A stretch of 64,000 nucleotides of DNA from Nitratidesulfovibrio termitidis HI1 (GTDB lineage: Bacteria > Desulfobacterota > Desulfovibrionia > Desulfovibrionales > Desulfovibrionaceae): NCBI RefSeq assembly GCF_000504305.1, contig NZ_KI632512.1, forward strand, positions 3,722,404-3,786,403, given 5' to 3'. Of the stretch, positions 1 to 64,000 are shown one piece after another. The notes beneath the pieces were generated by a model. The model was given only the letters and a program-made list of their open reading frames with translations. It ran no database searches and was not told the origin of the DNA. Positions within the stretch are counted from its first letter, which is position 1; each line of letters begins with the position of its first letter. Made by a program: the position numbers and the translations under genes.

Positions 1-45
1 AGCTTGCGAGCCCTACGGACATCGTGCGCAACGAGGTCAAACTTC

Positions 46-198
46 GCCTGCCATGGCTTTGCTGTCCTTATCCGTAGGGTTCGCTTCGCTCACCAACGGC
101 TAAGGCTCGGTCAAATACGAGAAGAGCGCGCTGCGGTCCTCATCCGTAAGATTCGCTTCGCTCACCTAACGGCTGAGGCATATTCCCTCATGGCAGGC
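46..198. repeat. Composite inverted-repeat element A with two hairpin copies
   Basis: A perfect 10-bp inverted repeat (46-55 and 189-198) encloses two copies of a short imperfect hairpin, at 70-101 and 142-174, each beginning ATCCGTA and ending AACGGCT. The hairpin arms extend outward as CCTT/AAGG in the first copy and CCTC/GAGG in the second, so the outer pairing is kept although the bases differ. The rest of 1-450 shows no convincing gene. Related elements occur elsewhere in this window (1713-1902, 35890-36105, 45761-45961). Confidence 0.7.
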
Positions 199-450
199 TT
201 GTTTTCCTTGCCAACGAACGAAAATCCTAATTTAGAGACAGCCCTTGGCCGCGCCAGGCGTCACAGCGTGGAATTGTGGCTCAGCAGTTAGCTTTGGTCC
301 GGTGCCGGACCGAGCGCCAGTGCGACGCTATTTGACAGGCGGAACGTCCCGTGTTGTGAGGAATGCGTGACCGGAGTGATTCGGTCCGCAATTCCGCCCG
401 GCCCCGTGCCGGGCGCGGCATCCTTACGACATTCAAGGGAGGGGCACCGC

Positions 451-885
451 ATGGGCATCGTACGTGCCGTCTGCATCAGCGAGCGGAAAGGCGAGCGCAA
501 GCGGGTGGTGGATTTCATCACCCTGCGCGAGGACTACGGCGTGGAAGAAGACGTCCACGCGGGCAGCGGCAGGCAGGTCAGCCTGCTGGCCGTGGAAAGC
601 GTGGACATCATGCGCCCGCGCATGCCGGAACTGGCCGCGGGTGACTTTGCGGAAAACATCCTGGTGGAAGGGTTGCCCCTTACCCGCTGCAAGGTGGGCG
701 ACAGGCTCACCGCCGGGCCGGGCATCCTTCTGGAAATCACCCAGATCGGCAAGACCTGCCATTCCAAGTGCAACATCCACAAGACCGTGGGCTTCTGCAT
801 CATGCCCACCGAAGGGGTGTTCGCAAAGGTGCTGCGCGGCGGCGCGCTGCGCGCCGGGGATGCCATCGACATGACGGAAGGGTAG
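451..885 (+). CDS. Stand-alone MOSC domain protein
   Basis: The 144-residue product is essentially one MOSC (molybdenum cofactor sulfurase C-terminal) domain. The family binds molybdenum cofactor or carries sulfur to it. The domain can be recognised from the N-terminal MGIVRAVCIS strand, the SLLAVES and FAENILVEG segments, and the cysteine-bearing GKTCHSKC stretch near residue 110, where the family places its conserved Cys. An in-frame ATG lies at 367, but 451 is preferred because a GGGAGGGG ribosome site lies just before it. It is cytoplasmic, with no signal peptide. No molybdenum-cofactor synthesis genes lie beside it, so the exact substrate is unknown. Confidence 0.85.
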   Translation: MGIVRAVCISERKGERKRVVDFITLREDYGVEEDVHAGSGRQVSLLAVESVDIMRPRMPELAAGDFAENILVEGLPLTRCKVGDRLTAGPGILLEITQIGKTCHSKCNIHKTVGFCIMPTEGVFAKVLRGGALRAGDAIDMTEG

Positions 886-957
886 CCTGCGTGCGGACAC
901 CCGCCGCCGGATGACATCCCGCCGTAACCCTCAATCCCCCCGCCCCCAGGGAGTCTC

Positions 958-1641
958 ATGACGCTGCAACTGGCCGTGCTGGCCTCCGGCAACGGGTCGA
1001 ACCTGCAAGCCATTCTGGACCGTATCGCCAGCGGCGCGCTGGATGCCAGGGTGTGCCTTGTGCTGTGCAACAAGCCAGAGGCCCGCGCTCTGGAGCGTGC
1101 CCGCGCGGCGGGTGTTGCGCACATGGCTCTTTCCCCGGCGGACCATCCAGACCGGGTGGCCTTTGATGCGGCCATGGTGGCGGCCATCAGGGCGCACGGC
1201 GCGGATACCGTGGCGCTGGCCGGGTACATGCGGCTGCTCACGCCGGGGTTTCTGGCCGCGTTCGCGGGGCGGGTGGTGAACATCCACCCCGCGCTGCTGC
1301 CGAGCTTTCCGGGCTTGCGCGGTGCGGCGGATGCGCAGGCGTATGGGGTGACCCTGGCGGGGTGTACCGTGCATTTCGTGGACGAGCAGATGGACCATGG
1401 CTCGGTCATCGTGCAGGCGGCGGTGCCGGTGAACGCGGGTGAGCCGCTGGATGACCTGAAGGCACGAATTCACGCCATGGAGCATCGCGTCTACCCGCAG
1501 GCCTTGCAGTGGCTGGCCGAGGGGCGGTTGCGCGTGGAGGGGCGGGTGGTGCGGGTATTGCCTCGAAGGGATGGTGGCGTTTTGCAAGGCATCCCCGATG
1601 GCCCGTGGCTGGTGTGGCCGCCGCTGGAACAGGGATTTTAG
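958..1641 (+). CDS. purN: Phosphoribosylglycinamide formyltransferase
   Basis: This enzyme carries out the third step of purine synthesis, moving a formyl group from 10-formyltetrahydrofolate onto glycinamide ribonucleotide. The N-terminal VLASGNGSNLQ loop binds the substrate phosphate. Residues around 105-115 read NIHPALLPSFPG, which supplies the catalytic Asn and His, and the later HFVDEQMDHG supplies the conserved Asp region. At 227 residues it is slightly longer than E. coli PurN, with a C-terminal tail ending LVWPPLEQGF. A GGGAG site lies just ahead of the ATG. It follows the MOSC gene by about 70 bp. purC lies far away in the window, so purine genes are scattered here. Confidence 0.95.
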   Translation: MTLQLAVLASGNGSNLQAILDRIASGALDARVCLVLCNKPEARALERARAAGVAHMALSPADHPDRVAFDAAMVAAIRAHGADTVALAGYMRLLTPGFLAAFAGRVVNIHPALLPSFPGLRGAADAQAYGVTLAGCTVHFVDEQMDHGSVIVQAAVPVNAGEPLDDLKARIHAMEHRVYPQALQWLAEGRLRVEGRVVRVLPRRDGGVLQGIPDGPWLVWPPLEQGF

Positions 1642-1712
1642 ATGGGCCTGATGTCGCTTTGCTTGCGGTAGCGCGTACACGCTGCCGGCAGAATCCGAGC
1701 TCTGCTGTCGCT

Positions 1713-1902
1713 ATCCGTAAGGTTCGCGCTCTGCGCTCACCTAACGGCTACCGCTCTTTTGCCGCCGGGCGGCGTTGAATTGGCGTTTTTGATGCTCACG
1801 TACAAAAGTACAGCTCTGCTTTCGCCCGCTGTAAGACTCGCGCTTCGCGCTTGCCTAACAGCGGGCGATCTGCGCTCAAAAACGCCAATTCGCCTTGCCC
1901 GG
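1713..1902. repeat. Composite inverted-repeat element B
   Basis: This is the spacer after purN. It holds a hairpin copy at 1713-1749 (ATCCGTA ... AACGGCT), then a perfect 16-bp inverted repeat (1777-1792 and 1876-1891) built on GGCGTTTTTG and its complement. Nested inside is a second hairpin at 1824-1866 with 9-bp arms GCCCGCTGT/ACAGCGGGC and the same unpaired A opposite A just inside the arms. A short GTAC-AAAA-GTAC hairpin lies between. The runs of T and A in the arms could also give bidirectional termination. I see no gene between 1642 and 2104. Confidence 0.7.
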
Positions 1903-2104
1903 TCGACAAAACCCGTAATTCTTCGCATCGTGTCCGCACCAGCCATCCGCGCCGGAAAGACCGGCGCGGAGTATAAGGAAGAAAGGCAGGCCCACGACAA
2001 CCGTTGAAGTGGACTTTCCTTTGTTCCTGATGGAGTTCCGGTGGATCATACTGGCTGTGGTTTTCGTTGAGCGGCCTGTCCTTCAACCCCCTCCCTTCCC
2101 CGTC

Positions 2105-2716
2105 ATGCTCTACAATCTCGTTGCCCTGTTCGGCCTGTGCATGGTGGGCCGCATGAGTCCCGGCCCGGACATGATGCTGCTGGTGCGCCACGGCGCGGGC
2201 GGCCCCACGCGCGCGGCCTATGCCTGCGTGCTGGGCATTTGCTTGGGGCTCACCTTTCACGTGACCTGGGCGGTGCTGGGCACCGGGCTGTTGCAGAACA
2301 GCCCACGCGCGTTCCAGGCGGTGCAGTTGGCCGGGGCCGCGTATCTGGCGTGGGTGGGGTGGAAGGCCCTGCGGGCGCGGGCCGACGACGGGGGCGAGGG
2401 GGCAGCGCCGCCTACCCTGCGCGAGGGCTTTCGTGACGGGCTGTTCTGCAACCTGCTGAACCCCAAGGTAACGTTGTTCATCCTTTCGGTGTTCACGCAG
2501 TTCGTGGCCCCCGGCACGCCCACGGGCGAGCGGGTGGCCTACGGAGCGGTCATCGTGCTGGAGGCGCTGGTGGGCTGGACCATCTTCGTGCGCTTTCTGG
2601 ATACCGCGCCCATGCGCCGCTTCTACGAGCGGCACGGCCTGCATCTGGTGCGGCTGACCGGCGCGCTGCTGCTGTTGCTGGCGGGATGGAGCGTGGTGTC
2701 CTTCTTGCGCGGGTAG
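2105..2716 (+). CDS. LysE/RhtB-family amino acid exporter
   Basis: A 203-residue inner-membrane protein of the LysE/RhtB efflux family, which exports amino acids such as homoserine, threonine or lysine. The SPGPDMM motif at about residues 15-21 is diagnostic, and five to six hydrophobic spans follow. An in-frame ATG 96 bases upstream (2009) would add 32 residues that no family member has, so the internal ATG at 2105, which begins MLYNLVALFG, is preferred. The real substrate cannot be read from sequence. It is convergent with the sensor kinase gene; the 105-bp gap between them carries a perfect 14-bp tandem duplication at 2752-2779. Confidence 0.85.
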   Translation: MLYNLVALFGLCMVGRMSPGPDMMLLVRHGAGGPTRAAYACVLGICLGLTFHVTWAVLGTGLLQNSPRAFQAVQLAGAAYLAWVGWKALRARADDGGEGAAPPTLREGFRDGLFCNLLNPKVTLFILSVFTQFVAPGTPTGERVAYGAVIVLEALVGWTIFVRFLDTAPMRRFYERHGLHLVRLTGALLLLLAGWSVVSFLRG

Positions 2717-2821
2717 CGGCTGCCGCCGGATGACCCTGTGGACCGTGCCCCGTCGTCCGCTGCCGGTCGTCCGCTGCCGGTCGGGCGTGCCTCGCCCGAA
2801 ATCCATGCCCGGCGTTGGCCG

Positions 2822-5323
2822 CTACAACGGGCAGCCGGGATGGCCACGCGGCACTTCGGGCGCCTGGCTGCTGCCGGGCAGGGGCAGGCGCAGCGTGAAG
2901 GTGGTGCCCCGCCCCGGTTCCGAGGCCACGTCAAAGCAGCCCGCATGGTTGCGGGTGACGATGAAGTAGGACACCGACAGGCCAAGCCCCGTGCCCACGC
3001 CCACCTCCTTGGTGGTGAAGAACGGCTCGAACACCCGCCGCCGCACGTCTTCCGGCATGCCGGTGCCGTTGTCCTGCACGTCGATGCGCATCCATGTGCC
3101 TTCGCGTCGGGTGCGCAGCACGATGCGCGGCTCGTCCCTTCCGGGGCCACCATGCAAGGCGGACGGTACGGCCGGTGCGGATGGGGCCGCATCATCTGCC
3201 CCTTCTCCTTCCGCGTGGGTCCCGTCCCTGTGCGTGTCGTCTGGCCGCACATCGTTTGGTCGCATATCGCCTGGCCGCATGTTCCCCGGCCGTGCCGCAA
3301 TGGCCTGGGCCGCGTTGCGCAGCAGGTTCAGCAGCACCTGGGCTATTTCCTGCTCGGAGCAGACCACCGGCGGCAGCTCCGCAGCGTAGTCGCGCACGAT
3401 GGCGATGTTGCGGAAATCGTAGCGCTTCTTCAGGTCGTAGTCGCTGGCGGCAATGTCCAGCGTGCGGTCCAGCAGGGCGTGCAGGTCTATCGTGGTGCGG
3501 CGCGCCCCGCTGTTGCGGCTGAATTCCAGCATGTTGGTGATGATGTTGGCGGCCCGGCAACCCGCTTCGCGGATGCTGTCCAGAAATTCCAGCACCCGCC
3601 GTTCCGCTAGGTAGGCGCGGATCACCGGCAGCGGGCAGCCCAGGCGTTCCGCCACCTGTTCGTTGGCGGGCAGCCCGTCGGCCAGCCGTCGCTGGATGTT
3701 CTGCGCCCCTTGCAGGATGGCCCCCAGGGGGTTGTTGATCTCGTGGGCCATGCCCGCCGCCAGCCCGCCCACGGACAGCATCTTTTCCGACTGCACCAGC
3801 ACCTCTTCCATGCGCACCCGGTCGGTTACGTCGTCGATGCGCAGCACGCCCCCGTCCCCTTCCGGGGCGCCGGTCATGCCGCTGCCCATGGGGTACAGCG
3901 AAACGTCTTCGTAGCGGTAATGGCCCCCGATCAGGGTGACCATCCGCTCGCGGTCCACCGGGGTGCGGCGGGCCATGGCGGTCGCCAGCCGTGCGGCGGT
4001 GTCGGCATGGTCGGGCAGCAGTTCGGCCAGCGCGGCGCCCGACGGGGTCACGACATGCCCGGTGCGGCGCAGTGCCGCCGGGTTCATGCGCACCACCCGG
4101 CAATGTCCGTCCAGGGCGATGATGGCCGAGGGCATGGCGTCCATCATCTGTTGCACGTAGGCGCGGGTGCGGCGCAACGCTGCCTCGCGCTGGCGCACCG
4201 TGGCCGCCATGTCGCGAAATTCGCGGTCCATGTCGGCCAGTTCGGCCAGCCGTTCCCCGCCTGAAGGCGGCAGATCGTAGCTGCCGCCCGAAACCAGGCG
4301 GATGGACTGGCAGAACCCGGCCAGGGGCCGGGCAATGGTCCACTCCAGTTCGGCCAGCAGCGATACGGCGAACACGGTCAGCAGCACCGTGAGCAGCAGC
4401 AGGAAGATGATCATCTCGCTGGCCACCTCGGACAGCACGGCTCCCTGGCGCTTCAGGGTGACGATGGTCCAGTCGGGCCCGGCCACAATGGCGGTGCAGG
4501 CAAACCAGGTTTCGTCGCCGTAGCGCACGCGCTGCACGGTGGATTCGGCGCTGCGCGTCCCCTCGCCGTTGGGTTTGAAGAAGGGCAGGTGCCCGATGTT
4601 TTCCTGGCGCTGCACGCGGGTCAGGTCGGGGTGGGCGATGAGGTTGCCGTAGGCGTCGGCCAGCAGCACCGCGTTGTCGTCGCCCGGCAGCAGTTCCAGC
4701 ACGTGCTCCTGCAGCGTGTTCAGCCGCAGGGCGCCCACCAGTTGCCCGCCGCCTTCGATGGCCTCGCTGATGTACACCACCACCTCGCCGGTGTCCGGCA
4801 GGGGGGCGGGGCTGCCCAGCAGATAGCCGCGCCTGTCCCCGCCCGGGCCCTGCGGGTCGCGCAGCACGGGAAAGTCCACCATGATCGGGCCGTCCGGCAG
4901 TGAAAACACCACCCGATGCGCGTTGTCCAGCAGCATGATGCGCGCGAAATGCTGGCGCAGCGAGCGCCTGCGGCCCAGTTCCTCCGCCACGCGGGCGGGC
5001 GAGGGCGAGGCGGGCAGGGCCGAGGCCAGCCGGGCCAGCGACAGGGCGGCGTTGTCCACGTGCTCTTCAAGGTAGCGGGCCAGGGTGGCCGTCAGCAGTG
5101 CGCTTTGCCGTTCGAAGTCGGCCTTGCGCCCAAGGTAGGTGAAGGTGCCCGCGAAAGCCAGGATGCACAGGCCCAGCAGCATCAGCCATATCAGCAGGCG
5201 GGTGTGCAGCAGGCGGCGCAGCGAGCGCGGCGCGCGGACGGGGGCAGAACCGTGTTCCAGACCGTGTTCCGGGCTGCCGGGGGCGCGGGATTGCCCGTCT
5301 GGGGATGTCGGGGTTGCGTTCAT
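2822..5323 (-). CDS. Membrane sensor histidine kinase (Cache-like, HAMP, PAS)
   Basis: An 833-residue sensor kinase. Order: cytoplasmic tail; transmembrane helix near 42-64; a periplasmic domain of about 240 residues of dCache type; second helix near 306-328; HAMP; PAS near 395-500; HisKA with the phospho-acceptor H527 in AGMAHEINNPLG; and an ATPase domain ending with DNGTGMP and GTGLGLS. A low-complexity insertion of short Asn/Asp/Arg/His-rich repeats lies within the ATPase region. Its start overlaps the stop of the upstream binding-protein gene (ATGA), so the two were probably built as a pair in which the binding protein delivers ligand to the periplasmic sensor. No response regulator gene is adjacent. 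Confidence 0.9.
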   Translation of the reverse strand: MNATPTSPDGQSRAPGSPEHGLEHGSAPVRAPRSLRRLLHTRLLIWLMLLGLCILAFAGTFTYLGRKADFERQSALLTATLARYLEEHVDNAALSLARLASALPASPSPARVAEELGRRRSLRQHFARIMLLDNAHRVVFSLPDGPIMVDFPVLRDPQGPGGDRRGYLLGSPAPLPDTGEVVVYISEAIEGGGQLVGALRLNTLQEHVLELLPGDDNAVLLADAYGNLIAHPDLTRVQRQENIGHLPFFKPNGEGTRSAESTVQRVRYGDETWFACTAIVAGPDWTIVTLKRQGAVLSEVASEMIIFLLLLTVLLTVFAVSLLAELEWTIARPLAGFCQSIRLVSGGSYDLPPSGGERLAELADMDREFRDMAATVRQREAALRRTRAYVQQMMDAMPSAIIALDGHCRVVRMNPAALRRTGHVVTPSGAALAELLPDHADTAARLATAMARRTPVDRERMVTLIGGHYRYEDVSLYPMGSGMTGAPEGDGGVLRIDDVTDRVRMEEVLVQSEKMLSVGGLAAGMAHEINNPLGAILQGAQNIQRRLADGLPANEQVAERLGCPLPVIRAYLAERRVLEFLDSIREAGCRAANIITNMLEFSRNSGARRTTIDLHALLDRTLDIAASDYDLKKRYDFRNIAIVRDYAAELPPVVCSEQEIAQVLLNLLRNAAQAIAARPGNMRPGDMRPNDVRPDDTHRDGTHAEGEGADDAAPSAPAVPSALHGGPGRDEPRIVLRTRREGTWMRIDVQDNGTGMPEDVRRRVFEPFFTTKEVGVGTGLGLSVSYFIVTRNHAGCFDVASEPGRGTTFTLRLPLPGSSQAPEVPRGHPGCPL

Positions 5324-6581
5324 TGCAGTGTCGCGAATTCGCCGTCGCGGATGGTCAGGATGAAGGAGCGGCGGTGCACGTCGCCGTACCGGTCGAGGCT
5401 GATGGGGCCAAGCACGCCGGTAAGGTTGCGGACTTCCGGAAGGGTTTTGCGCAGCCTGGCCGGGTCGCCTCCGGCGCGTGCCAGGGCCTCGCCCAGAACC
5501 ATCACCGCCTCGTAGGCGAAGGCCGCCGCGAAGTTGGGTACCCAGCCGAAGCGCGCCGCGTAGGCGGCGTGGAAGTTGCGGAAGGCGTCGTCGTCAAGGT
5601 CGGCGGCGTAGGCGTGGGCAAAGACGATGCCCTCCACGTCGCGGCCGCCCGCCAGGATCAGTTCGCGGGTGTAGCCCCAGGAGGAACTGTACAGCGTGGG
5701 AAAGAATCCGTCGCGGTGGAAGGCCTGGGCGGCCATGGCCACGTCGCGCGCCGGGCACACCAGCAACACGCCGGATGCGGCCGATTGCCGGGCGTGGCGG
5801 AGCGCCTGGGCGAATTCCTGCCGGTCGGCGGTGGCGTATGGCAGGTCGGCGGCCACGGTGCCTCCCAGTTCGCGGAACCGGGTGGCGAACGCCTCGGCGA
5901 AGGGGGAGGAGAAGGGGGCGTTGGCGGTCTCGTGCACAATGGCCACCTCGCGCAGGCCCGTGGCGTAGGCATGCGCGGCAAGCGCCGTGGCCCAGGTGGT
6001 GTTGACCGGGATGACGCGGAAGAAGCCGTCCTCCCTGCCTTCCAGTTCGGGGCGCTGGTGGTGGGAGAGATCAGCGGCACCCCGGCGGCTTCCCACAGGG
6101 GCAGGGTCGCCACGGTCTGGCCGCTGGTCATGTGCCCCACTCCCACCTGCACCTTGCGGGCAAGCAGCCGGGTGACCGCCGCGCGGGCTTCTTCGGGGGT
6201 CGCGCCGTCATGTTCGGCCACCAGTTCAAGGCGGCGGCCAGCCACCCCACCGGCGGCGTTCAGGTGCTCGATGGCCAGTTGCGCGCCGTTGCGCCCCTGT
6301 ACGCCAAGGTCGGAGTTGAGCCCTTCGAGCTGCCCGACAAAGCCGATGCGCACTGTGGCCGGTTCGCGCGGCAGGATCAGGACGACCGCCAGGACCACGC
6401 CGACAACGATTACGGCGGCCATGGCGGTCATGGTGACATGACGGGAATGCCACGGGGTGCGGCCCGGTTGGGCGCCCCGGTTCGGGCCACTCTTGTGGGC
6501 CAGGATATGCCCCTGGTCAGGAGTACACCCTTGGTCCGGGGTATTCCCCTGGGCAGTGGCGTCGTGGTCTGGTTGCGCCAT
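5320..6581 (-). pseudogene. Leu/Ile/Val-type periplasmic binding protein, frameshifted
   Basis: Two overlapping reading frames together give one complete type-1 periplasmic binding protein. The first (from 6581) has an N-terminal membrane anchor, then VRIGFVGQLEG and the domain up to ISPTTSAP. The second continues with ELEGREDGFFRVIPVN and runs to the stop at 5320. The switch falls near plus-strand bases 6049-6052, a run of four G; one extra base there would restore a single frame. This may be a real loss of function or a sequencing slip. The N-terminal hydrophobic segment lacks a clear cleavage site, suggesting a tethered receptor. The gene is co-directional and overlapping with the sensor kinase that follows. 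Confidence 0.8.
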
Positions 6582-6807
6582 GTGACCTCTCGCTATGGGG
6601 CCGATGCGTCAGAATCCTATAGCGGGCAGGGGTGAAAGTCCATCGGCTGCCGATAAGCGACCGGCAAGGGCGACCGGGACGGACGATGGCGTGGGCCGCG
6701 TCCTTCACCGTTGCTGTGGACGCCCCGGGCGGGCTCTGGCACCATGAAACCGCGCGGTCACCGCCGGGCGGCATGGTGCCGCCACCGGGCCGCGCAAGGG
6801 AGCCCCC

Positions 6808-7512
6808 ATGCCCGCGCCCCATGACCCCGCGGATTCGACTCGCGTGAAAGATGCGGTTGGTGCCGATTCCGGCGAGTTCCGGCTGGAACTGTCCGCCGAC
6901 GAACGCGCGTGGCTGCTCGATCTGGCCCGCTGGGCCGTGCTGCACAGGCTGGCCGAATCCGGGCCCATGCCGGACGGAGACACGTCGGACGCGACGTTGG
7001 GGGACAGGGGCGGGATGGCGGACGGTCCGGCTGCCTCCGAGGTGCCCGCGCCGCCTCCCGGCGTGCTGCACCGCTCCCTGGGGGCCTTCGTCACCTTCAA
7101 GAAGGACGGTCACCTGCGCGGCTGCATCGGCTCCATGGTGGGCGACGGGCCGCTGTACCTCACCGTGGCCCGCATGGCCCGTGCGGCGGCCTTCGAAGAC
7201 CCGCGTTTTCCGCCGGTGACGGCAGCCGAGGCGTCCGCACTGGAATTGGACATCTCCGTGCTCGGCCCGCTCACCCGCTGTCCGGAACCGTCCCTGGTGC
7301 GGGTGGGGCGGCATGGGCTGCTGGTGCGCCAGGGCTACCGTTCCGGGGTGCTGCTGCCGCAGGTGCCGGTGGAGTGGGGCTGGGACCGCGAGACCTTTCT
7401 GGCCCAGACCTGCCGCAAGGCGGGGCTGCCGTCCGGCGCATGGCGGAATGCGTGGAAGGACGGGTATACCGAACTGTACTGGTTCGAGGCCGAGGTGTTC
7501 GGCGACCTGTAA
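6808..7512 (+). CDS. amrA: AMMECR1-domain protein (AmmeMemoRadiSam system A)
   Basis: A 234-residue protein whose core is an AMMECR1 domain. The signature LRGCIGS lies at about residues 104-110, and RFPPVT and LDISVL follow at the usual places. In many bacteria and archaea it is encoded with a Memo-like protein (AmrB) and a radical SAM protein (AmrS), giving the AmmeMemoRadiSam system, whose chemistry is unsettled. Neither partner lies in this window. An insertion of about 40 residues rich in Asp, Gly and Pro separates the first helix from the core. The GGGAG site five bases before the ATG supports the start. Confidence 0.88.
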   Translation: MPAPHDPADSTRVKDAVGADSGEFRLELSADERAWLLDLARWAVLHRLAESGPMPDGDTSDATLGDRGGMADGPAASEVPAPPPGVLHRSLGAFVTFKKDGHLRGCIGSMVGDGPLYLTVARMARAAAFEDPRFPPVTAAEASALELDISVLGPLTRCPEPSLVRVGRHGLLVRQGYRSGVLLPQVPVEWGWDRETFLAQTCRKAGLPSGAWRNAWKDGYTELYWFEAEVFGDL

Positions 7513-7628
7513 CCCGGTCTGCCGTTCCGTACATCCCACCTTGCCGTTCCCTGTCGGGGGTTTTCCGCCGCCACGGTCCGTTCTGCCGTTTCCGGCGGAC
7601 ACTCCGGTCGCGCGCGTGTCCGGCCGCA

Positions 7629-7760
7629 ACTGGCCGTGACCTGCCCGCAACTGGCCGCGACCTGCCCGCAACTGGTCGCGACTGGTTACAATCGGCCGCG
7701 ACCGGCCACGACCGGTCGCAACCGGTCGCAACCGGTCGCAACTGGCCGCAACTGGCCGCA
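7629..7760. repeat. 10-bp tandem repeat array ahead of MFS gene
   Basis: Thirteen degenerate units follow each other without gaps. The last nine (7671-7760) are exactly 10 bp, with consensus ACYGGYCGCR; the earlier four alternate 10 and 11 bp. The array fills much of the 400-bp spacer between the AMMECR1 gene and the MFS transporter. There are no spacers, so it is not CRISPR. Nothing else was recognised in 7513-7912. Confidence 0.85.
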
Positions 7761-7912
7761 GGCCCACGCTCACCTCGTTGACAGTGCGCACGCGCGGGCG
7801 TAGGGCACGCCTTCCGGCATCTGCCCGTGCGCGGGTTTCCGACCCGCTCCATGCACCCCTTCCCGTCCCCATCCGGCGCGGCGTTTACCGCGTGCGCCCG
7901 CAGGAGTCTTGC

Positions 7913-9079
7913 GTGCAGCGCATTCCCGATCTGCCGACAATTCCCAACCGGCCCATGTACATATTCCTGCTGGTGCTCACCGTGGCCAACGCCGTGGGGT
8001 ACCAGGGGTGGAGCACGCTCTACACCAACTTCGCCGTGCACGAGGCGGGGCTTACCGGCGTGCAGAACGGCCTTGTGCAGTCGCTGCGCGAGGTGCCGGG
8101 CCTGCTGTCCATCGGGGTCATCCTGCTGTTGCTGGTGCTGCGCGAACACCGCCTGGCCGCGCTTTCGGTGGTCATGCTGGGCGCGGGCGTGCTGGCGGCA
8201 GGGTTCTTTCCGACGTTCGGGGGCATCGTGTTCACCACCATGCTCATGTCCTTCGGGTTCCACTACTTCGAGACCACCAATCAGTCGCTGATCCTGCAAT
8301 ACTTCGACGTGCGCACCGCGCCGCTGATCATCGGGCGGCTGCGGGGGCTCAATGCCGGAGGCAACCTGGCCATCGGCGCGGTGATCTTTCTGGCCGCCGG
8401 GGTGCTGCCCTTTTCCGGCCTGTTCGCCATCTCGGGCGGGCTGGCGGTGCTGGCCGGGCTGTGGGCGCTGACGCAGGATCCGCGCGCCCAGGGGCTGCCG
8501 GTGCAGCGGCGGGGCATGGTCATGCGCAAACGCTACTGGCTGTTCTACCTGCTCACCTTGCTGGGCGGGGCGCGGCGGCAGATATTCATCGTGTTTTCGG
8601 CCTTTCTGCTGGTGGAGCGGTTCGAATTCGGCGTGCGCGAGATGACGCTGTTCTTCATGCTGAACAACGCGGTGAACTGGTTCCTGAATCCGCTCATCGG
8701 CAAGGCCATCAACGCCGTGGGCGAGCGCAGGCTGCTGGTGATGGAATGCCTGTCGCTGGCGGGCATCTGCCTGGCCTACACCGTGGTGGAAGACCGCTGG
8801 CTGGTGGGGGTGCTGTACGTCATGGACCAGATATTCTTCAACTTCATCGTGGCCGTGCGCACCTACTTCCAGAAGATAGCCGACCCGGCGGACATTGCGC
8901 CCAGCATGGCCGTGAGCGTGGCGGTGAACCACGTGGCGGCGGTGGTGGTGCCCGTCGTGGGCGGCATGTTGTGGATGATGGACTTTCGCATTCCGTTTTA
9001 TCTGGGGGCCGCGCTGGCGGGGTGTTCACTGGTGGCGACACTGTTCATGCGGGTTCCCGTGCGGGGCGCGTCTTGCTAA
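7913..9079 (+). CDS. Major facilitator superfamily transporter
   Basis: A 388-residue integral membrane protein with about twelve hydrophobic spans, read as an MFS secondary transporter. Substrate cannot be told. The open frame reaches back to 7778, but the first 45 residues are basic and low in hydrophobicity. The GTG at 7913, six bases after an AGGAG site, begins the hydrophobic N-terminus (VQRIPDLPTIPNRPMYIFLL) and is the better start. There is a characteristic basic loop near residues 195-210 between the two six-helix halves. It lies just downstream of a 10-bp repeat array and is followed after 58 bp by the secreted-protein gene. Confidence 0.85.
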   Translation: MQRIPDLPTIPNRPMYIFLLVLTVANAVGYQGWSTLYTNFAVHEAGLTGVQNGLVQSLREVPGLLSIGVILLLLVLREHRLAALSVVMLGAGVLAAGFFPTFGGIVFTTMLMSFGFHYFETTNQSLILQYFDVRTAPLIIGRLRGLNAGGNLAIGAVIFLAAGVLPFSGLFAISGGLAVLAGLWALTQDPRAQGLPVQRRGMVMRKRYWLFYLLTLLGGARRQIFIVFSAFLLVERFEFGVREMTLFFMLNNAVNWFLNPLIGKAINAVGERRLLVMECLSLAGICLAYTVVEDRWLVGVLYVMDQIFFNFIVAVRTYFQKIADPADIAPSMAVSVAVNHVAAVVVPVVGGMLWMMDFRIPFYLGAALAGCSLVATLFMRVPVRGASC

Positions 9080-9137
9080 ATGGTCCGGCAGCGACTACCC
9101 TTGTGGGACGATCCGTGAACCGCAAGGAGGTTGTGTC

Positions 9138-9689
9138 ATGCCGCGCCCGTTCCCGCTCCGCACGCCCGCATCGAAACCGCGCCCATGGGCGCCCCTGCTG
9201 CTGTCCGTTTCGCTGTTCCTGATCGCCGCCGCACTGTTGCCCCAATTCTCGCCGCTTTCTGGAATCGCCGGGAACGGTCTCGCGCTGGCCGCGGAGGCCG
9301 CCCCCAAGGCCGTGGCCGACAAGCCCGCCCCCAACGTGGACCGGGCCGTGCAGGTGGCCGTGGAACTGGAGGGTACCGACAGCCTTGGCGCGCGACTGGC
9401 CTTTCGCCTGAAGGATACCTTCAACGCCAGTTCGCTGTTCGTGCTGTCCGAAAAGGATGCCCCCAAGATACGCGTGCTGCTTTCCACCACGCCGGAATTC
9501 CCGTCGCGGCCCTCGGTGGGCTCGGCCTATTCGGTGGTCTGGGTGTTCTCGCAGAGCGAAGGCACCTTGCGTCACTACCTTGCCCGCGAGGTGGGCGTGG
9601 TGACGGCGGAAGGCGTGGACGACCTGGTGGCGCACATCGCCGAGCGTACCGACGGCATTTCCGTCCGCTACGGCTACCTGTTCCAGTAG
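9138..9689 (+). CDS. Secreted protein of unknown function
   Basis: I do not recognise a family. The 183 residues begin with a basic stretch and a long hydrophobic segment (about residues 20-52) ending in ALAAEA, which reads as a signal peptide. The mature part is mixed alpha/beta, with a VAVELEG strand and a VFSQSEGTLRHYLAREVG stretch, and no cysteines. A strong AAGGAGG site precedes the ATG. It is the first gene of a run with a stress protein, a kinase and a response regulator (spacings of 7 bp, 3 bp and an overlap), so it may be the periplasmic input or output of that signalling unit. Confidence 0.8.
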   Translation: MPRPFPLRTPASKPRPWAPLLLSVSLFLIAAALLPQFSPLSGIAGNGLALAAEAAPKAVADKPAPNVDRAVQVAVELEGTDSLGARLAFRLKDTFNASSLFVLSEKDAPKIRVLLSTTPEFPSRPSVGSAYSVVWVFSQSEGTLRHYLAREVGVVTAEGVDDLVAHIAERTDGISVRYGYLFQ

Positions 9690-9696
9690 GCCTGTC

Positions 9697-10629
9697 ATGG
9701 AGCGCCACCTGCTGCTGACCATGGGGGGAGATGGCGGCGAATCGTGGAACCTGCGCTTCGTGGCCGGTTTCTTTCGCCGCAAGGAGGCCTTGCGGCTGAC
9801 ACTGTTCTACGTGGTGCCCGACGCCTACGCCTCCGGCCCCGGCGAGGTGATCCTGTCCGACGTGCAGATGCGCCAGGGGCTGGAGCAACTGGCCAGGGCG
9901 CGCCGCTGGGCGGTGGAGCACGGCTTTGTGCCGGAGTACGTGGAAACGCGCGCGGTGCCCCGCCAGTTCGGCGTGGTGCGCGACATCGTCGAAGAAGCCC
10001 ACAAGGGCCTGTACGATGCGGTGGTGTCGGGCCGCCGGTATCTGGGCTGGCTGGAGCAGACCTACACCACCAGCGTCTCGCGCGGGCTGCTGGGCGAAGA
10101 GATCGCCTTTCCCCTGTGGGTATGCCACCAGCCGGAACCGGACCTGTCCGATGTGCTGCTGTGCGTTGACGGATCCGGCGAGAACCTGCGCATGGCCGAC
10201 CATGTGGGATTCATGCTGGCCACTCCCGGGGCCGAGGACCACACCGTGACCCTGCTGCATTGCAGGGAGCCGGGCAACGGTACGGGCCATCATGGGATGG
10301 GCGATCATGGGCTGGCCCATCACGGCACGGGGAATGGCGGCGTCGATGCCCTGCCGTCCGGCGAAGACGCCATCGCCGCCGCGCGGGAGGCCGTGCTGGC
10401 CAACGGCGTGGACGAGTCGCGGGTGCGCGTGCTGATGGTGCGTGCCCGGGACAGGGCCGACAAGGCCGAAACCATCCTGCGCGTGGCCGAGCAGGACAGG
10501 TTTGCCGTGGTGGCGGTGGGCCGCCGCACGGCCCTGCCGGATACCCTGATGCGCCGCATGTTCGGGCGCAGCGTCAGCGAACGGCTGCACGACCGGGTGA
10601 ACCGTTTTTCCCTGTGGGTGAGCAAGTAG
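9697..10629 (+). CDS. Tandem universal stress (UspA-like) protein
   Basis: A 310-residue cytoplasmic protein made of two UspA-like halves, roughly 1-145 and 150-310. The first has LRLTLFYVVPDAY and the EEAHKGLYDAVVSGRR helix-strand. The second has DVLLCVDGSGENLRMAD and ends with FAVVAVGRR followed by the small-residue turn. Usp proteins bind nucleotides or act as stress sensors. Between the halves of the second domain (about 194-217) is a His/Gly-rich insertion with seven His residues, which could bind metal. The gene starts 7 bp after the secreted-protein gene and ends 3 bp before the kinase gene, so translation is probably coupled. Confidence 0.82.
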   Translation: MERHLLLTMGGDGGESWNLRFVAGFFRRKEALRLTLFYVVPDAYASGPGEVILSDVQMRQGLEQLARARRWAVEHGFVPEYVETRAVPRQFGVVRDIVEEAHKGLYDAVVSGRRYLGWLEQTYTTSVSRGLLGEEIAFPLWVCHQPEPDLSDVLLCVDGSGENLRMADHVGFMLATPGAEDHTVTLLHCREPGNGTGHHGMGDHGLAHHGTGNGGVDALPSGEDAIAAAREAVLANGVDESRVRVLMVRARDRADKAETILRVAEQDRFAVVAVGRRTALPDTLMRRMFGRSVSERLHDRVNRFSLWVSK

Positions 10630-10632
10630 ACC

Positions 10633-13263
10633 ATGCCCAAGCGCGCCGTTTCCCGTACCGGCACGGCTCCCGGCACCGGGGGTGCGTCGTCGGAATTGCC
10701 CGGCGCGGGAGGTGCGCCCGCGTCCGCCAATGCGGCCAGTTGCGCCAATTCCGTGGATCCCGTGAATTCCGTTCCCTCTCACTGCCCGTCCAGTTCTCCC
10801 AGCCCCACCTGTCCCGCCCGTACCGCCCATGCCACGCGGACGGAGGGCGGCGACCCGCGCGGGGTTTTGCCCGATCCCCCGCCGGAACTGTTTCCCCGGC
10901 CTGCCGCGCAAGGCTCCGTCCAGACGCCCGACGAAGAGTTGCAGCGCCTGCGCGCCGAGATGGCCGTGCTGCGCCACCGGCTGCGCAAGGCGGAAGCGCG
11001 CCTGCTGCCCCTGGATGCCGACCCCGAAACCCCGGACATGCTGCTGGACGCGGTGCCCCTGCTGGCGCTGTGCATCGACGCGGACGGGCGGGTGCGCATG
11101 GTCAACCGGGGGTTCGAATCGTTGTTCGGCATCTGGCGCATGGAGGCACGCGGCCATCGGCTGGAGGAACTGGTGCCCCCCGACGTGGCCACACGGCTGG
11201 CCCCCCTGCTGACCCGCGCCTTTGCAGGTGAACCCCGCGTGACCGGCGAACTGGCCGTCGGCGGACGGGCGGGCGAGCGATGGTTCAATGTCACCCTTGC
11301 CGGGCGGGGCCTGCCGGGCCGCAGCATCATGTGCCGCGTGTTGCTGGTCGGGGTGGAAATTACCGAGGCGGTCATCGCCCGCCGTGCCCTGCGCGAGATA
11401 GGCGAAACCCGCCGTGCCCTGCTGGACGCGGCACCGGGCGCGGCCTTTCTGATGGAGCCGGACGGCACCATCGTGGCCCACAACAGCGCCGCGTCGCGTC
11501 ACGCCTGGCGCGACGGGCAGGACATGACCGGCGAGAGCGTGTTCACCCACATGCCGCCGGACATGGCCGCAAGGCGTCGGACAGAGCTTGTGCATTGCGT
11601 GACCACCGCGCGCTGCTGTTCCTTCGAGGAGCACGACGGCAGCCGCGTGCTACGCCACAATCTGGTGCCCGTGTTCGACGCGCAGGGCCGGGTGGCCCAG
11701 ATTGCCGTATACGTGCACGACGTGACCACCCAGCGCCGGGCCGAAGAGGAACTGCACGCCAGCCTGGAGCGCAAGGACCGCATGGTCCATGCCCACGAGG
11801 CGGCCCTGGGCCGACACGAACGGCTGTTGCGGCGCATCTACGACGATGTGCCCGTGGGGCTGCTGCACACCAGTGCGGCGGGCAACGTCATCGAGGCCAA
11901 CCGGGCGTTGTGCGCCATCACCGGGCTGACCCTGGGCGAAATGCGCGGCACTCACGTGCTTGATCTGGTGCTGCCCGAATACCGCGAGACGCTGACCCAC
12001 GAGATGCAGCGCAACCGGGCGGAGCGCGACCGGGTGGCCCGGTTCGAGGTGCGGGTGCGCAGGCCCGATGGCGAGATACGGCTGTGCCGCGTCACCTCCA
12101 CGGTGATCTGGGGCACCGACGGCCTGCCCCTGTTCGGGCTGGGCGTCGTGGAGGACCAGACCGAACTGCATCGCCTGCGGGCCGAGGCCGTGCGGGCCGG
12201 GCAACTGGCCGCCCTGGGCGAACTGGCCGCCGGAGTGGCGCACGAGATCAACAACCCCATCAACGGCATCATCAATTGCGCCCAACTGATGCTGGACGAC
12301 GTCGATGCGGCGGCGCAGGGCGGCATGCGCCACGAACCGCAGCCCGAACTGGCCGGGCGCATCCTGCGCGAGGGCCAGCGCATCGCGGGCATCGTGCGCA
12401 ACCTGCTGTTCTTCGGACGCGACCGGCGCGACACCGACGTGCGGGTGGACCTGCGCGAGGTGCTGCACGACGCCCTGGCCCTTACCCGCACCCACATGGA
12501 GGGCGACGGGGTGGTCATCGAACTGGACCTGCCCGACGTGCCGCTGATGGTGGTGGGCCGCCCCGGCGAATTGCAGCAGGTGTTCATGAATCTTCTGGCC
12601 AACGCCCACCATGCCCTGAACGCGGCGGCGACTGGCGGATACGGGGAGCAGGGAGAACATCCAGAACTGGCAGAACAGGCAGAACAGGCAGAACAGGCAG
12701 AACAGGGTCGACTGGGTGAACCCGGTGTCGCCCCGCGCCCCAAGCGCCTGACCCTGACGGCGGCGCGGTCCTCGCTGGGCCCGCAGCGCGAGGCCGCCCG
12801 CAAGGGCATGACCCTTGACGGAGGGGGCGATGGCTGCCGGGGCGTATGCATTCCCGAACGTCGCGCCGCGCGGCGCAGGGGCGGGCGGCTGACGGTGAGC
12901 GGCCCGTGCGTGTGCGTCACCATGGCCGATACCGGCACGGGCATTGCCCCGGCGGTGCTGGACCGGGTGTTCGAGCCGTTCTTCACCACCAAGCCGGAGG
13001 GCAAGGGCACCGGACTCGGCCTGTCCATCAGCTATGGCATCATCAAGAGCCATGGCGGCACGCTGATGCTGGACAGCGACGGCGTTTCCGGCAGCCGCGC
13101 CGTGGTGGTGCTGCCCGAGGCGCAGTCCGATATTCCGCCCGAGGCCCGGCCCGAACTCCCGCAAGACGCCAGCGCGGGGTCGCCAACTGCGCCAGACACG
13201 CCAGACACGCATGCTCCAGGCAGCCGAGGGGAGGTCGCCCATGGCGAAGATACTGCTCGTTGA
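10633..13263 (+). CDS. Multi-PAS soluble sensor histidine kinase
   Basis: An 876-residue kinase without membrane spans. After a disordered first 95 residues come a short coiled coil and three PAS domains (about 140-240, 263-375 and 400-515). Then come HisKA with H537 in AGVAHEINNPING and a HATPase domain with N-box NLLANAHHALNAA, G-box DTGTGIAP and the final GKGTGLGLS loop. About 90 residues of low-complexity sequence are inserted between the N-box and G-box, including four repeats of the nine bases coding Ala-Glu-Gln. Its end overlaps the sigma-54 regulator that follows, which is its likely partner. A cytosolic signal such as redox state or a small ligand is likely. Confidence 0.92.
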   Translation: MPKRAVSRTGTAPGTGGASSELPGAGGAPASANAASCANSVDPVNSVPSHCPSSSPSPTCPARTAHATRTEGGDPRGVLPDPPPELFPRPAAQGSVQTPDEELQRLRAEMAVLRHRLRKAEARLLPLDADPETPDMLLDAVPLLALCIDADGRVRMVNRGFESLFGIWRMEARGHRLEELVPPDVATRLAPLLTRAFAGEPRVTGELAVGGRAGERWFNVTLAGRGLPGRSIMCRVLLVGVEITEAVIARRALREIGETRRALLDAAPGAAFLMEPDGTIVAHNSAASRHAWRDGQDMTGESVFTHMPPDMAARRRTELVHCVTTARCCSFEEHDGSRVLRHNLVPVFDAQGRVAQIAVYVHDVTTQRRAEEELHASLERKDRMVHAHEAALGRHERLLRRIYDDVPVGLLHTSAAGNVIEANRALCAITGLTLGEMRGTHVLDLVLPEYRETLTHEMQRNRAERDRVARFEVRVRRPDGEIRLCRVTSTVIWGTDGLPLFGLGVVEDQTELHRLRAEAVRAGQLAALGELAAGVAHEINNPINGIINCAQLMLDDVDAAAQGGMRHEPQPELAGRILREGQRIAGIVRNLLFFGRDRRDTDVRVDLREVLHDALALTRTHMEGDGVVIELDLPDVPLMVVGRPGELQQVFMNLLANAHHALNAAATGGYGEQGEHPELAEQAEQAEQAEQGRLGEPGVAPRPKRLTLTAARSSLGPQREAARKGMTLDGGGDGCRGVCIPERRAARRRGGRLTVSGPCVCVTMADTGTGIAPAVLDRVFEPFFTTKPEGKGTGLGLSISYGIIKSHGGTLMLDSDGVSGSRAVVVLPEAQSDIPPEARPELPQDASAGSPTAPDTPDTHAPGSRGEVAHGEDTAR

Positions 13264-15412
13264 CGACGAGGAGAGCATCCGCTTCACCCTTTCGGCCTTC
13301 CTGCGCCGCGACGGGCACGTGGTGGTCACCGCGTCCAGCCTGGACGAGGCGCTGCACGCGCTGGAACCGGCCAACGGCGGCCCGCCGGACCTGGTCATCA
13401 CCGACATCATCCTGCGCGGCGGGAACGGGCTGGACTTTGCCCGCACCGTGCGCGAGCGCTGCCCCTTCGTGCCGGTCATCCTGCTGACCGGGCGGCCCAG
13501 CGTGGAATCCGCCGTGCGGGCGGTGGCGGAAGGGGCGGAACAGTACCTGACCAAGCCGGTGGACAAGGATCAGATGCTTCAGGCCGCCCGGACGACCCTG
13601 CGCCACAAGGCCCTGGAGGATGAGCGCCGCGCCCTGGTGGCCGAGCGCGAGAACCTGCGGGTGCATCTGGAAGCGGTGTTCCAGGCCGTACCCGACGTGC
13701 TGGTGACCGTGACGCCCGACCTGCGGATACAGCGCATGAACCTGGCCGCGCGCGAACTGCCGGGCGGCGCGCGCGATGCGCGCCAGACGGCGGGGCGGCG
13801 CTTTGACGAGTCGCTGGGGCTGTTCGCGCCGCTGTTCCGTCCGGTGCTGGACGAAACCCTGGGGGCGCGCCGGGCCTCGCGGCGTCGCCGGGTTTCCGCC
13901 CAACTGGCCGACGGGCGCGAGCAGGTGTTCGAGATAGAGGCCGCGCCGCTGGCGGGCAGCGGGGGTGAATTTCTGGGTGCGCTGCTGGTTGCGCGCGACG
14001 TCACCCGTCTGGCCGGGCTGGAAGAAGCCCTGGGCCACCGGACGGGCATGAACCAGATCATCGGGCGCAGCGCACCCATGTCCGAGCTGTTCCATCTGCT
14101 GGACGAACTGGCCCAGACCGACACCACCGTGCTCATCACCGGCGAATCGGGCACCGGCAAGGAACTGGTGGCCGAGGCGCTGCACCGGGGCGGGCCGCGC
14201 GCGTTGGGGCCGCTGGTCAAGGTGAACTGCTCGGCGCTGTCGGAACACCTGCTGGAAAGCGAACTGTTCGGCCACGTGCGCGGGGCCTTCACCGGGGCCG
14301 TGCGCGACAGGGTGGGACGGTTCCAGCTGGCGCACGGGGGCACCATCTTTCTGGACGAGATCGGCGACGTTTCGTCCGCCGTGCAGCTCAAGCTGTTGCG
14401 GGTGTTGCAGGAACGCGAGTTCGAACGGGTGGGCGACACGCGCACCGTGAAGGTGGACGTGCGGGTCATCACCGCCACCAACCGCCCCCTGGCCGAGCTG
14501 GTGCGTTCCGGCAAGCTGCGCGAAGACCTGTACTACCGGCTGCGGGTGGTGGAACTGCACCTGCCCGCCCTGCGCGACCGGCTCTCGGACATCCCCCTGC
14601 TGGTGGACCACTTCGTGGAGCAGTTCAACATCCATTTCCATCGTCGCGTGGCCGGGGTGACCCCGATTGCCCTGCAGGCGCTGATGGCGCATTCCTGGCC
14701 CGGCAACGTGCGCGAACTGCGCCACGCGCTGGAGCACGGCTTCATCCTGTCGCGCGGCGACGTCATCGACGTGGACGCCCTGCCGCCCGAGGTGCGTGCC
14801 GCCGTCGGCTTGTCGGCCGCCACCGTGCCCGTGCCGCGCAGCATCGCCTGCGACACGGACCTGCCGCCGCAAGGGACGGGCGTCCAACGGGACGGGGGCA
14901 GGGGCATGGGCCATGGTGTGGGCCGGACTCCCCACGAGTCATGGGCATCCGGCACCCCGCCTCACGGCCAGACTGCCGACGCACCTGCCCCCCGCGCCGG
15001 GAGGAACCATTCCGGCTTTTACCCCGACGGTCTGCCCGTGAACCTGCCTGCCCCCGGGCGGGGAGGGGAGACGGCGCCTCCAGAATCGCCGGTACCGGGC
15101 GGACCGACCTCGCCAGCCATGCCAGTCATGCCTACAGGCCCGGCGGGGGGGGGCTATGGCGGCCAGGTTGGCGAGGAACACGCGCCCTACGGCGCAGAGG
15201 CTGGCCGCCGCCTGCGGCTGACCCCGGAGTTGCTGGCCGGTGCCCTGCGCAGGGCCGGGAACAACAAGGCCCGCGCGGCGCGGTTGCTGGGTGTTTCGCG
15301 CCAGACAGTGTACCGCAAGCTCGTGGAATTCGGCATGTCCGAAGGCGCAACCGGTGAGGCGACAGCCGAGGCGGACGGCGGCACGAGCGAGGGAGGCCCG
15401 GCAGGCCCGTAA
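13241..15412 (+). CDS. Sigma-54-dependent response regulator
   Basis: A 723-residue NtrC-family regulator. The receiver (1-120) has the acidic pair DDEE and phospho-site D55 in VITDIILRGG. A PAS-like domain follows (about 135-245), then the AAA+ domain with Walker A GESGTGKE near 301, the sigma-54-contacting GAFTGA near 348, and Walker B IFLDEIGD. A C-terminal Fis-type helix-turn-helix near 668-700 contains NNKARAARLLGVSRQTVYRKL. About 145 Pro/Gly-rich residues link the AAA+ domain to the HTH, much longer than usual. The start at 13241 follows GGGAGG and overlaps the kinase gene by 23 bp. Its targets are unknown. Confidence 0.95.
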   Translation: MAKILLVDDEESIRFTLSAFLRRDGHVVVTASSLDEALHALEPANGGPPDLVITDIILRGGNGLDFARTVRERCPFVPVILLTGRPSVESAVRAVAEGAEQYLTKPVDKDQMLQAARTTLRHKALEDERRALVAERENLRVHLEAVFQAVPDVLVTVTPDLRIQRMNLAARELPGGARDARQTAGRRFDESLGLFAPLFRPVLDETLGARRASRRRRVSAQLADGREQVFEIEAAPLAGSGGEFLGALLVARDVTRLAGLEEALGHRTGMNQIIGRSAPMSELFHLLDELAQTDTTVLITGESGTGKELVAEALHRGGPRALGPLVKVNCSALSEHLLESELFGHVRGAFTGAVRDRVGRFQLAHGGTIFLDEIGDVSSAVQLKLLRVLQEREFERVGDTRTVKVDVRVITATNRPLAELVRSGKLREDLYYRLRVVELHLPALRDRLSDIPLLVDHFVEQFNIHFHRRVAGVTPIALQALMAHSWPGNVRELRHALEHGFILSRGDVIDVDALPPEVRAAVGLSAATVPVPRSIACDTDLPPQGTGVQRDGGRGMGHGVGRTPHESWASGTPPHGQTADAPAPRAGRNHSGFYPDGLPVNLPAPGRGGETAPPESPVPGGPTSPAMPVMPTGPAGGGYGGQVGEEHAPYGAEAGRRLRLTPELLAGALRRAGNNKARAARLLGVSRQTVYRKLVEFGMSEGATGEATAEADGGTSEGGPAGP

Positions 15413-15494
15413 CCCCGCCAGACCGGATTGCACGGCACGTCCCCGTGAATCCGCCGCATCCTGCTGCCGTTCAGGCCAATTGGCCACGTGTGTC

Positions 15495-15533
15495 CCATCG
15501 CCCCGCCCCGGTACTTCCGGGGCGGGGCGATGG
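15495..15533 (+). terminator. Strong hairpin after the response regulator
   Basis: A perfect 17-bp inverted repeat with a 5-base loop lies about 80 bp after the regulator stop. There is no T-run right behind it, so it may be a pause or an RNA-stabilising hairpin rather than a classic terminator. Confidence 0.6.
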
Positions 15534-15767
15534 CGTTGGACTTCGGCTGCCGACGTTGCCGCGCACGTCCCGACGTGACCACCGGAGGCGGGGGCATGCC
15601 TGTGTACGGAGTTGGAAGGGGCAGAAGTTGGCCGCCATTTCCACGTTCGGGCACTTCGATCTGTTTTTTTCAGCATGTTTGTTTTGGTAGCTATTGGTTT
15701 TGAGAAGATTTTATAGGTAATGATTGGTTTGTTTCAGTCGCTATTCAGGATTGATGGTGTCAATCCT

Positions 15768-15797
15768 TGTGCACGTTTTCTACTTGTTTCGTGACTG
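15768..15797. promoter_or_regulatory. Predicted TunR site upstream of tupA
   Basis: CACG at 15772-15775 and CGTG at 15790-15793 are separated by exactly 14 T-rich bases. This is the same core and spacing as the 30-bp palindrome beside tunR at 49952-49981, though the outer four bases of each half are not conserved. It sits in an AT-rich stretch (about 15655-15820), unusual for this genome, that must hold the tup promoter. A possible -10 (TAACAAT) follows about 10 bp after the site, which would suit an activator bound at the -35 region. Confidence 0.5.
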
Positions 15798-15885
15798 TTT
15801 AGGCTGCTAACAATGAAGCCCATTGGAGAAGGACCGGACACCCAACGACAACGACCAACGCCAAACGACAACCCCGGAGGATGCC

Positions 15886-16707
15886 ATGCGTCGTCTGCTT
15901 CTCGTTCTTTGCCTGTTCACCGTATTGCTGCCCGCGCAGTCCATGGCGGCGGACAAGGTGCTGATGATGGCCACCACCACCAGCACCGCCGATACCGGCC
16001 TGCTCGACGACCTCGCCCCCGCCTTTCAGAAGGAAACGGGCATCGAGCTCAAGTTTACAGCCACGGGCACCGGCAAGGCGCTGGAAATGGGCCGCAGCTG
16101 CAACGTGGACGTGCTGCTGGTGCACGACCCCGTGGCAGAGGCCAAGTTTGTGGGCGATGGCTTCGGCATTAACCGCACCCAGCTGATGTATAACGATTTC
16201 GTTATGGTGGGCCCCAAGGCCGATCCGGCGGGCGTGAAGGGCAAGACCGTGGCCGAGGCCATGAAGACCCTGTCCGCGGGCAAGGCCCCGTTCATCAGCC
16301 GCGGCGACAAGTCCGGCACCCACGCGCTGGAACTGCGCCTGTGGAAGGAAACCGGCGTGGGCGTGCCCGAAGGCAAGGAATGGTACGTGGAAGCCGGGCA
16401 GGGCATGATGCGCACCATCGCCATGTGCGCGGAAAAGAACGGCTACACCCTGACCGACCGGGGCACCTGGATCAAGTACGAGGCGGGCCTGAAGGAAGCC
16501 GGGCCGCTGGCCATCGTGGTGGAAAAGGACCAGAAGCTGTTCAACCAGTACAGCTCCATCACCGTGAACCCGGGCAAGTGCCCCTCGGCCAAGGCCGACC
16601 TGGCCGACGCCTTCACCAAGTGGATGGCCAGCCCCTCCACCCAGAAGCGCATTGCCGACTTCAAGCTGATGGAAAAGCCGCTGTTTACGCCCAACGCGGG
16701 CAAGTAA
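15886..16707 (+). CDS. tupA: Tungstate ABC transporter, substrate-binding protein
   Basis: A 273-residue periplasmic binding protein for tungstate. A signal peptide (MRRLLLVLCLFTVLLPAQSMA, cut near AMA-AD) is followed by MMATTTSTADTGLLD, the TTTS motif typical of TupA oxyanion binding. RGDKSGTHALE and AGQGMMRTI match the usual second binding segments. An ATG 63 bases upstream is in frame, but the ATG at 15886 follows GGAGG and gives a proper signal peptide. Tungstate is needed for formate dehydrogenases and aldehyde oxidoreductases in sulfate reducers. tupB and tupC follow. The AT-rich 5' region holds a predicted TunR site. Confidence 0.93.
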   Translation: MRRLLLVLCLFTVLLPAQSMAADKVLMMATTTSTADTGLLDDLAPAFQKETGIELKFTATGTGKALEMGRSCNVDVLLVHDPVAEAKFVGDGFGINRTQLMYNDFVMVGPKADPAGVKGKTVAEAMKTLSAGKAPFISRGDKSGTHALELRLWKETGVGVPEGKEWYVEAGQGMMRTIAMCAEKNGYTLTDRGTWIKYEAGLKEAGPLAIVVEKDQKLFNQYSSITVNPGKCPSAKADLADAFTKWMASPSTQKRIADFKLMEKPLFTPNAGK

Positions 16708-16920
16708 ACCGCGTCGCAGGTGCATACCCGGCGGCGGGGCGGCAGAGCCGTTCCGCCGCCTTCGCATGGGAGCCGCCGTGCCTGCGGCGCGGGAGAGGTG
16801 GCGGCTTTTGTCCGTCGCTGTGCCGTATGCAGTCCCGTTCGCCCGCAGGCTGTCCCGTTGCCCCCGTTGCCGACAGGATGGGATGGCGTATAGAGTCCCC
16901 CGCAAGGAGACCCCAGCCCC

Positions 16921-17616
16921 ATGGATTATCTGCTCGACGGCCTTGCCACCGCCCTGCACCTTCTGGTCAGGGGCGATGCCGAAACCTTCTCCGCCGTGTG
17001 GATCACCCTTGCGGCGTCGGGAATGTCCATTGCAGCGTGCCTTGCCATCGGCGCGCCGCTGGGCTTCCTGATCGGCTACCACGATTTTCCCGGTCGCCGG
17101 GCCGTGCGCATTGCCGTGGATACGGCGCTGTGCTTCCCCACCGTGGTCATCGGCCTGCTGGTGTACCTGCTGCTGTCGCGGCAGGGCCCGCTGGGCGGCC
17201 TGGGACTGTTGTTCACCATTCCCGGCATGTCCGTGGGCCTGACGCTGCTGGGAATACCCATCGTCATGGCCATGACCGCGCTGGCCGTGGAACAGGCCGA
17301 TGCCCGCCTGCGCCTGACCCTGCTCACCCTGGGGGCCGATGGGCGCCAGATGCTTTTCGCCACCCTGTGGGAAACCCGCTACCACCTGATGCTGGCTGGG
17401 GTTGCGGCCTTCGGACGCATCGTGTCCGAGGTGGGCATTTCCATGATGGTGGGGGGCAACATCAAGTGGCACACCCGCACCATCACCACGGCCATCGCGC
17501 TGGAAACGGGCAAGGGCGACTACGCCCTGGGCATCGCGCTGGGGCTGGTGCTGCTGGCCATTGCCCTGCTGCTGAACCTTGTGCTGGCGGGGTTGCGCAG
17601 GAGGGCCGGGCGATGA
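16921..17616 (+). CDS. tupB: Tungstate ABC transporter permease
   Basis: A 231-residue inner-membrane permease with five to six hydrophobic spans. The cytoplasmic EAA-type loop near residue 140 (TLGADGRQMLFATLWETR) contacts the ATPase. It lies 213 bp after tupA, and its last bases overlap tupC (ATGA at 17613-17616). The sequence fits the TupB/ModB-like group rather than sulfate CysT by its gene order with TupA. The gap between tupA and tupB shows no gene and may allow more TupA than TupB to be made. Confidence 0.9.
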   Translation: MDYLLDGLATALHLLVRGDAETFSAVWITLAASGMSIAACLAIGAPLGFLIGYHDFPGRRAVRIAVDTALCFPTVVIGLLVYLLLSRQGPLGGLGLLFTIPGMSVGLTLLGIPIVMAMTALAVEQADARLRLTLLTLGADGRQMLFATLWETRYHLMLAGVAAFGRIVSEVGISMMVGGNIKWHTRTITTAIALETGKGDYALGIALGLVLLAIALLLNLVLAGLRRRAGR

Positions 17617-18479
17617 GCGGACCCGAGATGCGAAATGCGCCCCCGACGTCTTCGGAGATGCGCATGTCCGAGCTTGTCGATGATGCCCCTGCGGCGGGAC
17701 TGGAACCCTTGCCGGATGCGGCATCGAGCGGGCAGTCCGCTGCGGAGTCGAGTTCCGGCGTGCTGTGCGCCCGTTGTCACCAGCCGCTCTATCGGCTGGA
17801 GGACGTGGTGTGCCGGTACGGCGAACGCACCGTGCTTGACGTGCCCCGGCTGGACATCGCCGCCGGGGGCATCACCGGGGTGGTGGGGCCCAACGGCGGG
17901 GGCAAGTCCACCCTGCTGCGCCTGCTGGCCCTGCTGGACGCCCCCTGCCAGGGCGGACTGCACTTTGCGGGTGAAGCCGTGGGGCCTTTGTCTTCAGCGC
18001 GCACGGCGGATCTGCGCCGTTCGGTGACCCTGCTGTTGCAGGAACCCTACCTGTTGCGTCGCAGCGTGTACGACAACGTGGCCTTCGGCCTGACAGTGCG
18101 GTCCGGGCGGGCCGGGTGGTCCGGCCTGTCTCTGCGATCCGGGCGCGGCGTGCACGAAACGGCGGATGCCGTGCGTGCGGCGCTGGAACTGGTGGCCCTG
18201 GACCCGGACGTGTTCCTGCGCCGCCGCTGGTTCGAACTTTCCGGCGGTGAGGCCCAGCGCGTGGCCCTGGCCGCCCGGCTGGCCTTTTCGCCGCGCGTGC
18301 TGCTGATGGACGAACCCACGGCCAGCCTGGACGAGGAAAGCGCCGCGCGCATCGCCGACGCCGCCCGCGCCGTGGCCCGGCGGGGCACCACGGTCATCGT
18401 GGTCTCGCACGACCGCGACTGGCTGGAACCGCTGGCGGGCCGCATCCTGAAGGTGCGGCGGGGGCTGGTGGAAGGGTAG
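17613..18479 (+). CDS. tupC: Tungstate ABC transporter ATP-binding protein
   Basis: A 288-residue ABC ATPase. Walker A is GPNGGGKST near residues 91-99, the signature is LSGGEAQRVALAARL near 208-222, Walker B is VLLMDEPTASLDEES, and the switch His lies in VVSHDRDW. About 65 extra N-terminal residues precede the usual YRLEDVVCRYGERTVLD start and include a CARCHQ pair of cysteines not expected in this family. The start at 17613 overlaps the tupB stop, so translational coupling is likely. A terminator hairpin follows at 18583. Confidence 0.92.
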   Translation: MSGPEMRNAPPTSSEMRMSELVDDAPAAGLEPLPDAASSGQSAAESSSGVLCARCHQPLYRLEDVVCRYGERTVLDVPRLDIAAGGITGVVGPNGGGKSTLLRLLALLDAPCQGGLHFAGEAVGPLSSARTADLRRSVTLLLQEPYLLRRSVYDNVAFGLTVRSGRAGWSGLSLRSGRGVHETADAVRAALELVALDPDVFLRRRWFELSGGEAQRVALAARLAFSPRVLLMDEPTASLDEESAARIADAARAVARRGTTVIVVSHDRDWLEPLAGRILKVRRGLVEG

Positions 18480-18582
18480 CCCTGGCACGGGCAGGCCCCT
18501 GTCCGCCGCAGTGCCCGTTCTTCGAGCGCGCCCGGCATTGCCGCGCGGCTCCTCCCCGTGCGCCCGACATCCAGAGAATGAA

Positions 18583-18626
18583 GCGAACGCCGCCCCCACC
18601 ATGCGAGTGGGGCGGCGTTCGCATTT
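18583..18626. terminator. Terminator after tupC
   Basis: Near-perfect inverted repeat with a 15-bp GC-rich stem (arms begin GCGAACGCCGCC and end GGCGGCGTTCGC), followed by ATTTCGG. It can end the tup transcript. The remaining spacer to 18911 shows no recognisable gene. Confidence 0.75.
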
Positions 18627-18911
18627 CGGCCCTTCGGGGCGTCGGCTGTCCGATGTCCAGAAGTTGTAGACTGGTTTTCAGGACCGTGAAAGCCTGTTCA
18701 AAAAACTTTAGACTCTGGCGTGATTTTTCTAGAGATGACGGTTGGTGCGGGTTTGGCCCGTGGCGCGATTCTTCCGGCTCCCCGCGAAGGCAAGCGCCGG
18801 GTACAGGCCGTGGTATTGCATGGCGAGGGTGCGCGTGGTCGGAACGGAACGGGAATTGGTGCGTGTTGGAGCCTGCGCAGGCAGGAAAGTCCCCTCCCCC
18901 GCCGTCACTGG

Positions 18912-21050
18912 TTATACATATCCATCCTCGAGCGTGGACAAATCTCCAGTGTCCCTGCCCAGTTCCTCGCTGCGCAGCACCCGGCGCATGATCTTGCCGC
19001 TGCGGTTGCGGGGCAGTCCCTCGCGGAAGGACACCTCGCGGATTACCGCCACCGGTCCCAGTTCGCGCCGCACGTGCTCCACCAACTCGGTCGCCAGGTC
19101 GTCGGCGTTGACCATGGTGCCCAGCGGCGGGTGGTCGTCCACCAGCACCACGAAGGCCTTGGCCACCTCGCCGCGCAGGGCGTCTGGCACGCCGATGACC
19201 GCGCATTCCGCCACCGAGGGGTGCGAGGCCAGCGCCGCTTCCATCTCTGCCGTGCCAATGCGGTGTCCGGCGATCAGCAGCACGTCGTCGGCCCGCCCCT
19301 GAATCCAGAAGTAGCCGTCCTCGTCGCGGCGGGCCACGTCGCCGGTGCAGTACCAGCCGGGAAAGCGTTCCCAGTACAGGCGGCGGTAGCTTTCGTCGTC
19401 GTTGTACACCCCGCAGGACATGGCGGGCCACGGGCGCTTCAGCACCAGCAGGCCGCCGCGCCCCGGTCCCACGGGCTGGCCGTGCTCGTCCACCACGTCG
19501 GCCTCGATGCCGGGCAGTGGCCGGGTGACCGAGCCCGGCTTCAGCAGCGACACGGGCAGCGGGCTGAGCATGATCATGCCGGTTTCCGTCTGCCACCAGG
19601 TGTCCAGCACCGGGCAACGCCCGCGCCCCACGTGGCGGTGGAACCACAGCCACGCTTCCGGGCTGATGGGTTCGCCCACCGTGCCCAGCAGGCGAAGGGT
19701 GGTCAGGTCGTGCCGGGCCACGTGCTGCGCGCCGTGGCGCATCAGCATGCGCACCAGGGTGGGCGCGGTGTACAGGATGGTGATGCCCAGGCGTTCCACC
19801 ATGGACCACACCCGCCCCGGTTCGGGGTACAGGGGGTGCCCTTCGTACAGCACCGTGGTGGTGCCCGCCATCAGCGGTCCGTACACCACGTAGCTGTGCC
19901 CGGTGATCCAGCCTGGTTCCGCCGTGCACCAGAAGATGTCCGTGGGCTTCACGTCGAACACCCAGCGCATGGTGCGGTGCACCCCCACCATGTAGCCGCC
20001 GTGGGCGTGCACGTGCCCCTTGGGCTTGCCCGTGGTGCCGGAGGTGTACAGCAGGAACAGCGGGTCGGTGCTGTCCATGATCTCGGTCAGCGCCTCGTGG
20101 TGCTGCCCGCGCACGGCATCGTGGTACCAGATGTCGCGGCCCTCGGTCATGGGCGTTTCCACGTGGGCGCGGTGCACCACCACCATGTGGCGCACCCCGG
20201 CGGCAAGGTCGGGCGGCAGGGAGCGCACTGCTTCGTCGGCGATGGGTTTCAGCGGAATGACCCGGCCATTGCGATAGAAGCCGTCCACCGTGACGATGAC
20301 GGCGGGGCGGGCGTCCTCCATGCGGTCGCGCAGCGAGCGGGCGGAAAAGCCCCCGAACACCGTGGAATGCACCGCGCCGATCTTGGCGGCGGCCAGCATG
20401 GCGAACACCGTTTCCGGCAGGGGCGGCATGTAGATGATCACCCGGTCGCCCTTGCCGACGCCCAGGCCGCGCAACGCGTTGGCCAAGCGGTTCACCTCGC
20501 GGTACAGCTGATAGTAGGTGAAGCTGCGCGTGTCGCCCGATTCGCCTTCCCAGATCAGGGCCAGGCGGTTCTTGGTGCCGGTTTCGATGTGCCGGTCCAG
20601 CGCGTTGTGCACGATGTTGCAGCGCGCGCCGGTGAACCAGCGGTGGAAGGGGGCGTTGCCGCCGTCGTGCACCGCGTCCCAGCGGCGGAACCATTCCAGC
20701 TCTTCCGCCGCTTCTTCCCAGTAGCCGTCCGGGTCGGCGGCGGCGCGGGCGCGGGCGCGGGCCACGTCCTGCGGGTTGACCACGGCCCCGGCAACCACCT
20801 GCGGCAGGGGGCGGAACACGCGTTCCTCGCGCAGCAGGGCATCAATGGTGCCGCCGGTAAAGGGCAGGTCGCGCAGGGGCGGCACGGTGGCCGAAGGCAG
20901 GGCGCCATCGTCATGTGCATCGGGCGCGCCAGACACGCCAGACGCGCCGGGTGCAACGTCGGTCAGCACGTCGGGGCCGATGCCGGGCGCGGTGTGGGCC
21001 GGAGTGTCCGGCGCTGCGGAAGGCTGTGCGGGAAGTTTGCGGCGCGGCAT
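18912..21050 (-). CDS. acs: Acetyl-CoA synthetase (AMP-forming)
   Basis: A 712-residue acyl-adenylate enzyme that activates acetate to acetyl-CoA through acetyl-AMP. The adenylation motif TSGTTGKPKG, the ETGMI core, and the hinge segment YCTGDVARRDEDGYFW with GRADDVL are all present. The C-terminal PRNRSGKIMRR carries the lysine that acetylation controls in this family. It has about 50 extra disordered residues at the N-terminus. The ATG lies 2 bp after the stop of the LytTR regulator, so the two form one transcript and the regulator probably controls acetate use. In sulfate reducers Acs lets acetate be used as a carbon source. Confidence 0.95.
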   Translation of the reverse strand: MPRRKLPAQPSAAPDTPAHTAPGIGPDVLTDVAPGASGVSGAPDAHDDGALPSATVPPLRDLPFTGGTIDALLREERVFRPLPQVVAGAVVNPQDVARARARAAADPDGYWEEAAEELEWFRRWDAVHDGGNAPFHRWFTGARCNIVHNALDRHIETGTKNRLALIWEGESGDTRSFTYYQLYREVNRLANALRGLGVGKGDRVIIYMPPLPETVFAMLAAAKIGAVHSTVFGGFSARSLRDRMEDARPAVIVTVDGFYRNGRVIPLKPIADEAVRSLPPDLAAGVRHMVVVHRAHVETPMTEGRDIWYHDAVRGQHHEALTEIMDSTDPLFLLYTSGTTGKPKGHVHAHGGYMVGVHRTMRWVFDVKPTDIFWCTAEPGWITGHSYVVYGPLMAGTTTVLYEGHPLYPEPGRVWSMVERLGITILYTAPTLVRMLMRHGAQHVARHDLTTLRLLGTVGEPISPEAWLWFHRHVGRGRCPVLDTWWQTETGMIMLSPLPVSLLKPGSVTRPLPGIEADVVDEHGQPVGPGRGGLLVLKRPWPAMSCGVYNDDESYRRLYWERFPGWYCTGDVARRDEDGYFWIQGRADDVLLIAGHRIGTAEMEAALASHPSVAECAVIGVPDALRGEVAKAFVVLVDDHPPLGTMVNADDLATELVEHVRRELGPVAVIREVSFREGLPRNRSGKIMRRVLRSEELGRDTGDLSTLEDGYV

Positions 21051-21052
21051 GG

Positions 21053-22186
21053 CTAAAGCCCCAGTATCTCTTTCAGTTCGCCCAGCCGCCTGCGGCTGAT
21101 GGGCAGTTCGATGCGGGTGCGGCCCATGGTGCGCAGCATGCAGTTGCCGCCCGGCACCGAGGCGATTTCCGTCACCATGTCCAGGTTCACCAGATACTTG
21201 CGGTGCACCCGGAAGAACCGGTGCGGGCGCAGCCTGCCTTCCAGCACCTTCAGCCGGTACGAGGTCAGATACTTGTCGGTGGAGGTGTGCACGTAGCTGT
21301 AGTCCTCGTAGGCCTCCACGAAGACGATTTCGTTGTACGGCACCAGAATGGTGGTGCCGTCCTGGGTGATGGCCAGCTTGCCGATTTCCACCGGGCGGAA
21401 GCGGCTGGTGTAGTCCCAGGCCGAGCCCAGGGCCGAAAGAAAGCTGTCCTGCTCCTCGTCACCCAGCGCCAGTTGCAGGGTCTGCACCGGGGGGCCGTCT
21501 TCCGGACTGCCGGGGGCATGCCCGTCGTCGCGCCATTCCTCGTGCCAGCCGTCCTGCCAACTGCCAAGGGGTTCGATGTCGCCGGAAGCGATGGCCGCGC
21601 GCACGGCGGATGGGGGAGCGGCTGTGGCAGCGGCTGCCGGGGTATCCGGGCGGGCGGCGGTTGCCTGTACAGGCGCAACGGAATTGGCTGGCTGCGGTCG
21701 TGATGGGTGGTCCGTATCCCCTGGGGCTGGCTGCGCGGACTGGTCCTGCTGCGGTTGCTGGGCCTGATGCGGCTCGCGCCAGCGGGCCCCCGGTTCCGGG
21801 GCCAGCCGGAAGTTGGCGCGGAACTGGTCCAGCCGACCCACGGTGCGCTGAAAGCGTTCGTCCGGGCAGGGAAAGATGAGGTAGTCGGTGGCGTCCAGAT
21901 CGAAGGCCTCGAAGGCCAGCTTTTCGTCCCCGGCAATGAACACCAGCGCGGGGCGGTCGCGGCGGCCCAGCAGGCGGCGGGCCAGTTCCAGGCCCGATGT
22001 CTCGCCGCCAAGGTCCACACCAGTGAAGAACACCCCGTAGGGCAGGGCGTCGAGCAGGGCCCAGGCCTCGTCGCCGTCCACGGCCTCGCCCAGCACGCGC
22101 AGGAAGGGCACGGGCGCCAGCAGACGGCGCAGGCGTTGGCGCACTTCCGGGTCGGGGTGGGCGAGCAGGGTGTTCAGGCGTGTCAT
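21053..22186 (-). CDS. LytTR-type regulator with degenerate receiver
   Basis: A 377-residue DNA-binding protein. The N-terminal 1-125 has a receiver fold, but key positions are changed: the acidic pocket reads HPDPE, the usual Lys is F105 (LIFPCP) and the conserved Thr is A85. D58 could be the phospho-site only with a one-residue gap. A Gln/Pro-rich linker (about 135-250) leads to a LytTR domain (about 275-377) with EIVFVEAYEDYSYVHT, RVHRKYLVNLD and the final RRRLGELKEIL. It directly precedes acs with a 2-bp gap. The frame remains open far upstream, but MTRLNTLL at 22186 starts the receiver fold. Regulation by something other than phosphorylation is likely. Confidence 0.88.
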   Translation of the reverse strand: MTRLNTLLAHPDPEVRQRLRRLLAPVPFLRVLGEAVDGDEAWALLDALPYGVFFTGVDLGGETSGLELARRLLGRRDRPALVFIAGDEKLAFEAFDLDATDYLIFPCPDERFQRTVGRLDQFRANFRLAPEPGARWREPHQAQQPQQDQSAQPAPGDTDHPSRPQPANSVAPVQATAARPDTPAAAATAAPPSAVRAAIASGDIEPLGSWQDGWHEEWRDDGHAPGSPEDGPPVQTLQLALGDEEQDSFLSALGSAWDYTSRFRPVEIGKLAITQDGTTILVPYNEIVFVEAYEDYSYVHTSTDKYLTSYRLKVLEGRLRPHRFFRVHRKYLVNLDMVTEIASVPGGNCMLRTMGRTRIELPISRRRLGELKEILGL

Positions 22187-22522
22187 GTATGACCGTCGTG
22201 CCCGTCGGGCCAGTCGAGATCGTCGTGACAGGGGGAGGACCATGGGGGGCGGACCATGGGCGGCGGGGCGCAGCCGTTGTGCTGGCAGGGCCGGGGCGGA
22301 CCGCACCGGGAACGGTCCGTCGGAATCCGGCAGCGGAACCAGTCGGCAGAATCCGCTCGACATGACCGCGTCCATGCGCCCGGAACAATGCCATTCACCG
22401 TGCACTGTACATGCGCCACGGGAATCTGAAAAGGGGCGGCAGGTTGCGCAGGGAAAGGTTGTGCGAACAACCATGGAGGGGGCGCAGCATGCCCTGCGCC
22501 ATGCGGGCAGCCGCAACCGGAA

Positions 22523-22553
22523 GCGGGGGCCCCGCGTCGCACGGGGCCCCCGC
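22523..22553 (-). terminator. GC-rich hairpin after the chemoreceptor gene
   Basis: A perfect 12-bp inverted repeat (GCGGGGGCCCCG and its complement, 7-base loop) lies 130 bp past the minus-strand stop of the chemoreceptor gene. No T-run follows. The rest of 22187-22683 (500 bp) shows no gene. Confidence 0.55.
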
Positions 22554-22683
22554 AGGGGACGGGCATGGGGCGCACGGACCGTGCGCGCGGAGCGGCGGCT
22601 CCGCACCCAGGGAGGTGGACCGTTGGCGCATGGTCCGCCATGCCCGTCGGCAGTTTCTGGCTTGGCGCCAAGCCGGTGGCGTG

Positions 22684-24708
22684 TCAGTTCTGCATGGCGG
22701 CAACAATGGCCGCCAGATCGGCGCTCATGCGGCGCACGTCGTCCATGGCCGCGCCAATGCCGCGCAGGGCGGCCCCGGTTTCGTCCGCAGCCCCGCGAAT
22801 TTCGGTGGTGGAGCGGGCAATCTGCTCGCTGGCGGCGGACTGCTGTTCGCTGGCCGTGGCGATGGCCCGCACCCGGTCCGCCGTGTCGGTGGCGATGTGA
22901 TGGATGGCCGCCAAGGCCTCGCCCGCGCCGGACGCCAGTTGCGTGGCCCGTCCCACGATGGCCGTGGTTTCTTCCGTGGCGCGCACGCTGCGGCCGGAAC
23001 TTTCGCGGATGGCCCGCACGAATTCCTCTACCTCGCGGGTGGCGGTCATGGTCTTTTCGGCCAGTTTGCGCACCTCGTCGGCCACCACGGCAAATCCCCG
23101 TCCGGCGTCGCCCGCGCGGGCCGCCTCGATGGCGGCGTTGAGCGCCAGCAGGTTGGTCTGGTCCGCGATGTCGCTGATGACCCCGGCAATGCGCCCGATG
23201 CCCTCGGCCTTGCCCGCCAGGTCGCCCATTTCGTTCCGCAGGTTGCGGGCCGTCTCGTCCACCTCGGCAATGGCGGCCACGGCGCGCTGCACCACCTCGC
23301 GCCCTTCGGCGGCGCGGCGCAGGGCCTCGTCGGCGGACCCTGCGGCATCGGTGGCCCCGCGCGCCACCTCGGCCACGGTGGCGTTCATCTGCTCCACGGC
23401 CACGGAAACCTCGGCGGTGCGGGCCTGCTGCATGTCCGAGCGGCGCAGCGATTCGCGCACGCTCTCGTCCACCCGGCGCGCGGCGTCCACCACGTCGCCG
23501 CCCACCCGGCCCGCGTTGTCGGCGGCCTCGGCCAGGGCCTCGTTGCGTTCCATGACCAGGCGCTGCTGGCGGCGCAGTTCGGAAACGTCCACCAGGCAGG
23601 CCATGACCCCCAGGGGATTGCCGTCCAGATCGTGCACGGGGCAGGCGGTCATGTCCGCGCCGCGTTCGCCCTCGTCGTCCAGGGGCAGATCGGCCCGGCG
23701 CAGCCTGTTGCGGCGCAGGGCGTCGTCGCAGATGGCGGCGGCATGCGGGGTGGGCAGGGCGCGCGCGCCGGGCTGGCCCGCCAGTGATGTGCCAGAGCCG
23801 CTTCGGCCCGACAGCGCGGCCAGGGCGTCGTTGGCCCACTGCACCGTGCCGTCGGTGTTCAGGATGGCGCAGGGCACCGGCAGGCTGTGCAACACCCCCT
23901 GGGCAAAGCCGATGCGCTGGCGGATCCGGGCCACCATGGCCCGCATGACGCCCACAAGGGTGCCGACTTCACCGGAAAAGGCGCGGGCCTCGTCCTCGGT
24001 CAGATCGTCGTAGCGGCCTCCCTCCACGGCACGGGCATAGGCGGTGGCCCGGTCCAGCGGGCGCACGATGGCCCGCACGATGCACCAGCCGAGCAGCAAC
24101 AGCGCGGCCACCACGCCGCCGGATAGCAGCAGCACCCGGATCCGCCCGGCGGCCAGGTCGTGTTCGAAGCGGGCCAGGCTTTCGGCGTACGAGGCGTCGG
24201 CGTCGGTCACCAGGGCGTCGAAGTGCCTGCGCGAGGCCTCCGCCAGCGGCGTGGCCGAGGCGTGGTACTGCGGGTAGCGCAGATGCCGGTCCGTCGGGGG
24301 CAGCTGGGCCAGCCCCCGCACGAAGGTCATGCCGTCCTCCACGAACCGCATGGTGGAATCCTCGGCCTCGGCCACCTTGCGCCGGGTCTCTTCGCTGGCT
24401 GCGGCGCGGTTCAGCCCGCGGAACCCTTCGCGGATGGAGGCGGCGGTGCGTTCCAGCCCGGCCAGGTCCTTCTCCAGGTTGCTGCCCAGCATGATGTTGC
24501 GGGTAAGGCGGCTGACGTAGTTCAGATCCTTGCCGATGGACAGGGTGGCGATCTTGCCGGCCAGGCTGTGCTGGGTCACCCCGGTGAAGTCCGCGCGGAT
24601 GGCGCTCATGGCGTGCAGGGCGATGGCCGCCACCAGACCGGTGGCCACGATGCCGCAGGCGGCAAGCAGCAGGATGCGGGCGCGTACGCTGGACAGCCGG
24701 TGCGACAT
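22684..24708 (-). CDS. Methyl-accepting chemotaxis protein with PAS domain
   Basis: A 674-residue chemoreceptor. A first membrane helix (about 10-32) and a second (about 190-215) flank a periplasmic four-helix-bundle type sensor of about 155 residues. HAMP follows, then a PAS domain (about 290-400, [20 protein letters not shown]) and the long coiled-coil signalling domain. The hairpin tip reads [20 protein letters not shown], the family hallmark, which contacts CheA and CheW. The start is fixed by AAGGAGAC before the ATG at 24708, although the frame is open further upstream. It sits alone, without other chemotaxis genes. PAS may sense redox state or an internal ligand alongside the periplasmic signal. 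Confidence 0.95.
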
Positions 24709-25006
24709 GGACGTCTCCTTGCGGAAGGGGTGCACGAATGGGCGTGATTCTTGCGGATGGGCACGAAGGACCATCCGTAGTGAGCAAGGGGCGTGCCATA
24801 CCCTTGGGGCAGGCAATGGCGCGGCATTGCGGCGTGAAGACGGGCCCCCCGCCGTGCGGAAGCCCCTTCTGCTGCCTCCTTGAGGTTGCAGCTGTTGCTT
24901 CAAGTTTGCAGTCGCTGCTTTCGGTTATCAGTGTGCAGGGAACGGTGTCTCAATGGTATTGGAGGGCGGCGGAAGGCATCGGCGCGGGCATTTGCCGCAC
25001 CACGAG

Positions 25007-25048
25007 AAAGCCCCCGCGTCGCTTCCGGAGAAGGACGGCGGGGGCTTT
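25007..25048. terminator. Bidirectional terminator after amino-acid permease
   Basis: AAAGCCCCCGC pairs with GCGGGGGCTTT over a 19-base loop region. The A-run on one side and T-run on the other allow termination in both directions. It ends the amino-acid transporter transcript on the minus strand. The spacer 24709-25006 shows no other clear feature. Confidence 0.8.
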
Positions 25049-25102
25049 GTGGGCAGCGATGGATCAGGGAAACGGGGGGCGAGGCGCGGTGCGCCCGGCG
25101 CG

Positions 25103-26893
25103 CTACATGCGCAGGCTGATCTTTTCCGGCGACAGCCTGCGTTCCAGCCGCGCCGCGAACACCGACATGGAGTAGCAGCAGATGAAGTAGAGGAAGGCCA
25201 CCGTGCCGTAGATCTCCATGGGGTGGACCATCAGGCGGTTGTTGATGCCCTGGGCCACGAAGGTCAGTTCCAGCACGCCCAGCACGAAGGCCAGCGAGGT
25301 GTCCTTGAAGATGGCGATGAACTGGCCCACGATGGCGGGAATCATCTGCTTCAGGGCCTGGGGCAGCACGATCTTGCGCATGGCCTGCAGGTAGGTGAGG
25401 CCCGTGGAATAGGCCGCTTCCAGCTGGCCGGCGGGGATGTTCTGGATGCCGGTGCGCACGATTTCGGCGATGTAGGCGCCGGTAAAGGCCGTCAGCGCCC
25501 ACGTGGCCGACCAGAACACGTTCAGCGTGGTGCCGAACATGACCGGGATGAAGAAGTACACCCAGAAGATGACGATGATCAGCGGGTTGCCGCGAATCAG
25601 TTCGATGTACAGCAGGCAGGGGATGCGGAACACCCGGTTGGACGACGAGCGCCCCACGCCCACGGCAAGCCCGATGAGAAAGCTGACCGAAATGGCGATG
25701 ACGGCCATCAGCAGCGAATAGGCAAGGCCGCCAAGGCCCAGGAACATTTCATCCGAACGCCCGTTGGGAAAGTGCCAGATGAGCAGGGAACGCAGGTTCT
25801 CGAACACCACGTGCCACTGGAAACCCAGCAGTCCCTTGCCCACCGAATAGAACAGCCCGGCCAGCAACGCCACGAACAGCCCCTTGCCCGCCAGCACGGC
25901 GGCGCGGGCGGCGTGCCCGCCAAGCTGGTGCAGCATGGCCGCCAGCGGGGTGTAGGTGGTCTGGGCGGCGGAGCGGCGGCGGGCCCGCAGGGCGCGGGTG
26001 ACGGGCCGGATGAACAGGCGGCGAAGCAGCCCCAAGGGCGCCAGCAGCGCGCCCACCGCCAGCACCGGCACCGAGCGGCTGGGGGCGGTGTCGAGCCGCA
26101 TGCGGCCGTTCACCCCGTTGAGGATGAACGAGATGATCAGCGACAGCGAAAGATACAGCACCGTGGCGGCGCTGGTGGCCTCGAAGCCCTTGAAGGTCAG
26201 CGATTCCACCTGCTGGGCATGCCAGGTAAGTTCCGCCACGCCCACCACCATGGCCAGCGACGAGTTCTTCATGTTGTTCAGGAACTCGCTGCCCAGCGGC
26301 GGAATGATGGCCCGGAACGCCAGCGGCAGGATGATGGTGCGCAGCACCTGGAAATAGGACAGGCCCGAGGAGTAGGCCGCTTCCAGCAGCCCCTTGGGGA
26401 TGGACTGGAGCCCGGCGCGGATCACCTCGGCCATGAACGAGGCGGTGTAGATGGACAGGCCGATGGTGGCGCACCAGAACTCGAACTGGATGGAGAACAG
26501 CGCCTCGCGCGCGTTGTCGGGCAGAATGGCCGGAAAGGCGAAGTACCAGAAGAACAGCTGGATGAGCAGCGGCGTGTTGCGGAAGAATTCGATGACGCAG
26601 GTGGCCGTGGCCCGCAGCGGGCGGAACAGCGAAAGCCGCGCGAGGCCCAGCATGGTGCCCAGCAGCAGCGCAAGGGCGGAGCTGATCAGCGAGATGCGCA
26701 CCGTGTTGGCGAGGCCCTTCAGGATTTCCGCGCCCATGACCACGCCGTAGGTCTCGTTGCGCGTGAAGAGCATGCTCCACTTGAATTCGTAGCCGAAGTC
26801 GAAGACCCAGCCGCAGTAGTAGATGGCGAACGCCGCCAGCGAGATGAGGACTGCGTTCTGGACCCAGGTCTTTTCCAGCCAGTATCGGATCAT
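25103..26893 (-). CDS. Amino-acid ABC transporter, fused double permease
   Basis: A 596-residue membrane protein that carries two complete HisM-type permease domains in one chain (about 55-280 and 365-590). Each has its own EAA loop: LEAAYSSGLSYFQVLRTIILP in the first half, and the matching AAYSTGLTYLQAMRKIVLP in the second. In GltJ/GltK-type systems these are usually separate proteins that pair up. A basic linker of about 60 residues joins them. The ATG at 26893 opens MIRYWLEKTW and keeps the first helix; the upstream open frame is Pro/Ala/Arg-rich and not membrane-like. It is the last gene of the transporter operon. Confidence 0.92.
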   Translation of the reverse strand: MIRYWLEKTWVQNAVLISLAAFAIYYCGWVFDFGYEFKWSMLFTRNETYGVVMGAEILKGLANTVRISLISSALALLLGTMLGLARLSLFRPLRATATCVIEFFRNTPLLIQLFFWYFAFPAILPDNAREALFSIQFEFWCATIGLSIYTASFMAEVIRAGLQSIPKGLLEAAYSSGLSYFQVLRTIILPLAFRAIIPPLGSEFLNNMKNSSLAMVVGVAELTWHAQQVESLTFKGFEATSAATVLYLSLSLIISFILNGVNGRMRLDTAPSRSVPVLAVGALLAPLGLLRRLFIRPVTRALRARRRSAAQTTYTPLAAMLHQLGGHAARAAVLAGKGLFVALLAGLFYSVGKGLLGFQWHVVFENLRSLLIWHFPNGRSDEMFLGLGGLAYSLLMAVIAISVSFLIGLAVGVGRSSSNRVFRIPCLLYIELIRGNPLIIVIFWVYFFIPVMFGTTLNVFWSATWALTAFTGAYIAEIVRTGIQNIPAGQLEAAYSTGLTYLQAMRKIVLPQALKQMIPAIVGQFIAIFKDTSLAFVLGVLELTFVAQGINNRLMVHPMEIYGTVAFLYFICCYSMSVFAARLERRLSPEKISLRM

Positions 26894-27033
26894 GTGCCGT
26901 TCCGGAGAGGGGCGCGCCGTGCCCCTGCGGGGTGCGGTGGCGGCGGCGCGTGCGTGGTCGTGGTGCTTGTGCGGGCGTGCGGCCGCAGGGTTGCCGCCCG
27001 TCCGCGCGCTGATGCGCGGGTCTTCAACAATAC

Positions 27034-27058
27034 GCAAGCCCGGACGGGCCGGGCTTGC
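27034..27058 (-). promoter_or_regulatory. Intercistronic hairpin between binding protein and permease
   Basis: A 10-11 bp perfect stem (GCAAGCCCGG and its complement, 5-base loop) lies 26 bp past the binding-protein stop, ahead of the permease. Such hairpins often protect the upstream mRNA or cause partial termination, giving more binding protein than permease. Confidence 0.6.
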
Positions 27059-27084
27059 GCACAATGTTCAGCAGGTGTGGTCGG

Positions 27085-27912
27085 TTAGGGCCACATTTCG
27101 ATCTGGCCGGCCAGCGGCATTTCGAACGGGGTGCCCGGGCCGTACCACTTGTTGTAGATCTTCTTGTAGGTGCCGTCCTTCCACATGTCCTGGATGGCGG
27201 CGTTCACGGCGTCACGCAGGGCGGAATCGTCCTGGGGCATGGCCATGCCGTAGGGTTCGTCGGACAGGAAGTCGCCCACCAGTTCGAACTGGCCGGGGGT
27301 CTTGGCGGCGTAGCCGACCAGGATCGAGGCGTCGGTGGACCAGCCGACCACGCGGCCGTTCTGCAGCGCCTGGAAGCACTCGGATTCCTTCTGGAAGGAG
27401 ATCACGTTGGTTTCGGCGTTGGGGTCACCCGCTTCCTTCAGGGCGCGGCGCACGTTCACTTCAGAGGTGGTGCCCTGCATGGTGGCGATCTTCTTGCCCA
27501 CCATGTCCTTCACGGACTTGAACTGGCCCTTCTTGGACAGGATCTTCTGGCCGTCGAAGAAGTAGGTCAGCGAAAAGTCGACCGACTTGTCGCGCTCGCG
27601 GGTGTGGGTCATGTTCGACACGGAAAGGTCGATCTGGCCCGACTGCACCAGGGCGATGCGGGTCTTGTTGTTGACCTGGACGCGTTCGATTTCCACGCCC
27701 ATGCGCTTGGCCACTTCGGTGGCCATGTCGTAGTCGAAGCCGCCCCATTCGCCCTTTTCATTGTAGAAGGCGCCGGGGATGGAGTCGGTCATGATGCCGA
27801 CGCGGATCTTCTTTTCCTTCTGGATGCGGTCGAAGACCGGACCGGCCATGGCCACGGAGGCCATCAGCACGGTAAGGGCCGAAGCCATTGCAAGCAGTTT
27901 GACCAAGCGCAT
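27085..27912 (-). CDS. Amino-acid ABC transporter, substrate-binding protein
   Basis: A 275-residue periplasmic binding protein of the polar amino-acid family (SBP_bac_3). The signal peptide MRLVKLLAMASALTVLMASVAMA is followed by KIRVGIMTDSIPGAFYNEKG. The ligand-binding Arg lies in NNKTRIALVQSGQIDL, the Asp in WSTDASI, and the hinge in MVGKKIATMQGTTSE. Glutamate, aspartate or glutamine is likely, but the ligand is not certain. The ATG at 27912 follows a GGAGAAGG site. An upstream in-frame extension to 28041 has no signal character. Gene order on the minus strand is ATPase, binding protein, double permease. Confidence 0.92.
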   Translation of the reverse strand: MRLVKLLAMASALTVLMASVAMAGPVFDRIQKEKKIRVGIMTDSIPGAFYNEKGEWGGFDYDMATEVAKRMGVEIERVQVNNKTRIALVQSGQIDLSVSNMTHTRERDKSVDFSLTYFFDGQKILSKKGQFKSVKDMVGKKIATMQGTTSEVNVRRALKEAGDPNAETNVISFQKESECFQALQNGRVVGWSTDASILVGYAAKTPGQFELVGDFLSDEPYGMAMPQDDSALRDAVNAAIQDMWKDGTYKKIYNKWYGPGTPFEMPLAGQIEMWP

Positions 27913-28131
27913 ATCCTTCTCCCTGTTTTGGGTTGCCCACGGCCCCCGCACATGCGGGCAGGCCCCTTGCGGGGCTGCGGCCCCTTCGGCAAAAGGGGCG
28001 GCGGGCCGACAACGGCAAGAAAGGCTCAACGGTCGGAACACGTCACGGCGGACGTGTCATGGCAATGCGTAGCGCGGAAAATCGTCTTCAAGGCTGAACA
28101 AGCCAGGGCTGCCTTCTGGTGAAAGCAGCCC

Positions 28132-28863
28132 CTAGTGCGTCAGAATCTTGCTGAGAAATTCCTTGGTGCGGTCGTGGACGGGATTGCTGAAGAACGCCTC
28201 GGGGGTGTTTTCTTCCACCATGACGCCCTGATCCATGAAGATGACCCGGTCGGCCACTTCACGGGCAAAGCCCATTTCGTGCGTCACGCAGACCATGGTC
28301 ATGCCCTCGCGGGCAAGCTGGCGCATGACGTCGAGCACCTCGTTGATCATTTCCGGGTCCAGCGCGCTGGTGGGTTCGTCGAACAGCATGATGCGCGGCT
28401 TCATGGCCAGGCCGCGCGCGATGGCCACGCGCTGCTGCTGCCCGCCGGAAAGCTGGCCGGGGTAGGCGCCCGCCTTGTCGGGAATGTTCACCTTTTCCAG
28501 CAGTTCCATGGCCGTTTTTTCGGCTTCGGCGCGGGGGGTGTTGCGCACCAGCAACGGGGCCAGGGTGATGTTTTCCAGCACGGTCATGTGCGGATACAGG
28601 TTGAACTGCTGGAAGACGAAGCCCACTTCGGCGCGCAGCATGGTGAGGTTGGTGCGCGGGTCGTTGATGTCCACGCCGTCGACGACGATGTGGCCCTTCT
28701 GGATGGGCTCCAGCTTGTTGATGCAGCGGATCAGCGTGCTCTTGCCGGACCCGCTGGGTCCGCAGATGACGACAACCTCGCCCTGCTTGATTTCAAGGGT
28801 GATATCCTGCAGCACATGCAGTCCGCTGGCGTACCACTTGTGCACATGGTCGAATTTGATCAC
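28132..28863 (-). CDS. Amino-acid ABC transporter ATP-binding protein (GlnQ-like)
   Basis: A 243-residue ABC ATPase of the polar amino-acid group. Walker [11 protein letters not shown]-loop [11 protein letters not shown], signature [16 protein letters not shown], Walker [15 protein letters not shown] and switch CVTHEMGFA are all intact. The first possible start is a GTG at 28911. The GTG at 28863 is preferred, as it lies six bases after GGAG and begins [11 protein letters not shown], matching the usual GlnQ start and length. It is first in its operon. The 218-bp gap to the binding-protein gene contains two small GC-rich hairpins near 27962-27998. Confidence 0.93.
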
Positions 28864-29387
28864 GCGGTGCTCCACGGTTCGGTCTGGGCGGGCTGGGGCG
28901 GTCTTGCGCACGGTTGTACGCGGTGTGGCTGCCGGATGGATGATGCCATGGCGGCTGCCGACGCGCCCCGCGCCTGCGAAGTAGCAGAATACGGGAATAC
29001 GGGCAACCCGTGGAGTTACGCTTTTGACATTAATGTTTCAATTCACGGCGTTGCGTCGCAAACGTGCGACAGGCCCGCGCCGGATATCGCCCTTGATGGC
29101 GGGTGGTTGGCACAGGTAAAGGCCGTTGCGGTCCGCATGCCGGGCCGCGGTTTTGCGAAATTGTCAGCGCCAGACGGGGGCGCCCCTGTCATTTGCGTGT
29201 GTGCCACGGCAGGTGTGCAAAGCCGACGCGCGCCCGCAGAGCGCACGGCACGGGCAATTGCCTGGCCGGGCGCATGGGCCCGCCGGGGGCGATCGGTCTG
29301 GCCCGGTCAATGAGCACGGTCCGGGAAATGAGTGCAGTCCGGCCAATGAGCACGGTCCGGGAAAGCCGGTCCATGGCCAGATCACGG
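28864..29387. other. Intergenic spacer with an 18-bp tandem repeat
   Basis: No gene seen. It holds the promoter of the amino-acid transporter (minus strand). At 29309-29366 there are three units of about 18 bp (AATGAGCACGGTCCGGGA with changes). The AT-rich patch near 29020-29040 is the likely promoter area. Confidence 0.55.
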
Positions 29388-30812
29388 TCAATCGCGGGGC
29401 GGGGTGTCGCAGGGCAGCAGGAAGAAGAAGGCGTTGCCGCCTTCCTGCGCCTCGTAGCCCACGCGCCCGCCATGCAGGTCCACGATTTCCCGCACGAAGT
29501 GCAGGCCGTGCCCGGTGCCGTATTCACCAAGGGTGTTGGACCCCCGGAAGTCCGGTTCGAACAGGTGGGGGGAGTCGTCATCGGCCACGGCAGGGCCGGT
29601 GGTGAACACCTCCACCCGCGCACCGGGCTTGCCGGGGCCGAAGGCGTCGGCCACGCGGCAGATGCGGCAGCGCACGGCCAGGCGCCTCGCGCCCGGCGTG
29701 GGGCGGGTGTACTTCACCGCGTTGGACAGCAGGTTGGCCAGCACCTGGCTGATCAGCCCCACGTCGGCGGAAACGCGCACGTGCTCGCAGTCCGGGCGCA
29801 TGTTCATGCGCACCGTGATGCCCTTTTCCTCCAGCCGCGCCCGGAAGCGTTCCAACTGCGGCAGCACCACGCGCTGGGCGATGTCGATTTCCGTCTTCTG
29901 GAGCACGTAGTGCCCCTGGTCGAAGTGGCTCTGGCGCAGCAGCGTTTCCAGGAACAGGCTGGACTGCAGGAAATGGCGATAGATTTCGCGGTACTGCTCG
30001 TCCAGCCGCTCGTGCAGGTAGCCCAACTGGCGGATGGCCTCCGCCTCTGGCCCGCTGGGCATGCGCCCGCCCGCGCTGAGGGTTTCACGCAGTTCGCCCA
30101 TGGCCTGTATCTTGCCTTCCAGCTGCCGGAACAGCAGCTTGAAGTACATGTTGGGTACGATGACATTGTGGCCGATGTCGTGCACCAGGCTGCGGATGAA
30201 CCGGATGTGCTCGCGGTTCTTCATGTGCAGCAGCCTGTTGTGCAGTTGGAACCCCACGCGGTTGGCGTATTTTTCGTAGTAGAAGCGGTCGTGATCGGTA
30301 AGGGGGGCTGCGGGGTGCAGCACCATCATGCCCAGCACGTCGCCCACGGGGGTGAAGGGCAGGCTTTCGCGGTCGGCATGGCGACCCCGCACGGGGATGC
30401 GGTACTGCCCGTCCTGCATGTGCGGCCCTTCCGCCAAGTGGTCGCGCTGGGGCGGGTTGTCCGCGAAGGGGGGCATGTCCGGATTGCGGCGCACCAGAAC
30501 GCCCGAGGCGTCCAGCACGTACAGCTCGGCCTGCATGTCGAACAGGATGCGCGGCACCAGCACGGCCAGGGCGTACAGGTCGGGCAGGGCGTCGAATTCC
30601 TGGGCCAGGTCGAAGAACACGTTGAAGGCGCAGATCCGCCGCGCGCTGAAGTTGTAGCGCGTGTAGTCGGCCAGCTTGGCCCGGACGCGTTCGGAAACGT
30701 GGTCGGGGCCCAGCACGGGCGGCGGAGCGGGGGGAGAGGAATTGGACGGCGGATTGGGGGGGACCGGTGGGACCGGCGGAACTGGGGGGGCGGGGGGCTG
30801 TTCGGACGTCAT
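29388..30812 (-). CDS. Soluble sensor histidine kinase with GAF-like input
   Basis: A 474-residue kinase without membrane helices. The first 35 residues are a Pro-rich tail. Residues 40-195 look like a GAF-type sensor (ICAFNVFFDLAQEFDALPDLYAL and PVGDVLGMMVLHP). The phospho-acceptor is H211 in SLVHDIGHNV. The ATPase domain has N-box LLSNAVKYTRP and a shortened C-terminal lid with TGHGLHFVREIVDLHGG in place of the standard GxGLGL. The frame extends further upstream, but the ATG at 30812 gives the first plausible start. No response regulator is adjacent. A cytosolic ligand or redox input is likely. Confidence 0.85.
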   Translation of the reverse strand: MTSEQPPAPPVPPVPPVPPNPPSNSSPPAPPPVLGPDHVSERVRAKLADYTRYNFSARRICAFNVFFDLAQEFDALPDLYALAVLVPRILFDMQAELYVLDASGVLVRRNPDMPPFADNPPQRDHLAEGPHMQDGQYRIPVRGRHADRESLPFTPVGDVLGMMVLHPAAPLTDHDRFYYEKYANRVGFQLHNRLLHMKNREHIRFIRSLVHDIGHNVIVPNMYFKLLFRQLEGKIQAMGELRETLSAGGRMPSGPEAEAIRQLGYLHERLDEQYREIYRHFLQSSLFLETLLRQSHFDQGHYVLQKTEIDIAQRVVLPQLERFRARLEEKGITVRMNMRPDCEHVRVSADVGLISQVLANLLSNAVKYTRPTPGARRLAVRCRICRVADAFGPGKPGARVEVFTTGPAVADDDSPHLFEPDFRGSNTLGEYGTGHGLHFVREIVDLHGGRVGYEAQEGGNAFFFLLPCDTPPRD

Positions 30813-31249
30813 GACAACCTGCTGGGCAACCCGCGGCCTGCGGGGCTTTCGGGGGCCGTGCGGGCGCCCGTAACCGGAACGTTCCGGCGTTGGGGCGGCC
30901 CGGTTTGGCGGTCCGCTCGGGGCAGGTGACGGAGGCGTCGCATGCCGAGCGTTGGCCGGTGGAGGGCGGGGCATCCGATGGCTGCTGGTCCGCTGCCATC
31001 ATGCATCATTTCATGCGCCGCGCCAAGGGTTCGGGCCGGGTTTGCGCATGGCTGCGGAGCACGTGCACGTGCGGGGGGATGCAGAGCCCGCGAATGGTTG
31101 ACGTGCCGGTGGTGCATGGCGCTCGCGGGGGATTCCCAAGTCTCATTGACGCGGCGGGGCGGGCCATGCCATCACCCCGTGAAGAATCGGAAACGCGCGG
31201 TGCGCGGACTGCCCCGGTGCACCGCCGGGGGCCACGGAACGCTGCCCGA

Positions 31250-31346
31250 CCAATCCGGCAGGACCAGTCTGGCCGAGCCTCTGGCAGAACCAGTCCGGTC
31301 GAGCCAGGCTGGCAGGACCAGTCCGGCAGAGCCAGTCTGGGCAAGC
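31250..31346. repeat. 14-bp tandem repeat ahead of the TPR gene
   Basis: Seven units, six of 14 bp and one of 12, of the type CCAGTCCGGCAGAG follow each other. The array ends about 28 bp before the start codon of the TPR gene. The rest of 30813-31374 (560 bp) shows no gene. Confidence 0.8.
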
Positions 31347-31374
31347 GGTCAGACACGCGCGCGAAGGGGGGCAC

Positions 31375-32346
31375 ATGGTGCCGCAGGTATTGGGGGTGTA
31401 TGTTTCCATGCGCACCGAGCGCACGGGCATGGGCACCACGAGCAGGGAAGTTTCGCAAAAGATCTACTGGCTGGCCGCCTGTCAGGCCGACGGGGCAGAG
31501 GGCCCCGCCGGGCCGGGCCAGCCGGAACGGGCAAGTCAGGCAGGACTGGCAAGTCAGGCAGGACTGGGAAGTCAGGCAGGGAAGGCAGACGGCGGGCGGT
31601 ACATCCTGCAACCACTGACCGAGGCGCATCTGCCCTCGGGGTTGGTGAAGGATCTGCCGGAGGCCGATTTCATCGAGCACTTCCTGCCCGACACGGACTG
31701 TTACGAAAAGTTCATCCGCCCGGCAGCCGAGGCGCTGGCCGCCTATATCGACGACTTGCCCGCTGACGTGCCCTTTTCGGTGGAGCAGTTCAGCCCGCTG
31801 GCCCTGCCCTTCGACCAGTTGCGCGTGCTGGACGGGTTGCTGGCCGTGCTGCGGGGCAGGCCGGGGCTGGTGCCCCGCGCGCACGACGTGCCCGACCTGC
31901 GGGCCATGCTGGCGGGCATGCGCCAGTTGCGCATGGTGCCCGACTTCCAGAACCGCGTGGCCGGGGTGGCCATTGGCCTGCGCAAGCGCGGCGATTACGC
32001 GGCGGCGGAATATTATTACGAGCGCGCACTGGCCGTGAGCGGCCAGGAAGACCGCATCCTGTTCAATCTGGCGCGGGTGTACTACGAGACGGGGCGACCC
32101 CAGAAGGCCGCCGACTGCCTGCGCCGCGCGCTGGCGGCCAATCCGGGGCTGGCCGTGGCCGAGCAGTTCCTGCGCTTTGTCCTGACCGGGATGCGCTCCG
32201 GCGGGTCCGAAGGGGGCGAGGCGCCAGACGCGTCTCAGCCGGAATCTGGCCCGGACAAGTCTCACCCTGACAACGCCGATCCGGATGATGCGGCATCGGC
32301 TGCGCCCGAGGCGGGCACTTCGGGGGCAGCCCGCTCCGGCGCATGA
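31375..32346 (+). CDS. TPR-repeat protein of unknown role
   Basis: A 323-residue cytoplasmic protein. Residues 195-265 form two TPR helices pairs (GDYAAAEYYYERALAVSG and GRPQKAADCLRRALAANPG), which mediate protein-protein contacts. The N-terminal half is unrecognised, apart from a repeat of about 18 bp in frame near residues 43-63 (Gln-Ala-Gly-Leu-Ala-Ser units) that lengthens a loop. The C-terminal 50 residues are acidic and disordered. An AAGGGGGG site precedes the ATG. The PilZ gene lies 250 bp downstream. Confidence 0.75.
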   Translation: MVPQVLGVYVSMRTERTGMGTTSREVSQKIYWLAACQADGAEGPAGPGQPERASQAGLASQAGLGSQAGKADGGRYILQPLTEAHLPSGLVKDLPEADFIEHFLPDTDCYEKFIRPAAEALAAYIDDLPADVPFSVEQFSPLALPFDQLRVLDGLLAVLRGRPGLVPRAHDVPDLRAMLAGMRQLRMVPDFQNRVAGVAIGLRKRGDYAAAEYYYERALAVSGQEDRILFNLARVYYETGRPQKAADCLRRALAANPGLAVAEQFLRFVLTGMRSGGSEGGEAPDASQPESGPDKSHPDNADPDDAASAAPEAGTSGAARSGA

Positions 32347-32440
32347 CGGTTCCCGGTCCCGCGCGGAACGGGGGCAGTCATCCCGAGCGCCTGTCCCGTT
32401 CATTCCTCGCACAGGTCGTGTTCGCCTTTTGCTGGGCAAC

Positions 32441-32520
32441 GTGGGAATGTGGCGGGATACAGCGGGATACAACGGGACATAACGGGACATAACGGAACAT
32501 AACGGAATATGGCGGCATCC
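32441..32520. repeat. 10-bp tandem repeat array ahead of PilZ gene
   Basis: Eight consecutive units of exactly 10 bp, with consensus AACGGRACAT, fill the centre of the spacer between the TPR and PilZ genes and end 77 bp before the PilZ start codon. Confidence 0.88.
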
Positions 32521-32597
32521 TGACGAATCACGGCGGCACCGCCGCAGCACCCGGCCCCGGCGGCATGACCCCGTGGCCCATCCGGCAAGGAGAAATC

Positions 32598-32930
32598 ATG
32601 AGCGACGACCGCCGCGTCTTTCCCCGGCTGCAACTGGATTGCCCCTGTTTCGTCACCCTGCGCCGCGACGCCGGAGACCTGCCGTGCATGCTCGGCAACA
32701 TCAGCGCGGGCGGGGTGATGCTGCAACTGCCCCCCTTCTGCGCGACGGAAGGACTGCCCTTTGGCGAAGTGGTGAACCTGGTCGAGGTGCCCAAGGCCCT
32801 GGCCGATGCCCTGGAAGGGGCGCAGGGCCGGGTGGCCTGGTGCAGCGGCGTGCAGGCGGGCATCTGCTTCGACGATGTGCTGCCCTTCAACGTGGACGAC
32901 ATCATGGACATGCTGGACGAGGTCTGCTGA
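32598..32930 (+). CDS. PilZ-domain c-di-GMP-binding protein
   Basis: A 110-residue single PilZ domain. Both ligand motifs are complete: RxxxR at R6-R10 (RVFPR) and NxSxxG at N34-G39 (NISAGG). Proteins like this bind cyclic di-GMP and pass the signal to motility, adhesion or transcription partners. The C-terminal 25 residues (FDDVLPFNVDDIMDMLDE) form an acidic helix. The ATG follows AAGGAGAAATC. No diguanylate cyclase is adjacent. Confidence 0.9.
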   Translation: MSDDRRVFPRLQLDCPCFVTLRRDAGDLPCMLGNISAGGVMLQLPPFCATEGLPFGEVVNLVEVPKALADALEGAQGRVAWCSGVQAGICFDDVLPFNVDDIMDMLDEVC

Positions 32931-33085
32931 ACCGGCCTGACTTCTGCCCCGACTTCTGCGGGGTCAGGGGCGCCATGGGGCCGGGGCACACCCGTTGGCC
33001 ATCGGCTCCGCTCCGCGTTGCCCGTCTTTCCGATGTCTCGGGTTCGCCTGCCTTTCTCCGTTCTCATCCCCGTAACGGACGCACG

Positions 33086-33111
33086 CGGCCGGGCGGTTTT
33101 TCGCCCGGCCG
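33086..33111. terminator. Hairpin between convergent genes
   Basis: A perfect 10-bp stem (CGGCCGGGCG, 6-base GTTTTT loop) sits between the PilZ gene and the convergent rhodanese/YceI gene. It can stop transcription from either side, though a clean T-run is lacking. Confidence 0.6.
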
Positions 33112-33149
33112 TTGCTGTTGTGTCGTTGCAATCCGTCATTCGCGTTCCG

Positions 33150-34094
33150 TCACCGACGCCCGGCAGGTGTGTACACCAGCCGGAAATCCAGCGAGATGGC
33201 GTCATCCACCCGGTGGTAGCCCAGGTGCCTGAAGAAGCGCGCCGATCCGTACAGCACGCCCCAGCGGGTGCGATCCAGGTCGCAGTGCCCGGCCAGGGCC
33301 AGACCGCCCGCATCGCCGAGGCTGCGCACGGCCACGTTCAGCGCCAGTTTTCTGTGCACGCCCCGCAGGATGAATAGCCCTGCCAGCCGGTAGTTGGGGG
33401 TGGTGGCCGTGGCCGAGGGCAGCGGCGTGAGGGCCATGTCCTCCAGCGCGGCCTGCGGGAACAGGGTGGTGAAGAAGAAGTCGTCCGAGGCCAGATGTGC
33501 TTCCAGCACCGGGCGCAGCGCGTCGTCGGCAATGTCCAGGTCCCGGATGGTGCGCATGTCCATGCGCAGATCGCCCGTGCCGCGCCCGCGCGAGAAGGCC
33601 AGCGTCCCCCCGGCGCAGTTCACGGTGCCGTGGTGCGCGCCGTTGTCGTTGCGGCCTGTCCAGCGGATGACGGAAGCCGCCGCGTCCAGCGCATACCGGC
33701 CATCGGGCATGACCACCGGCGGGTGCGCATCCGGGCGGACATGGGGGGCGTTGCCTTCCAGCGGCAGGCCCGCGCCGCACCATGCCTCCAGCCCGCCCGC
33801 GAACCAGCGCACGTCGGCGTGCCCCTGGCGTAGCAGCTTTTCCGCCGCCATGCGTCCGTCCAGCGAGCCCGCGCCCGCCCCATAGACCAGCACTGGCGCC
33901 GTGCGGTCCGGGGCCAGCGCGGCCACGGCGTCGCAGAACACCACCTCGTGCACGCAGGCCTGCACCGCGCCGGGGATGTGCCGCTGCTCGAAGTGCTCCG
34001 GCACCATCACGTCCAGGACGATGCCCGTGCGCCCTTCCACGAAGGCCCGCGCTGCCGCGAGCCCGATCTTGCGAACCGTGTGCCCCGTGGTCAT
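33150..34094 (-). CDS. Rhodanese-like / YceI-like fusion protein
   Basis: A 314-residue two-domain protein. Residues 1-115 have the rhodanese fold (IVLDVMVPEHFEQRHIPGAV). The active loop at 71-81 (YGAGAGSLDGR) has no cysteine, so sulfur transfer in the usual way is not expected. Residues 135-314 are YceI-like (YALDAAASVIRWTG, HLASDDFF, LAGLFILRGVHRKL), a lipid-binding lipocalin-type barrel usually found as a secreted isoprenoid carrier. No signal peptide is present, so this copy is cytoplasmic. The ATG at 34094 follows an AAAGGAGG site. The pirin gene lies upstream on the same strand. Confidence 0.82.
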   Translation of the reverse strand: MTTGHTVRKIGLAAARAFVEGRTGIVLDVMVPEHFEQRHIPGAVQACVHEVVFCDAVAALAPDRTAPVLVYGAGAGSLDGRMAAEKLLRQGHADVRWFAGGLEAWCGAGLPLEGNAPHVRPDAHPPVVMPDGRYALDAAASVIRWTGRNDNGAHHGTVNCAGGTLAFSRGRGTGDLRMDMRTIRDLDIADDALRPVLEAHLASDDFFFTTLFPQAALEDMALTPLPSATATTPNYRLAGLFILRGVHRKLALNVAVRSLGDAGGLALAGHCDLDRTRWGVLYGSARFFRHLGYHRVDDAISLDFRLVYTPAGRR

Positions 34095-34233
34095 GTCGCC
34101 TCCTTTTGCCTGTCGCCGCGCGTTCACCGTCCGTTCCCGTCTGGCTCCGTCTGGTTCAGTCGGCCCTTGCCCTTCATCTGGCGGGCATGGCCGACGGGGC
34201 GTGTTGGCCGGGGCGGATGCGGCGCGAGGGCTT

Positions 34234-35160
34234 CTATCGGTCCAGCCCGCCAGGTGTCGGATGGCGGATGAAGGTGCCCGCCCGCACCTCGTGGAACGCC
34301 GTTTCCAGTTCCGCGTCGGTGTTCATGACGATGGGGCCGCGCCATGCCACGGGCTCGCCCAGCGGGCGGCCCGTGAACAGCAGAAGGCGCAGGCCGTCCG
34401 CGTCCGCCCGGAAGGCCACGGTGTCGTTGCCCTCTGTTGCGTGTGCGCCGTCGGCCCGTTTGAACAGCGCCAGGGTTCGGTTGGCCACGGCGGTTTCCCC
34501 TGCCGTCTCCCCGACTGTCCCGATAATCACTCCCGTGCCGTCGATGACGTAGGCAATGGCGGTATGCCCGTGCGGCACGGGGTGCTCGTGGGTCACCCCC
34601 GCCGGAATGGTCAGGTCCAGGTAGCCGGGGTCGGTGACGATGTCCGCCGCTGGTCCCGTCACCGGTCCCGCCGCGCCGGGAACCGTCCCGGCGATGACCT
34701 TGGCCGTCACGCCCTGCGGCAGTTGCGCCACGGGGATTTCATCCGCCGTGATGCTGCGGTAGCGCGGCTCCATCATCTTGTGGCTGGCGGGCAGGTTGGC
34801 CCACAGCTGGAACCCGTGCATGGCCCCATGCGCGTCGCCCTTGGGCATTTCCTGGTGGATGATGCCGCTGCCCGCCGTCATCCACTGCACGTCGCCGGAA
34901 GAAATCACCCCCTTGTTGCCCATGCTGTCGCCGTGTTCCACGTCGCCGCGCAGGATGTAGGTGATGGTTTCGATGCCCCGGTGCGGGTGCCACGGAAAGC
35001 CCCTGATGAAGTCCTCCGGCCTGTCGGAGCGAAAGTCGTCCAGCAGCAGGAACGGGTCGAACATGGGGGCCTCGTAGTAGCCGAACATGCGGCGCAGCCG
35101 CACGCCTGCGCCTTCGGTGACCGGTTCCCCGTGCAGGACGAGTTCGACGTTTCTCGGCAT
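34234..35160 (-). CDS. Pirin family protein
   Basis: A 308-residue bicupin of the pirin family. The N-terminal metal-binding set is intact: HPHRGIETITYIL, GDVQWMTAGSGIIHQE and the later FQLWANLP. Some bacterial pirins have quercetinase activity or modulate metabolic enzymes; the role here is unknown. The second cupin (about 170-290) carries an insertion of about 15 Gly/Ala/Pro residues. The start at 35160 follows AAGGGAGG. The rhodanese/YceI gene follows 140 bp later on the same strand. Confidence 0.92.
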   Translation of the reverse strand: MPRNVELVLHGEPVTEGAGVRLRRMFGYYEAPMFDPFLLLDDFRSDRPEDFIRGFPWHPHRGIETITYILRGDVEHGDSMGNKGVISSGDVQWMTAGSGIIHQEMPKGDAHGAMHGFQLWANLPASHKMMEPRYRSITADEIPVAQLPQGVTAKVIAGTVPGAAGPVTGPAADIVTDPGYLDLTIPAGVTHEHPVPHGHTAIAYVIDGTGVIIGTVGETAGETAVANRTLALFKRADGAHATEGNDTVAFRADADGLRLLLFTGRPLGEPVAWRGPIVMNTDAELETAFHEVRAGTFIRHPTPGGLDR

Positions 35161-35161
35161 G

Positions 35162-35483
35162 GCGTGCCTCCCTTCTTGTGGTGATGGCCGTGTGTCGCGC
35201 GGGCCGTGGCCGTCGTCGGGCAGTCGCCGGGCAGTCGTCAAATGATGGGGCAGCCGCCAGACGGCAGCGCGCGCCACGGACCCTGCGCCACCTTGGCACA
35301 GCGTGCGGGCGGGGGCAAGGCGCGGGAGGAATATTGGAGGAGGGCGCGAAAACGGGACAGGCCGCAAGGCAGACGGGCAGCGAGAACCAGACGAGAACCA
35401 GACGGGCCACAGGCGAGAGAGGCGCGGGCGGTGGAGGCAGGACGGTGATGTGGGGGGCGGGCGGTCGCCGTGCCCCCATTCCG
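35162..35483. other. Spacer upstream of the pirin gene
   Basis: No gene seen. Direct repeats of about 11 bp (ACGAGAACCAG units) lie near 35380-35412. The promoter of the pirin gene must be here, but I cannot place it. Confidence 0.5.
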
Positions 35484-35807
35484 CTAGTGCCCGGAATAGG
35501 CCAGCACGTGGTTCAGTCCGGCGTTGGATTTTTTCATCTCCGTGCCGGTGATCAGGAAACGGGTCAGCCGCCAGGCGTCCATGTCGATGTGGTCGATGCG
35601 GCCCTGACAGTCCGGGGTCAGGTGGGGGGCAATGGCATCGGCCAGTTCCTGCGCGTCGCAGTACGGGCCTTCGTAGGCGATGCGCAACAGGTCGCCCTCC
35701 AGTTCCACCCATTCCTCGCCGATGGCCGAGGCCGCCGCGCGCAGCATGTCCTGCCCGGCGGGCCACACTGAGCCGTAAACCTTTTCCTGAATCATGTCGC
35801 GGGCCAT
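35484..35807 (-). CDS. Small conserved-looking protein, unknown function
   Basis: A 107-residue cytoplasmic protein of unrecognised family. It has an amphipathic first helix (QDMLRAAASAIGEEW), a strand-rich middle (VELEGDLLRIAYEG), a second helix around QELADAIAPHL and a C-terminal HIDMDAW segment. A single Cys pair (PYCDAQE and PDCQG) could bind metal or form a disulfide. An AAAGGA site precedes the ATG. Codon use is like the neighbours, so it is probably a real gene. Confidence 0.65.
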   Translation of the reverse strand: MARDMIQEKVYGSVWPAGQDMLRAAASAIGEEWVELEGDLLRIAYEGPYCDAQELADAIAPHLTPDCQGRIDHIDMDAWRLTRFLITGTEMKKSNAGLNHVLAYSGH

Positions 35808-35889
35808 GCCGGGATCCTTTGCGTGTGTCCTGCTGTCGGTGGATGTTTTCCGTGCGCCTTTGGCGCGGGGGATAACCGTTTTTTTGCGT

Positions 35890-36105
35890 GCCTCCGGCGG
35901 GCAGGAGGCTGCGCGCGTTGCGATCGCTATCCGTAAGGTTCACTTCGCTCACCTAACGGCTGCCGTCCCCTGCACCCCCATCATGACATTGCTCACAACC
36001 TGGACAACCCAATCAAGGGGTGCAGGGGACAACGTCCGCGCTGCGATCGCCATCCGTAATGCTCGAAGACTTGCATAACGGCTGCCGTCCTTGCCCGCCG
36101 GAGGC
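35890..36105. repeat. Composite inverted-repeat element C
   Basis: Outer 14-bp inverted repeats (GCCTCCGGCGGGCA at 35890-35903 and its complement at 36092-36105) enclose a hairpin copy at 35929-35961, a perfect 14-bp inverted repeat (35965-35978 and 36017-36030), and a second hairpin copy at 36052-36083. The first hairpin has the inner helix AGGT/ACCT, the second ATGC/GCAT, with the same outer CCGT/ACGG and the same A-A mismatch. T- and A-runs flank the outer repeats. The right-hand 60 bp is nearly the same as in element D. Confidence 0.85.
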
Positions 36106-36133
36106 GTACGGAAAATCTCCCCCGCCTCTCCCT

Positions 36134-37333
36134 CTACAACCGGAACTCCCCGTCCTCGTAGACCACCACGCGCGTGCCCCCCGGCGTGACGGCGGTAACC
36201 CTGCGCGGGGTGGTGGCCACCAGGTCCCAGTGCAGGCTGGAACTGTTGAAGCCCAGGTCGCGCCGGGCGTCGGCGGTAAGTTCGTCGGACGGGCCGGAAA
36301 AGGTGTTGGCGTACGACTGGCCCAGGGCCACGTGCATGGAACCGTTCGGGCCGCCGTGGTTCTCGTCGTACAGGGTATTGGCCATGAACCGGGTGATGCG
36401 CGAGAAGCGCCGGTCCACCAGGGCGAATTCGCCCAGCATGGCCGCGCCGGGGTCGCTGTTCAGCTGCCCGGTGGCAAAGCCTTCGCCCTGTTCGGCATCC
36501 AGCCGCACCACCCGGCCCTGCCGGAATTCCAGCCGCACCCCCTGCACGATGTTGCCGGAACGGAACGACGGCAGATCTGCGGTGTACACGCCCTCCACGC
36601 TGCGCCAGTCGGGCGAGACGTACAACTCGAAGCTGGGAATGTTGCGCCCGGTCACCCCGGCCCAGCGGCGCATGCGTCCCACGCGCAGGCGCAGGTCGGT
36701 GCCCTCGGCCTCCACGTGCAGGGTGGCGTCGCCCAGTTCGTCCAGTTTCGTGCGGATGCTCTCGGCCTGTCTGGCCACGCGGGCCCAGGTGGCGGCAGGG
36801 TCCGCCTCGCCCAGCAGGCAGGCCCGGCGCACCTCGTCGGCGTAGTCGGCCAGCGAAAGCCCGGCCTGCCCGGCCAGGGCCGCCGTGGGCCAGATGCACA
36901 GGGTCCAGCCGTAGGCGCCCATGTCCTCGCGCAGGTGGGCGATGTCCTGCAACGGGCGGCGGGCGGCCTGGGCCATGGCGATGCGTTCCGGTTCTATGGA
37001 GGCGAGATGGGTGAGCGATTCCGGCGCGATGATGGTGATGCATCCGCCAAGGTGGCTGTACAGGTCGCGCTCGCCGGGGATCAGCGTGGTCAGGCGCTTG
37101 TTGTTGGCCTTGGCGTACAGGTCGTGCTCCATGCGCGGGGTGGGCTGCATGCGCGGCACGGGAATCATGCCCATGTCGTGCAGCCTGCCGCACAGTTCCT
37201 CGGCCAGGGGCAGGCCCGGCAGGTCGAAGCGCACCAGCACGAAGTCGCTCTTGCGCAAGGGGGCGCGGCGGCCCCGCGCCAGGCCCCACAACATGACGTC
37301 GGCATATTTTTCCAGGGTTTCGGCATCGTACAT
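36134..37333 (-). CDS. M29-family aminopeptidase
   Basis: A 399-residue metallo-aminopeptidase of the thermophilic (M29) group. The C-terminal half carries the metal-binding pattern expected: EFRQGRVVRLDAEQG, LGEFALVD, NTLYDENHGG, HVALGQSY and the final SSLHWDLV. The enzyme removes N-terminal residues from peptides in the cytoplasm with two metal ions. The ATG at 37333 follows GGAGCACGCC; an upstream ATG would add ten residues. It stands alone, with element C at its 3' side. Confidence 0.92.
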   Translation of the reverse strand: MYDAETLEKYADVMLWGLARGRRAPLRKSDFVLVRFDLPGLPLAEELCGRLHDMGMIPVPRMQPTPRMEHDLYAKANNKRLTTLIPGERDLYSHLGGCITIIAPESLTHLASIEPERIAMAQAARRPLQDIAHLREDMGAYGWTLCIWPTAALAGQAGLSLADYADEVRRACLLGEADPAATWARVARQAESIRTKLDELGDATLHVEAEGTDLRLRVGRMRRWAGVTGRNIPSFELYVSPDWRSVEGVYTADLPSFRSGNIVQGVRLEFRQGRVVRLDAEQGEGFATGQLNSDPGAAMLGEFALVDRRFSRITRFMANTLYDENHGGPNGSMHVALGQSYANTFSGPSDELTADARRDLGFNSSSLHWDLVATTPRRVTAVTPGGTRVVVYEDGEFRL

Positions 37334-37854
37334 GGCGTGCTCCAATGGGTGCGCGGTGCGCAAAGATGTCGCCGCGCGGCGAAGTTATCATTGCCGGGGC
37401 ATCATGCCGTGCTAGAGTGGACGCGTGGTGCCCCGGAAACCCGTTTACGGTCTCCACGCCGCCCCGCTCCGTACCCGCGTACGGGAATCGGGATACGTAC
37501 GGCAGCATGCGTATCCCCGAAGGGACGCGGCACGGGCAACCCGGCCACTCATCCTCCCCCTTGCAGCGTCGGCCGCGTTCCAGCCCCTCGGAGCGCGGCC
37601 GACCACTTTTGCCGCGTCCGGCGGGGAGAGGGGGACGGGATGGCCGCGCGGGGCCGATGGGGATGCCGGACACCGGCAACGGCAGGCCCGCGCATCCCGT
37701 CCGGCCCGCCATGCCCCGTCCGCCATATCCAGCGTTATATCCAGCCCATCATACCTGCATCGGCGGTTCTGCGCCATTCGGGGTGGTACGGCCAATACGC
37801 CCGAGGGGCGCATCCGGCCATATCACAGGAGGCCATACCACAGGGGGCCATGTC
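37334..37854. other. Spacer between aminopeptidase and TPR genes
   Basis: About 520 bp without a recognisable gene. Near 37818-37862 there are three degenerate 14-16 bp units (GGCCATATCACAGGA type), ending at the stop of the TPR gene. No promoter or RNA was identified with confidence. Confidence 0.5.
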
Positions 37855-39567
37855 TCAGGGCAGTGTGCGCGGGGCCGGGCTGTCGTCCGGCAGTTCGTAC
37901 AGGCTGGCATCCCGTCCGGCGTCGCGCGGCGTGCCGTCCGTAGCGTCCTGTGCCCGGGGGGGCGTCGGGGGGGAGTGTTCACCGGACGGAACATGCTCGT
38001 TGAACGTATCCACGTCCTGCGCAGCGTTCCGGGTGGCGTCAGGCATGGCTTCGGGCGTGGCGGTGGCGTTGCTTCCGTTCGGGCCGCCGTCCGCGCGCGG
38101 TGCAGCCGTCCCGTCCGTTGACGGGCGGCATTGCCCGCGTCCCCGTGCCAGACTCAGCCCCTCGCAATCGCCCAGGGCACAGGCCCGGTAGAAATCGTCG
38201 CACATGGGGCCGGGTTCGCCGCGTACCTGCCACGCCGCCCCGCGTACCCGCCAGTGGGCGGCCACATCGGGCCGCAGGCGGATGGCGGCCGTTGCGTCGG
38301 CCACGGCCAGGGCGGGCATCTGCAAGCGCAGATGGCACACGGCACGTGCGTGCAGGGCGCGGGCGAAGCCGGGCCACAGCTTCAGGGCGCGGTCCTGCGC
38401 TTCCATGGCGTCCTGCGGGCGGTCGAGCAGCAGCAGGGCCTCGCCCAGCGCATTCCACAGTAGCGGGTTGCGCGTATCCAGCGAGACGGCGCGGCGCATG
38501 TGGCGCAGCATGGCCTCCGGCGCAAGGCCCCAGCCGCCCACGGTGGCGCCCGTGGGGGTGACAGTGGGCGGGGCGGTGGAAGAGGCTGGTTCGTCCGCAG
38601 TCTGTCCGTCCGCAGTCTGTCCGTTGGTGGGCTGTCCGCCGTTTGCCTGCCCGCCAGCAGCGCCCGTGCCGACGGGGATGCCGGACAGGCAGGCGCGGTA
38701 CAGTTCCAGCGCCTCCAGCGAGCGGGCCAGCGCGCCCAGCCGCTGGGCGAAGGGGCTTTCGTCGTCGCCGCCGTGGCGCGCCACGTGGCGGGCGGTGGCC
38801 TGGGCCGCGTCCAGCGCCTCTTCGGTCAGGGCGGCCTCGCGGCGCAGCACCTCTTCGTGCAGTTCCAGCAGCGGGTCGTTGCGCAGCACGGCGCGAACGG
38901 CATCGGCGGTATCCGGCACGGGGGCGGCCCCCGCTGATGTCGGCAACGTGGCGTCCGATGCTGCCTCTCCTGTCCGGGAGGGGGCGGAAGCTGGGGCGGG
39001 TTCGGAAGACGGTGAAGTCGGTGACGTCGCCGCATCGGGCAGCGCGTCTGGCAGTGCATCGGGCGCCAGCGTATCTCGCGGGGCAGGCCCCGTGGCCGCG
39101 CCCGCGCCGTCTCCGGCCTCAGGTCGGGGAGCGTTTGCGGCGGGTTCCGCCCGCGCGGGCGGGTCGGCCAGAACAGTCACGGCCACGCGGACTTCGGGGG
39201 GGTAGCCCTCCACCCTTGCGTCGACGACGCGGGTGGTCAGCACGGCGGATGCCACGGCCAGACGGCGTTGCGGATCATGCGCGGCCAGGGCCGCGAAGGA
39301 CGCGGCGGAACCTTCCAGCAGGGCGGGCATCCCTTCGCGCAGCGCGGCCAGGCGCGCGGCGGAGCGGGCGATGACGATGGCGGATTCCTTGCGCAGGCCG
39401 CCGCCGAAAGGCACCGTGACGGTGCTGGCGGCGTGCGCGGTGGCGGCTGTCGCCAGCAGGATGGCGATGCCGCAGAGCAGCGGGGCAAGCCCGGTGCGGA
39501 GGCAGGCGGAAGGGGGCGGCACCGGGCCCGTTGCAAGGCCCGGCGCCGCCCGTCCGGAATGACGCAT
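37855..39567 (-). CDS. Secreted TPR protein, unknown function
   Basis: A 570-residue protein with a signal peptide (about 25-47, ending ATAHAAS). A conserved-looking first domain (50-135, GLRKESAIVIARSAARLAALREG and VEGYPPEVRVAVTV) is followed by a long Ala/Pro-rich linker with short in-frame repeats (Gly-Gln-Thr units near 310-325). Two TPR units lie at about 365-440 (WNALGEALLLLDRPQDAMEAQ). A cysteine pair follows in FYRACALGDCEG. The start codon immediately follows the stop of the upstream lipoprotein gene (TAGATG), so both are made together and likely act together in the cell envelope. Confidence 0.78.
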   Translation of the reverse strand: MRHSGRAAPGLATGPVPPPSACLRTGLAPLLCGIAILLATAATAHAASTVTVPFGGGLRKESAIVIARSAARLAALREGMPALLEGSAASFAALAAHDPQRRLAVASAVLTTRVVDARVEGYPPEVRVAVTVLADPPARAEPAANAPRPEAGDGAGAATGPAPRDTLAPDALPDALPDAATSPTSPSSEPAPASAPSRTGEAASDATLPTSAGAAPVPDTADAVRAVLRNDPLLELHEEVLRREAALTEEALDAAQATARHVARHGGDDESPFAQRLGALARSLEALELYRACLSGIPVGTGAAGGQANGGQPTNGQTADGQTADEPASSTAPPTVTPTGATVGGWGLAPEAMLRHMRRAVSLDTRNPLLWNALGEALLLLDRPQDAMEAQDRALKLWPGFARALHARAVCHLRLQMPALAVADATAAIRLRPDVAAHWRVRGAAWQVRGEPGPMCDDFYRACALGDCEGLSLARGRGQCRPSTDGTAAPRADGGPNGSNATATPEAMPDATRNAAQDVDTFNEHVPSGEHSPPTPPRAQDATDGTPRDAGRDASLYELPDDSPAPRTLP

Positions 39568-40158
39568 CTACTTCTTCACGGTGCTCTGAATCTTGCGGGC
39601 CGCGGGTTGCAGCACGTCGCGCAGGGTTTCGGCCAGCAGCTTTTCGGCCACGTCGGAGGCCGGAAGAACCTGCTTGGACTGGCCGCCGGAAAGATGCTCG
39701 GTGTACAGCACCTTGGTGTAGTCGGACACGGAAACGGCCAGCTTCATGGAGGTGCTGAACTCGGTGGTCTTCAGTTCCTTCAGCCACACCTCGTTGACCA
39801 CGCCGGTGACGATGTAGTCGGGGCCGCCCGCGCGGGCCTGTTCCGGAGTCAGGGCAAAGGACACCTGCAGGCCCTGGCGGGCCAGTTCGTCGGCCAGCGA
39901 GCGGCTGACCCAGTCGGACACCGTGGACGAGGCCACGAACGAGGTGCCGTCCTTGCGTTCACCCACCTGCACCACGGGGCGCTTGTCCTCGAACATGACC
40001 ACGGTCACGCGGGGGGCGGAAGGATCGGGCAGCACGGAGGCATCGGGCGGCGAGTAGAGCAGGCGGACCGAATTGCCGGGGGCGCAGGCCGAAAGGGCCA
40101 GCGCGGCAAGAACCAGCAGCAGCGCAGCGAGGGTGCGCGAGACGTTGTGGCGAAGCAT
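39568..40158 (-). CDS. Outer-membrane-type lipoprotein, YajG-like
   Basis: A 196-residue lipoprotein. The lipobox LSAC places lipid attachment at C25. The mature part (SVRLLYSPPDASVLPD, VTVVMFEDKRP, LADELARQGLQV, YIVTGVVNEVWL) resembles YajG-type lipoproteins with an alternating strand-helix fold, but the match is by eye. Residue 26 after the Cys is Ala, which does not signal inner-membrane retention. The AGGAGG site precedes the ATG. It is first in a two-gene unit with the secreted TPR protein. Confidence 0.8.
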   Translation of the reverse strand: MLRHNVSRTLAALLLVLAALALSACAPGNSVRLLYSPPDASVLPDPSAPRVTVVMFEDKRPVVQVGERKDGTSFVASSTVSDWVSRSLADELARQGLQVSFALTPEQARAGGPDYIVTGVVNEVWLKELKTTEFSTSMKLAVSVSDYTKVLYTEHLSGGQSKQVLPASDVAEKLLAETLRDVLQPAARKIQSTVKK

Positions 40159-40221
40159 TGTTCCTCCTGTGCGCGGAGCGCGGTGCGCGGCGCATGCATG
40201 TTCGCCGCGGGGCGGCGGGGG

Positions 40222-40692
40222 TTACAGCGGAGCCAGTGGCAGGTAGAGGCGGGTCAGCAGTTCGTCTTCCGGCGTGGCGCCGGGGTCGTTGAGATAGGCC
40301 TCCATGCGTGGTGCGCCCAGGGGGGTGCGCCCGCTGGCGGGCAGCCATTCCCAGTACAGCGCCGACCACGACCACGGCAGGGTGGCATAGGGCCCCTTGT
40401 GCACGGCCACGGCGTATTCCCGCGAACGGATGACCCGCACGATGACGTAGTCGTCCGGCTCGAAGTCTTCGGGCACGGTGACCATGGCGTCGTAACGGAT
40501 GCGCTCCGGCGGGGTGATTTCCGGGTCGTCGTGGCACAGGCCCAGGAACATGGTGGAGGCGACGGTCACCTGCCGCCGTGCGATCCACGGCGTGAGCAGC
40601 TTCCACGCCTGCGGCCCCGATTCGGCATAGGGCCCCAGCACGCGGATGCCAGCCACGCGAAGTTCCGGCAGGCGTTCGATGCGCACTTCCAT
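40222..40692 (-). CDS. GyrI-like small-molecule-binding protein
   Basis: A 156-residue stand-alone GyrI-like domain, the same fold as the effector domain of MerR- and AraC-type regulators and as gyrase inhibitor SbmC. It begins MEVRIERLPELRVAGIRVLGPY, which is typical, and has the internal duplication with YDAMVTVPEDFEPDD and the EYAVAVHKGPY strand near residue 95. Such proteins bind or hydrolyse small drugs or inhibit gyrase. The frame stays open far upstream, but 40692 matches the family start. It is divergent from the HU gene. Confidence 0.85.
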   Translation of the reverse strand: MEVRIERLPELRVAGIRVLGPYAESGPQAWKLLTPWIARRQVTVASTMFLGLCHDDPEITPPERIRYDAMVTVPEDFEPDDYVIVRVIRSREYAVAVHKGPYATLPWSWSALYWEWLPASGRTPLGAPRMEAYLNDPGATPEDELLTRLYLPLAPL

Positions 40693-40901
40693 GTGACCTG
40701 TGTCTCCCTGTTTCCCGTCTCCCTGTTCGGCCTCTATAGCGCAAGCGGGGCCGAAATCAAAGGGTTGCGGGGTGCGTTTTGCCGTTGTTACGGCTTGTTC
40801 CGGCCCGGCAGTGGCAGTGGGGCGGCTGCGCACGGCATACCCTGATGGGGCGCTTTTTGGTGACAAATCAAGGAACGACGCGCCTTCGTGGGCACAAACT
40901 G

Positions 40902-40929
40902 TTGACAAGGGGGCCAACCTCTGTAAAAG
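40902..40929 (+). promoter_or_regulatory. Likely promoter of the HU gene
   Basis: TTGACA at 40902-40907 and TAAAAG at 40924-40929, 16 bp apart, fit a sigma-70 promoter about 80 bp before the HU start codon. Confidence 0.55.
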
Positions 40930-41007
40930 CTGCGCCCTTGCACCACGTGCATGCAATACCGCGCCGCCGGAGCGCGCGCGGACCGAAACCCCCATATGGA
41001 GATACCG

Positions 41008-41283
41008 ATGACCAAAGCTGAACTGGTTGAAAAGATCCGCGCCAAGGCCGGTCTTGCCTCCAAGGTCCAGGCCGAAGGCGCCCTTGACGCCACCATCGCC
41101 GTGCTCGCCGACGCCCTGGCCGCTGGCGAATCCGTGACCTTCACCGGCTTCGGCAGCTTCAAGGTGACCGAACGCGCCGCGCGCAAGGGCCGCAACCCCC
41201 GCACCGGCGAAGAAATCACCATTCCTTCCGGCAAGGTGGTGAAGTTCACCCCCGGCAAGCTGCTGAAGGATTCCGTGAAGTAG
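41008..41283 (+). CDS. hup: HU-family DNA-binding protein
   Basis: A 91-residue histone-like protein that bends and compacts DNA as a dimer. MTKAELVEKIRAKAG starts the helix pair, FTGFGSFKV is the family signature, and the arm reads RKGRNPRTGEEITIP with the Pro that intercalates at the arm tip. The upstream in-frame ATG at 40951 is rejected, since 41008 follows a GGAG site and gives the exact family length. It stands as a single transcript with its own promoter and terminator. Confidence 0.96.
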   Translation: MTKAELVEKIRAKAGLASKVQAEGALDATIAVLADALAAGESVTFTGFGSFKVTERAARKGRNPRTGEEITIPSGKVVKFTPGKLLKDSVK

Positions 41284-41308
41284 GCAGCCCACGGGCCGCA
41301 GATTTCCG

Positions 41309-41341
41309 CGCCCCGCGTCTCCGGCATGGAGATGCGGGGCG
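41309..41341 (+). terminator. Terminator after the HU gene
   Basis: Stem CGCCCCGC/GCGGGGCG continued by TCTCC/GGAGA with a five-base loop, followed by TTTCGCGTTTT. It is placed 25 bp after the HU stop codon. Confidence 0.88.
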
Positions 41342-41443
41342 TTTCGCGTTTTCGGGGATGGGTGGGGAAGGAATGCACGGACATGCGCTGGGAAAAGGGG
41401 TGCGCGTTCAGGGGTTCGGCCCCGCCCGCCTGCTTTCCGTGGC

Positions 41444-41848
41444 CTATTTCGTGGTGTCGCCGGGGCGGGGGGGCAGGGTCGCGTGCAGTGCGCCCGCCTT
41501 GCGGTGCGGCGTCCAGGCGAACCAGTCGCGCCGGGCGGCGGGCAGATGCGGGTCGCGCGCCTGGGCCACGGCGCAGGCGAACACGTCGAGCACGCACGGG
41601 TCGTGGCGTTGTCCGGTGACGGCGCACAGCCGGTCGTACAACTCCTGCGGGTCTGCCGCCGCCAGATCGTCCAGGGTGCGCACCCCCAGCAGATCCAGGT
41701 CGCGCCGGGTGGCCGGGCCCACGGAACGCAACCCTGCCAGGGGATGCGCCGGGCGTGGTGCGGGCCGGGTGCCGAACTTGCCGTCGGGTCTGCCAACGGC
41801 CTTGCCCGTAGCCTTCGTTCTGGTGGTTTCGCGGGTGTCCTTTACCAT
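41444..41848 (-). CDS. Cdd1-like helix-hairpin-helix protein
   Basis: A 134-residue protein of the Cdd1 (pathogenicity locus) family. It has a helix-hairpin-helix type segment LAGLRSVGPATRRDLDLLGV and the diagnostic DPQELYDRLCAVTGQRHDPCVLDVFACAV, with the conserved Cys residues. The family resembles DNA-binding HhH domains; the function is not known. The start at 41848 follows the glycerate kinase stop by 32 bp, so they share a transcript. The basic first 35 residues look disordered. Confidence 0.82.
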   Translation of the reverse strand: MVKDTRETTRTKATGKAVGRPDGKFGTRPAPRPAHPLAGLRSVGPATRRDLDLLGVRTLDDLAAADPQELYDRLCAVTGQRHDPCVLDVFACAVAQARDPHLPAARRDWFAWTPHRKAGALHATLPPRPGDTTK

Positions 41849-41880
41849 GTTTTTCCTTTCGTTACGCGGGCCGGACAGCC

Positions 41881-43239
41881 TCAGGCGGCGGGCTTGCCCT
41901 TGGGCGCATCCACCAGCAGCACGGCCAGATCCATGACGTTGGTCAGGGTGGGGCCGGTGCGCAGCAGGTGCCCGGTGCGATCCAGGAAGTTGTAGGCGTC
42001 GTTGTCGGCAAGGTGGCCGTGGGCGTCCACGCCGCAGTCGCGGGCCACGCACAGGGTGCTGCCCGAGGCGTAGCCCCCGGCGGCGTCCGTGGGGCCGTCG
42101 GTGCCGTCGGTGCCCGCGCAGAGCATGGCGATGTGCTGGCAGTCGGCCAGTTCGTCCATGCGGATGGCGGCGGCCAGGGCCATTTCCTGGTTGCGTCCGC
42201 CAAGCCCTCCGCCGGTGATGGTGACGGTGGTCTCGCCGCCCGCCAGCAGGCAGAACGGCCCTTCGGTGTGGGGCATGCTGTCGGCGGCGCGGGTGGCTTC
42301 TTCCACCAGTTCGCGGGCACGCACGCGGGCTTCGCCGGTCATGGTGTCGGTAAGGATGCGCGGGCGATAGCCGTGCGCGGCGGCTGCTTCCGCCGCCGCT
42401 TCCAGGGCCAGCCGGTTGCTGGCCACGATGCAGTTCTGCACCGCGCCGAACACCGGGTCGCCGGGTTTGGGCGTTTCCGCCGCCATGCCGCGCAGGCCCG
42501 CCGTCAGCCGTTCGATGACCGGCGCGGGCAGCCTGTCGAGGATGCCGAACCTGTCTGCGATGGATGTGCAGTCGGCATAGGTGGACACGTCGGGCGAGGT
42601 GGGGCCGGAGGCGATGACGTCCAGGTCGTCGCCCACCACGTCGGAGATGATCAGCGAAACCACCTGCGCCGGGGCCGCCGCGCGGGCCAGGTTGCCGCCG
42701 CCGAAGGCGGACAGGTGTTTGCGCAGGGCGTTGATTTCGTGAATGGTGGCCCCGCATTCCAGCAGCAGGGTGGTGGCGGCGCGCATGTCGTCCAGGGTGA
42801 TGCCCGGTTGCAGCGCCGGGGTGAGCGCGCTGGCCCCGCCGGTAAGGGCGCACAGCACCAGGTCGCGCGGGCCCGCCGTGCGCACCAGGTCCAGGATTTC
42901 GTTGGCGGCGCGTTCTCCGGCGGCGTCGGGCACGGGGTGGGCGGCCTCGCGCAGGGCGATGCGCCGCAGCGGGGCGGTGTGCCCGTACTTCACCACCACC
43001 ACGCCGTCGTGCAGCCGGTCGCCCAGGATGTCCTCCAGCGCGACGGCCATGGGGGCCGCGCCCTTGCCCGCGCCTACCACGTAGATCCGGTCGTGGGCGG
43101 CAAGGTCGTAGTCGCGCCCCGCGATGTGCAGGGTGTTGCCGCTGCGGCGCACGTGGCGGTACACGGCGCGGTCGGGGGCCACGGCGTCGAGGGCGCGGGA
43201 CAGGATATGGTCGAGGACGGCGCGCTGTTCGGGGGTCAT
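41881..43239 (-). CDS. Glycerate 2-kinase (MOFRL family)
   Basis: A 452-residue kinase of the GckA/MOFRL type, which phosphorylates D-glycerate, linking serine, glyoxylate and sugar-acid breakdown to glycolysis. The N-terminal domain has IYVVGAGKGAAPMA, ALTGGASAL and the INALRKHLSAFGGG segment. The C-terminal MOFRL domain has GGETTVTITGGGLGGRNQE and GTDGTDGPTDAAGG. AAGGAGAT lies before the ATG. An alanine-glyoxylate type aminotransferase is encoded 1.3 kb away on the same strand, which fits a route from glycine or serine to glycerate. Confidence 0.94.
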   Translation of the reverse strand: MTPEQRAVLDHILSRALDAVAPDRAVYRHVRRSGNTLHIAGRDYDLAAHDRIYVVGAGKGAAPMAVALEDILGDRLHDGVVVVKYGHTAPLRRIALREAAHPVPDAAGERAANEILDLVRTAGPRDLVLCALTGGASALTPALQPGITLDDMRAATTLLLECGATIHEINALRKHLSAFGGGNLARAAAPAQVVSLIISDVVGDDLDVIASGPTSPDVSTYADCTSIADRFGILDRLPAPVIERLTAGLRGMAAETPKPGDPVFGAVQNCIVASNRLALEAAAEAAAAHGYRPRILTDTMTGEARVRARELVEEATRAADSMPHTEGPFCLLAGGETTVTITGGGLGGRNQEMALAAAIRMDELADCQHIAMLCAGTDGTDGPTDAAGGYASGSTLCVARDCGVDAHGHLADNDAYNFLDRTGHLLRTGPTLTNVMDLAVLLVDAPKGKPAA

Positions 43240-43612
43240 GCGGCGATCTCCTTGGGCGTCGTTAGGGGGCGTCGTTAATGGGGTCGTTTCGGGAACGTGT
43301 TGGGCGGGGCGGGGTTGCTGCGGCTTGCGGAGCCCGGGCCGTGGCGTTTCCGGACCCGCGCGCGTGAGGCGCGGGCGGGGCGGGAGGCCGCGTGCCGCAT
43401 GGTAGGTGGGGGCAATGCCATGGTCAAGAGGGACGCTCCGTCCGGCGGCAGTCCCCCCGCAGGGTGTCCGAACGATGCAGGCCCCGGTGACAGCGCACCC
43501 GTCGCGTGCTATATTTCATCGTGAATCCTCGCGCTCGCGCCACGCCCTTCTGGCATTGGGGCAGCCGGACGCTTTGGAAACCAACCGCAGAAACAACATG
43601 CAGGAGACAGCC
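43240..43612. other. Spacer between glycerate kinase and BON lipoprotein genes
   Basis: A divergent intergenic region of about 370 bp. No further gene is supported. The AT-rich patch near 43503-43522 (GTGCTATATTTCATCG) is the most promoter-like part for the lipoprotein gene. Confidence 0.5.
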
Positions 43613-44167
43613 ATGAAACGCCGCATCCTTTCCGCCGTCGTGCCGGTGCTGCTGCTGGCGGCCTCGGTGCTTGCGCTTTCCGGCCTTGGCGGCTGCGCCG
43701 TCTATTCCGTGCCGCAGGACGAACGCACCGTGGGCACCATGGTGGATGACAGCACCATCCGCACCTCCATCAAGACCGACCTCATGCAGCGCGACGCCTC
43801 CGACGGGTATGCCGTGAAGGTGTACAGCTACGCCGGCCGGGTGTTCCTGGTGGGCGAGGTGCCTTCGTCGTTCCGCGACCCGGCGGTGACCATCGCCCGC
43901 AAGGTCAAGGGCGTGCGCTCGGTGACCACCCACTGGTTCGACCCCGGCACCGGCCACACCGCCGACGACCTGGCCATTTCGACCAAGGTGCGCACCAACC
44001 TCATCGCCGAAAAGGCCCTCAGTTCCACCCAGATCGACCATGAAGTGTACGGCGGCCACGTGGTGCTGCTGGGCATGGTGCGCGCGCAGGCCGACGTGGA
44101 CCGCGCCGTCATGGTGGCGCGCTCCGTGGGCGGCGTGCGCTCGGTGACGTCGTACCTGATTCCGTAG
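43613..44167 (+). CDS. Double BON-domain lipoprotein (OsmY/DolP-like)
   Basis: A 184-residue outer-membrane-type lipoprotein with lipid-attachment C28 (lipobox LGGC). Two BON domains follow: about 48-115 ([29 protein letters not shown]) and 125-184 ([27 protein letters not shown]). BON proteins such as DolP bind anionic lipid and protect envelope integrity. CAGGAG precedes the ATG; the longer upstream frame has no signal peptide. It is followed 120 bp later by rubredoxin. Confidence 0.92.
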
Positions 44168-44288
44168 CGATTCCGGCGCGTCCGGATCGTTTTTCCGCAT
44201 CCGGGCGGCCTTTTCCGCATTTCTTCATCCGCGCGCGGGCCGTGTGCGGGTGACCCAAACGGCGCCGACATGGCGCAAGGAGACACCG

Positions 44289-44447
44289 ATGCAGAAGTAC
44301 AAGTGCCCCTGCGGCTATGTGTACGACCCCGCCGAAGGCGACCCCGAACACGGCGTGGGCCCCGATACGCCCTTTGCCGATCTGCCCGAGGACTGGGTGT
44401 GCCCGTGGTGCGACGCGGAGAAGGAATACTTCGAGCCCGTGCAGTAG
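44289..44447 (+). CDS. Rubredoxin with shortened first iron knuckle
   Basis: A 52-residue rubredoxin, the small one-iron electron carrier used in oxygen defence and other electron transfer in sulfate reducers. The core [20 protein letters not shown] and [10 protein letters not shown] is typical. The first Cys pair is C6-P-C8-G, one residue shorter than the usual Cys-x2-Cys-Gly. The second is C38-P-W-C41-D, with Asp in place of Gly. Both could alter redox potential or iron geometry. The AAGGAGAC site and ATG at 44289 give the standard length. A strong terminator follows. Confidence 0.93.
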
Positions 44448-44481
44448 CCGAGCGGCCCCTTTCCGCAACGCAGGATGACAA

Positions 44482-44520
44482 CGCCCCCGGCGCATGATGA
44501 TGCGCCGGGGGCGTTTCTTG
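44482..44520. terminator. Terminator between rubredoxin and aminotransferase
   Basis: A perfect 13-bp stem (CGCCCCCGGCGCA and its complement, 6-base loop) followed by TTTCTT. It serves the rubredoxin transcript and possibly the convergent aminotransferase. Confidence 0.88.
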
Positions 44521-44585
44521 CTGTGCAACGGGACGCCGGGTCGGCAAGCCATCGGTCGCTGCCCGTGGCTGTTTCGCGTGGCGGG

Positions 44586-45689
44586 CTAGTCCTGCATCAC
44601 GCTTTCAATCACATCCAGCGCCGCGTCCACCAGTGCTTCGGTGGCCTGCGTGCCCATGTGCCCAAGGCGGAACACCTTGCCCGCCATGGGGCCGAAGCTG
44701 CCGGACACGATCAGCCCGCGCTCGCGCAGGCCCTGTCGCCATTCCGGCCACGCGAAGCCTTCCGGGACCAACGCCGCCGTCACCGTGGGCGAGTTCACCG
44801 CGCCCTGTGCCGTCCACAGTTCCACGCCCAGCTTGGCGAGGCCCGCGCGGCAGCGTTCGGCAACTTCCCGATGCCGGTCAAAGCACGCCTGCATGCCGCC
44901 CTTTTCGTTCAGGATGGCCAGCGCGCCTGCGTTGAGCGCGGCGGTGCCGTGCCAGTACGGAGTGTACGGACAGCGGCCATCCTGCTGCACGGTGCGGAAG
45001 GGAGCGATGGCGTCGTAGCCCTGGTAGCCCACGGATTCGATGACCTCCCACGCCGTCGGGCTGACGGACAGAAAGCTCATGGACGGCGGGGCGGAAAGGC
45101 ACTTCTGCGAGCCGCCCAGCACCAGGTCCGCGTGCCAGGCGTCGGCCTGCACGGGCGCGCCGCCCACGCTGGCCACCGCGTCCACGTAGAACAGCGGCAC
45201 GCCGCAAGCCTGCTTCAGCGCGCCAAGGTCGGCCAGCGGGTTCAGCGTGCCGGACGGCGTTTCGCAGTGCACGGCGGTGAGCATCCTGGGCCTGAAGCTG
45301 CGGATGGCGTCTTCGATGCCGGTCAGGTCGTCGATGGTTTCGTCGTACGGCAGCGAGACCTTCAGCACTTCGCAACCGATGGACGCGGCCATGTCGCCTA
45401 TGCCGTCGCCGAACACGCCGGTGCCCACGGACAGCACCTTGTCGCCGGGCACGAGGCAGCTTTTCAGCGCGGCCCACAGGGCCAGCATGCCCTCGCCGGT
45501 CATCAGCACCATGTCATGCTGCGTGCCCATGAGCTGTGCAAGGTTGCGGCCCGTTTCCGCATACAGTTTCAGGTAGTCCGGTTCGATCTGGCCGGAGCCG
45601 TAGTCGCGGGTCATGGCCGCGAGCACGGCGGGGTGCAGGGTGACCGGGCCGGGCACCATGGGGATGGGGGCGTATGGCTTGTGCGCCAT
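44586..45689 (-). CDS. Alanine-glyoxylate / serine-pyruvate type aminotransferase
   Basis: A 367-residue PLP enzyme of the class V group. The cofactor lysine lies in GGSQKCLSAPP near residue 194, and the N-terminal MVPGPVTLHPAVLAAM and the VDAVASVGG strand match the AGXT/PucG subgroup. Likely reactions move an amino group between alanine or serine and glyoxylate or pyruvate. GGAGG lies before the ATG at 45689; an upstream start would add 18 unlike residues. Glycerate kinase nearby suggests a shared glyoxylate/serine route. Confidence 0.9.
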   Translation of the reverse strand: MAHKPYAPIPMVPGPVTLHPAVLAAMTRDYGSGQIEPDYLKLYAETGRNLAQLMGTQHDMVLMTGEGMLALWAALKSCLVPGDKVLSVGTGVFGDGIGDMAASIGCEVLKVSLPYDETIDDLTGIEDAIRSFRPRMLTAVHCETPSGTLNPLADLGALKQACGVPLFYVDAVASVGGAPVQADAWHADLVLGGSQKCLSAPPSMSFLSVSPTAWEVIESVGYQGYDAIAPFRTVQQDGRCPYTPYWHGTAALNAGALAILNEKGGMQACFDRHREVAERCRAGLAKLGVELWTAQGAVNSPTVTAALVPEGFAWPEWRQGLRERGLIVSGSFGPMAGKVFRLGHMGTQATEALVDAALDVIESVMQD

Positions 45690-45760
45690 GGGGGTGACCT
45701 CCGGTGGTTGCAGGGCTGTGGGGTTTGCGCGCGTTGGAAACAAAAGTGAGAGATTTTTTA

Positions 45761-45961
45761 TACGCCTCCGGCGGGCAAGGGGCTATCGCCCCTTGCATCC
45801 CCTGAGTGTGGTCTTCATGCAAAACGCAGGGGATTCCGTCTGTTCTCGAAAACGTATCGTCCCATTTTGGGGGCGCAGGGGGCGATGGCCGCTATGCGAT
45901 CGCCATCCATAATGCTCGAAGACTCGCATAACGGCTGCCGTCCTTGCCCGCCGGAGGCTTA
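45761..45961. repeat. Composite inverted-repeat element D
   Basis: Terminal inverted repeats of 20 bp with one mismatch (TACGCCTCCGGCGGGCAAGG at 45761-45780 and its complement at 45942-45961) bound a 201-bp element between the aminotransferase and murI genes. Next to the left end is a hairpin GCAAGGGGC/GCCCCTTGC. A hairpin copy at 45905-45936 is of the ATGC/GCAT type, with one base change in the outer arm. T- and A-runs flank the ends. It has no coding capacity, like a miniature transposable element. Confidence 0.85.
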
Positions 45962-46017
45962 CAAAAGCTGTCCCCTTCTTCGTGCCACACCCAAGCGGCA
46001 ACAGCATGTCGCACAGA

Positions 46018-46989
46018 CTACAGGTCGATGAGTTCCACCTCGTCCGGCGCAATGGCCGTGCCGAGGAACAGCCCGCCGGTGCGGGCGAAGCGGGGCACGT
46101 CGTCGGTGGTCAGAAAGCGCGCCTCGCCGCATTCGTTGCCGCCCGGCCCCGTGCGCAGGGGGCGCACCAGCCCGGCGGCCTGCAATTCCGCCTGCACGGC
46201 AAGGGCGGTGGTGGCGGCGGAATCGACGATGACCGGTTCCGGCCCGATGACGTTGCGGATGGCCCGCGCCAGCAGCGGAAAGTGGGTGCAGCCCAGCACC
46301 AGGCAGTCGGGCGTTTCCGGCGTGTCGCTGCCGGACGCGGGGCGAAAGATGGGGTCCAGGTAGCGGGCGGCGATGTCTTCCACGATCTTGCCGTCCACCC
46401 AGCCTTCTTCGGCCAGCGGCACGAACAGCGGGCAGGGCTGCCCGATGATCTGCGCGTCGGGCCGCAGGCTGTGGATGGCCTTGTGATAGGCGCGGCCACG
46501 GATGGTGGACTCCGTGGCGATGACGGCAATGTTGCCCCGGCGCGTGGCCCGGCAGGCCGCCTGCGCGCCCGGCTGCACCACGCCCACCACCGGCAGGCCG
46601 GGGTTGGCGGCGCGCAGGGCGTCCAGCGCAACGGACGTGGCCGTGTTGCAGGCCACCACCAGCAGCTTGATGCGCCGCTGCACCAGTCTGGACGCGGCCT
46701 GCACGGCGTAGCGGGTGATGGTTTCCGCGCTCTTGGTGCCGTAGGGCAGGCGGGCGGTGTCGCCCAGATACAATATGTCCTCGCAGGGCATGCGGGTGCG
46801 CAGGGCCTTCAGCACCGTAAGGCCGCCCACGCCCGAATCGAACATGCCGATGGGCAGGTGCGCGGCGTCGGGGGCGGATAGGGCGGCGCTGGATGTGTTG
46901 GAGCAGGAAGTGCCGGGGGCTGATCCCCCCGCGTTGTCATAGTCGTAGCCCGTGGCGGCGGTGCCGCACGCGGGGCCGTCTACTTGCAT
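46018..46989 (-). CDS. murI: Glutamate racemase
   Basis: A 323-residue racemase making D-glutamate for peptidoglycan. GMFDSGVGGLTVLK lies at about 48-61, the first catalytic Cys in VACNTATS near 121 and the second in LGCTHFPLL near 234. An N-terminal tail of about 45 residues, rich in Ser, Gly and Ala, is longer than usual. The start at 46989 lies just inside the end of the pyridoxal kinase gene (stop at 46980), with an AGGACC site, so the two are coupled. The kinase supplies PLP, which MurI itself does not use. Confidence 0.94.
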   Translation of the reverse strand: MQVDGPACGTAATGYDYDNAGGSAPGTSCSNTSSAALSAPDAAHLPIGMFDSGVGGLTVLKALRTRMPCEDILYLGDTARLPYGTKSAETITRYAVQAASRLVQRRIKLLVVACNTATSVALDALRAANPGLPVVGVVQPGAQAACRATRRGNIAVIATESTIRGRAYHKAIHSLRPDAQIIGQPCPLFVPLAEEGWVDGKIVEDIAARYLDPIFRPASGSDTPETPDCLVLGCTHFPLLARAIRNVIGPEPVIVDSAATTALAVQAELQAAGLVRPLRTGPGGNECGEARFLTTDDVPRFARTGGLFLGTAIAPDEVELIDL

Positions 46990-47873
46990 CGGTCCTCGTC
47001 CTCCAGAAGTTCGTAGCTGCTCACGGTTACCGGGGCGCGCAGGGTGTCCAGCACACGTTCCAGCAGGATGCCCTCGCGGCTGGGCGAATTGTGCCCGAAG
47101 GTGGCGCGGATGCCCAGCGTGACGAAGTGCACGGCGCGGTCCATGGCAATGGGCAGGCTGTCGCCCTGCAACAGGCTGCCGGTAAGCACGCTGGCAAAGG
47201 TGTCGCCCGTGCCGGGGTAGTGGGCGGGTATGTACTGGCAGTCCACCTTCCAGAACCTGTCGTGGGTGCTGTGGTAGGCTGCAACCGAACTGACGCCCGC
47301 ATGCCCGGCCACCGGCACGCTGGTGATCACCGCCACGCGAGGCCCCATGGCCGTCAGGCGGCGCAGCCAGACCATGAGGTCCGCCGTGGAGATGGATTCG
47401 CGGTAGGGTTCGTCCAGCAGCAGGGCAGCTTCCGTAAAATTGGGGGTGATGATGTCCGCCTTGCGCACCAGCCAGCGCATGCGCTGCACCATCTCCATGT
47501 CCATGGTGGGTTCCAGCTGGCCGTTGTCGCCCAGAACAGGGTCCACCACGGCAAGGCCGCCCTCTACCCGGCACATGTCGATGCACCGGGCCACGATGTC
47601 CACCTGCGCCGGGGAACCCAGAAAGCCGCTGTACACTGCGTCGAACTTCAGGTTCAGGGCCTGCCAGTGGTCCAGGAACAGGCGCATCTGGTCGGTAAGG
47701 TCCAGAAAGCTGTAGCCGGTGAAGCCCGCCGTATGGGTGGACAGCACGGCGGTAGGCATGGGGCACACCTGTGCGCCCATGGCAGACAGCACGGGTATGG
47801 CCACAGTGAGCGAGGTGCGGCCGAAGCCGGAAAGGTCGTGAATGGCCGCCACGCGCGGCACGGCATTGCGCAT
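46980..47873 (-). CDS. Pyridoxal / pyridoxamine kinase
   Basis: A 297-residue ribokinase-fold kinase that phosphorylates vitamin B6 vitamers in PLP salvage. It opens VAAIHDLSGFGRTSL, the family start, followed by LSTHTAGFTGYSF. The ATP-site region reads HYPGTGDTFASVLTG, with the catalytic Asp in GTGD. AAGGAGC precedes the ATG at 47873; longer upstream frames lack family similarity. It overlaps murI by ten bases. PdxY is the most likely type, but the substrate preference is not certain. Confidence 0.9.
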   Translation of the reverse strand: MRNAVPRVAAIHDLSGFGRTSLTVAIPVLSAMGAQVCPMPTAVLSTHTAGFTGYSFLDLTDQMRLFLDHWQALNLKFDAVYSGFLGSPAQVDIVARCIDMCRVEGGLAVVDPVLGDNGQLEPTMDMEMVQRMRWLVRKADIITPNFTEAALLLDEPYRESISTADLMVWLRRLTAMGPRVAVITSVPVAGHAGVSSVAAYHSTHDRFWKVDCQYIPAHYPGTGDTFASVLTGSLLQGDSLPIAMDRAVHFVTLGIRATFGHNSPSREGILLERVLDTLRAPVTVSSYELLEDEDRCK

Positions 47874-48058
47874 TGCAGGGCTCCTTGCGCGGAGTTCCGG
47901 ACTGGCCGGGGCATGCCGGGCGGCGTCAGGGGGGATTGGCAGGGCGATGGATGCCCGGATGTGCATGGTGCGCCCGGCGGGCACACCATCACCACGGAGC
48001 GGGGCAAAAGGCAAGGGGGGAGGGGGCGATACTGGTTGCGGATGGGGGTGATCCTGTC

Positions 48059-48679
48059 TCAGCGGTAGTCAGCGGGGTCGATGCACGTGTCGTACAGGGT
48101 CTTATCGAACGGTTTCCAATCGGTTTGATTGATGCCGCGTGGGCGAAGGGGATTGGCGGGAAATGCGGAAGCGATCTTGATCCAGCGTCCTTTCTCGCGG
48201 GCGATGGAGCGTATGGTGGCTGCGGCTTCGGAAAGATCTTGGTCCTGGCTGAACACCAGGGCCACGTCGTAGGCGTTTTGGCGAGCCAGTGTGATGATGT
48301 CGATGGCAATACGCACGTCAACACCTTTTTCCCTGCCAACACGAAGCGCCAACGTGTCGCCATTCGGGCAGGTGTACTCTTGAGTGCTGTATCGAAGAGG
48401 GCGTGAGAAGACATGCATGTTGGGCAATCTTCCCAAAGCAGCAAGTTTGTTATTCCAGAAGGTGTTCCACATGGGGCTTTCGGCGGCATCGGGAACGCCC
48501 GTGTAGAATCTTGTCTCGGCAAGATTCCACCCTTCCCGTGCACAAAGAGCAAGGGCAAGCGCCTGTGGGGAAAAATTGGAGTACGTATACCCGAAGGAGG
48601 CCTTGACGGAATAGAAAACATTCTGACCGTCAAAAAAGGCAACCGTGCGTTTGCTGGCCGGTTCGGGATGCGGTGGCAT
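48059..48679 (-). CDS. NYN-domain (PIN-like) ribonuclease, low GC
   Basis: A 206-residue single NYN domain, an RNase fold. The metal-binding acids are visible: FFDGQNVF near 20, GVDVRIAID near 130-138 and VFSQDQDLSEAA near 152-163. Such proteins degrade RNA and are often accessory genes. GC content is about 53-58 % by eye, lower than the flanking genes, so it may have been acquired. The ATG at 48679 follows a G-rich AGGGGGGGGAG stretch; an upstream ATG at 48742 lies inside the terminator hairpin of the previous gene and is rejected. It has no partner genes of its own. Confidence 0.85.
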   Translation of the reverse strand: MPPHPEPASKRTVAFFDGQNVFYSVKASFGYTYSNFSPQALALALCAREGWNLAETRFYTGVPDAAESPMWNTFWNNKLAALGRLPNMHVFSRPLRYSTQEYTCPNGDTLALRVGREKGVDVRIAIDIITLARQNAYDVALVFSQDQDLSEAAATIRSIAREKGRWIKIASAFPANPLRPRGINQTDWKPFDKTLYDTCIDPADYR

Positions 48680-48694
48680 GCTCTCCCCCCCCTT

Positions 48695-48754
48695 TCTAAA
48701 AAAATAACCCCGCCGAAGATTGGCAACCCGAAGGTGGCGCAAAGTCCGGCGGGG
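48695..48754 (-). terminator. Terminator of the TSUP transporter transcript
   Basis: On the minus strand, CCCCGCCG and CGGCGGGG (48747-48754 and 48708-48715) pair across a 31-base loop and are followed by TTATTTTTTT. It lies 95 bp after the TSUP stop and just before the NYN start codon. Confidence 0.75.
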
Positions 48755-48848
48755 AAGAAGTCAAGGCATGGAGAACCGTAGCGTCGGCCTCCTGAAAAAT
48801 CAATAGGGATTCTTGAAGGTGAAGTCAACGGCAAGGTTGCCCGGTGGG

Positions 48849-49802
48849 CTACCTGAAAAACTCCACCACGTACTTCCCCGCCGTGAACAGCAGGATGACG
48901 CACAGCATCCACTTGATCAGGTTTGCGGGCACGTGCTTCTGGCAGCGCGCGCCCAGGTACATGCCCGCCATGCCGCCAATGCCCAGCAAGAGGCCCAGTG
49001 TCCAGTCCGGGGCCACGGACATGTGCGGGTACAGCGGCGCGATGGCCATGTAGAAGGACACGCCCGCCACCGAGGTGACGAAGGTGCCCATCAGGGCCGC
49101 GCCCGCCACGGTGTACACCGGCAGCCCGAAGAACGAGACGAAGAACGGCGCAATGATGGCCCCGCCGCCAATACCGTACACCCCGCCCACGATCCCCACG
49201 ATGAAGCTCAGGCTGAAGATGCCCACGGTGCGAAAGCTGTAGGTTTCGCCGTAGAAGCTGTACGAGATGCGCGACAGGCAGCACTCGTTCATGCACACGG
49301 CTGGCAGGTCGTCGGGGTTCTTGCCTTCCGCCGCCGCCTTTTCGCGGTGGGTGCGCACCAGCGCGCGGAACTTTTCCTCCGCCGTGGCCTTGCCGTTGCC
49401 CGCCTTCTTCTTTGTCAGGTCGCGCACCATGCGCAGGGCGATGTAGGCCAGCACGCACGCGGCAAACAGCTTGAAGTCGCGCGCGTTGGGCAGGTACGTC
49501 ACCCGCACGAAGGCCCCTATCAGCACCCCCGGCAACGTGCCGATGATCACCACCCACGTCAGCGGCCAGACCATGCGCCCTTCGCGGATGTAGCGATACA
49601 CCCCGCTGGGAATGGCCACCACGTTGTAGAACTGGTTGGTGGCGCTGACGGACGGGTTCACGTAGCCCAGAAAGGACATCTGGAAGGGCAGCAACAGGAA
49701 CGCGCCGGACACGCCCCCCATGGACATGAAGAACGACACCACGAAGGCCACCAGCGGCGGTAGCCACGGTTCCGCGTGTATGCCTGCGACGGGGAAGTAC
49801 AT
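48849..49802 (-). CDS. TSUP-family anion transporter (TauE/SafE)
   Basis: A 317-residue membrane protein with eight to nine spans, of the TSUP/TauE family that moves sulfonates, sulfite or other anions. The paired motifs FFMSMGGVSGAFLLLPF and VYGIGGGAIIAPFF mark the two halves. A cytoplasmic loop of about 60 residues (about 125-185) contains the cysteine cluster CMNECC, not typical of the family core. An AGGAGG site precedes the ATG. It is divergent from tunR, with predicted TunR sites between them; TSUP genes are reported targets of TunR repression, so a role in tungstate or molybdate export is plausible. Confidence 0.9.
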   Translation of the reverse strand: MYFPVAGIHAEPWLPPLVAFVVSFFMSMGGVSGAFLLLPFQMSFLGYVNPSVSATNQFYNVVAIPSGVYRYIREGRMVWPLTWVVIIGTLPGVLIGAFVRVTYLPNARDFKLFAACVLAYIALRMVRDLTKKKAGNGKATAEEKFRALVRTHREKAAAEGKNPDDLPAVCMNECCLSRISYSFYGETYSFRTVGIFSLSFIVGIVGGVYGIGGGAIIAPFFVSFFGLPVYTVAGAALMGTFVTSVAGVSFYMAIAPLYPHMSVAPDWTLGLLLGIGGMAGMYLGARCQKHVPANLIKWMLCVILLFTAGKYVVEFFR

Positions 49803-49951
49803 GGTGGCCTCCTGTGTCGGGATGACCAGGGTGGGGGGCGATGGAAGCGACAGGGCGACCGGACCGGTGGAGTCCCGACGGGGCCGATGGGGACTGTGGG
49901 CAGAGGCTGTGCCGATGGTCGGTGCGGCAGTGCTTTTCGGGTGCTATTCTG

Positions 49952-49981
49952 TTGACACGCTTTTTATAATCTTCGTGTCAA
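49952..49981. promoter_or_regulatory. Predicted TunR operator, perfect palindrome
   Basis: TTGACACG and CGTGTCAA face each other across exactly 14 AT-rich bases, giving a 30-bp site with perfect 8-bp half-sites. It lies 150 bp before the TSUP start codon in a rare AT-rich stretch that must hold its promoter. The published TunR motif is 30 bp long; I do not recall its sequence, so the match is of length and context. Confidence 0.65.
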
Positions 49982-50007
49982 TTGAAAGATACGACACGGC
50001 CTGTTCG

Positions 50008-50037
50008 TTGTCACGGATTATTTTATTTTCATGTCTG
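50008..50037. promoter_or_regulatory. Second predicted TunR site, degenerate
   Basis: TTGTCACG and CATGTCTG with the same 14-base AT-rich spacer. Twelve of sixteen half-site bases agree with the site at 49952. The two centres are 56 bp apart, which would allow one regulator to act on both divergent genes. Confidence 0.5.
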
Positions 50038-50133
50038 TGCGCGAAATGAATCACGGCTTTGATTTTCGCGCATCTGCGCCTATATGGTAGAAATTCTGGC
50101 AACGAACGGGCCGCACCCGGATTACAATTGGGC

Positions 50134-50242
50134 CGTATCCTGACGGCATCCGGACCGCATCCGAACCGCATCCTGACCGTATCCGGGGCGTTCTGGGCCG
50201 TATCCTGACCGTATCCCGGGTGTCCGCAGGCCGCATCCGGTC
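50134..50242. repeat. 11-bp tandem repeat array upstream of tunR
   Basis: Ten units in register, nine of 11 bp and one of 10, with consensus CGYATCCKGAC. The array ends 96 bp before the tunR start codon. It is GC-rich and adjoins the AT-rich block that carries the predicted operators. Confidence 0.85.
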
Positions 50243-50338
50243 CGGCCACACCCGCGCCAAAGACAGTCACGCCGAAGACACCCGGCACCGGACACTCGCC
50301 TTGCCCGGCACCACGCGTACGCAACCAACGGGACACCC

Positions 50339-51427
50339 ATGCGACAGGACGACAGCCTCGAACGAATCTGGGAAGCGCTGGCCGAAAACGTGGCGGAACG
50401 CCGCCACAACCCGGCGGGCATGCTCTCCATTCCCGACGACGTGAAGTATCTGGACACGGTGGAGCTGGCCCGGCTGGAAGAAGCCTTCCGCCTGTGGGCC
50501 GCCCGCCCGGCACGGGGCGACGTGCGCCGCTCGCGCCTGCGCATGCTGCTGGTGTTCCTGCTCATTCGCCACACCGGGGCGCGCCTGGGCGAGGTGCTGG
50601 CTCTGGCCCCGGGCCGCGACATCGACACGGCGCGTGGCGTGGCGTACCTCGGCGAGCCGCAGCGCGAGGTGCAACTGCCGCCCGACCTCGTCACCCAACT
50701 TGCCGACCTGCTGGACGAAGCCGTGGCGGGCGAGGGCGAACACCCCTTTGCCGTGGACCAGGCCCATGTGCGCCGCAAGTTCTACGAGCGCGCCCACGAC
50801 TGCGACCTTGCCCCCGACCTTGCCAACCCCAGCGCCCTGCGCCGCTCGCGGGCCATCGAACTGCTGCGGTCGGGCCTGCCGCTGCCCGTGGTGCAGCGCC
50901 TGCTGGGCCATTCCACGGCCAGCCTGACGGCGGCGTACATCGATGTTTCGACAGAGGACATGCAGCGCATGGTGGGCCACGCGCTGGACCGCGAGCAGCG
51001 CCGCCGCACCAGCGCGCGCAACGCCTTTTACGGGCGCATCGCGGCGGTGGTGCGCGGCGACGTGCAGTCGGTGGTTTCGGTGCAGACGCCGTCGGGCATC
51101 CGGGTGGCCTCGGTCATCACCAACGACAGTCTGGACAATCTGGGGCTGCGCCCCGGCGTGTTCGCGGCGGCAGAGGTGAAGGCCCCCTGGGTGGTGCTGA
51201 CCGTGGGCAGCGAAGCCCCGTCGTCCACGGCGGGCAACGTGTACCCGGCCACCATCGCCAAGGTGGTGGTGGGCGCGGCCACGGCGGAAGCGGTGGCGCG
51301 CCTTGCGGACGGCACGGAAATCTGCTCGGTGCTTACGGCGGACCGGGTGCGCGCGCTGGACCTGGCCGTGGGCACCCCGGTGTGGGTGCTGATCAACGTC
51401 TTTTCGGTCATCCTGAACGTAAGCTGA
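50339..51427 (+). CDS. tunR: Tungstate-responsive regulator, recombinase-like
   Basis: A 362-residue protein joining a XerC/D-like domain (about 35-220) to two Mop/TOBE oxyanion-binding domains (about 225-290 and 299-362). This architecture defines TunR, a factor known from sulfate reducers that controls molybdate and tungstate genes. Of the recombinase residues, Arg82 (TGARLGEV), Arg168, His191 (LLGHS) and Tyr200 remain, but the HxxR histidine is S165 and the next conserved His is R169, so strand cleavage is doubtful. The Mop pair opens NAFYGRIAAVVRG and GNVYPATIAKVVVG. It is divergent from the TSUP gene. A ribosome site is weak (ACGGGACACCC before the ATG). Confidence 0.9.
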   Translation: MRQDDSLERIWEALAENVAERRHNPAGMLSIPDDVKYLDTVELARLEEAFRLWAARPARGDVRRSRLRMLLVFLLIRHTGARLGEVLALAPGRDIDTARGVAYLGEPQREVQLPPDLVTQLADLLDEAVAGEGEHPFAVDQAHVRRKFYERAHDCDLAPDLANPSALRRSRAIELLRSGLPLPVVQRLLGHSTASLTAAYIDVSTEDMQRMVGHALDREQRRRTSARNAFYGRIAAVVRGDVQSVVSVQTPSGIRVASVITNDSLDNLGLRPGVFAAAEVKAPWVVLTVGSEAPSSTAGNVYPATIAKVVVGAATAEAVARLADGTEICSVLTADRVRALDLAVGTPVWVLINVFSVILNVS

Positions 51428-51605
51428 CGGGCGGCGCGCCTGCCCTGCCCGCTGGCAGGTGCGCCCGGTTGCTGTCTGCTGCGTGCCTCTTCAACGCGTC
51501 GCCCTGGCTGCATGTGGCCCCGGCGTTCACGCGGCATGCCCCGAAGCACCCCTCCGTGCGACGCGGTGGCGTACAGCCCGCCGCTCCGCTCCTGTTCGCC
51601 GCCTC

Positions 51606-51670
51606 ATCGTCAAGGAGCTCCCATCGTCAAGGGGCCCCATCATCAAGGGGCCCCATCATCAGGGGGCCGA
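51606..51670. repeat. 16-17 bp tandem repeat upstream of hisD
   Basis: Four units of the type CATCGTCAAGGGGCCCC (17, 17, 16 and 15 bp) lie in the 408-bp spacer between tunR and hisD. No other feature was recognised in 51428-51835. Confidence 0.8.
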
Positions 51671-51835
51671 ACCGTGCGCCAGTGCGGCACTCTCGACTTT
51701 TGCCCGCCGCTCCGGTATGTGGCGCGAACACACCCACTGCCGCCTGTGCGCGCAGGCAGCCCTTGCTGGCCTGCCCGCCGCGCGGCACCCCGCTGCACAC
51801 CGCCGCATACAGGTCGCACTCTCAAGGAGGCCGCC

Positions 51836-53140
51836 ATGCCATGCCGTACGCTTTTCCTCCGGTCGGTGGACGACTGGAAGGAACTGCAGGCCCTGCTCGC
51901 GGGACGCGACAACCCCGGCGATACCGTGGAACCCGCCGTCCGCGAGATTCTGGATACCGTCCGCGCCGGGGGCGATGCCGCCCTGGCCGACTACACCAGC
52001 CGTTTCGACTGTCCCGGCTTCGACGCCGCGCGCATCCGCGTGGATGAAGACGAAATCGCCGCCGCCCTCGCAGAGGTCGGCCCCGACGACAGGGCCATCA
52101 TCGCCGAAGCCGCCGCCAACATCCGCGCCTTTCACGAGGCGCAGAAGGAACGGTCGTGGTTCACCACCCGGCCCGACGGTTCCGTGCTGGGCCAGATGGT
52201 CACCCCCGTGGACCGCGCCGGGCTGTACGTGCCCGGCGGGCAGGGCGGCAACACCCCGCTCATTTCCAGCCTGCTGATGAACGCCATCCCCGCCCAGGTG
52301 GCCGGGGTGCCGGAAATCGCCGTCATTTCGCCGCCCCGCAAGGACGGCACGCTGAACCCGTTCATTCTCGCCGCCGCGCATCACCTGGGCATTACCGAGG
52401 TGCACCGCGCGGGCAGCGCCTGGGCCATCGCCGCTCTTGCCTTCGGCACCGAGACGGTGCGTCCCGTGGACGTCATCGCCGGGCCGGGCAACATCTGGGT
52501 GACCACGGCCAAGCGCCTGCTGATCGGCCGGGTGGGCATAGACATGATCGCCGGGCCCAGCGAGATACTCATTCTTGCCGACCACACCGCCCGCGCCGAC
52601 TGGGTGGCCGCCGACATGCTGTCGCAGGCCGAGCACGACCCGCTGGCCTCGTCCATCTGCATTACCGATTCGCCCGCGCTGGTGGACGCCCTGAAGCTGG
52701 AACTGGCCGCGCAGTGCGACACGCTGCCCCGCGCGGACATTGCCCGCAAGGCGCTGGCCGACTGGGGCGCCATTGTGGTGGTGCCCGACATGGCCACCGG
52801 CGTCGCCATCAGCAACATGATTGCGCCGGAACACCTGGAAGTGCTGACCAAGGATCCGTGGGCGCTGCTGGGCGCCATCCGGCACGCCGGGGCCGTGTTT
52901 CTGGGCGGCTGGTCGCCGGAACCGGTGGGCGACTACTACGCCGGTCCCAACCACGTGCTGCCCACCATGGGCACCGCGCGCTTTTCGTCGGCCCTTTCCG
53001 TGCAGACCTTCTGCAAGCGCACCAGCGTCATTTCGGCCACCGCCGCGTTCACGCGCGGGCATGCCGCCTCCATTGCGCGGCTGGCCAGGCTGGAAGGGCT
53101 GGAGGCGCACGCCCGCTCGGCGGAATCGCGCAACAGGTAG
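51836..53140 (+). CDS. hisD: Histidinol dehydrogenase
   Basis: A 434-residue enzyme catalysing the last two steps of histidine synthesis, from histidinol to histidine, using NAD and zinc. The motif GRVGIDMIAGPSEILILAD contains the family signature, and the general-base region reads IAPEHLEVL near residue 330; GPNHVLPTMG follows with a further conserved His. An AAGGAGG site precedes the ATG; the open frame further upstream is repeat-derived. Other his genes are not nearby. Confidence 0.97.
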   Translation: MPCRTLFLRSVDDWKELQALLAGRDNPGDTVEPAVREILDTVRAGGDAALADYTSRFDCPGFDAARIRVDEDEIAAALAEVGPDDRAIIAEAAANIRAFHEAQKERSWFTTRPDGSVLGQMVTPVDRAGLYVPGGQGGNTPLISSLLMNAIPAQVAGVPEIAVISPPRKDGTLNPFILAAAHHLGITEVHRAGSAWAIAALAFGTETVRPVDVIAGPGNIWVTTAKRLLIGRVGIDMIAGPSEILILADHTARADWVAADMLSQAEHDPLASSICITDSPALVDALKLELAAQCDTLPRADIARKALADWGAIVVVPDMATGVAISNMIAPEHLEVLTKDPWALLGAIRHAGAVFLGGWSPEPVGDYYAGPNHVLPTMGTARFSSALSVQTFCKRTSVISATAAFTRGHAASIARLARLEGLEAHARSAESRNR

Positions 53141-53421
53141 CAACGGGCCGGGGCGTTGCGCCGCCAGGCGTGGCGGGCGCCACGGCCATCCTGCACCGTG
53201 GGCATTTTTCGGCGCGCATCCGGTTGGGTGCGCATCTGGACGGGCCGCCCGTCTTGTATGGCGTGCCCGTCCCGCGTTATCGTATCCGAAGGCCCGACGG
53301 TCCCCCCCCGTGCACACGCGGCAGGGTGCCCGGGCTTGTGGGCATCAGCCCCCGTGATGCCGCAAGGCATCGCGCGGCATCGGCCCCGTAACCGAAGAAA
53401 ACCGAAGACAAGGGAAGATAC

Positions 53422-54318
53422 ATGCAGGTCGTCACGCAAACCGACATCAAGGAATACCCGCTGCTTTCGCGGGGCAAGGTCCGCGACATCTACGAGATCG
53501 ACGCGCAGACCCTGCTCATCGTCACCACCGACCGCATGTCGGCCTTTGACGTGATCATGGGTGAACCCATCCCCTACAAGGGCGTGATCCTGAACAGCAT
53601 CACCCTGTTTTGGATGAACCGCTTCGCCGGGCTGGTGAAGAACCACCTGATCGAGCATGACGTGAACCGCTTTCCCGCGCCGCTCGCCCCCTACCGCGAC
53701 ATGCTGGAAGGCCGCGCCGTGATCGTGAAGAAGGCCAGGCCCCTGCCGGTGGAATGCATCGTGCGCGGGCACATCACCGGTTCCGGCTGGAAGGACTACA
53801 AGGCCACCGGCGCGGTGTGCGGCCACAAGCTGCCCGCCGGGCTGCTGGAATCGGCCAAGCTGGAAACCCCGCTGTTCACGCCTTCGACCAAGGCCGAACT
53901 TGGCGAGCACGACGAGAACATCAGCCTCGAACAGGCCGCAATGCTGCTGGGCGGCGACCTTGCCGCCAAGGTGCAGGAACTTTCCATCGCCATCTTCTCG
54001 CAGGCGCGCGAATACGCCGAAGGGCGCGGCATCATCATCGCCGACACCAAGTTCGAGTTCGGGTTGGTGGATGGCGAACTGATCCTGATCGACGAGGTGC
54101 TGACCCCCGATTCGTCGCGCTTCTGGCCCGCCGCCGGGTACGCGCCCGGCAAGGGGCAGCCCAGCTTCGACAAGCAGTACCTGCGCGACTGGCTGGCCTC
54201 GCAGCCGTGGGACAAGACCCCGCCGCCCCCGGCCCTGCCGGAACACGTGGTTGCCGAGACGGGGAAGAAGTACCGCGAGGCGTATGAGATTCTCACCGGG
54301 CAAAAATTGTCCGTCTAG
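53422..54318 (+). CDS. purC: SAICAR synthetase
   Basis: A 298-residue enzyme joining aspartate to CAIR in purine synthesis. YPLLSRGKVRDIYEID binds nucleotide, the family signature is VECIVRGHITGSGWKDY, and the active-site segment reads IADTKFEFGLVDGELILIDEVLTPDSSRFW. It is of the longer (about 300-residue) type seen in yeast and many proteobacteria, not the short E. coli type. AAGGGAAG precedes the ATG. It lies 280 bp after hisD and 140 bp before fabI; whether they share a promoter is unclear. Confidence 0.97.
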   Translation: MQVVTQTDIKEYPLLSRGKVRDIYEIDAQTLLIVTTDRMSAFDVIMGEPIPYKGVILNSITLFWMNRFAGLVKNHLIEHDVNRFPAPLAPYRDMLEGRAVIVKKARPLPVECIVRGHITGSGWKDYKATGAVCGHKLPAGLLESAKLETPLFTPSTKAELGEHDENISLEQAAMLLGGDLAAKVQELSIAIFSQAREYAEGRGIIIADTKFEFGLVDGELILIDEVLTPDSSRFWPAAGYAPGKGQPSFDKQYLRDWLASQPWDKTPPPPALPEHVVAETGKKYREAYEILTGQKLSV

Positions 54319-54458
54319 TTTCCGCACGTTTCATTACGGCTCGCGGTGTTCTTGAGGGCCCTTTGGGGAAGAACGCCGCGCCGCCGCACGCCGGTATGCC
54401 GCGCCGCGCGCCGCATGCCCGTTTTTTGCCATCTACCCAGAACCACAGGGAGAACCGC

Positions 54459-55223
54459 ATGCTGCTCGCAGGAAAGAAGGCTCTGATCTTCGGCGTGGCC
54501 AACAACAAGAGCATTGCCTACGGCATTTCCAAGGAATTCAAGGACCAGGGCGCCCAGCTGGCCTTCAGCTACGTGGGCGAGGCCATCCAGAAGCGCGTGG
54601 AACCCATCTGCGAAGAACTGGGCGGCGACTACACCTTTGCCTGTGACGTCACCGACGACGCCCAGGTGGCCGCCGCCGCCGACTTCGTGCGCGAAAAATG
54701 GGGCGCCGTGGACGTCATCGTCCATTCCGTGGCCTTTGCCCACCGCGACGATCTGCACGGTCGCTTCATCGACACCACCCGCGACGGCTTCAAGCTGGCG
54801 CTGGACGTTTCCGCCTATTCGCTGGTGACGCTGTGCAAGGCCTTCGAGCCGCTGCTGAACCCCGGCTCCTCGGTGCTGACCATGACCTACTACGGCTCGC
54901 AGAAGGTCATCACCAACTACAACGTCATGGGCGTGGCCAAGGCCGCGCTGGAAGCCTCCGTCCGCTACCTTGCCGTGGACCTGGGCGAGAAGGGCGTGCG
55001 CATCAACGGCCTGAGCGCCGGTCCCATCAAGACCCTGGCCGCGTCGGGCATCTCCGGTTTCAAGAACATCCTGAACCACATCGAGGAACATGCGCCCCTG
55101 CGCCGCAACGTGACCATCGAGGACGTGGGCCGCGCGGCGGTGTTCCTGGCCTCCGACCTGTCGTCCGCCATGACGGGCGAGGTGGTGTTTGTGGATTCGG
55201 GCTATAACGTCATGGGCATCTAG
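54459..55223 (+). CDS. fabI: Enoyl-ACP reductase
   Basis: A 254-residue short-chain reductase completing each round of fatty-acid elongation with NADH. ALIFGVANNKSIAYGISKEF binds the cofactor, and the catalytic pair is the Tyr and Lys of NYNVMGVAKAALEA (Tyr-x6-Lys); an upstream TYYGSQKV is also typical of FabI. It is the target of triclosan-type inhibitors. The ATG at 54459 follows CAGGGAG. A large nested inverted repeat begins at its stop codon and probably ends the transcript. Confidence 0.97.
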   Translation: MLLAGKKALIFGVANNKSIAYGISKEFKDQGAQLAFSYVGEAIQKRVEPICEELGGDYTFACDVTDDAQVAAAADFVREKWGAVDVIVHSVAFAHRDDLHGRFIDTTRDGFKLALDVSAYSLVTLCKAFEPLLNPGSSVLTMTYYGSQKVITNYNVMGVAKAALEASVRYLAVDLGEKGVRINGLSAGPIKTLAASGISGFKNILNHIEEHAPLRRNVTIEDVGRAAVFLASDLSSAMTGEVVFVDSGYNVMGI

Positions 55224-55371
55224 CACGCCATCCCCAAACGGGCGCTTTTGCCCGATGGCGTCGTCAAACGGCGTTTTTGCGCGGGTCGAGTACGAAAGAG
55301 TACACTCCCCTTGCAAAAACGCCGTTTTCCTTGCCCTCGGCACAAAATCGCTCCGTTTGGGGATGGCGTGC
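55223..55371. repeat. Nested inverted-repeat element E
   Basis: A perfect 19-bp inverted repeat (55223-55241 and 55353-55371) encloses a perfect 15-bp inverted repeat (55266-55280 and 55313-55327; AAACGGCGTTTTTGC) and a central GAGTAC-type hairpin. A small hairpin CGGGC-GCTTTT-GCCCG lies at 55239-55254. It starts at the last base of fabI. The GGCGTTTTTG arm and central GTAC/GTAC motif are shared with element B at 1777-1891. It may work as a terminator or be a mobile remnant. Confidence 0.85.
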
Positions 55372-55576
55372 CGTTGCGCGGGCGCGGGTGGGGAAGGTGA
55401 CGGTTGCTTGCCGGGTATCATGTGCGCTCCGTTGCGGGGAAACGCGTCATGCGCCGGGGTTACGGCATTCTCACGCTGTTGCCGTCCGGATGGGGCGGGC
55501 GTAGGGATGCGGATGCGCCGGAGCTGGCGGGCGTGTTGCGCCCGCTCCGGCAGTCGTACGCAAGGAGCAATCCCCC

Positions 55577-55663
55577 ATGTGGGACATTTTGATATTGGTG
55601 GCCATTCTGGTGGTATGGGTTGTGGTGGCCGGGCGCTTTCTGCCCACTGGCGGCGGGTGCTGA
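55577..55663 (+). CDS. 28-residue single-span membrane peptide
   Basis: A short frame with a clear AAGGAG site nine bases before its ATG. The peptide begins MWDILILVAILVVWVVVAG, a single membrane span, followed by RFLPTGGGC and a TGA stop. The hydrophobic run, the charge after it and the ribosome site suggest a real small membrane protein. The spacer between fabI and the tRNA (700 bp) contains nothing else I can support. Its role is unknown; small one-span peptides often modulate larger membrane complexes. Confidence 0.55.
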   Translation: MWDILILVAILVVWVVVAGRFLPTGGGC

Positions 55664-55889
55664 GGCCCGCCACGGGTACGCCGGGAGCGTGCCGGAACGG
55701 AAGAGGGTGCGGCGTGCGGTGTGCGGCATGGAGAAGAGCGGAAGTAGGTGGCGTGCGGGGCGGCTAAGGGCAAGCGCGTGTCCCTGACTTGTGGGGCGGA
55801 GGATGACGGCGCAACCCCGTTTGCGCTGCGGCCAGATAGCCCATGTGGGGCGTCGCACAAAGGTTTGGCGAACAACCCGCACTTTTCGC

Positions 55890-55919
55890 TTGCCATGCTG
55901 CCCCGGCGTCTGCTAGACA
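55890..55919 (+). promoter_or_regulatory. Likely promoter of the tRNA-Ser/SRP RNA unit
   Basis: TTGCCA at 55890-55895 and TAGACA at 55914-55919, 18 bp apart, lie just before the tRNA gene. Confidence 0.5.
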
Positions 55920-55932
55920 CTGCCTCTCGCAC

Positions 55933-56024
55933 GGAGAGGTGTCCGAGCTGGTCTAAGGAGCACGATTGGAAATCGTGTGTACGTTAACAGCGTACCGGGA
56001 GTTCGAATCTCCCCCTCTCCGCCA
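55933..56024 (+). tRNA. tRNA-Ser (anticodon GGA)
   Basis: The acceptor stem GGAGAGG/CCTCTCC is perfect, with discriminator G and an encoded CCA. The anticodon loop TTGGAAA in the stem CACGA/TCGTG gives GGA, reading serine codons TCC and TCT. The long variable arm (GTACGTTAACAGCGTAC) is typical of class II tRNAs, and GTTCGAATC forms the T-loop. Length is 92 with CCA. The SRP RNA follows 24 bp later, so they are probably one transcript. Confidence 0.97.
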
Positions 56025-56048
56025 GTAATTTTCCGCTTGATTACAGAT

Positions 56049-56135
56049 CGGGAGCCGGACGGCGGCAACGCCGCCAACCCCGTCAGGTCCGAAAGGAAGC
56101 AGCGGTAACGGTTGTGGCCGGGTGTCCGGCTCCCT
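56049..56135 (+). ncRNA. ffs: Signal recognition particle RNA (4.5S type)
   Basis: The end arms GGGAGCCGGAC (56050) and GTCCGGCTCCC (56124) pair perfectly. The apical part contains GTCAGGTCCGAAAGGAAGCAGC within 56082-56103, the universal Ffh-binding element with the GGAA-type loop and symmetric internal loop. About 87 nt, the short bacterial form without an Alu domain. It guides membrane-protein synthesis with Ffh. A perfect terminator hairpin follows directly. Confidence 0.96.
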
Positions 56136-56161
56136 GAAGGCACAAGGTAACTTGTGCCTTC
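56136..56161 (+). terminator. Terminator of the SRP RNA
   Basis: Perfect 11-bp stem GAAGGCACAAG/CTTGTGCCTTC with a 4-base loop, directly after the SRP RNA. Confidence 0.85.
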
Positions 56162-56208
56162 ATCTGTTGTGTGCCGTGTTCATACCGCACGTGCACATCG
56201 GCGGCTCT

Positions 56209-56260
56209 GGATGCGCCCGCACTGCGGGCGCATCCGGGCGGGTCAGCCCCATTCATGGGG
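56209..56260. other. Stacked hairpins between SRP RNA and the next gene
   Basis: A perfect 12-bp hairpin (GGATGCGCCCGC, 3-base loop, complement; 56209-56235) is followed by a second smaller one (CCCC-ATTCAT-GGGG, about 56247-56260) and then by the terminator at 56293. On the plus strand this would make a compact RNA ending in a terminator. No start codon with a ribosome site is present. Confidence 0.4.
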
Positions 56261-56292
56261 AAGTCTCGGCATACCACCGCCTCCTCCAAACA

Positions 56293-56333
56293 AGACGGCC
56301 AGCGCAATCGGGAGCGCTGGCCGTCTCGTTTTT
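56293..56333. terminator. Bidirectional terminator
   Basis: AGACGGCCAGCGC pairs with GCGCTGGCCGTCT over an 8-base loop, followed by CGTTTTTG on the plus strand and TTGTTTGG on the minus strand. It can end the low-GC gene on the minus strand and any plus-strand RNA. Confidence 0.88.
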
Positions 56334-56356
56334 GTGATCTCGAATAGATGGATTGC

Positions 56357-56659
56357 CTAGCCGAGTTTTTTTATGATGTAGTCGTAGACCTTTTTGCGAG
56401 TGTTAACGTCGCTAGATCTGTTCATGAAGCAATCTTCGATGCTGTGGGTTGTGGAGATAGCTTTGGTGGCTGCCGGTTTTAGTTCGGCAAGGCATTTTTT
56501 CAGCATCGGTTTGACTTCGTACCACTCCTGCTCATTGAACAATGTGGAATCGATTTTGATTTCCTTGGGGTCGTCTCCATCAACGACGGTGTTGCTGTAC
56601 TCGTACTTCGTGGTAATCTCTGCCTCGTTCCACGTGAATTTGCGTTTAAGCTTTGCCAT
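56357..56659 (-). CDS. Low-GC orphan protein, unknown function
   Basis: A 100-residue protein I do not recognise. It is rich in Lys, Glu and Asp (KLKRKFTWNEAEITTKYEY, VDGDDPKEIKID) with one Cys in MLKKCLAEL and a C-terminal RKKVYDYIIKKLG helix. GC is below 50 % by eye against about 67 % around it, and codon use differs, which suggests recent gain, perhaps from a phage or plasmid. The ATG at 56659 follows GGAG; an upstream frame start would add 18 residues. A terminator lies just beyond its stop. Confidence 0.65.
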   Translation of the reverse strand: MAKLKRKFTWNEAEITTKYEYSNTVVDGDDPKEIKIDSTLFNEQEWYEVKPMLKKCLAELKPAATKAISTTHSIEDCFMNRSSDVNTRKKVYDYIIKKLG

Positions 56660-56733
56660 GCGAGTCTCCATTTGGGTAGAGGTTTTAAACTCGCAGCAGG
56701 ATATAGGTTGCATAATATTTTAACAAGTGTCCC

Positions 56734-57060
56734 TCACGCCCCAAACCTCCCCGCGCCGTGCCCCATGCGGTTCACGTTGGCGGCCTCGCGGCTGGGCAGG
56801 GTGTATAGCCGCACCTTGTGGCTGCGCGGGAACTCCCGTTTCAGCAGGGTCTTCAGCAGGCGGCGCACCGCATCGGCGGTCAGTCCGGTCCAGGTTTCCT
56901 CATGGAAGCCTGCCTCGAACACGTCATAGCTGTCCGGCCCGGTGCGCACGATGGTCACCGAGCGGTTGCGCTTGTAAGTGCGCAGGTCCAGGCAGTGGCC
57001 CGTTTCCAGCCGGGGCAGCCGTTCGCACACCGCGGCGGTAAGGGTGGTCTTGTCCAGCAT
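56734..57060 (-). CDS. Small protein downstream of ogt, unknown function
   Basis: A 108-residue basic protein of unknown family. It has a helix LTAAVCERLPRLETG, then strands RSVTIVRTGPDSYDVFEAGF and a basic C-terminal helix ADAVRRLLKTLLKREFPRSHKVRLYTL. It starts 8 bp after the ogt stop, so it is co-transcribed with ogt and may work with DNA. No catalytic motif is visible. Confidence 0.65.
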   Translation of the reverse strand: MLDKTTLTAAVCERLPRLETGHCLDLRTYKRNRSVTIVRTGPDSYDVFEAGFHEETWTGLTADAVRRLLKTLLKREFPRSHKVRLYTLPSREAANVNRMGHGAGRFGA

Positions 57061-57068
57061 GGACCGGG

Positions 57069-57716
57069 TCAGTCCTTCATGGTGTCGTCGATGGCCCCTT
57101 CCAGCAGCAGCAACCAGCGTTTCATGGGCAGGCCGGACGCGCCGAAGCCGTGCAGCCGGATGTTGCGGCCAGAACCGCCCAGCACCCGGTGACAGGGGAT
57201 GACCAGCGGCCACGGGTTGCGCGCCATGATCTGCCCCACCCCGCGCGCCGCGCCGGGGCGGCCTGCCAGTGCGGCCAGTCCGCCGTAGGTGGTGATCTGC
57301 CCGTGCGGTACCTTGTCGCGCAGGGCCAGCAGCACGTCGCGGGTGAACGGGGTCAGCCCGTCCAGCAGAAAGGGCAGGTCGGGCCAACGGACTGGCTTTC
57401 CGGCCACGTAGTCGGCCAGTGCGGCCTGCACGGCGCGGCCATGTGCGGTGACCGGGCCTGCGGGCAGGCCGGGCCAGGCATCCGGGCGCGGATTGGTCCA
57501 GCCGTCGCGTGCAGCGGGCGCGGTAGCCAGCGCCGCACCGTCCCAACTCATGGTGATTTCGCGCAGCCTTTTCGCCCCGTTGTGTGCGCGCCAGTGCAGG
57601 ATCAGCGAGAGCGGACCGGCCACCAGGCGTTCGCGCACCTCGTCGAATAGTGCGGTGTCGGGGATGTCGAGCGCGGCGGTGCCGCGGCGGGGAGTGGCTG
57701 AACGACGTTGGGGCAT
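57069..57716 (-). CDS. ogt: Methylated-DNA-protein-cysteine methyltransferase
   Basis: A 215-residue DNA repair protein that takes O6-methyl groups from guanine onto its own cysteine. The active motif is IPCHRVLGG, the helix before it is GVGQIMARNPWPL, and the DNA-binding HTH includes TYGGLAALAGRPGAARGVG. The N-terminal domain is present, so it is of Ogt/Ada-C type. The ATG at 57716 follows GGAGG. A 10-bp repeat tract lies upstream. The protein is used up in each repair event. Confidence 0.93.
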   Translation of the reverse strand: MPQRRSATPRRGTAALDIPDTALFDEVRERLVAGPLSLILHWRAHNGAKRLREITMSWDGAALATAPAARDGWTNPRPDAWPGLPAGPVTAHGRAVQAALADYVAGKPVRWPDLPFLLDGLTPFTRDVLLALRDKVPHGQITTYGGLAALAGRPGAARGVGQIMARNPWPLVIPCHRVLGGSGRNIRLHGFGASGLPMKRWLLLLEGAIDDTMKD

Positions 57717-57860
57717 GCGGCCTCCGAGGGTAGGAAAGCAGATGTGCGCGGGGCTGCCTGTATTTGCAGCGTGCAGGTCGTGCCCGGCTGGGCAGGATCG
57801 ACGGCCTGCCGCTTCCATAGCCGGAAAGCCCGGCGGCGGAAAAGGGGGGTCCGTTGCGCG

Positions 57861-57965
57861 GGCCGGGCGCGGCCAGATGTGGCCGGATGTGGCCGGATGT
57901 GACCGGATGCGCCAGGTGTGCGCCGTGCGCCCTGCGCGAACCAGACGCGAACCAGACGCGCTCAG
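57861..57965. repeat. 10-bp tandem repeats upstream of ogt
   Basis: Five units of exactly 10 bp (GGCCGGATGT type, 57861-57910) are followed by looser units and then by three 10-bp copies of CGAACCAGAC type to about 57965. The array fills the spacer between ogt and the radical SAM gene. Confidence 0.78.
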
Positions 57966-57984
57966 GCCGTCAGGGAGAGCGGAG

Positions 57985-59121
57985 TCACTCCCGGCCCGTC
58001 ACGGGGCGCAGATGCGGGAATGCTGCGCAGGCCGCCGCGTACTCCGCTTCCCATGCGCGGGCGTGTGCCGTATCGCACAGGCGCGGCGCGGCCCCCGGCA
58101 GGCGATGGGGCGGCACGGAGAACCATGCAGGCGGGCCTGACTTTGCGGGCAGGGCTGACGGTCCCGTCTGGCCCGTCTGCGCATCCGGTCCGCTCGGGGC
58201 ATCTTTCGCCACGTCCTTTCCCTGCCACGTATCCCGCTGGGCCAGCAGTTCGTGGATGCGCGCGGTGGTGGCGCGCTTGTCGTTGGCCCAGTCCGGGGCC
58301 AGCAGTTCATCCCCCGCCGGATCGCCGGTCAGGCGCTGGATGACGATTTCCGGACGCAGCCGGGGCAGGGCGCGGGCAATGAGGTCCGCGTACGCCTCGC
58401 GCGCCAGCGGGGAGTAGTCCCCGGCCCGCCATTGCCGGGCCAGTGCGGTGCCTTCGCACACGTACAGGCCGTGAAACTTCACCCCGTGCACCGGCAGCCG
58501 GTTCACCCAGTCCACCGTGGCCAGAAAATCGTCGCCGCTCTCTCCGGGCAGCCCGGCAATAAGGTGCGCGCATACCCGCAGCCCTCGCGCGGCAGCAGCC
58601 TGCACGGCTCGTTCGGACGTGGCGGCGTCGTGCCCCCGGTTGATGCGGGCCAGCGTGGCGTCGTGGGCGGACTGCAACCCCAGTTCCAGCCAGACCTCCG
58701 GAAGGGGGAGTGCCGCCACCATGTCCAGCCGTTCATTGTCCACACAATCAGGGCGAGTCCCCACTGCCGCCCCCACGATGCCCGGCAGTGTTGGCAACAC
58801 GCCGAGAACATGGCGTAATTTGTCAATTGGCCCATATGTGTTGGAAAACGATTGCAAATAGGCTATGAACAGACCGGCGTTGCGCGTGCGGGCGTAACGT
58901 CCCGTCCAGACCGTCCACTGTTCTTCCAGCGTCAGCCCATCTTCGCCAAGCCCGGAACCGGATCCGCGCGGGTTGCAGAACACGCAGCCCCCGCGCGACA
59001 GCGTTCCGTCGCGGTTGGGGCAGGAGAAGCCGGCGTCGAGCGGCACCTTCTGGACGCGCGCGCCGAAGCGCAACCGCAAATACGTCGCCAGCAGGTGCAG
59101 CCGGGTCGTGGTGTTTTCCAT
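57985..59121 (-). CDS. Radical SAM protein, YhcC/TIGR01212 family
   Basis: A 378-residue radical SAM enzyme. The iron-sulfur cysteines are C34, C46 and C49 (spacing Cys-x11-Cys-x2-Cys), the wide first gap typical of the YhcC-like group rather than the standard Cys-x3-Cys-x2-Cys. The SAM-binding segment LELGLQSAHDATLARINRGHD and HLIAGLPGES follow. Substrate is unknown. The last 80 residues are an unusual Pro/Ala-rich extension. The start at 59121 lies opposite mreB with an 81-bp gap. A likely mreB promoter overlaps its first codon, so the two genes may interfere with or adjust each other. Confidence 0.85.
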   Translation of the reverse strand: MENTTTRLHLLATYLRLRFGARVQKVPLDAGFSCPNRDGTLSRGGCVFCNPRGSGSGLGEDGLTLEEQWTVWTGRYARTRNAGLFIAYLQSFSNTYGPIDKLRHVLGVLPTLPGIVGAAVGTRPDCVDNERLDMVAALPLPEVWLELGLQSAHDATLARINRGHDAATSERAVQAAAARGLRVCAHLIAGLPGESGDDFLATVDWVNRLPVHGVKFHGLYVCEGTALARQWRAGDYSPLAREAYADLIARALPRLRPEIVIQRLTGDPAGDELLAPDWANDKRATTARIHELLAQRDTWQGKDVAKDAPSGPDAQTGQTGPSALPAKSGPPAWFSVPPHRLPGAAPRLCDTAHARAWEAEYAAACAAFPHLRPVTGRE

Positions 59122-59148
59122 TGACAATGGCTGTCCTTTTGGAAGAAT
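59121..59148 (+). promoter_or_regulatory. Candidate promoter of the mre operon
   Basis: TTGACA at 59121-59126 and AAGAAT at 59143-59148, 16 bp apart, lie 55 bp before the mreB start codon and overlap the radical SAM start codon. Confidence 0.4.
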
Positions 59149-59196
59149 GCCCTGTTTCAAACGTTGATACGCATTCCCCCTCAGAGAGGCAAGTAA

Positions 59197-61345
<2,149 letters not shown>

Positions 61346-61410
61346 GCAGTATTCGACCGATCCGCGCGCATGGGTTGGCCCCCGCGCGGATGTCCCCGTT
61401 CGCACGCGAC

Positions 61411-61500
61411 ATCCTGATCCGGGCCGACCCAGGCCGATCCGGGCCGACCCCGTCCAACCCAGTCCAACCCAGTCCAATCCACTCCAACCCGGTCCAACCC
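61411..61500. repeat. 10-bp tandem repeat array upstream of mreD
   Basis: Nine consecutive units of exactly 10 bp. The first four are of the type GGGCCGACCC, the last five of the type AGTCCAACCC. The array ends 42 bp before the mreD start codon and separates mreC from mreD inside the operon. Confidence 0.88.
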
Positions 61501-61542
61501 GAGCAGGTTGGGGCACAACCACCCAGTAATGCCGGAACATTC

Positions 61543-62013
61543 ATGAATTTCAGCAATCTTGCCTGGTGGGCCTGCTTCATCTTTGCGGGCGTGTGGCTCC
61601 AGCAGGGGCTGCCCGGCATTGACGTGCTGGTGGCCGGGCTGCTGGTGTCGCTGCAGGAACGCCGTCACTACCAGACCTTCTGGCTGCTGGTGGTGCTGTT
61701 GCTGGTGCAGGAAGGGGCGGGCACGCTGGCCTTCGGCTCCACGGCCCTGTGGTACGGCACGCTGGTGGTCTTCTTCAACGTGGGGCGCTGGCTGTTCGAG
61801 GCGGAAAACATGGCCTTCGTGGTGCTGCTCAGCCTGGGACTTGGCGCGTGCCATTTCCTGTACACGCTGATGATGGCCTCGTTGCAGCAACTGGACATTC
61901 CGCAGGACAGGCTGTTCATGGAAAGCGTGTGGCAGGCCTGCGTCATTCCCCCGGCCTGGTGGCTGACCCATTTCGTGCGCCGGAGATGCATGGGCGATGC
62001 GCATCCAGTTTGA
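61543..62013 (+). CDS. mreD: Rod shape-determining protein MreD
   Basis: A 156-residue inner-membrane protein with five to six spans, the third partner of MreB and MreC. It begins MNFSNLAWWACF and has the short charged loop QERRHYQTF expected between helices. The open frame further upstream (from 61375) would translate the repeat array and is rejected. The ribosome site is weak (GGAACATTC). Its end overlaps the mrdA start by 17 bp. MreD sequences vary widely, so the call rests on position and topology. Confidence 0.85.
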   Translation: MNFSNLAWWACFIFAGVWLQQGLPGIDVLVAGLLVSLQERRHYQTFWLLVVLLLVQEGAGTLAFGSTALWYGTLVVFFNVGRWLFEAENMAFVVLLSLGLGACHFLYTLMMASLQQLDIPQDRLFMESVWQACVIPPAWWLTHFVRRRCMGDAHPV

Positions 62014-64000
62014 GCCGGAAGGCTTCCAGCCGCCCCGTGCGGGCCTGATACTGCTCCAGTGCATCGTGGCTGGGCTGTTTTTCCTGTTCGTGGTGCGCTT
62101 CTGGTATCTGCAGATCCACCGGGGCGAGGAATTCGCGCGGCTGGCCCGCGAGAACCGGCTGCGTCAGGAACGCATCTACGCCTCGCGCGGGCTGCTGCGC
62201 GACCGTGACGGGCGTCTGCTGGCCGAAAACCGGCCCGCCTTCGGCCTGGCCCTGGTGCGCGAAGACTGCCGCGACATTCCCTCCACCCTGGCCCAGGTCA
62301 GCGAGTGGACGGGCATTCCCCTCGATCAGCTCACCGCCAAGTTCAATCAGGACCGCCAGCGGGTGAAGCCCTTCGAGCATCTGCTGCTCATTTCCGACAT
62401 GTCCTTCGACCTGCTGGCGCGCATCGAGAACCGCGTGCTGCAATGGCCGGGCCTTGAGATCGTCACCCGCTCCAAGCGCAACTACCCGCAGGGCGAGCTG
62501 ATGGCCCACATCCTGGGGTACGTGGCCGAGGCCAACGAAAAGGAACTGGAAGACGACAAGGATCTGAACCTTGGCGACTTCGTGGGCAAGCAGGGGCTGG
62601 AACTGGTGCTGGAGCGCCGTCTGCGCGGCCAGAAGGGCCTGCACCAGCTGGAAGTGGACGTGCTGGGCCGCCAGTTGAACAAGAAGCTGGTGCAGGAGCC
62701 GGTGAGCGGCGAGAACATCGATCTCGCCATCGACCTTGAGTTGCAGCAGGTGGCCTGGGACGCGCTGGAGGACGAAACCGGCTGCGTGGTGGCCATGGAC
62801 CCGGACACCGGCAAGCTGCTGGCGCTGGTCACCAAGCCTTCGTTCGACAACAACGCCTTTGCCGCCGGTCTTTCGATGAAGGAATGGACGGCCCTGCGCG
62901 ACAACCCCCGCCACCCCCTGCAGAACCGCGTCATCCAGAGCGTGTATCCGCCCGGCTCGGTGTGGAAGCTGATGATGGCGGGCATGCTGCTGAACGAGGG
63001 CGTGAACCCCACGGACTCGGTGTGGTGCACGGGCGAGGTGGCCCTGGGCAAGCAGGTGTTCCGCTGCTGGAAGAAGGGCGGCCACGGCCGCGTGGACATG
63101 ATGCGTTCGCTCATCGAATCGTGCGACGTGTACTACTACCAGATGAGCGACCGCTTCGGCATCGACAAGATCGAGGCCTTTGCCAAGGCCTGCGGCTTCG
63201 GCGCGCCCACGGGCATCGACCTGCCGCACGAAAAGTCGGGCCTGGTGCCCTCCAGGGCATGGAAGCGCCGCCGCTTCGGCGAGCCGTGGCACCGGGGCGA
63301 AACGCTGAACGTCTCCATCGGCCAGGGTTTCACCCTGGTCACGCCGGTGCAGGTGGCGGCCTTCGTGTCCGCCCTGATGAACGGGGGCAAGCTGCTGAAG
63401 CCCAGCCTGCTGGCAGGCGAGGACCCGATGGTGCGGGCCTCGCTGCCGTTCACCGCCGCAGGCCGCAAGATGATTCTCGACGGCATGCGCATGACCGTCA
63501 ATGACGACCGGGGCACCGCCAAGGTGCTGCGCCGTCCCGATGCCGTCATGGGCGGCAAGACCGGCACCGCGCAGGTCACCAAGCTGAAGATGGTGGGCGA
63601 CGTGCGTGTGCGCACCGAAAACCTGGCCTACGAGCACCGCGACCACGCCTGGATAGCCACCTGGGGTGAAAAGGCGGGCAAGCGGCTGGTGGTTGTGGTC
63701 ATGCTGGAACACGGCGGCCATGGCGGTTCCGACGCCGGTCCCGTGGCGCGCCGGGTGTACGACAAGTTTTTCGGCCCGCCGCCGGGCGCATCGTCGGGTG
63801 CGGCGCAGCAAGCGCCTGCCGGGCAGGTTGTTCCCGCCAGTCCCGCGAGCCCGGCCACTTCGGATGTGGCCGCTCCGGCGCGGCAGTTGCAGCCCGCCCC
63901 CGCGGCCCCGGCCACGCCGCCCTCCCGTCCGGATCAGGCGGCGGGTGCGCCCAGGCAGCCGGGCCAAAAGGCCCAGCCCGATCAGCAGGACCAGCCCGAT
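61997..64000 (+). CDS. mrdA: Penicillin-binding protein 2, 3' end cut off
   Basis: The visible 668 residues form a class B transpeptidase for cell elongation. One N-terminal membrane helix (about 15-35) is followed by the pedestal domain with NRLRQERIYASRGLLRDRDG. The active-site motifs are S321-V-W-K324, S375-C-D and K521-T-G. From about 590 the chain becomes Ala/Pro/Gln-rich and runs off the window without a stop. The start overlaps mreD by 17 bp. rodA would be expected next, outside the window. Confidence 0.95.
   Translation, partial: MRIQFEPEGFQPPRAGLILLQCIVAGLFFLFVVRFWYLQIHRGEEFARLARENRLRQERIYASRGLLRDRDGRLLAENRPAFGLALVREDCRDIPSTLAQVSEWTGIPLDQLTAKFNQDRQRVKPFEHLLLISDMSFDLLARIENRVLQWPGLEIVTRSKRNYPQGELMAHILGYVAEANEKELEDDKDLNLGDFVGKQGLELVLERRLRGQKGLHQLEVDVLGRQLNKKLVQEPVSGENIDLAIDLELQQVAWDALEDETGCVVAMDPDTGKLLALVTKPSFDNNAFAAGLSMKEWTALRDNPRHPLQNRVIQSVYPPGSVWKLMMAGMLLNEGVNPTDSVWCTGEVALGKQVFRCWKKGGHGRVDMMRSLIESCDVYYYQMSDRFGIDKIEAFAKACGFGAPTGIDLPHEKSGLVPSRAWKRRRFGEPWHRGETLNVSIGQGFTLVTPVQVAAFVSALMNGGKLLKPSLLAGEDPMVRASLPFTAAGRKMILDGMRMTVNDDRGTAKVLRRPDAVMGGKTGTAQVTKLKMVGDVRVRTENLAYEHRDHAWIATWGEKAGKRLVVVVMLEHGGHGGSDAGPVARRVYDKFFGPPPGASSGAAQQAPAGQVVPASPASPATSDVAAPARQLQPAPAAPATPPSRPDQAAGAPRQPGQKAQPDQQDQPD

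Follow-up and report, generated by a model that had tools for sequence, protein, structure and literature searches.

Molybdate and tungstate poison sulfate reducers, yet traces of them are needed. The locus analyzed here raises the question of whether a single oxyanion-sensing regulator of the TunR type acts both on the TSUP transporter gene beside it and on a distant operon, tup. We analyzed a window of 64,000 nucleotides (the whole stretch of DNA under study, C1:3722404-3786403 in a genome of 4,257,954 bases), for which three 30-bp sites of the same geometry had been proposed to link tunR, the TSUP gene and tup. The genome groups with Nitratidesulfovibrio.

The tunR gene and its divergent TSUP neighbor

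The following gene pair was considered:
48849..49802, minus strand: TSUP family transporter gene, with a TauE/SafE match
50339..51427, plus strand: tunR (TSUP-type), with an Xer-like DNA-binding domain and two TOBE/Mop stretches

In searches with family profiles, the window TunR matched Phage_integrase (45.3 bits) and had two TOBE stretches. Among solved structures, its TOBE part matched ModE (1h9j, 1o7l) and the other part matched XerD. These matches uphold the assignment of the gene at 50339-51427 to the TunR type made in the original prediction. The protein thus shares the oxyanion-sensing TOBE/Mop part with ModE and differs from it in the DNA-binding part, which is Xer-like and not of the ModE type. 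Its five closest named relatives are from Nitratidesulfovibrio and Desulfovibrio sp., at 96-99% identity. In a tree of 80 of the 92 aligned TunR proteins, it fell in a clade of 38 members with a support of 0.99, 31 of which are TSUP-linked.

In the 92-row alignment, in which some rows are near-identical and one gene is present twice, the catalytic Tyr position was Y in 42 rows and F in 30, and at the first Arg position 29 rows had K, the other 63 having R. At the position equated by eye with the His of HxxR, His was absent from the six commonest residues. This erosion of the catalytic set suggests that the TunR family is not a recombinase. The window TunR itself retains residues aligned by eye with the recombinase Arg, Arg, His and Tyr, of which the Tyr is inconsistent in the family. 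The TSUP protein may be an exporter, as had been proposed; the TauE/SafE match gives no transport direction.

Three 30-bp sites in the window

The three sites are as follows:
49952..49981: predicted TunR operator 1, a perfect palindrome TTGACACG-N14-CGTGTCAA, with the predicted TSUP start at its edge
50008..50037: predicted TunR operator 2, TTGTCACG-N14-CATGTCTG, containing the -35 element of the predicted TSUP promoter
15768..15797: TunR-like site in front of tupA, TGTGCACG-N14-CGTGACTG, within a near-invariant island

In full, they read TTGACACG-CTTTTTATAATCTT-CGTGTCAA, TTGTCACG-GATTATTTTATTTT-CATGTCTG and TGTGCACG-TTTTCTACTTGTTT-CGTGACTG, respectively, and both sequences and coordinates agree with the first description. 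Operators 1 and 2 lie 56 bp apart, start to start.

The core pattern CACG-N14-CGTG occurred six times in the window (3.65 expected), a number reached by 15 of 100 shuffles. In the genome, CACG-N14-CGTGNC was found 114 times on the forward and 115 times on the reverse strand, against 50 and 57 for the backwards-read pattern. Since chance accounts for its number in the window and the genome holds many copies, we rejected the core alone as evidence. With the extended half-sites, the genome scan suggested earlier did go beyond chance: TTGNCACG-N14-CGTGNCAA had a single exact match in the 4.26-Mb genome.

We then used a model, R1, made from 48 sites of other genera (48 of 50 located sites; L062 and L072 were dropped as poor). 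With filters off, the only matches of R1 in the window at E<1, where E-values are rough, were the three sites (15.1, 11.9 and 11.1 bits); its next-best match scored 6.4 bits with an E-value of 2.3. When the 63,971 window positions were ranked with a matrix of other-genera sites, 49952, 50008 and 15768 took the top three places in that order, scoring 21.8, 17.3 and 11.5 (next position, 9.2); the matrix sites had been chosen by a CGTG-type consensus or by matrix score, so that the CGTG core is partly circular. On 24 control loci from the same genome, themselves chosen for loose pattern matches, R1 gave hits of 10.5 and 7.8 bits. Because of these control hits, R1 hits near 10 bits fall short of proof. 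R1 is also imperfect in that it misses a conserved site upstream of modB.

Conservation within the genus and recurrence across genera

Across eight genomes of the genus, 23 of 30 columns were invariant in site 1, 25 of 30 in site 2 and 26 of 30 in the tup site. The corresponding counts were 10/26 between sites 1 and 2, 2/30 and 5/72 in stretches toward TSUP, and 13/65 upstream of the tup site, the immediate flanks of which were conserved too (10/12 and 11/18 columns). To the right of operator 2, the stretch 50038-50110 had 44 of 73 columns invariant in the genus and no TunR-type site scored there; this block may be a leader or promoter of tunR, or a different element.

Two half-sites of eight bases separated by 14 (8-14-8), scoring at least 9, were present in 29 of 30 scanned loci with divergently oriented TSUP and tunR genes (27 of these loci are outside the genus). 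The loci had been selected for a TSUP neighbor, and 18 of them had also fed the matrix. All nine non-genus loci independent of the matrix carried such a site, with best scores of 15.6-21.4. The TSUP-linked locus L072 had no 8-14-8 site at a score of 9 or more, none was seen in L076, where TSUP and tunR are on the same strand, and in eight TunR loci of genus g26 without a TSUP match no site exceeded a score of 12 (of 16, on a simple scale). A 30-bp site of 8-14-8 geometry, of the length that had been ascribed to the TunR motif, is thus present beside TunR genes of many genera. At a score of at least 9, 22 of the 30 loci had one site only, so the operator pair is not general. Where two sites were present elsewhere, their spacing was 56, 56 and 55 bp in three g29 loci and 56 bp in G016, in which GTGACA-17-TATGCT is placed as in the window and the second site is weak (11.2).

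It is highly improbable that all three sites are chance matches in rare AT-rich DNA. The chance level of CACG-N14-CGTG taken alone and the 10.5-bit hit among the 24 control loci would fit such a reading, but the sites are conserved against diverged flanks, were hit by the independent model R1 and recur beside TSUP-tunR in other genera and orders. For the two tunR-adjacent sites, chance is already contradicted. Judged from their sequence, the sites at 49952 and 50008 are ordinary TunR-type operators of a textbook tunR/TSUP pair. The TunR/TSUP systems reported by Kazakov et al. (2013, J Bacteriol 195:4466) reportedly share with the window the Xer-like and ModE-like TOBE domains, the 30-bp inverted repeat, the divergent TSUP gene and an operator over the predicted promoter. 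At 49952 and 50008 there is no essential difference; the doubling of the operator, with a spacing of 56 bp, is minor.

A predicted TSUP promoter between the operators

A scan for sigma-70-like TSUP promoters found one, against 0.2 expected:
50009..50014, minus strand: predicted -35 element GTGACA of the leftward TSUP promoter, inside operator 2
49986..49991, minus strand: predicted -10 element TATCTT of the same promoter, between the operators

L042 and L043 share this geometry, as does L147 from another genus. In the proposed mechanism, TunR, with its tungstate/molybdate-sensing part and Xer-like DNA-binding domain, would bind both 30-bp operators between tunR and the divergent TSUP gene. The predicted promoter spans the operators, with its -35 element in operator 2 and its start at operator 1, and bound TunR would therefore block TSUP transcription. 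The arrangement is consistent with the repression of TSUP originally predicted. Oxyanion binding to the TOBE domains would change this block. TSUP-type TunRs are said to be repressors. At the tup operon, a weaker site of like kind would be read by the window TunR or by a mod-linked paralogue, beside a possible TaoR element. We regard this explanation as a whole, TunR at two TSUP operators and a weaker tup site, as probable; binding, repression, the tungstate effect and any action at tup are what we infer from sequence, conservation, motif and promoter geometry.

By eye, site 1 holds TATAAT on the tunR-ward strand in the eight genus genomes, preceded at 17 bases by a -35-like hexamer in some of them. 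Autoregulation of tunR is therefore possible.

The site upstream of tup

The tup operon consists of three genes:
15886..16707, plus strand: tupA, tungstate-binding protein (NCBIfam TupA, 330 bits; under the cut-off of 400)
16921..17616, plus strand: tupB, permease (TupB, 260.8 bits; cut-off 320)
17619..18479, plus strand: tupC, ATPase (best match TupC, 135 bits; cut-off 400; start codon unsettled)

All three score under the curated cut-offs, and the assignment of 15886 onward to tupABC is a probable one, made by best family. Two genomes of the genus have a further TupA-like gene (G066:C1:675018-675824 and G124:C286:1143-1955), with 39% identity to the window TupA.

R1 matched the tup site in all eight tup loci of the genus, and the island around the site was near-invariant in all eight genomes. 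On a genome-wide scale, the site taken alone is weak: a match of its strength, 11.9 bits, has an E-value of 2.3, such that about two hits of this strength are expected per genome. Its left arm fits the TunR motif poorly. Outside the genus, 7 of 61 tup upstream regions scored at least 11.8, against a mean of 0.125 and a maximum of 1 in 40 shuffle runs, and no TunR-type site was found at this threshold in the other 54. This analysis covered 69 of 70 upstream regions (L223 is without tupA), drawn from 110 genomes with a tupA match. The site was present in 3/3 genomes examined of g29, 1/1 of g41, 1/8 of g22, 1/5 of g30 and 1/2 of g16; in g22 (L101) it lies 335 bp from the gene. A TunR link at tup is plausible, and better supported than could be shown when it was first proposed.

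The search for a sigma-70-like promoter on the plus strand at tup gave none, and the site therefore does not indicate the sign of control there; tup and TSUP may be switched in opposite directions, as had been suggested.

Candidate regulators of tup

The original prediction invoked one regulator for tup and TSUP. The TunR type of the gene and the motif are supported and TSUP looks repressed; the word "one" is not supported, given a second TunR and a TaoR-type protein in the same genome. The second TunR gene, tunR2 (L134:4495-5829), encodes a different paralogue, 43% identical to the window TunR, and lies beside modB (249 bits, over the cut-off) and modC (by best family, under the cut-off). On the other side of tunR2, beyond a TrmO-type gene, is modA (over the cut-off), which may share the divergent tunR2 promoter region. 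The intervening TrmO-type gene (L134:3316-4329) matched TrmO_N at 140 bits.

Some TunRs reportedly activate modABC. The second TunR resembles such activators in its position beside modC and modB and in the conserved 30-bp sites before tunR2 and modB. The neighbors of both genes fit TSUP or mod genes as predicted TunR targets, with TSUP at the window TunR and modB/modC at the paralogue. The site upstream of tunR2 reads CGGTCACC-N14-CGTGACTG in six aligned genomes (with CGTGACAG in one), and that upstream of modB reads CGGTCACC-N14-CGTGCCTC in the six; the mod sites were aligned in six of the eight genus genomes, leaving out L129 (G112, where the contig ends) and G124. Mod-linked TunR paralogues across genera use the same 8-14-8 geometry.

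We compared the tup site with separate matrices for the two types. The TSUP-type matrix comprised 22 sites from 32 loci scanned; four of these sites (L063, L066, L074 and L075) are without a TSUP match, and in the tree two of them, L063 and L066, fall with the mod-linked paralogue. The mod-type matrix comprised 31 sites from 24 of 30 loci (L141, L146, L154, L171, L172 and L174 gave none); for four of the 24 loci (L143, L149, L151 and L155) the stretch examined contains no mod gene, and L151 groups with the TSUP clade. The tup site scored 11.3 with the TSUP-type and 10.0 with the mod-type matrix, or 11.1 and 10.1 when sites were regrouped by the tree. Since these scores are near-equal, the tup site is silent on which paralogue reads it.

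The tup site may be real and read by the mod-linked paralogue at L134:4495-5829, each paralogue having its own targets, a reading that we hold to be possible and somewhat short of an even chance. The right arm of the tup site, CGTGACTG, is that of the tunR2 site, and 59 of 62 mod-type half-sites carry A at position 5. The same CGTGACTG, however, also ends the TSUP-linked site of L065, and the TSUP-type matrix scores tup slightly higher. Moreover, two g29 genomes, G028 and G060, carry a tup site and have just one TunR detected at E<=1e-20, which is of the TSUP type, and at this threshold the TSUP-type TunR is therefore the sole tup reader found there.

The other alternative, which we judge just as tentatively, is that the tup island is an operator of TaoR/TupR (the DVU3193 type) or the tup core promoter, and that the only TunR operators are the two near tunR. 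In PMC10102598, DVU3193 of D. vulgaris Hildenborough, a close relative, is named tupR, the regulator of tup, and PMC11980592 gives the make-up of such a regulator as HTH plus PBP-like. This genome encodes a protein with an excisionase-type HTH_17 and PBP_like, a TaoR/TupR candidate by its domains, whose DNA-binding domain differs from that of TunR. TaoR and tupR (DVU3193) we take to be one protein, which fits the citation of the same work (Rajeev et al. 2019, Environ Microbiol 21:784) by PMC10102598 and PMC11980592. Such an operator or core promoter would also account for an island that exceeds the 30-mer on both sides, for the bad TunR fit of the left arm and for the 54 of 61 non-genus tup upstream regions without a site. 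Against it, R1, at E-values up to 5, found no site in 10 aldehyde oxidoreductase (AOR) loci (of 12) or in the TaoR-type gene locus, which indicates that the 30-mer is not an element shared by these loci; TunR-type sites at tup in other genera exceeded the shuffles; and it is a different block of the tup upstream region that resembles an AOR promoter:
15709..15753, plus strand: candidate TaoR operator, a block similar to the AOR promoter of a genus member; weak, and first noticed by eye

This block gave a local score of 17 with the AOR promoter of G038 in one of two orientations, against a mean of 10.1 and a best of 15 in 200 shuffles. We therefore consider that elements of both kinds, TaoR and TunR, are probably present at tup, although of all steps in our reading this is the one we are least sure of.

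Also rejected as a TunR target was the principal AOR promoter of the genus (found in L195 and its relatives), which has a conserved block and no TunR-type site. This block, of about 85 bases, contains GTCATG / GGCATGCCAT repeats and may be the operator of a different regulator.

Further predicted targets and a third TunR clade

A pre-filtered genome-wide search with R1, which missed the tup site, returned two places, site 1 of the window and a site upstream of a Mop gene:
L135:3807-3836 (genome C1:3259806 on): TunR-type site of mop, about 107 bp upstream of the Mop gene

The product of this gene matched Mop at 68.1 bits, over the cut-off. R1 found the mop site in seven of eight genus genomes, and that of L255 is degenerate. 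It fits the mod-type matrix (15.8) better than the TSUP-type matrix (12.4). In this genome, an extra GTCACG half-site lies 26 bp before the left half of the mop site.

In six genomes (five of six g42 genomes searched, and G126), a TunR-like gene immediately precedes tupA and tupB, in the same orientation:
L178, L180, L181, L182, L183 and L137: tup-linked TunR loci of two other genera

Four of these proteins were scanned; all four had TOBE matches and three had a sub-threshold Phage_integrase match. The six, together with one more member, formed a clade of their own with a support of 1.0. No clear 8-14-8 site was found upstream of their own genes in the six loci (best, 12 of 16 on the simple scale).

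Neither tup nor mop is reportedly among the targets named in the family description, which are mod and TSUP. New as predictions are the TunR-type sites found at these two loci and the TunR clade encoded just before tupAB in six genomes. From them, we consider it an evenly balanced proposal that the TunRs of the genus control tup and mop besides TSUP and mod, atop TaoR at tup, and that a TunR clade of related genera is dedicated to tup. If true, the TunR family would have shifted its targets between four oxyanion systems. Were TunR to act at tup and mop as well, a single family of sensors would govern uptake, storage and the TSUP route. A genome with two paralogues would then offer a clean system for studying how recombinase-derived DNA-binding domains divide targets with near-identical sites.

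Among other matches, L002 (one mismatch, C1:833464), about 340 bp from which a LysR-type HTH reading frame starts, was rejected as a target at 6.0 bits with R1. L004 scored 10.6 bits and lies upstream of a lactate permease frame.
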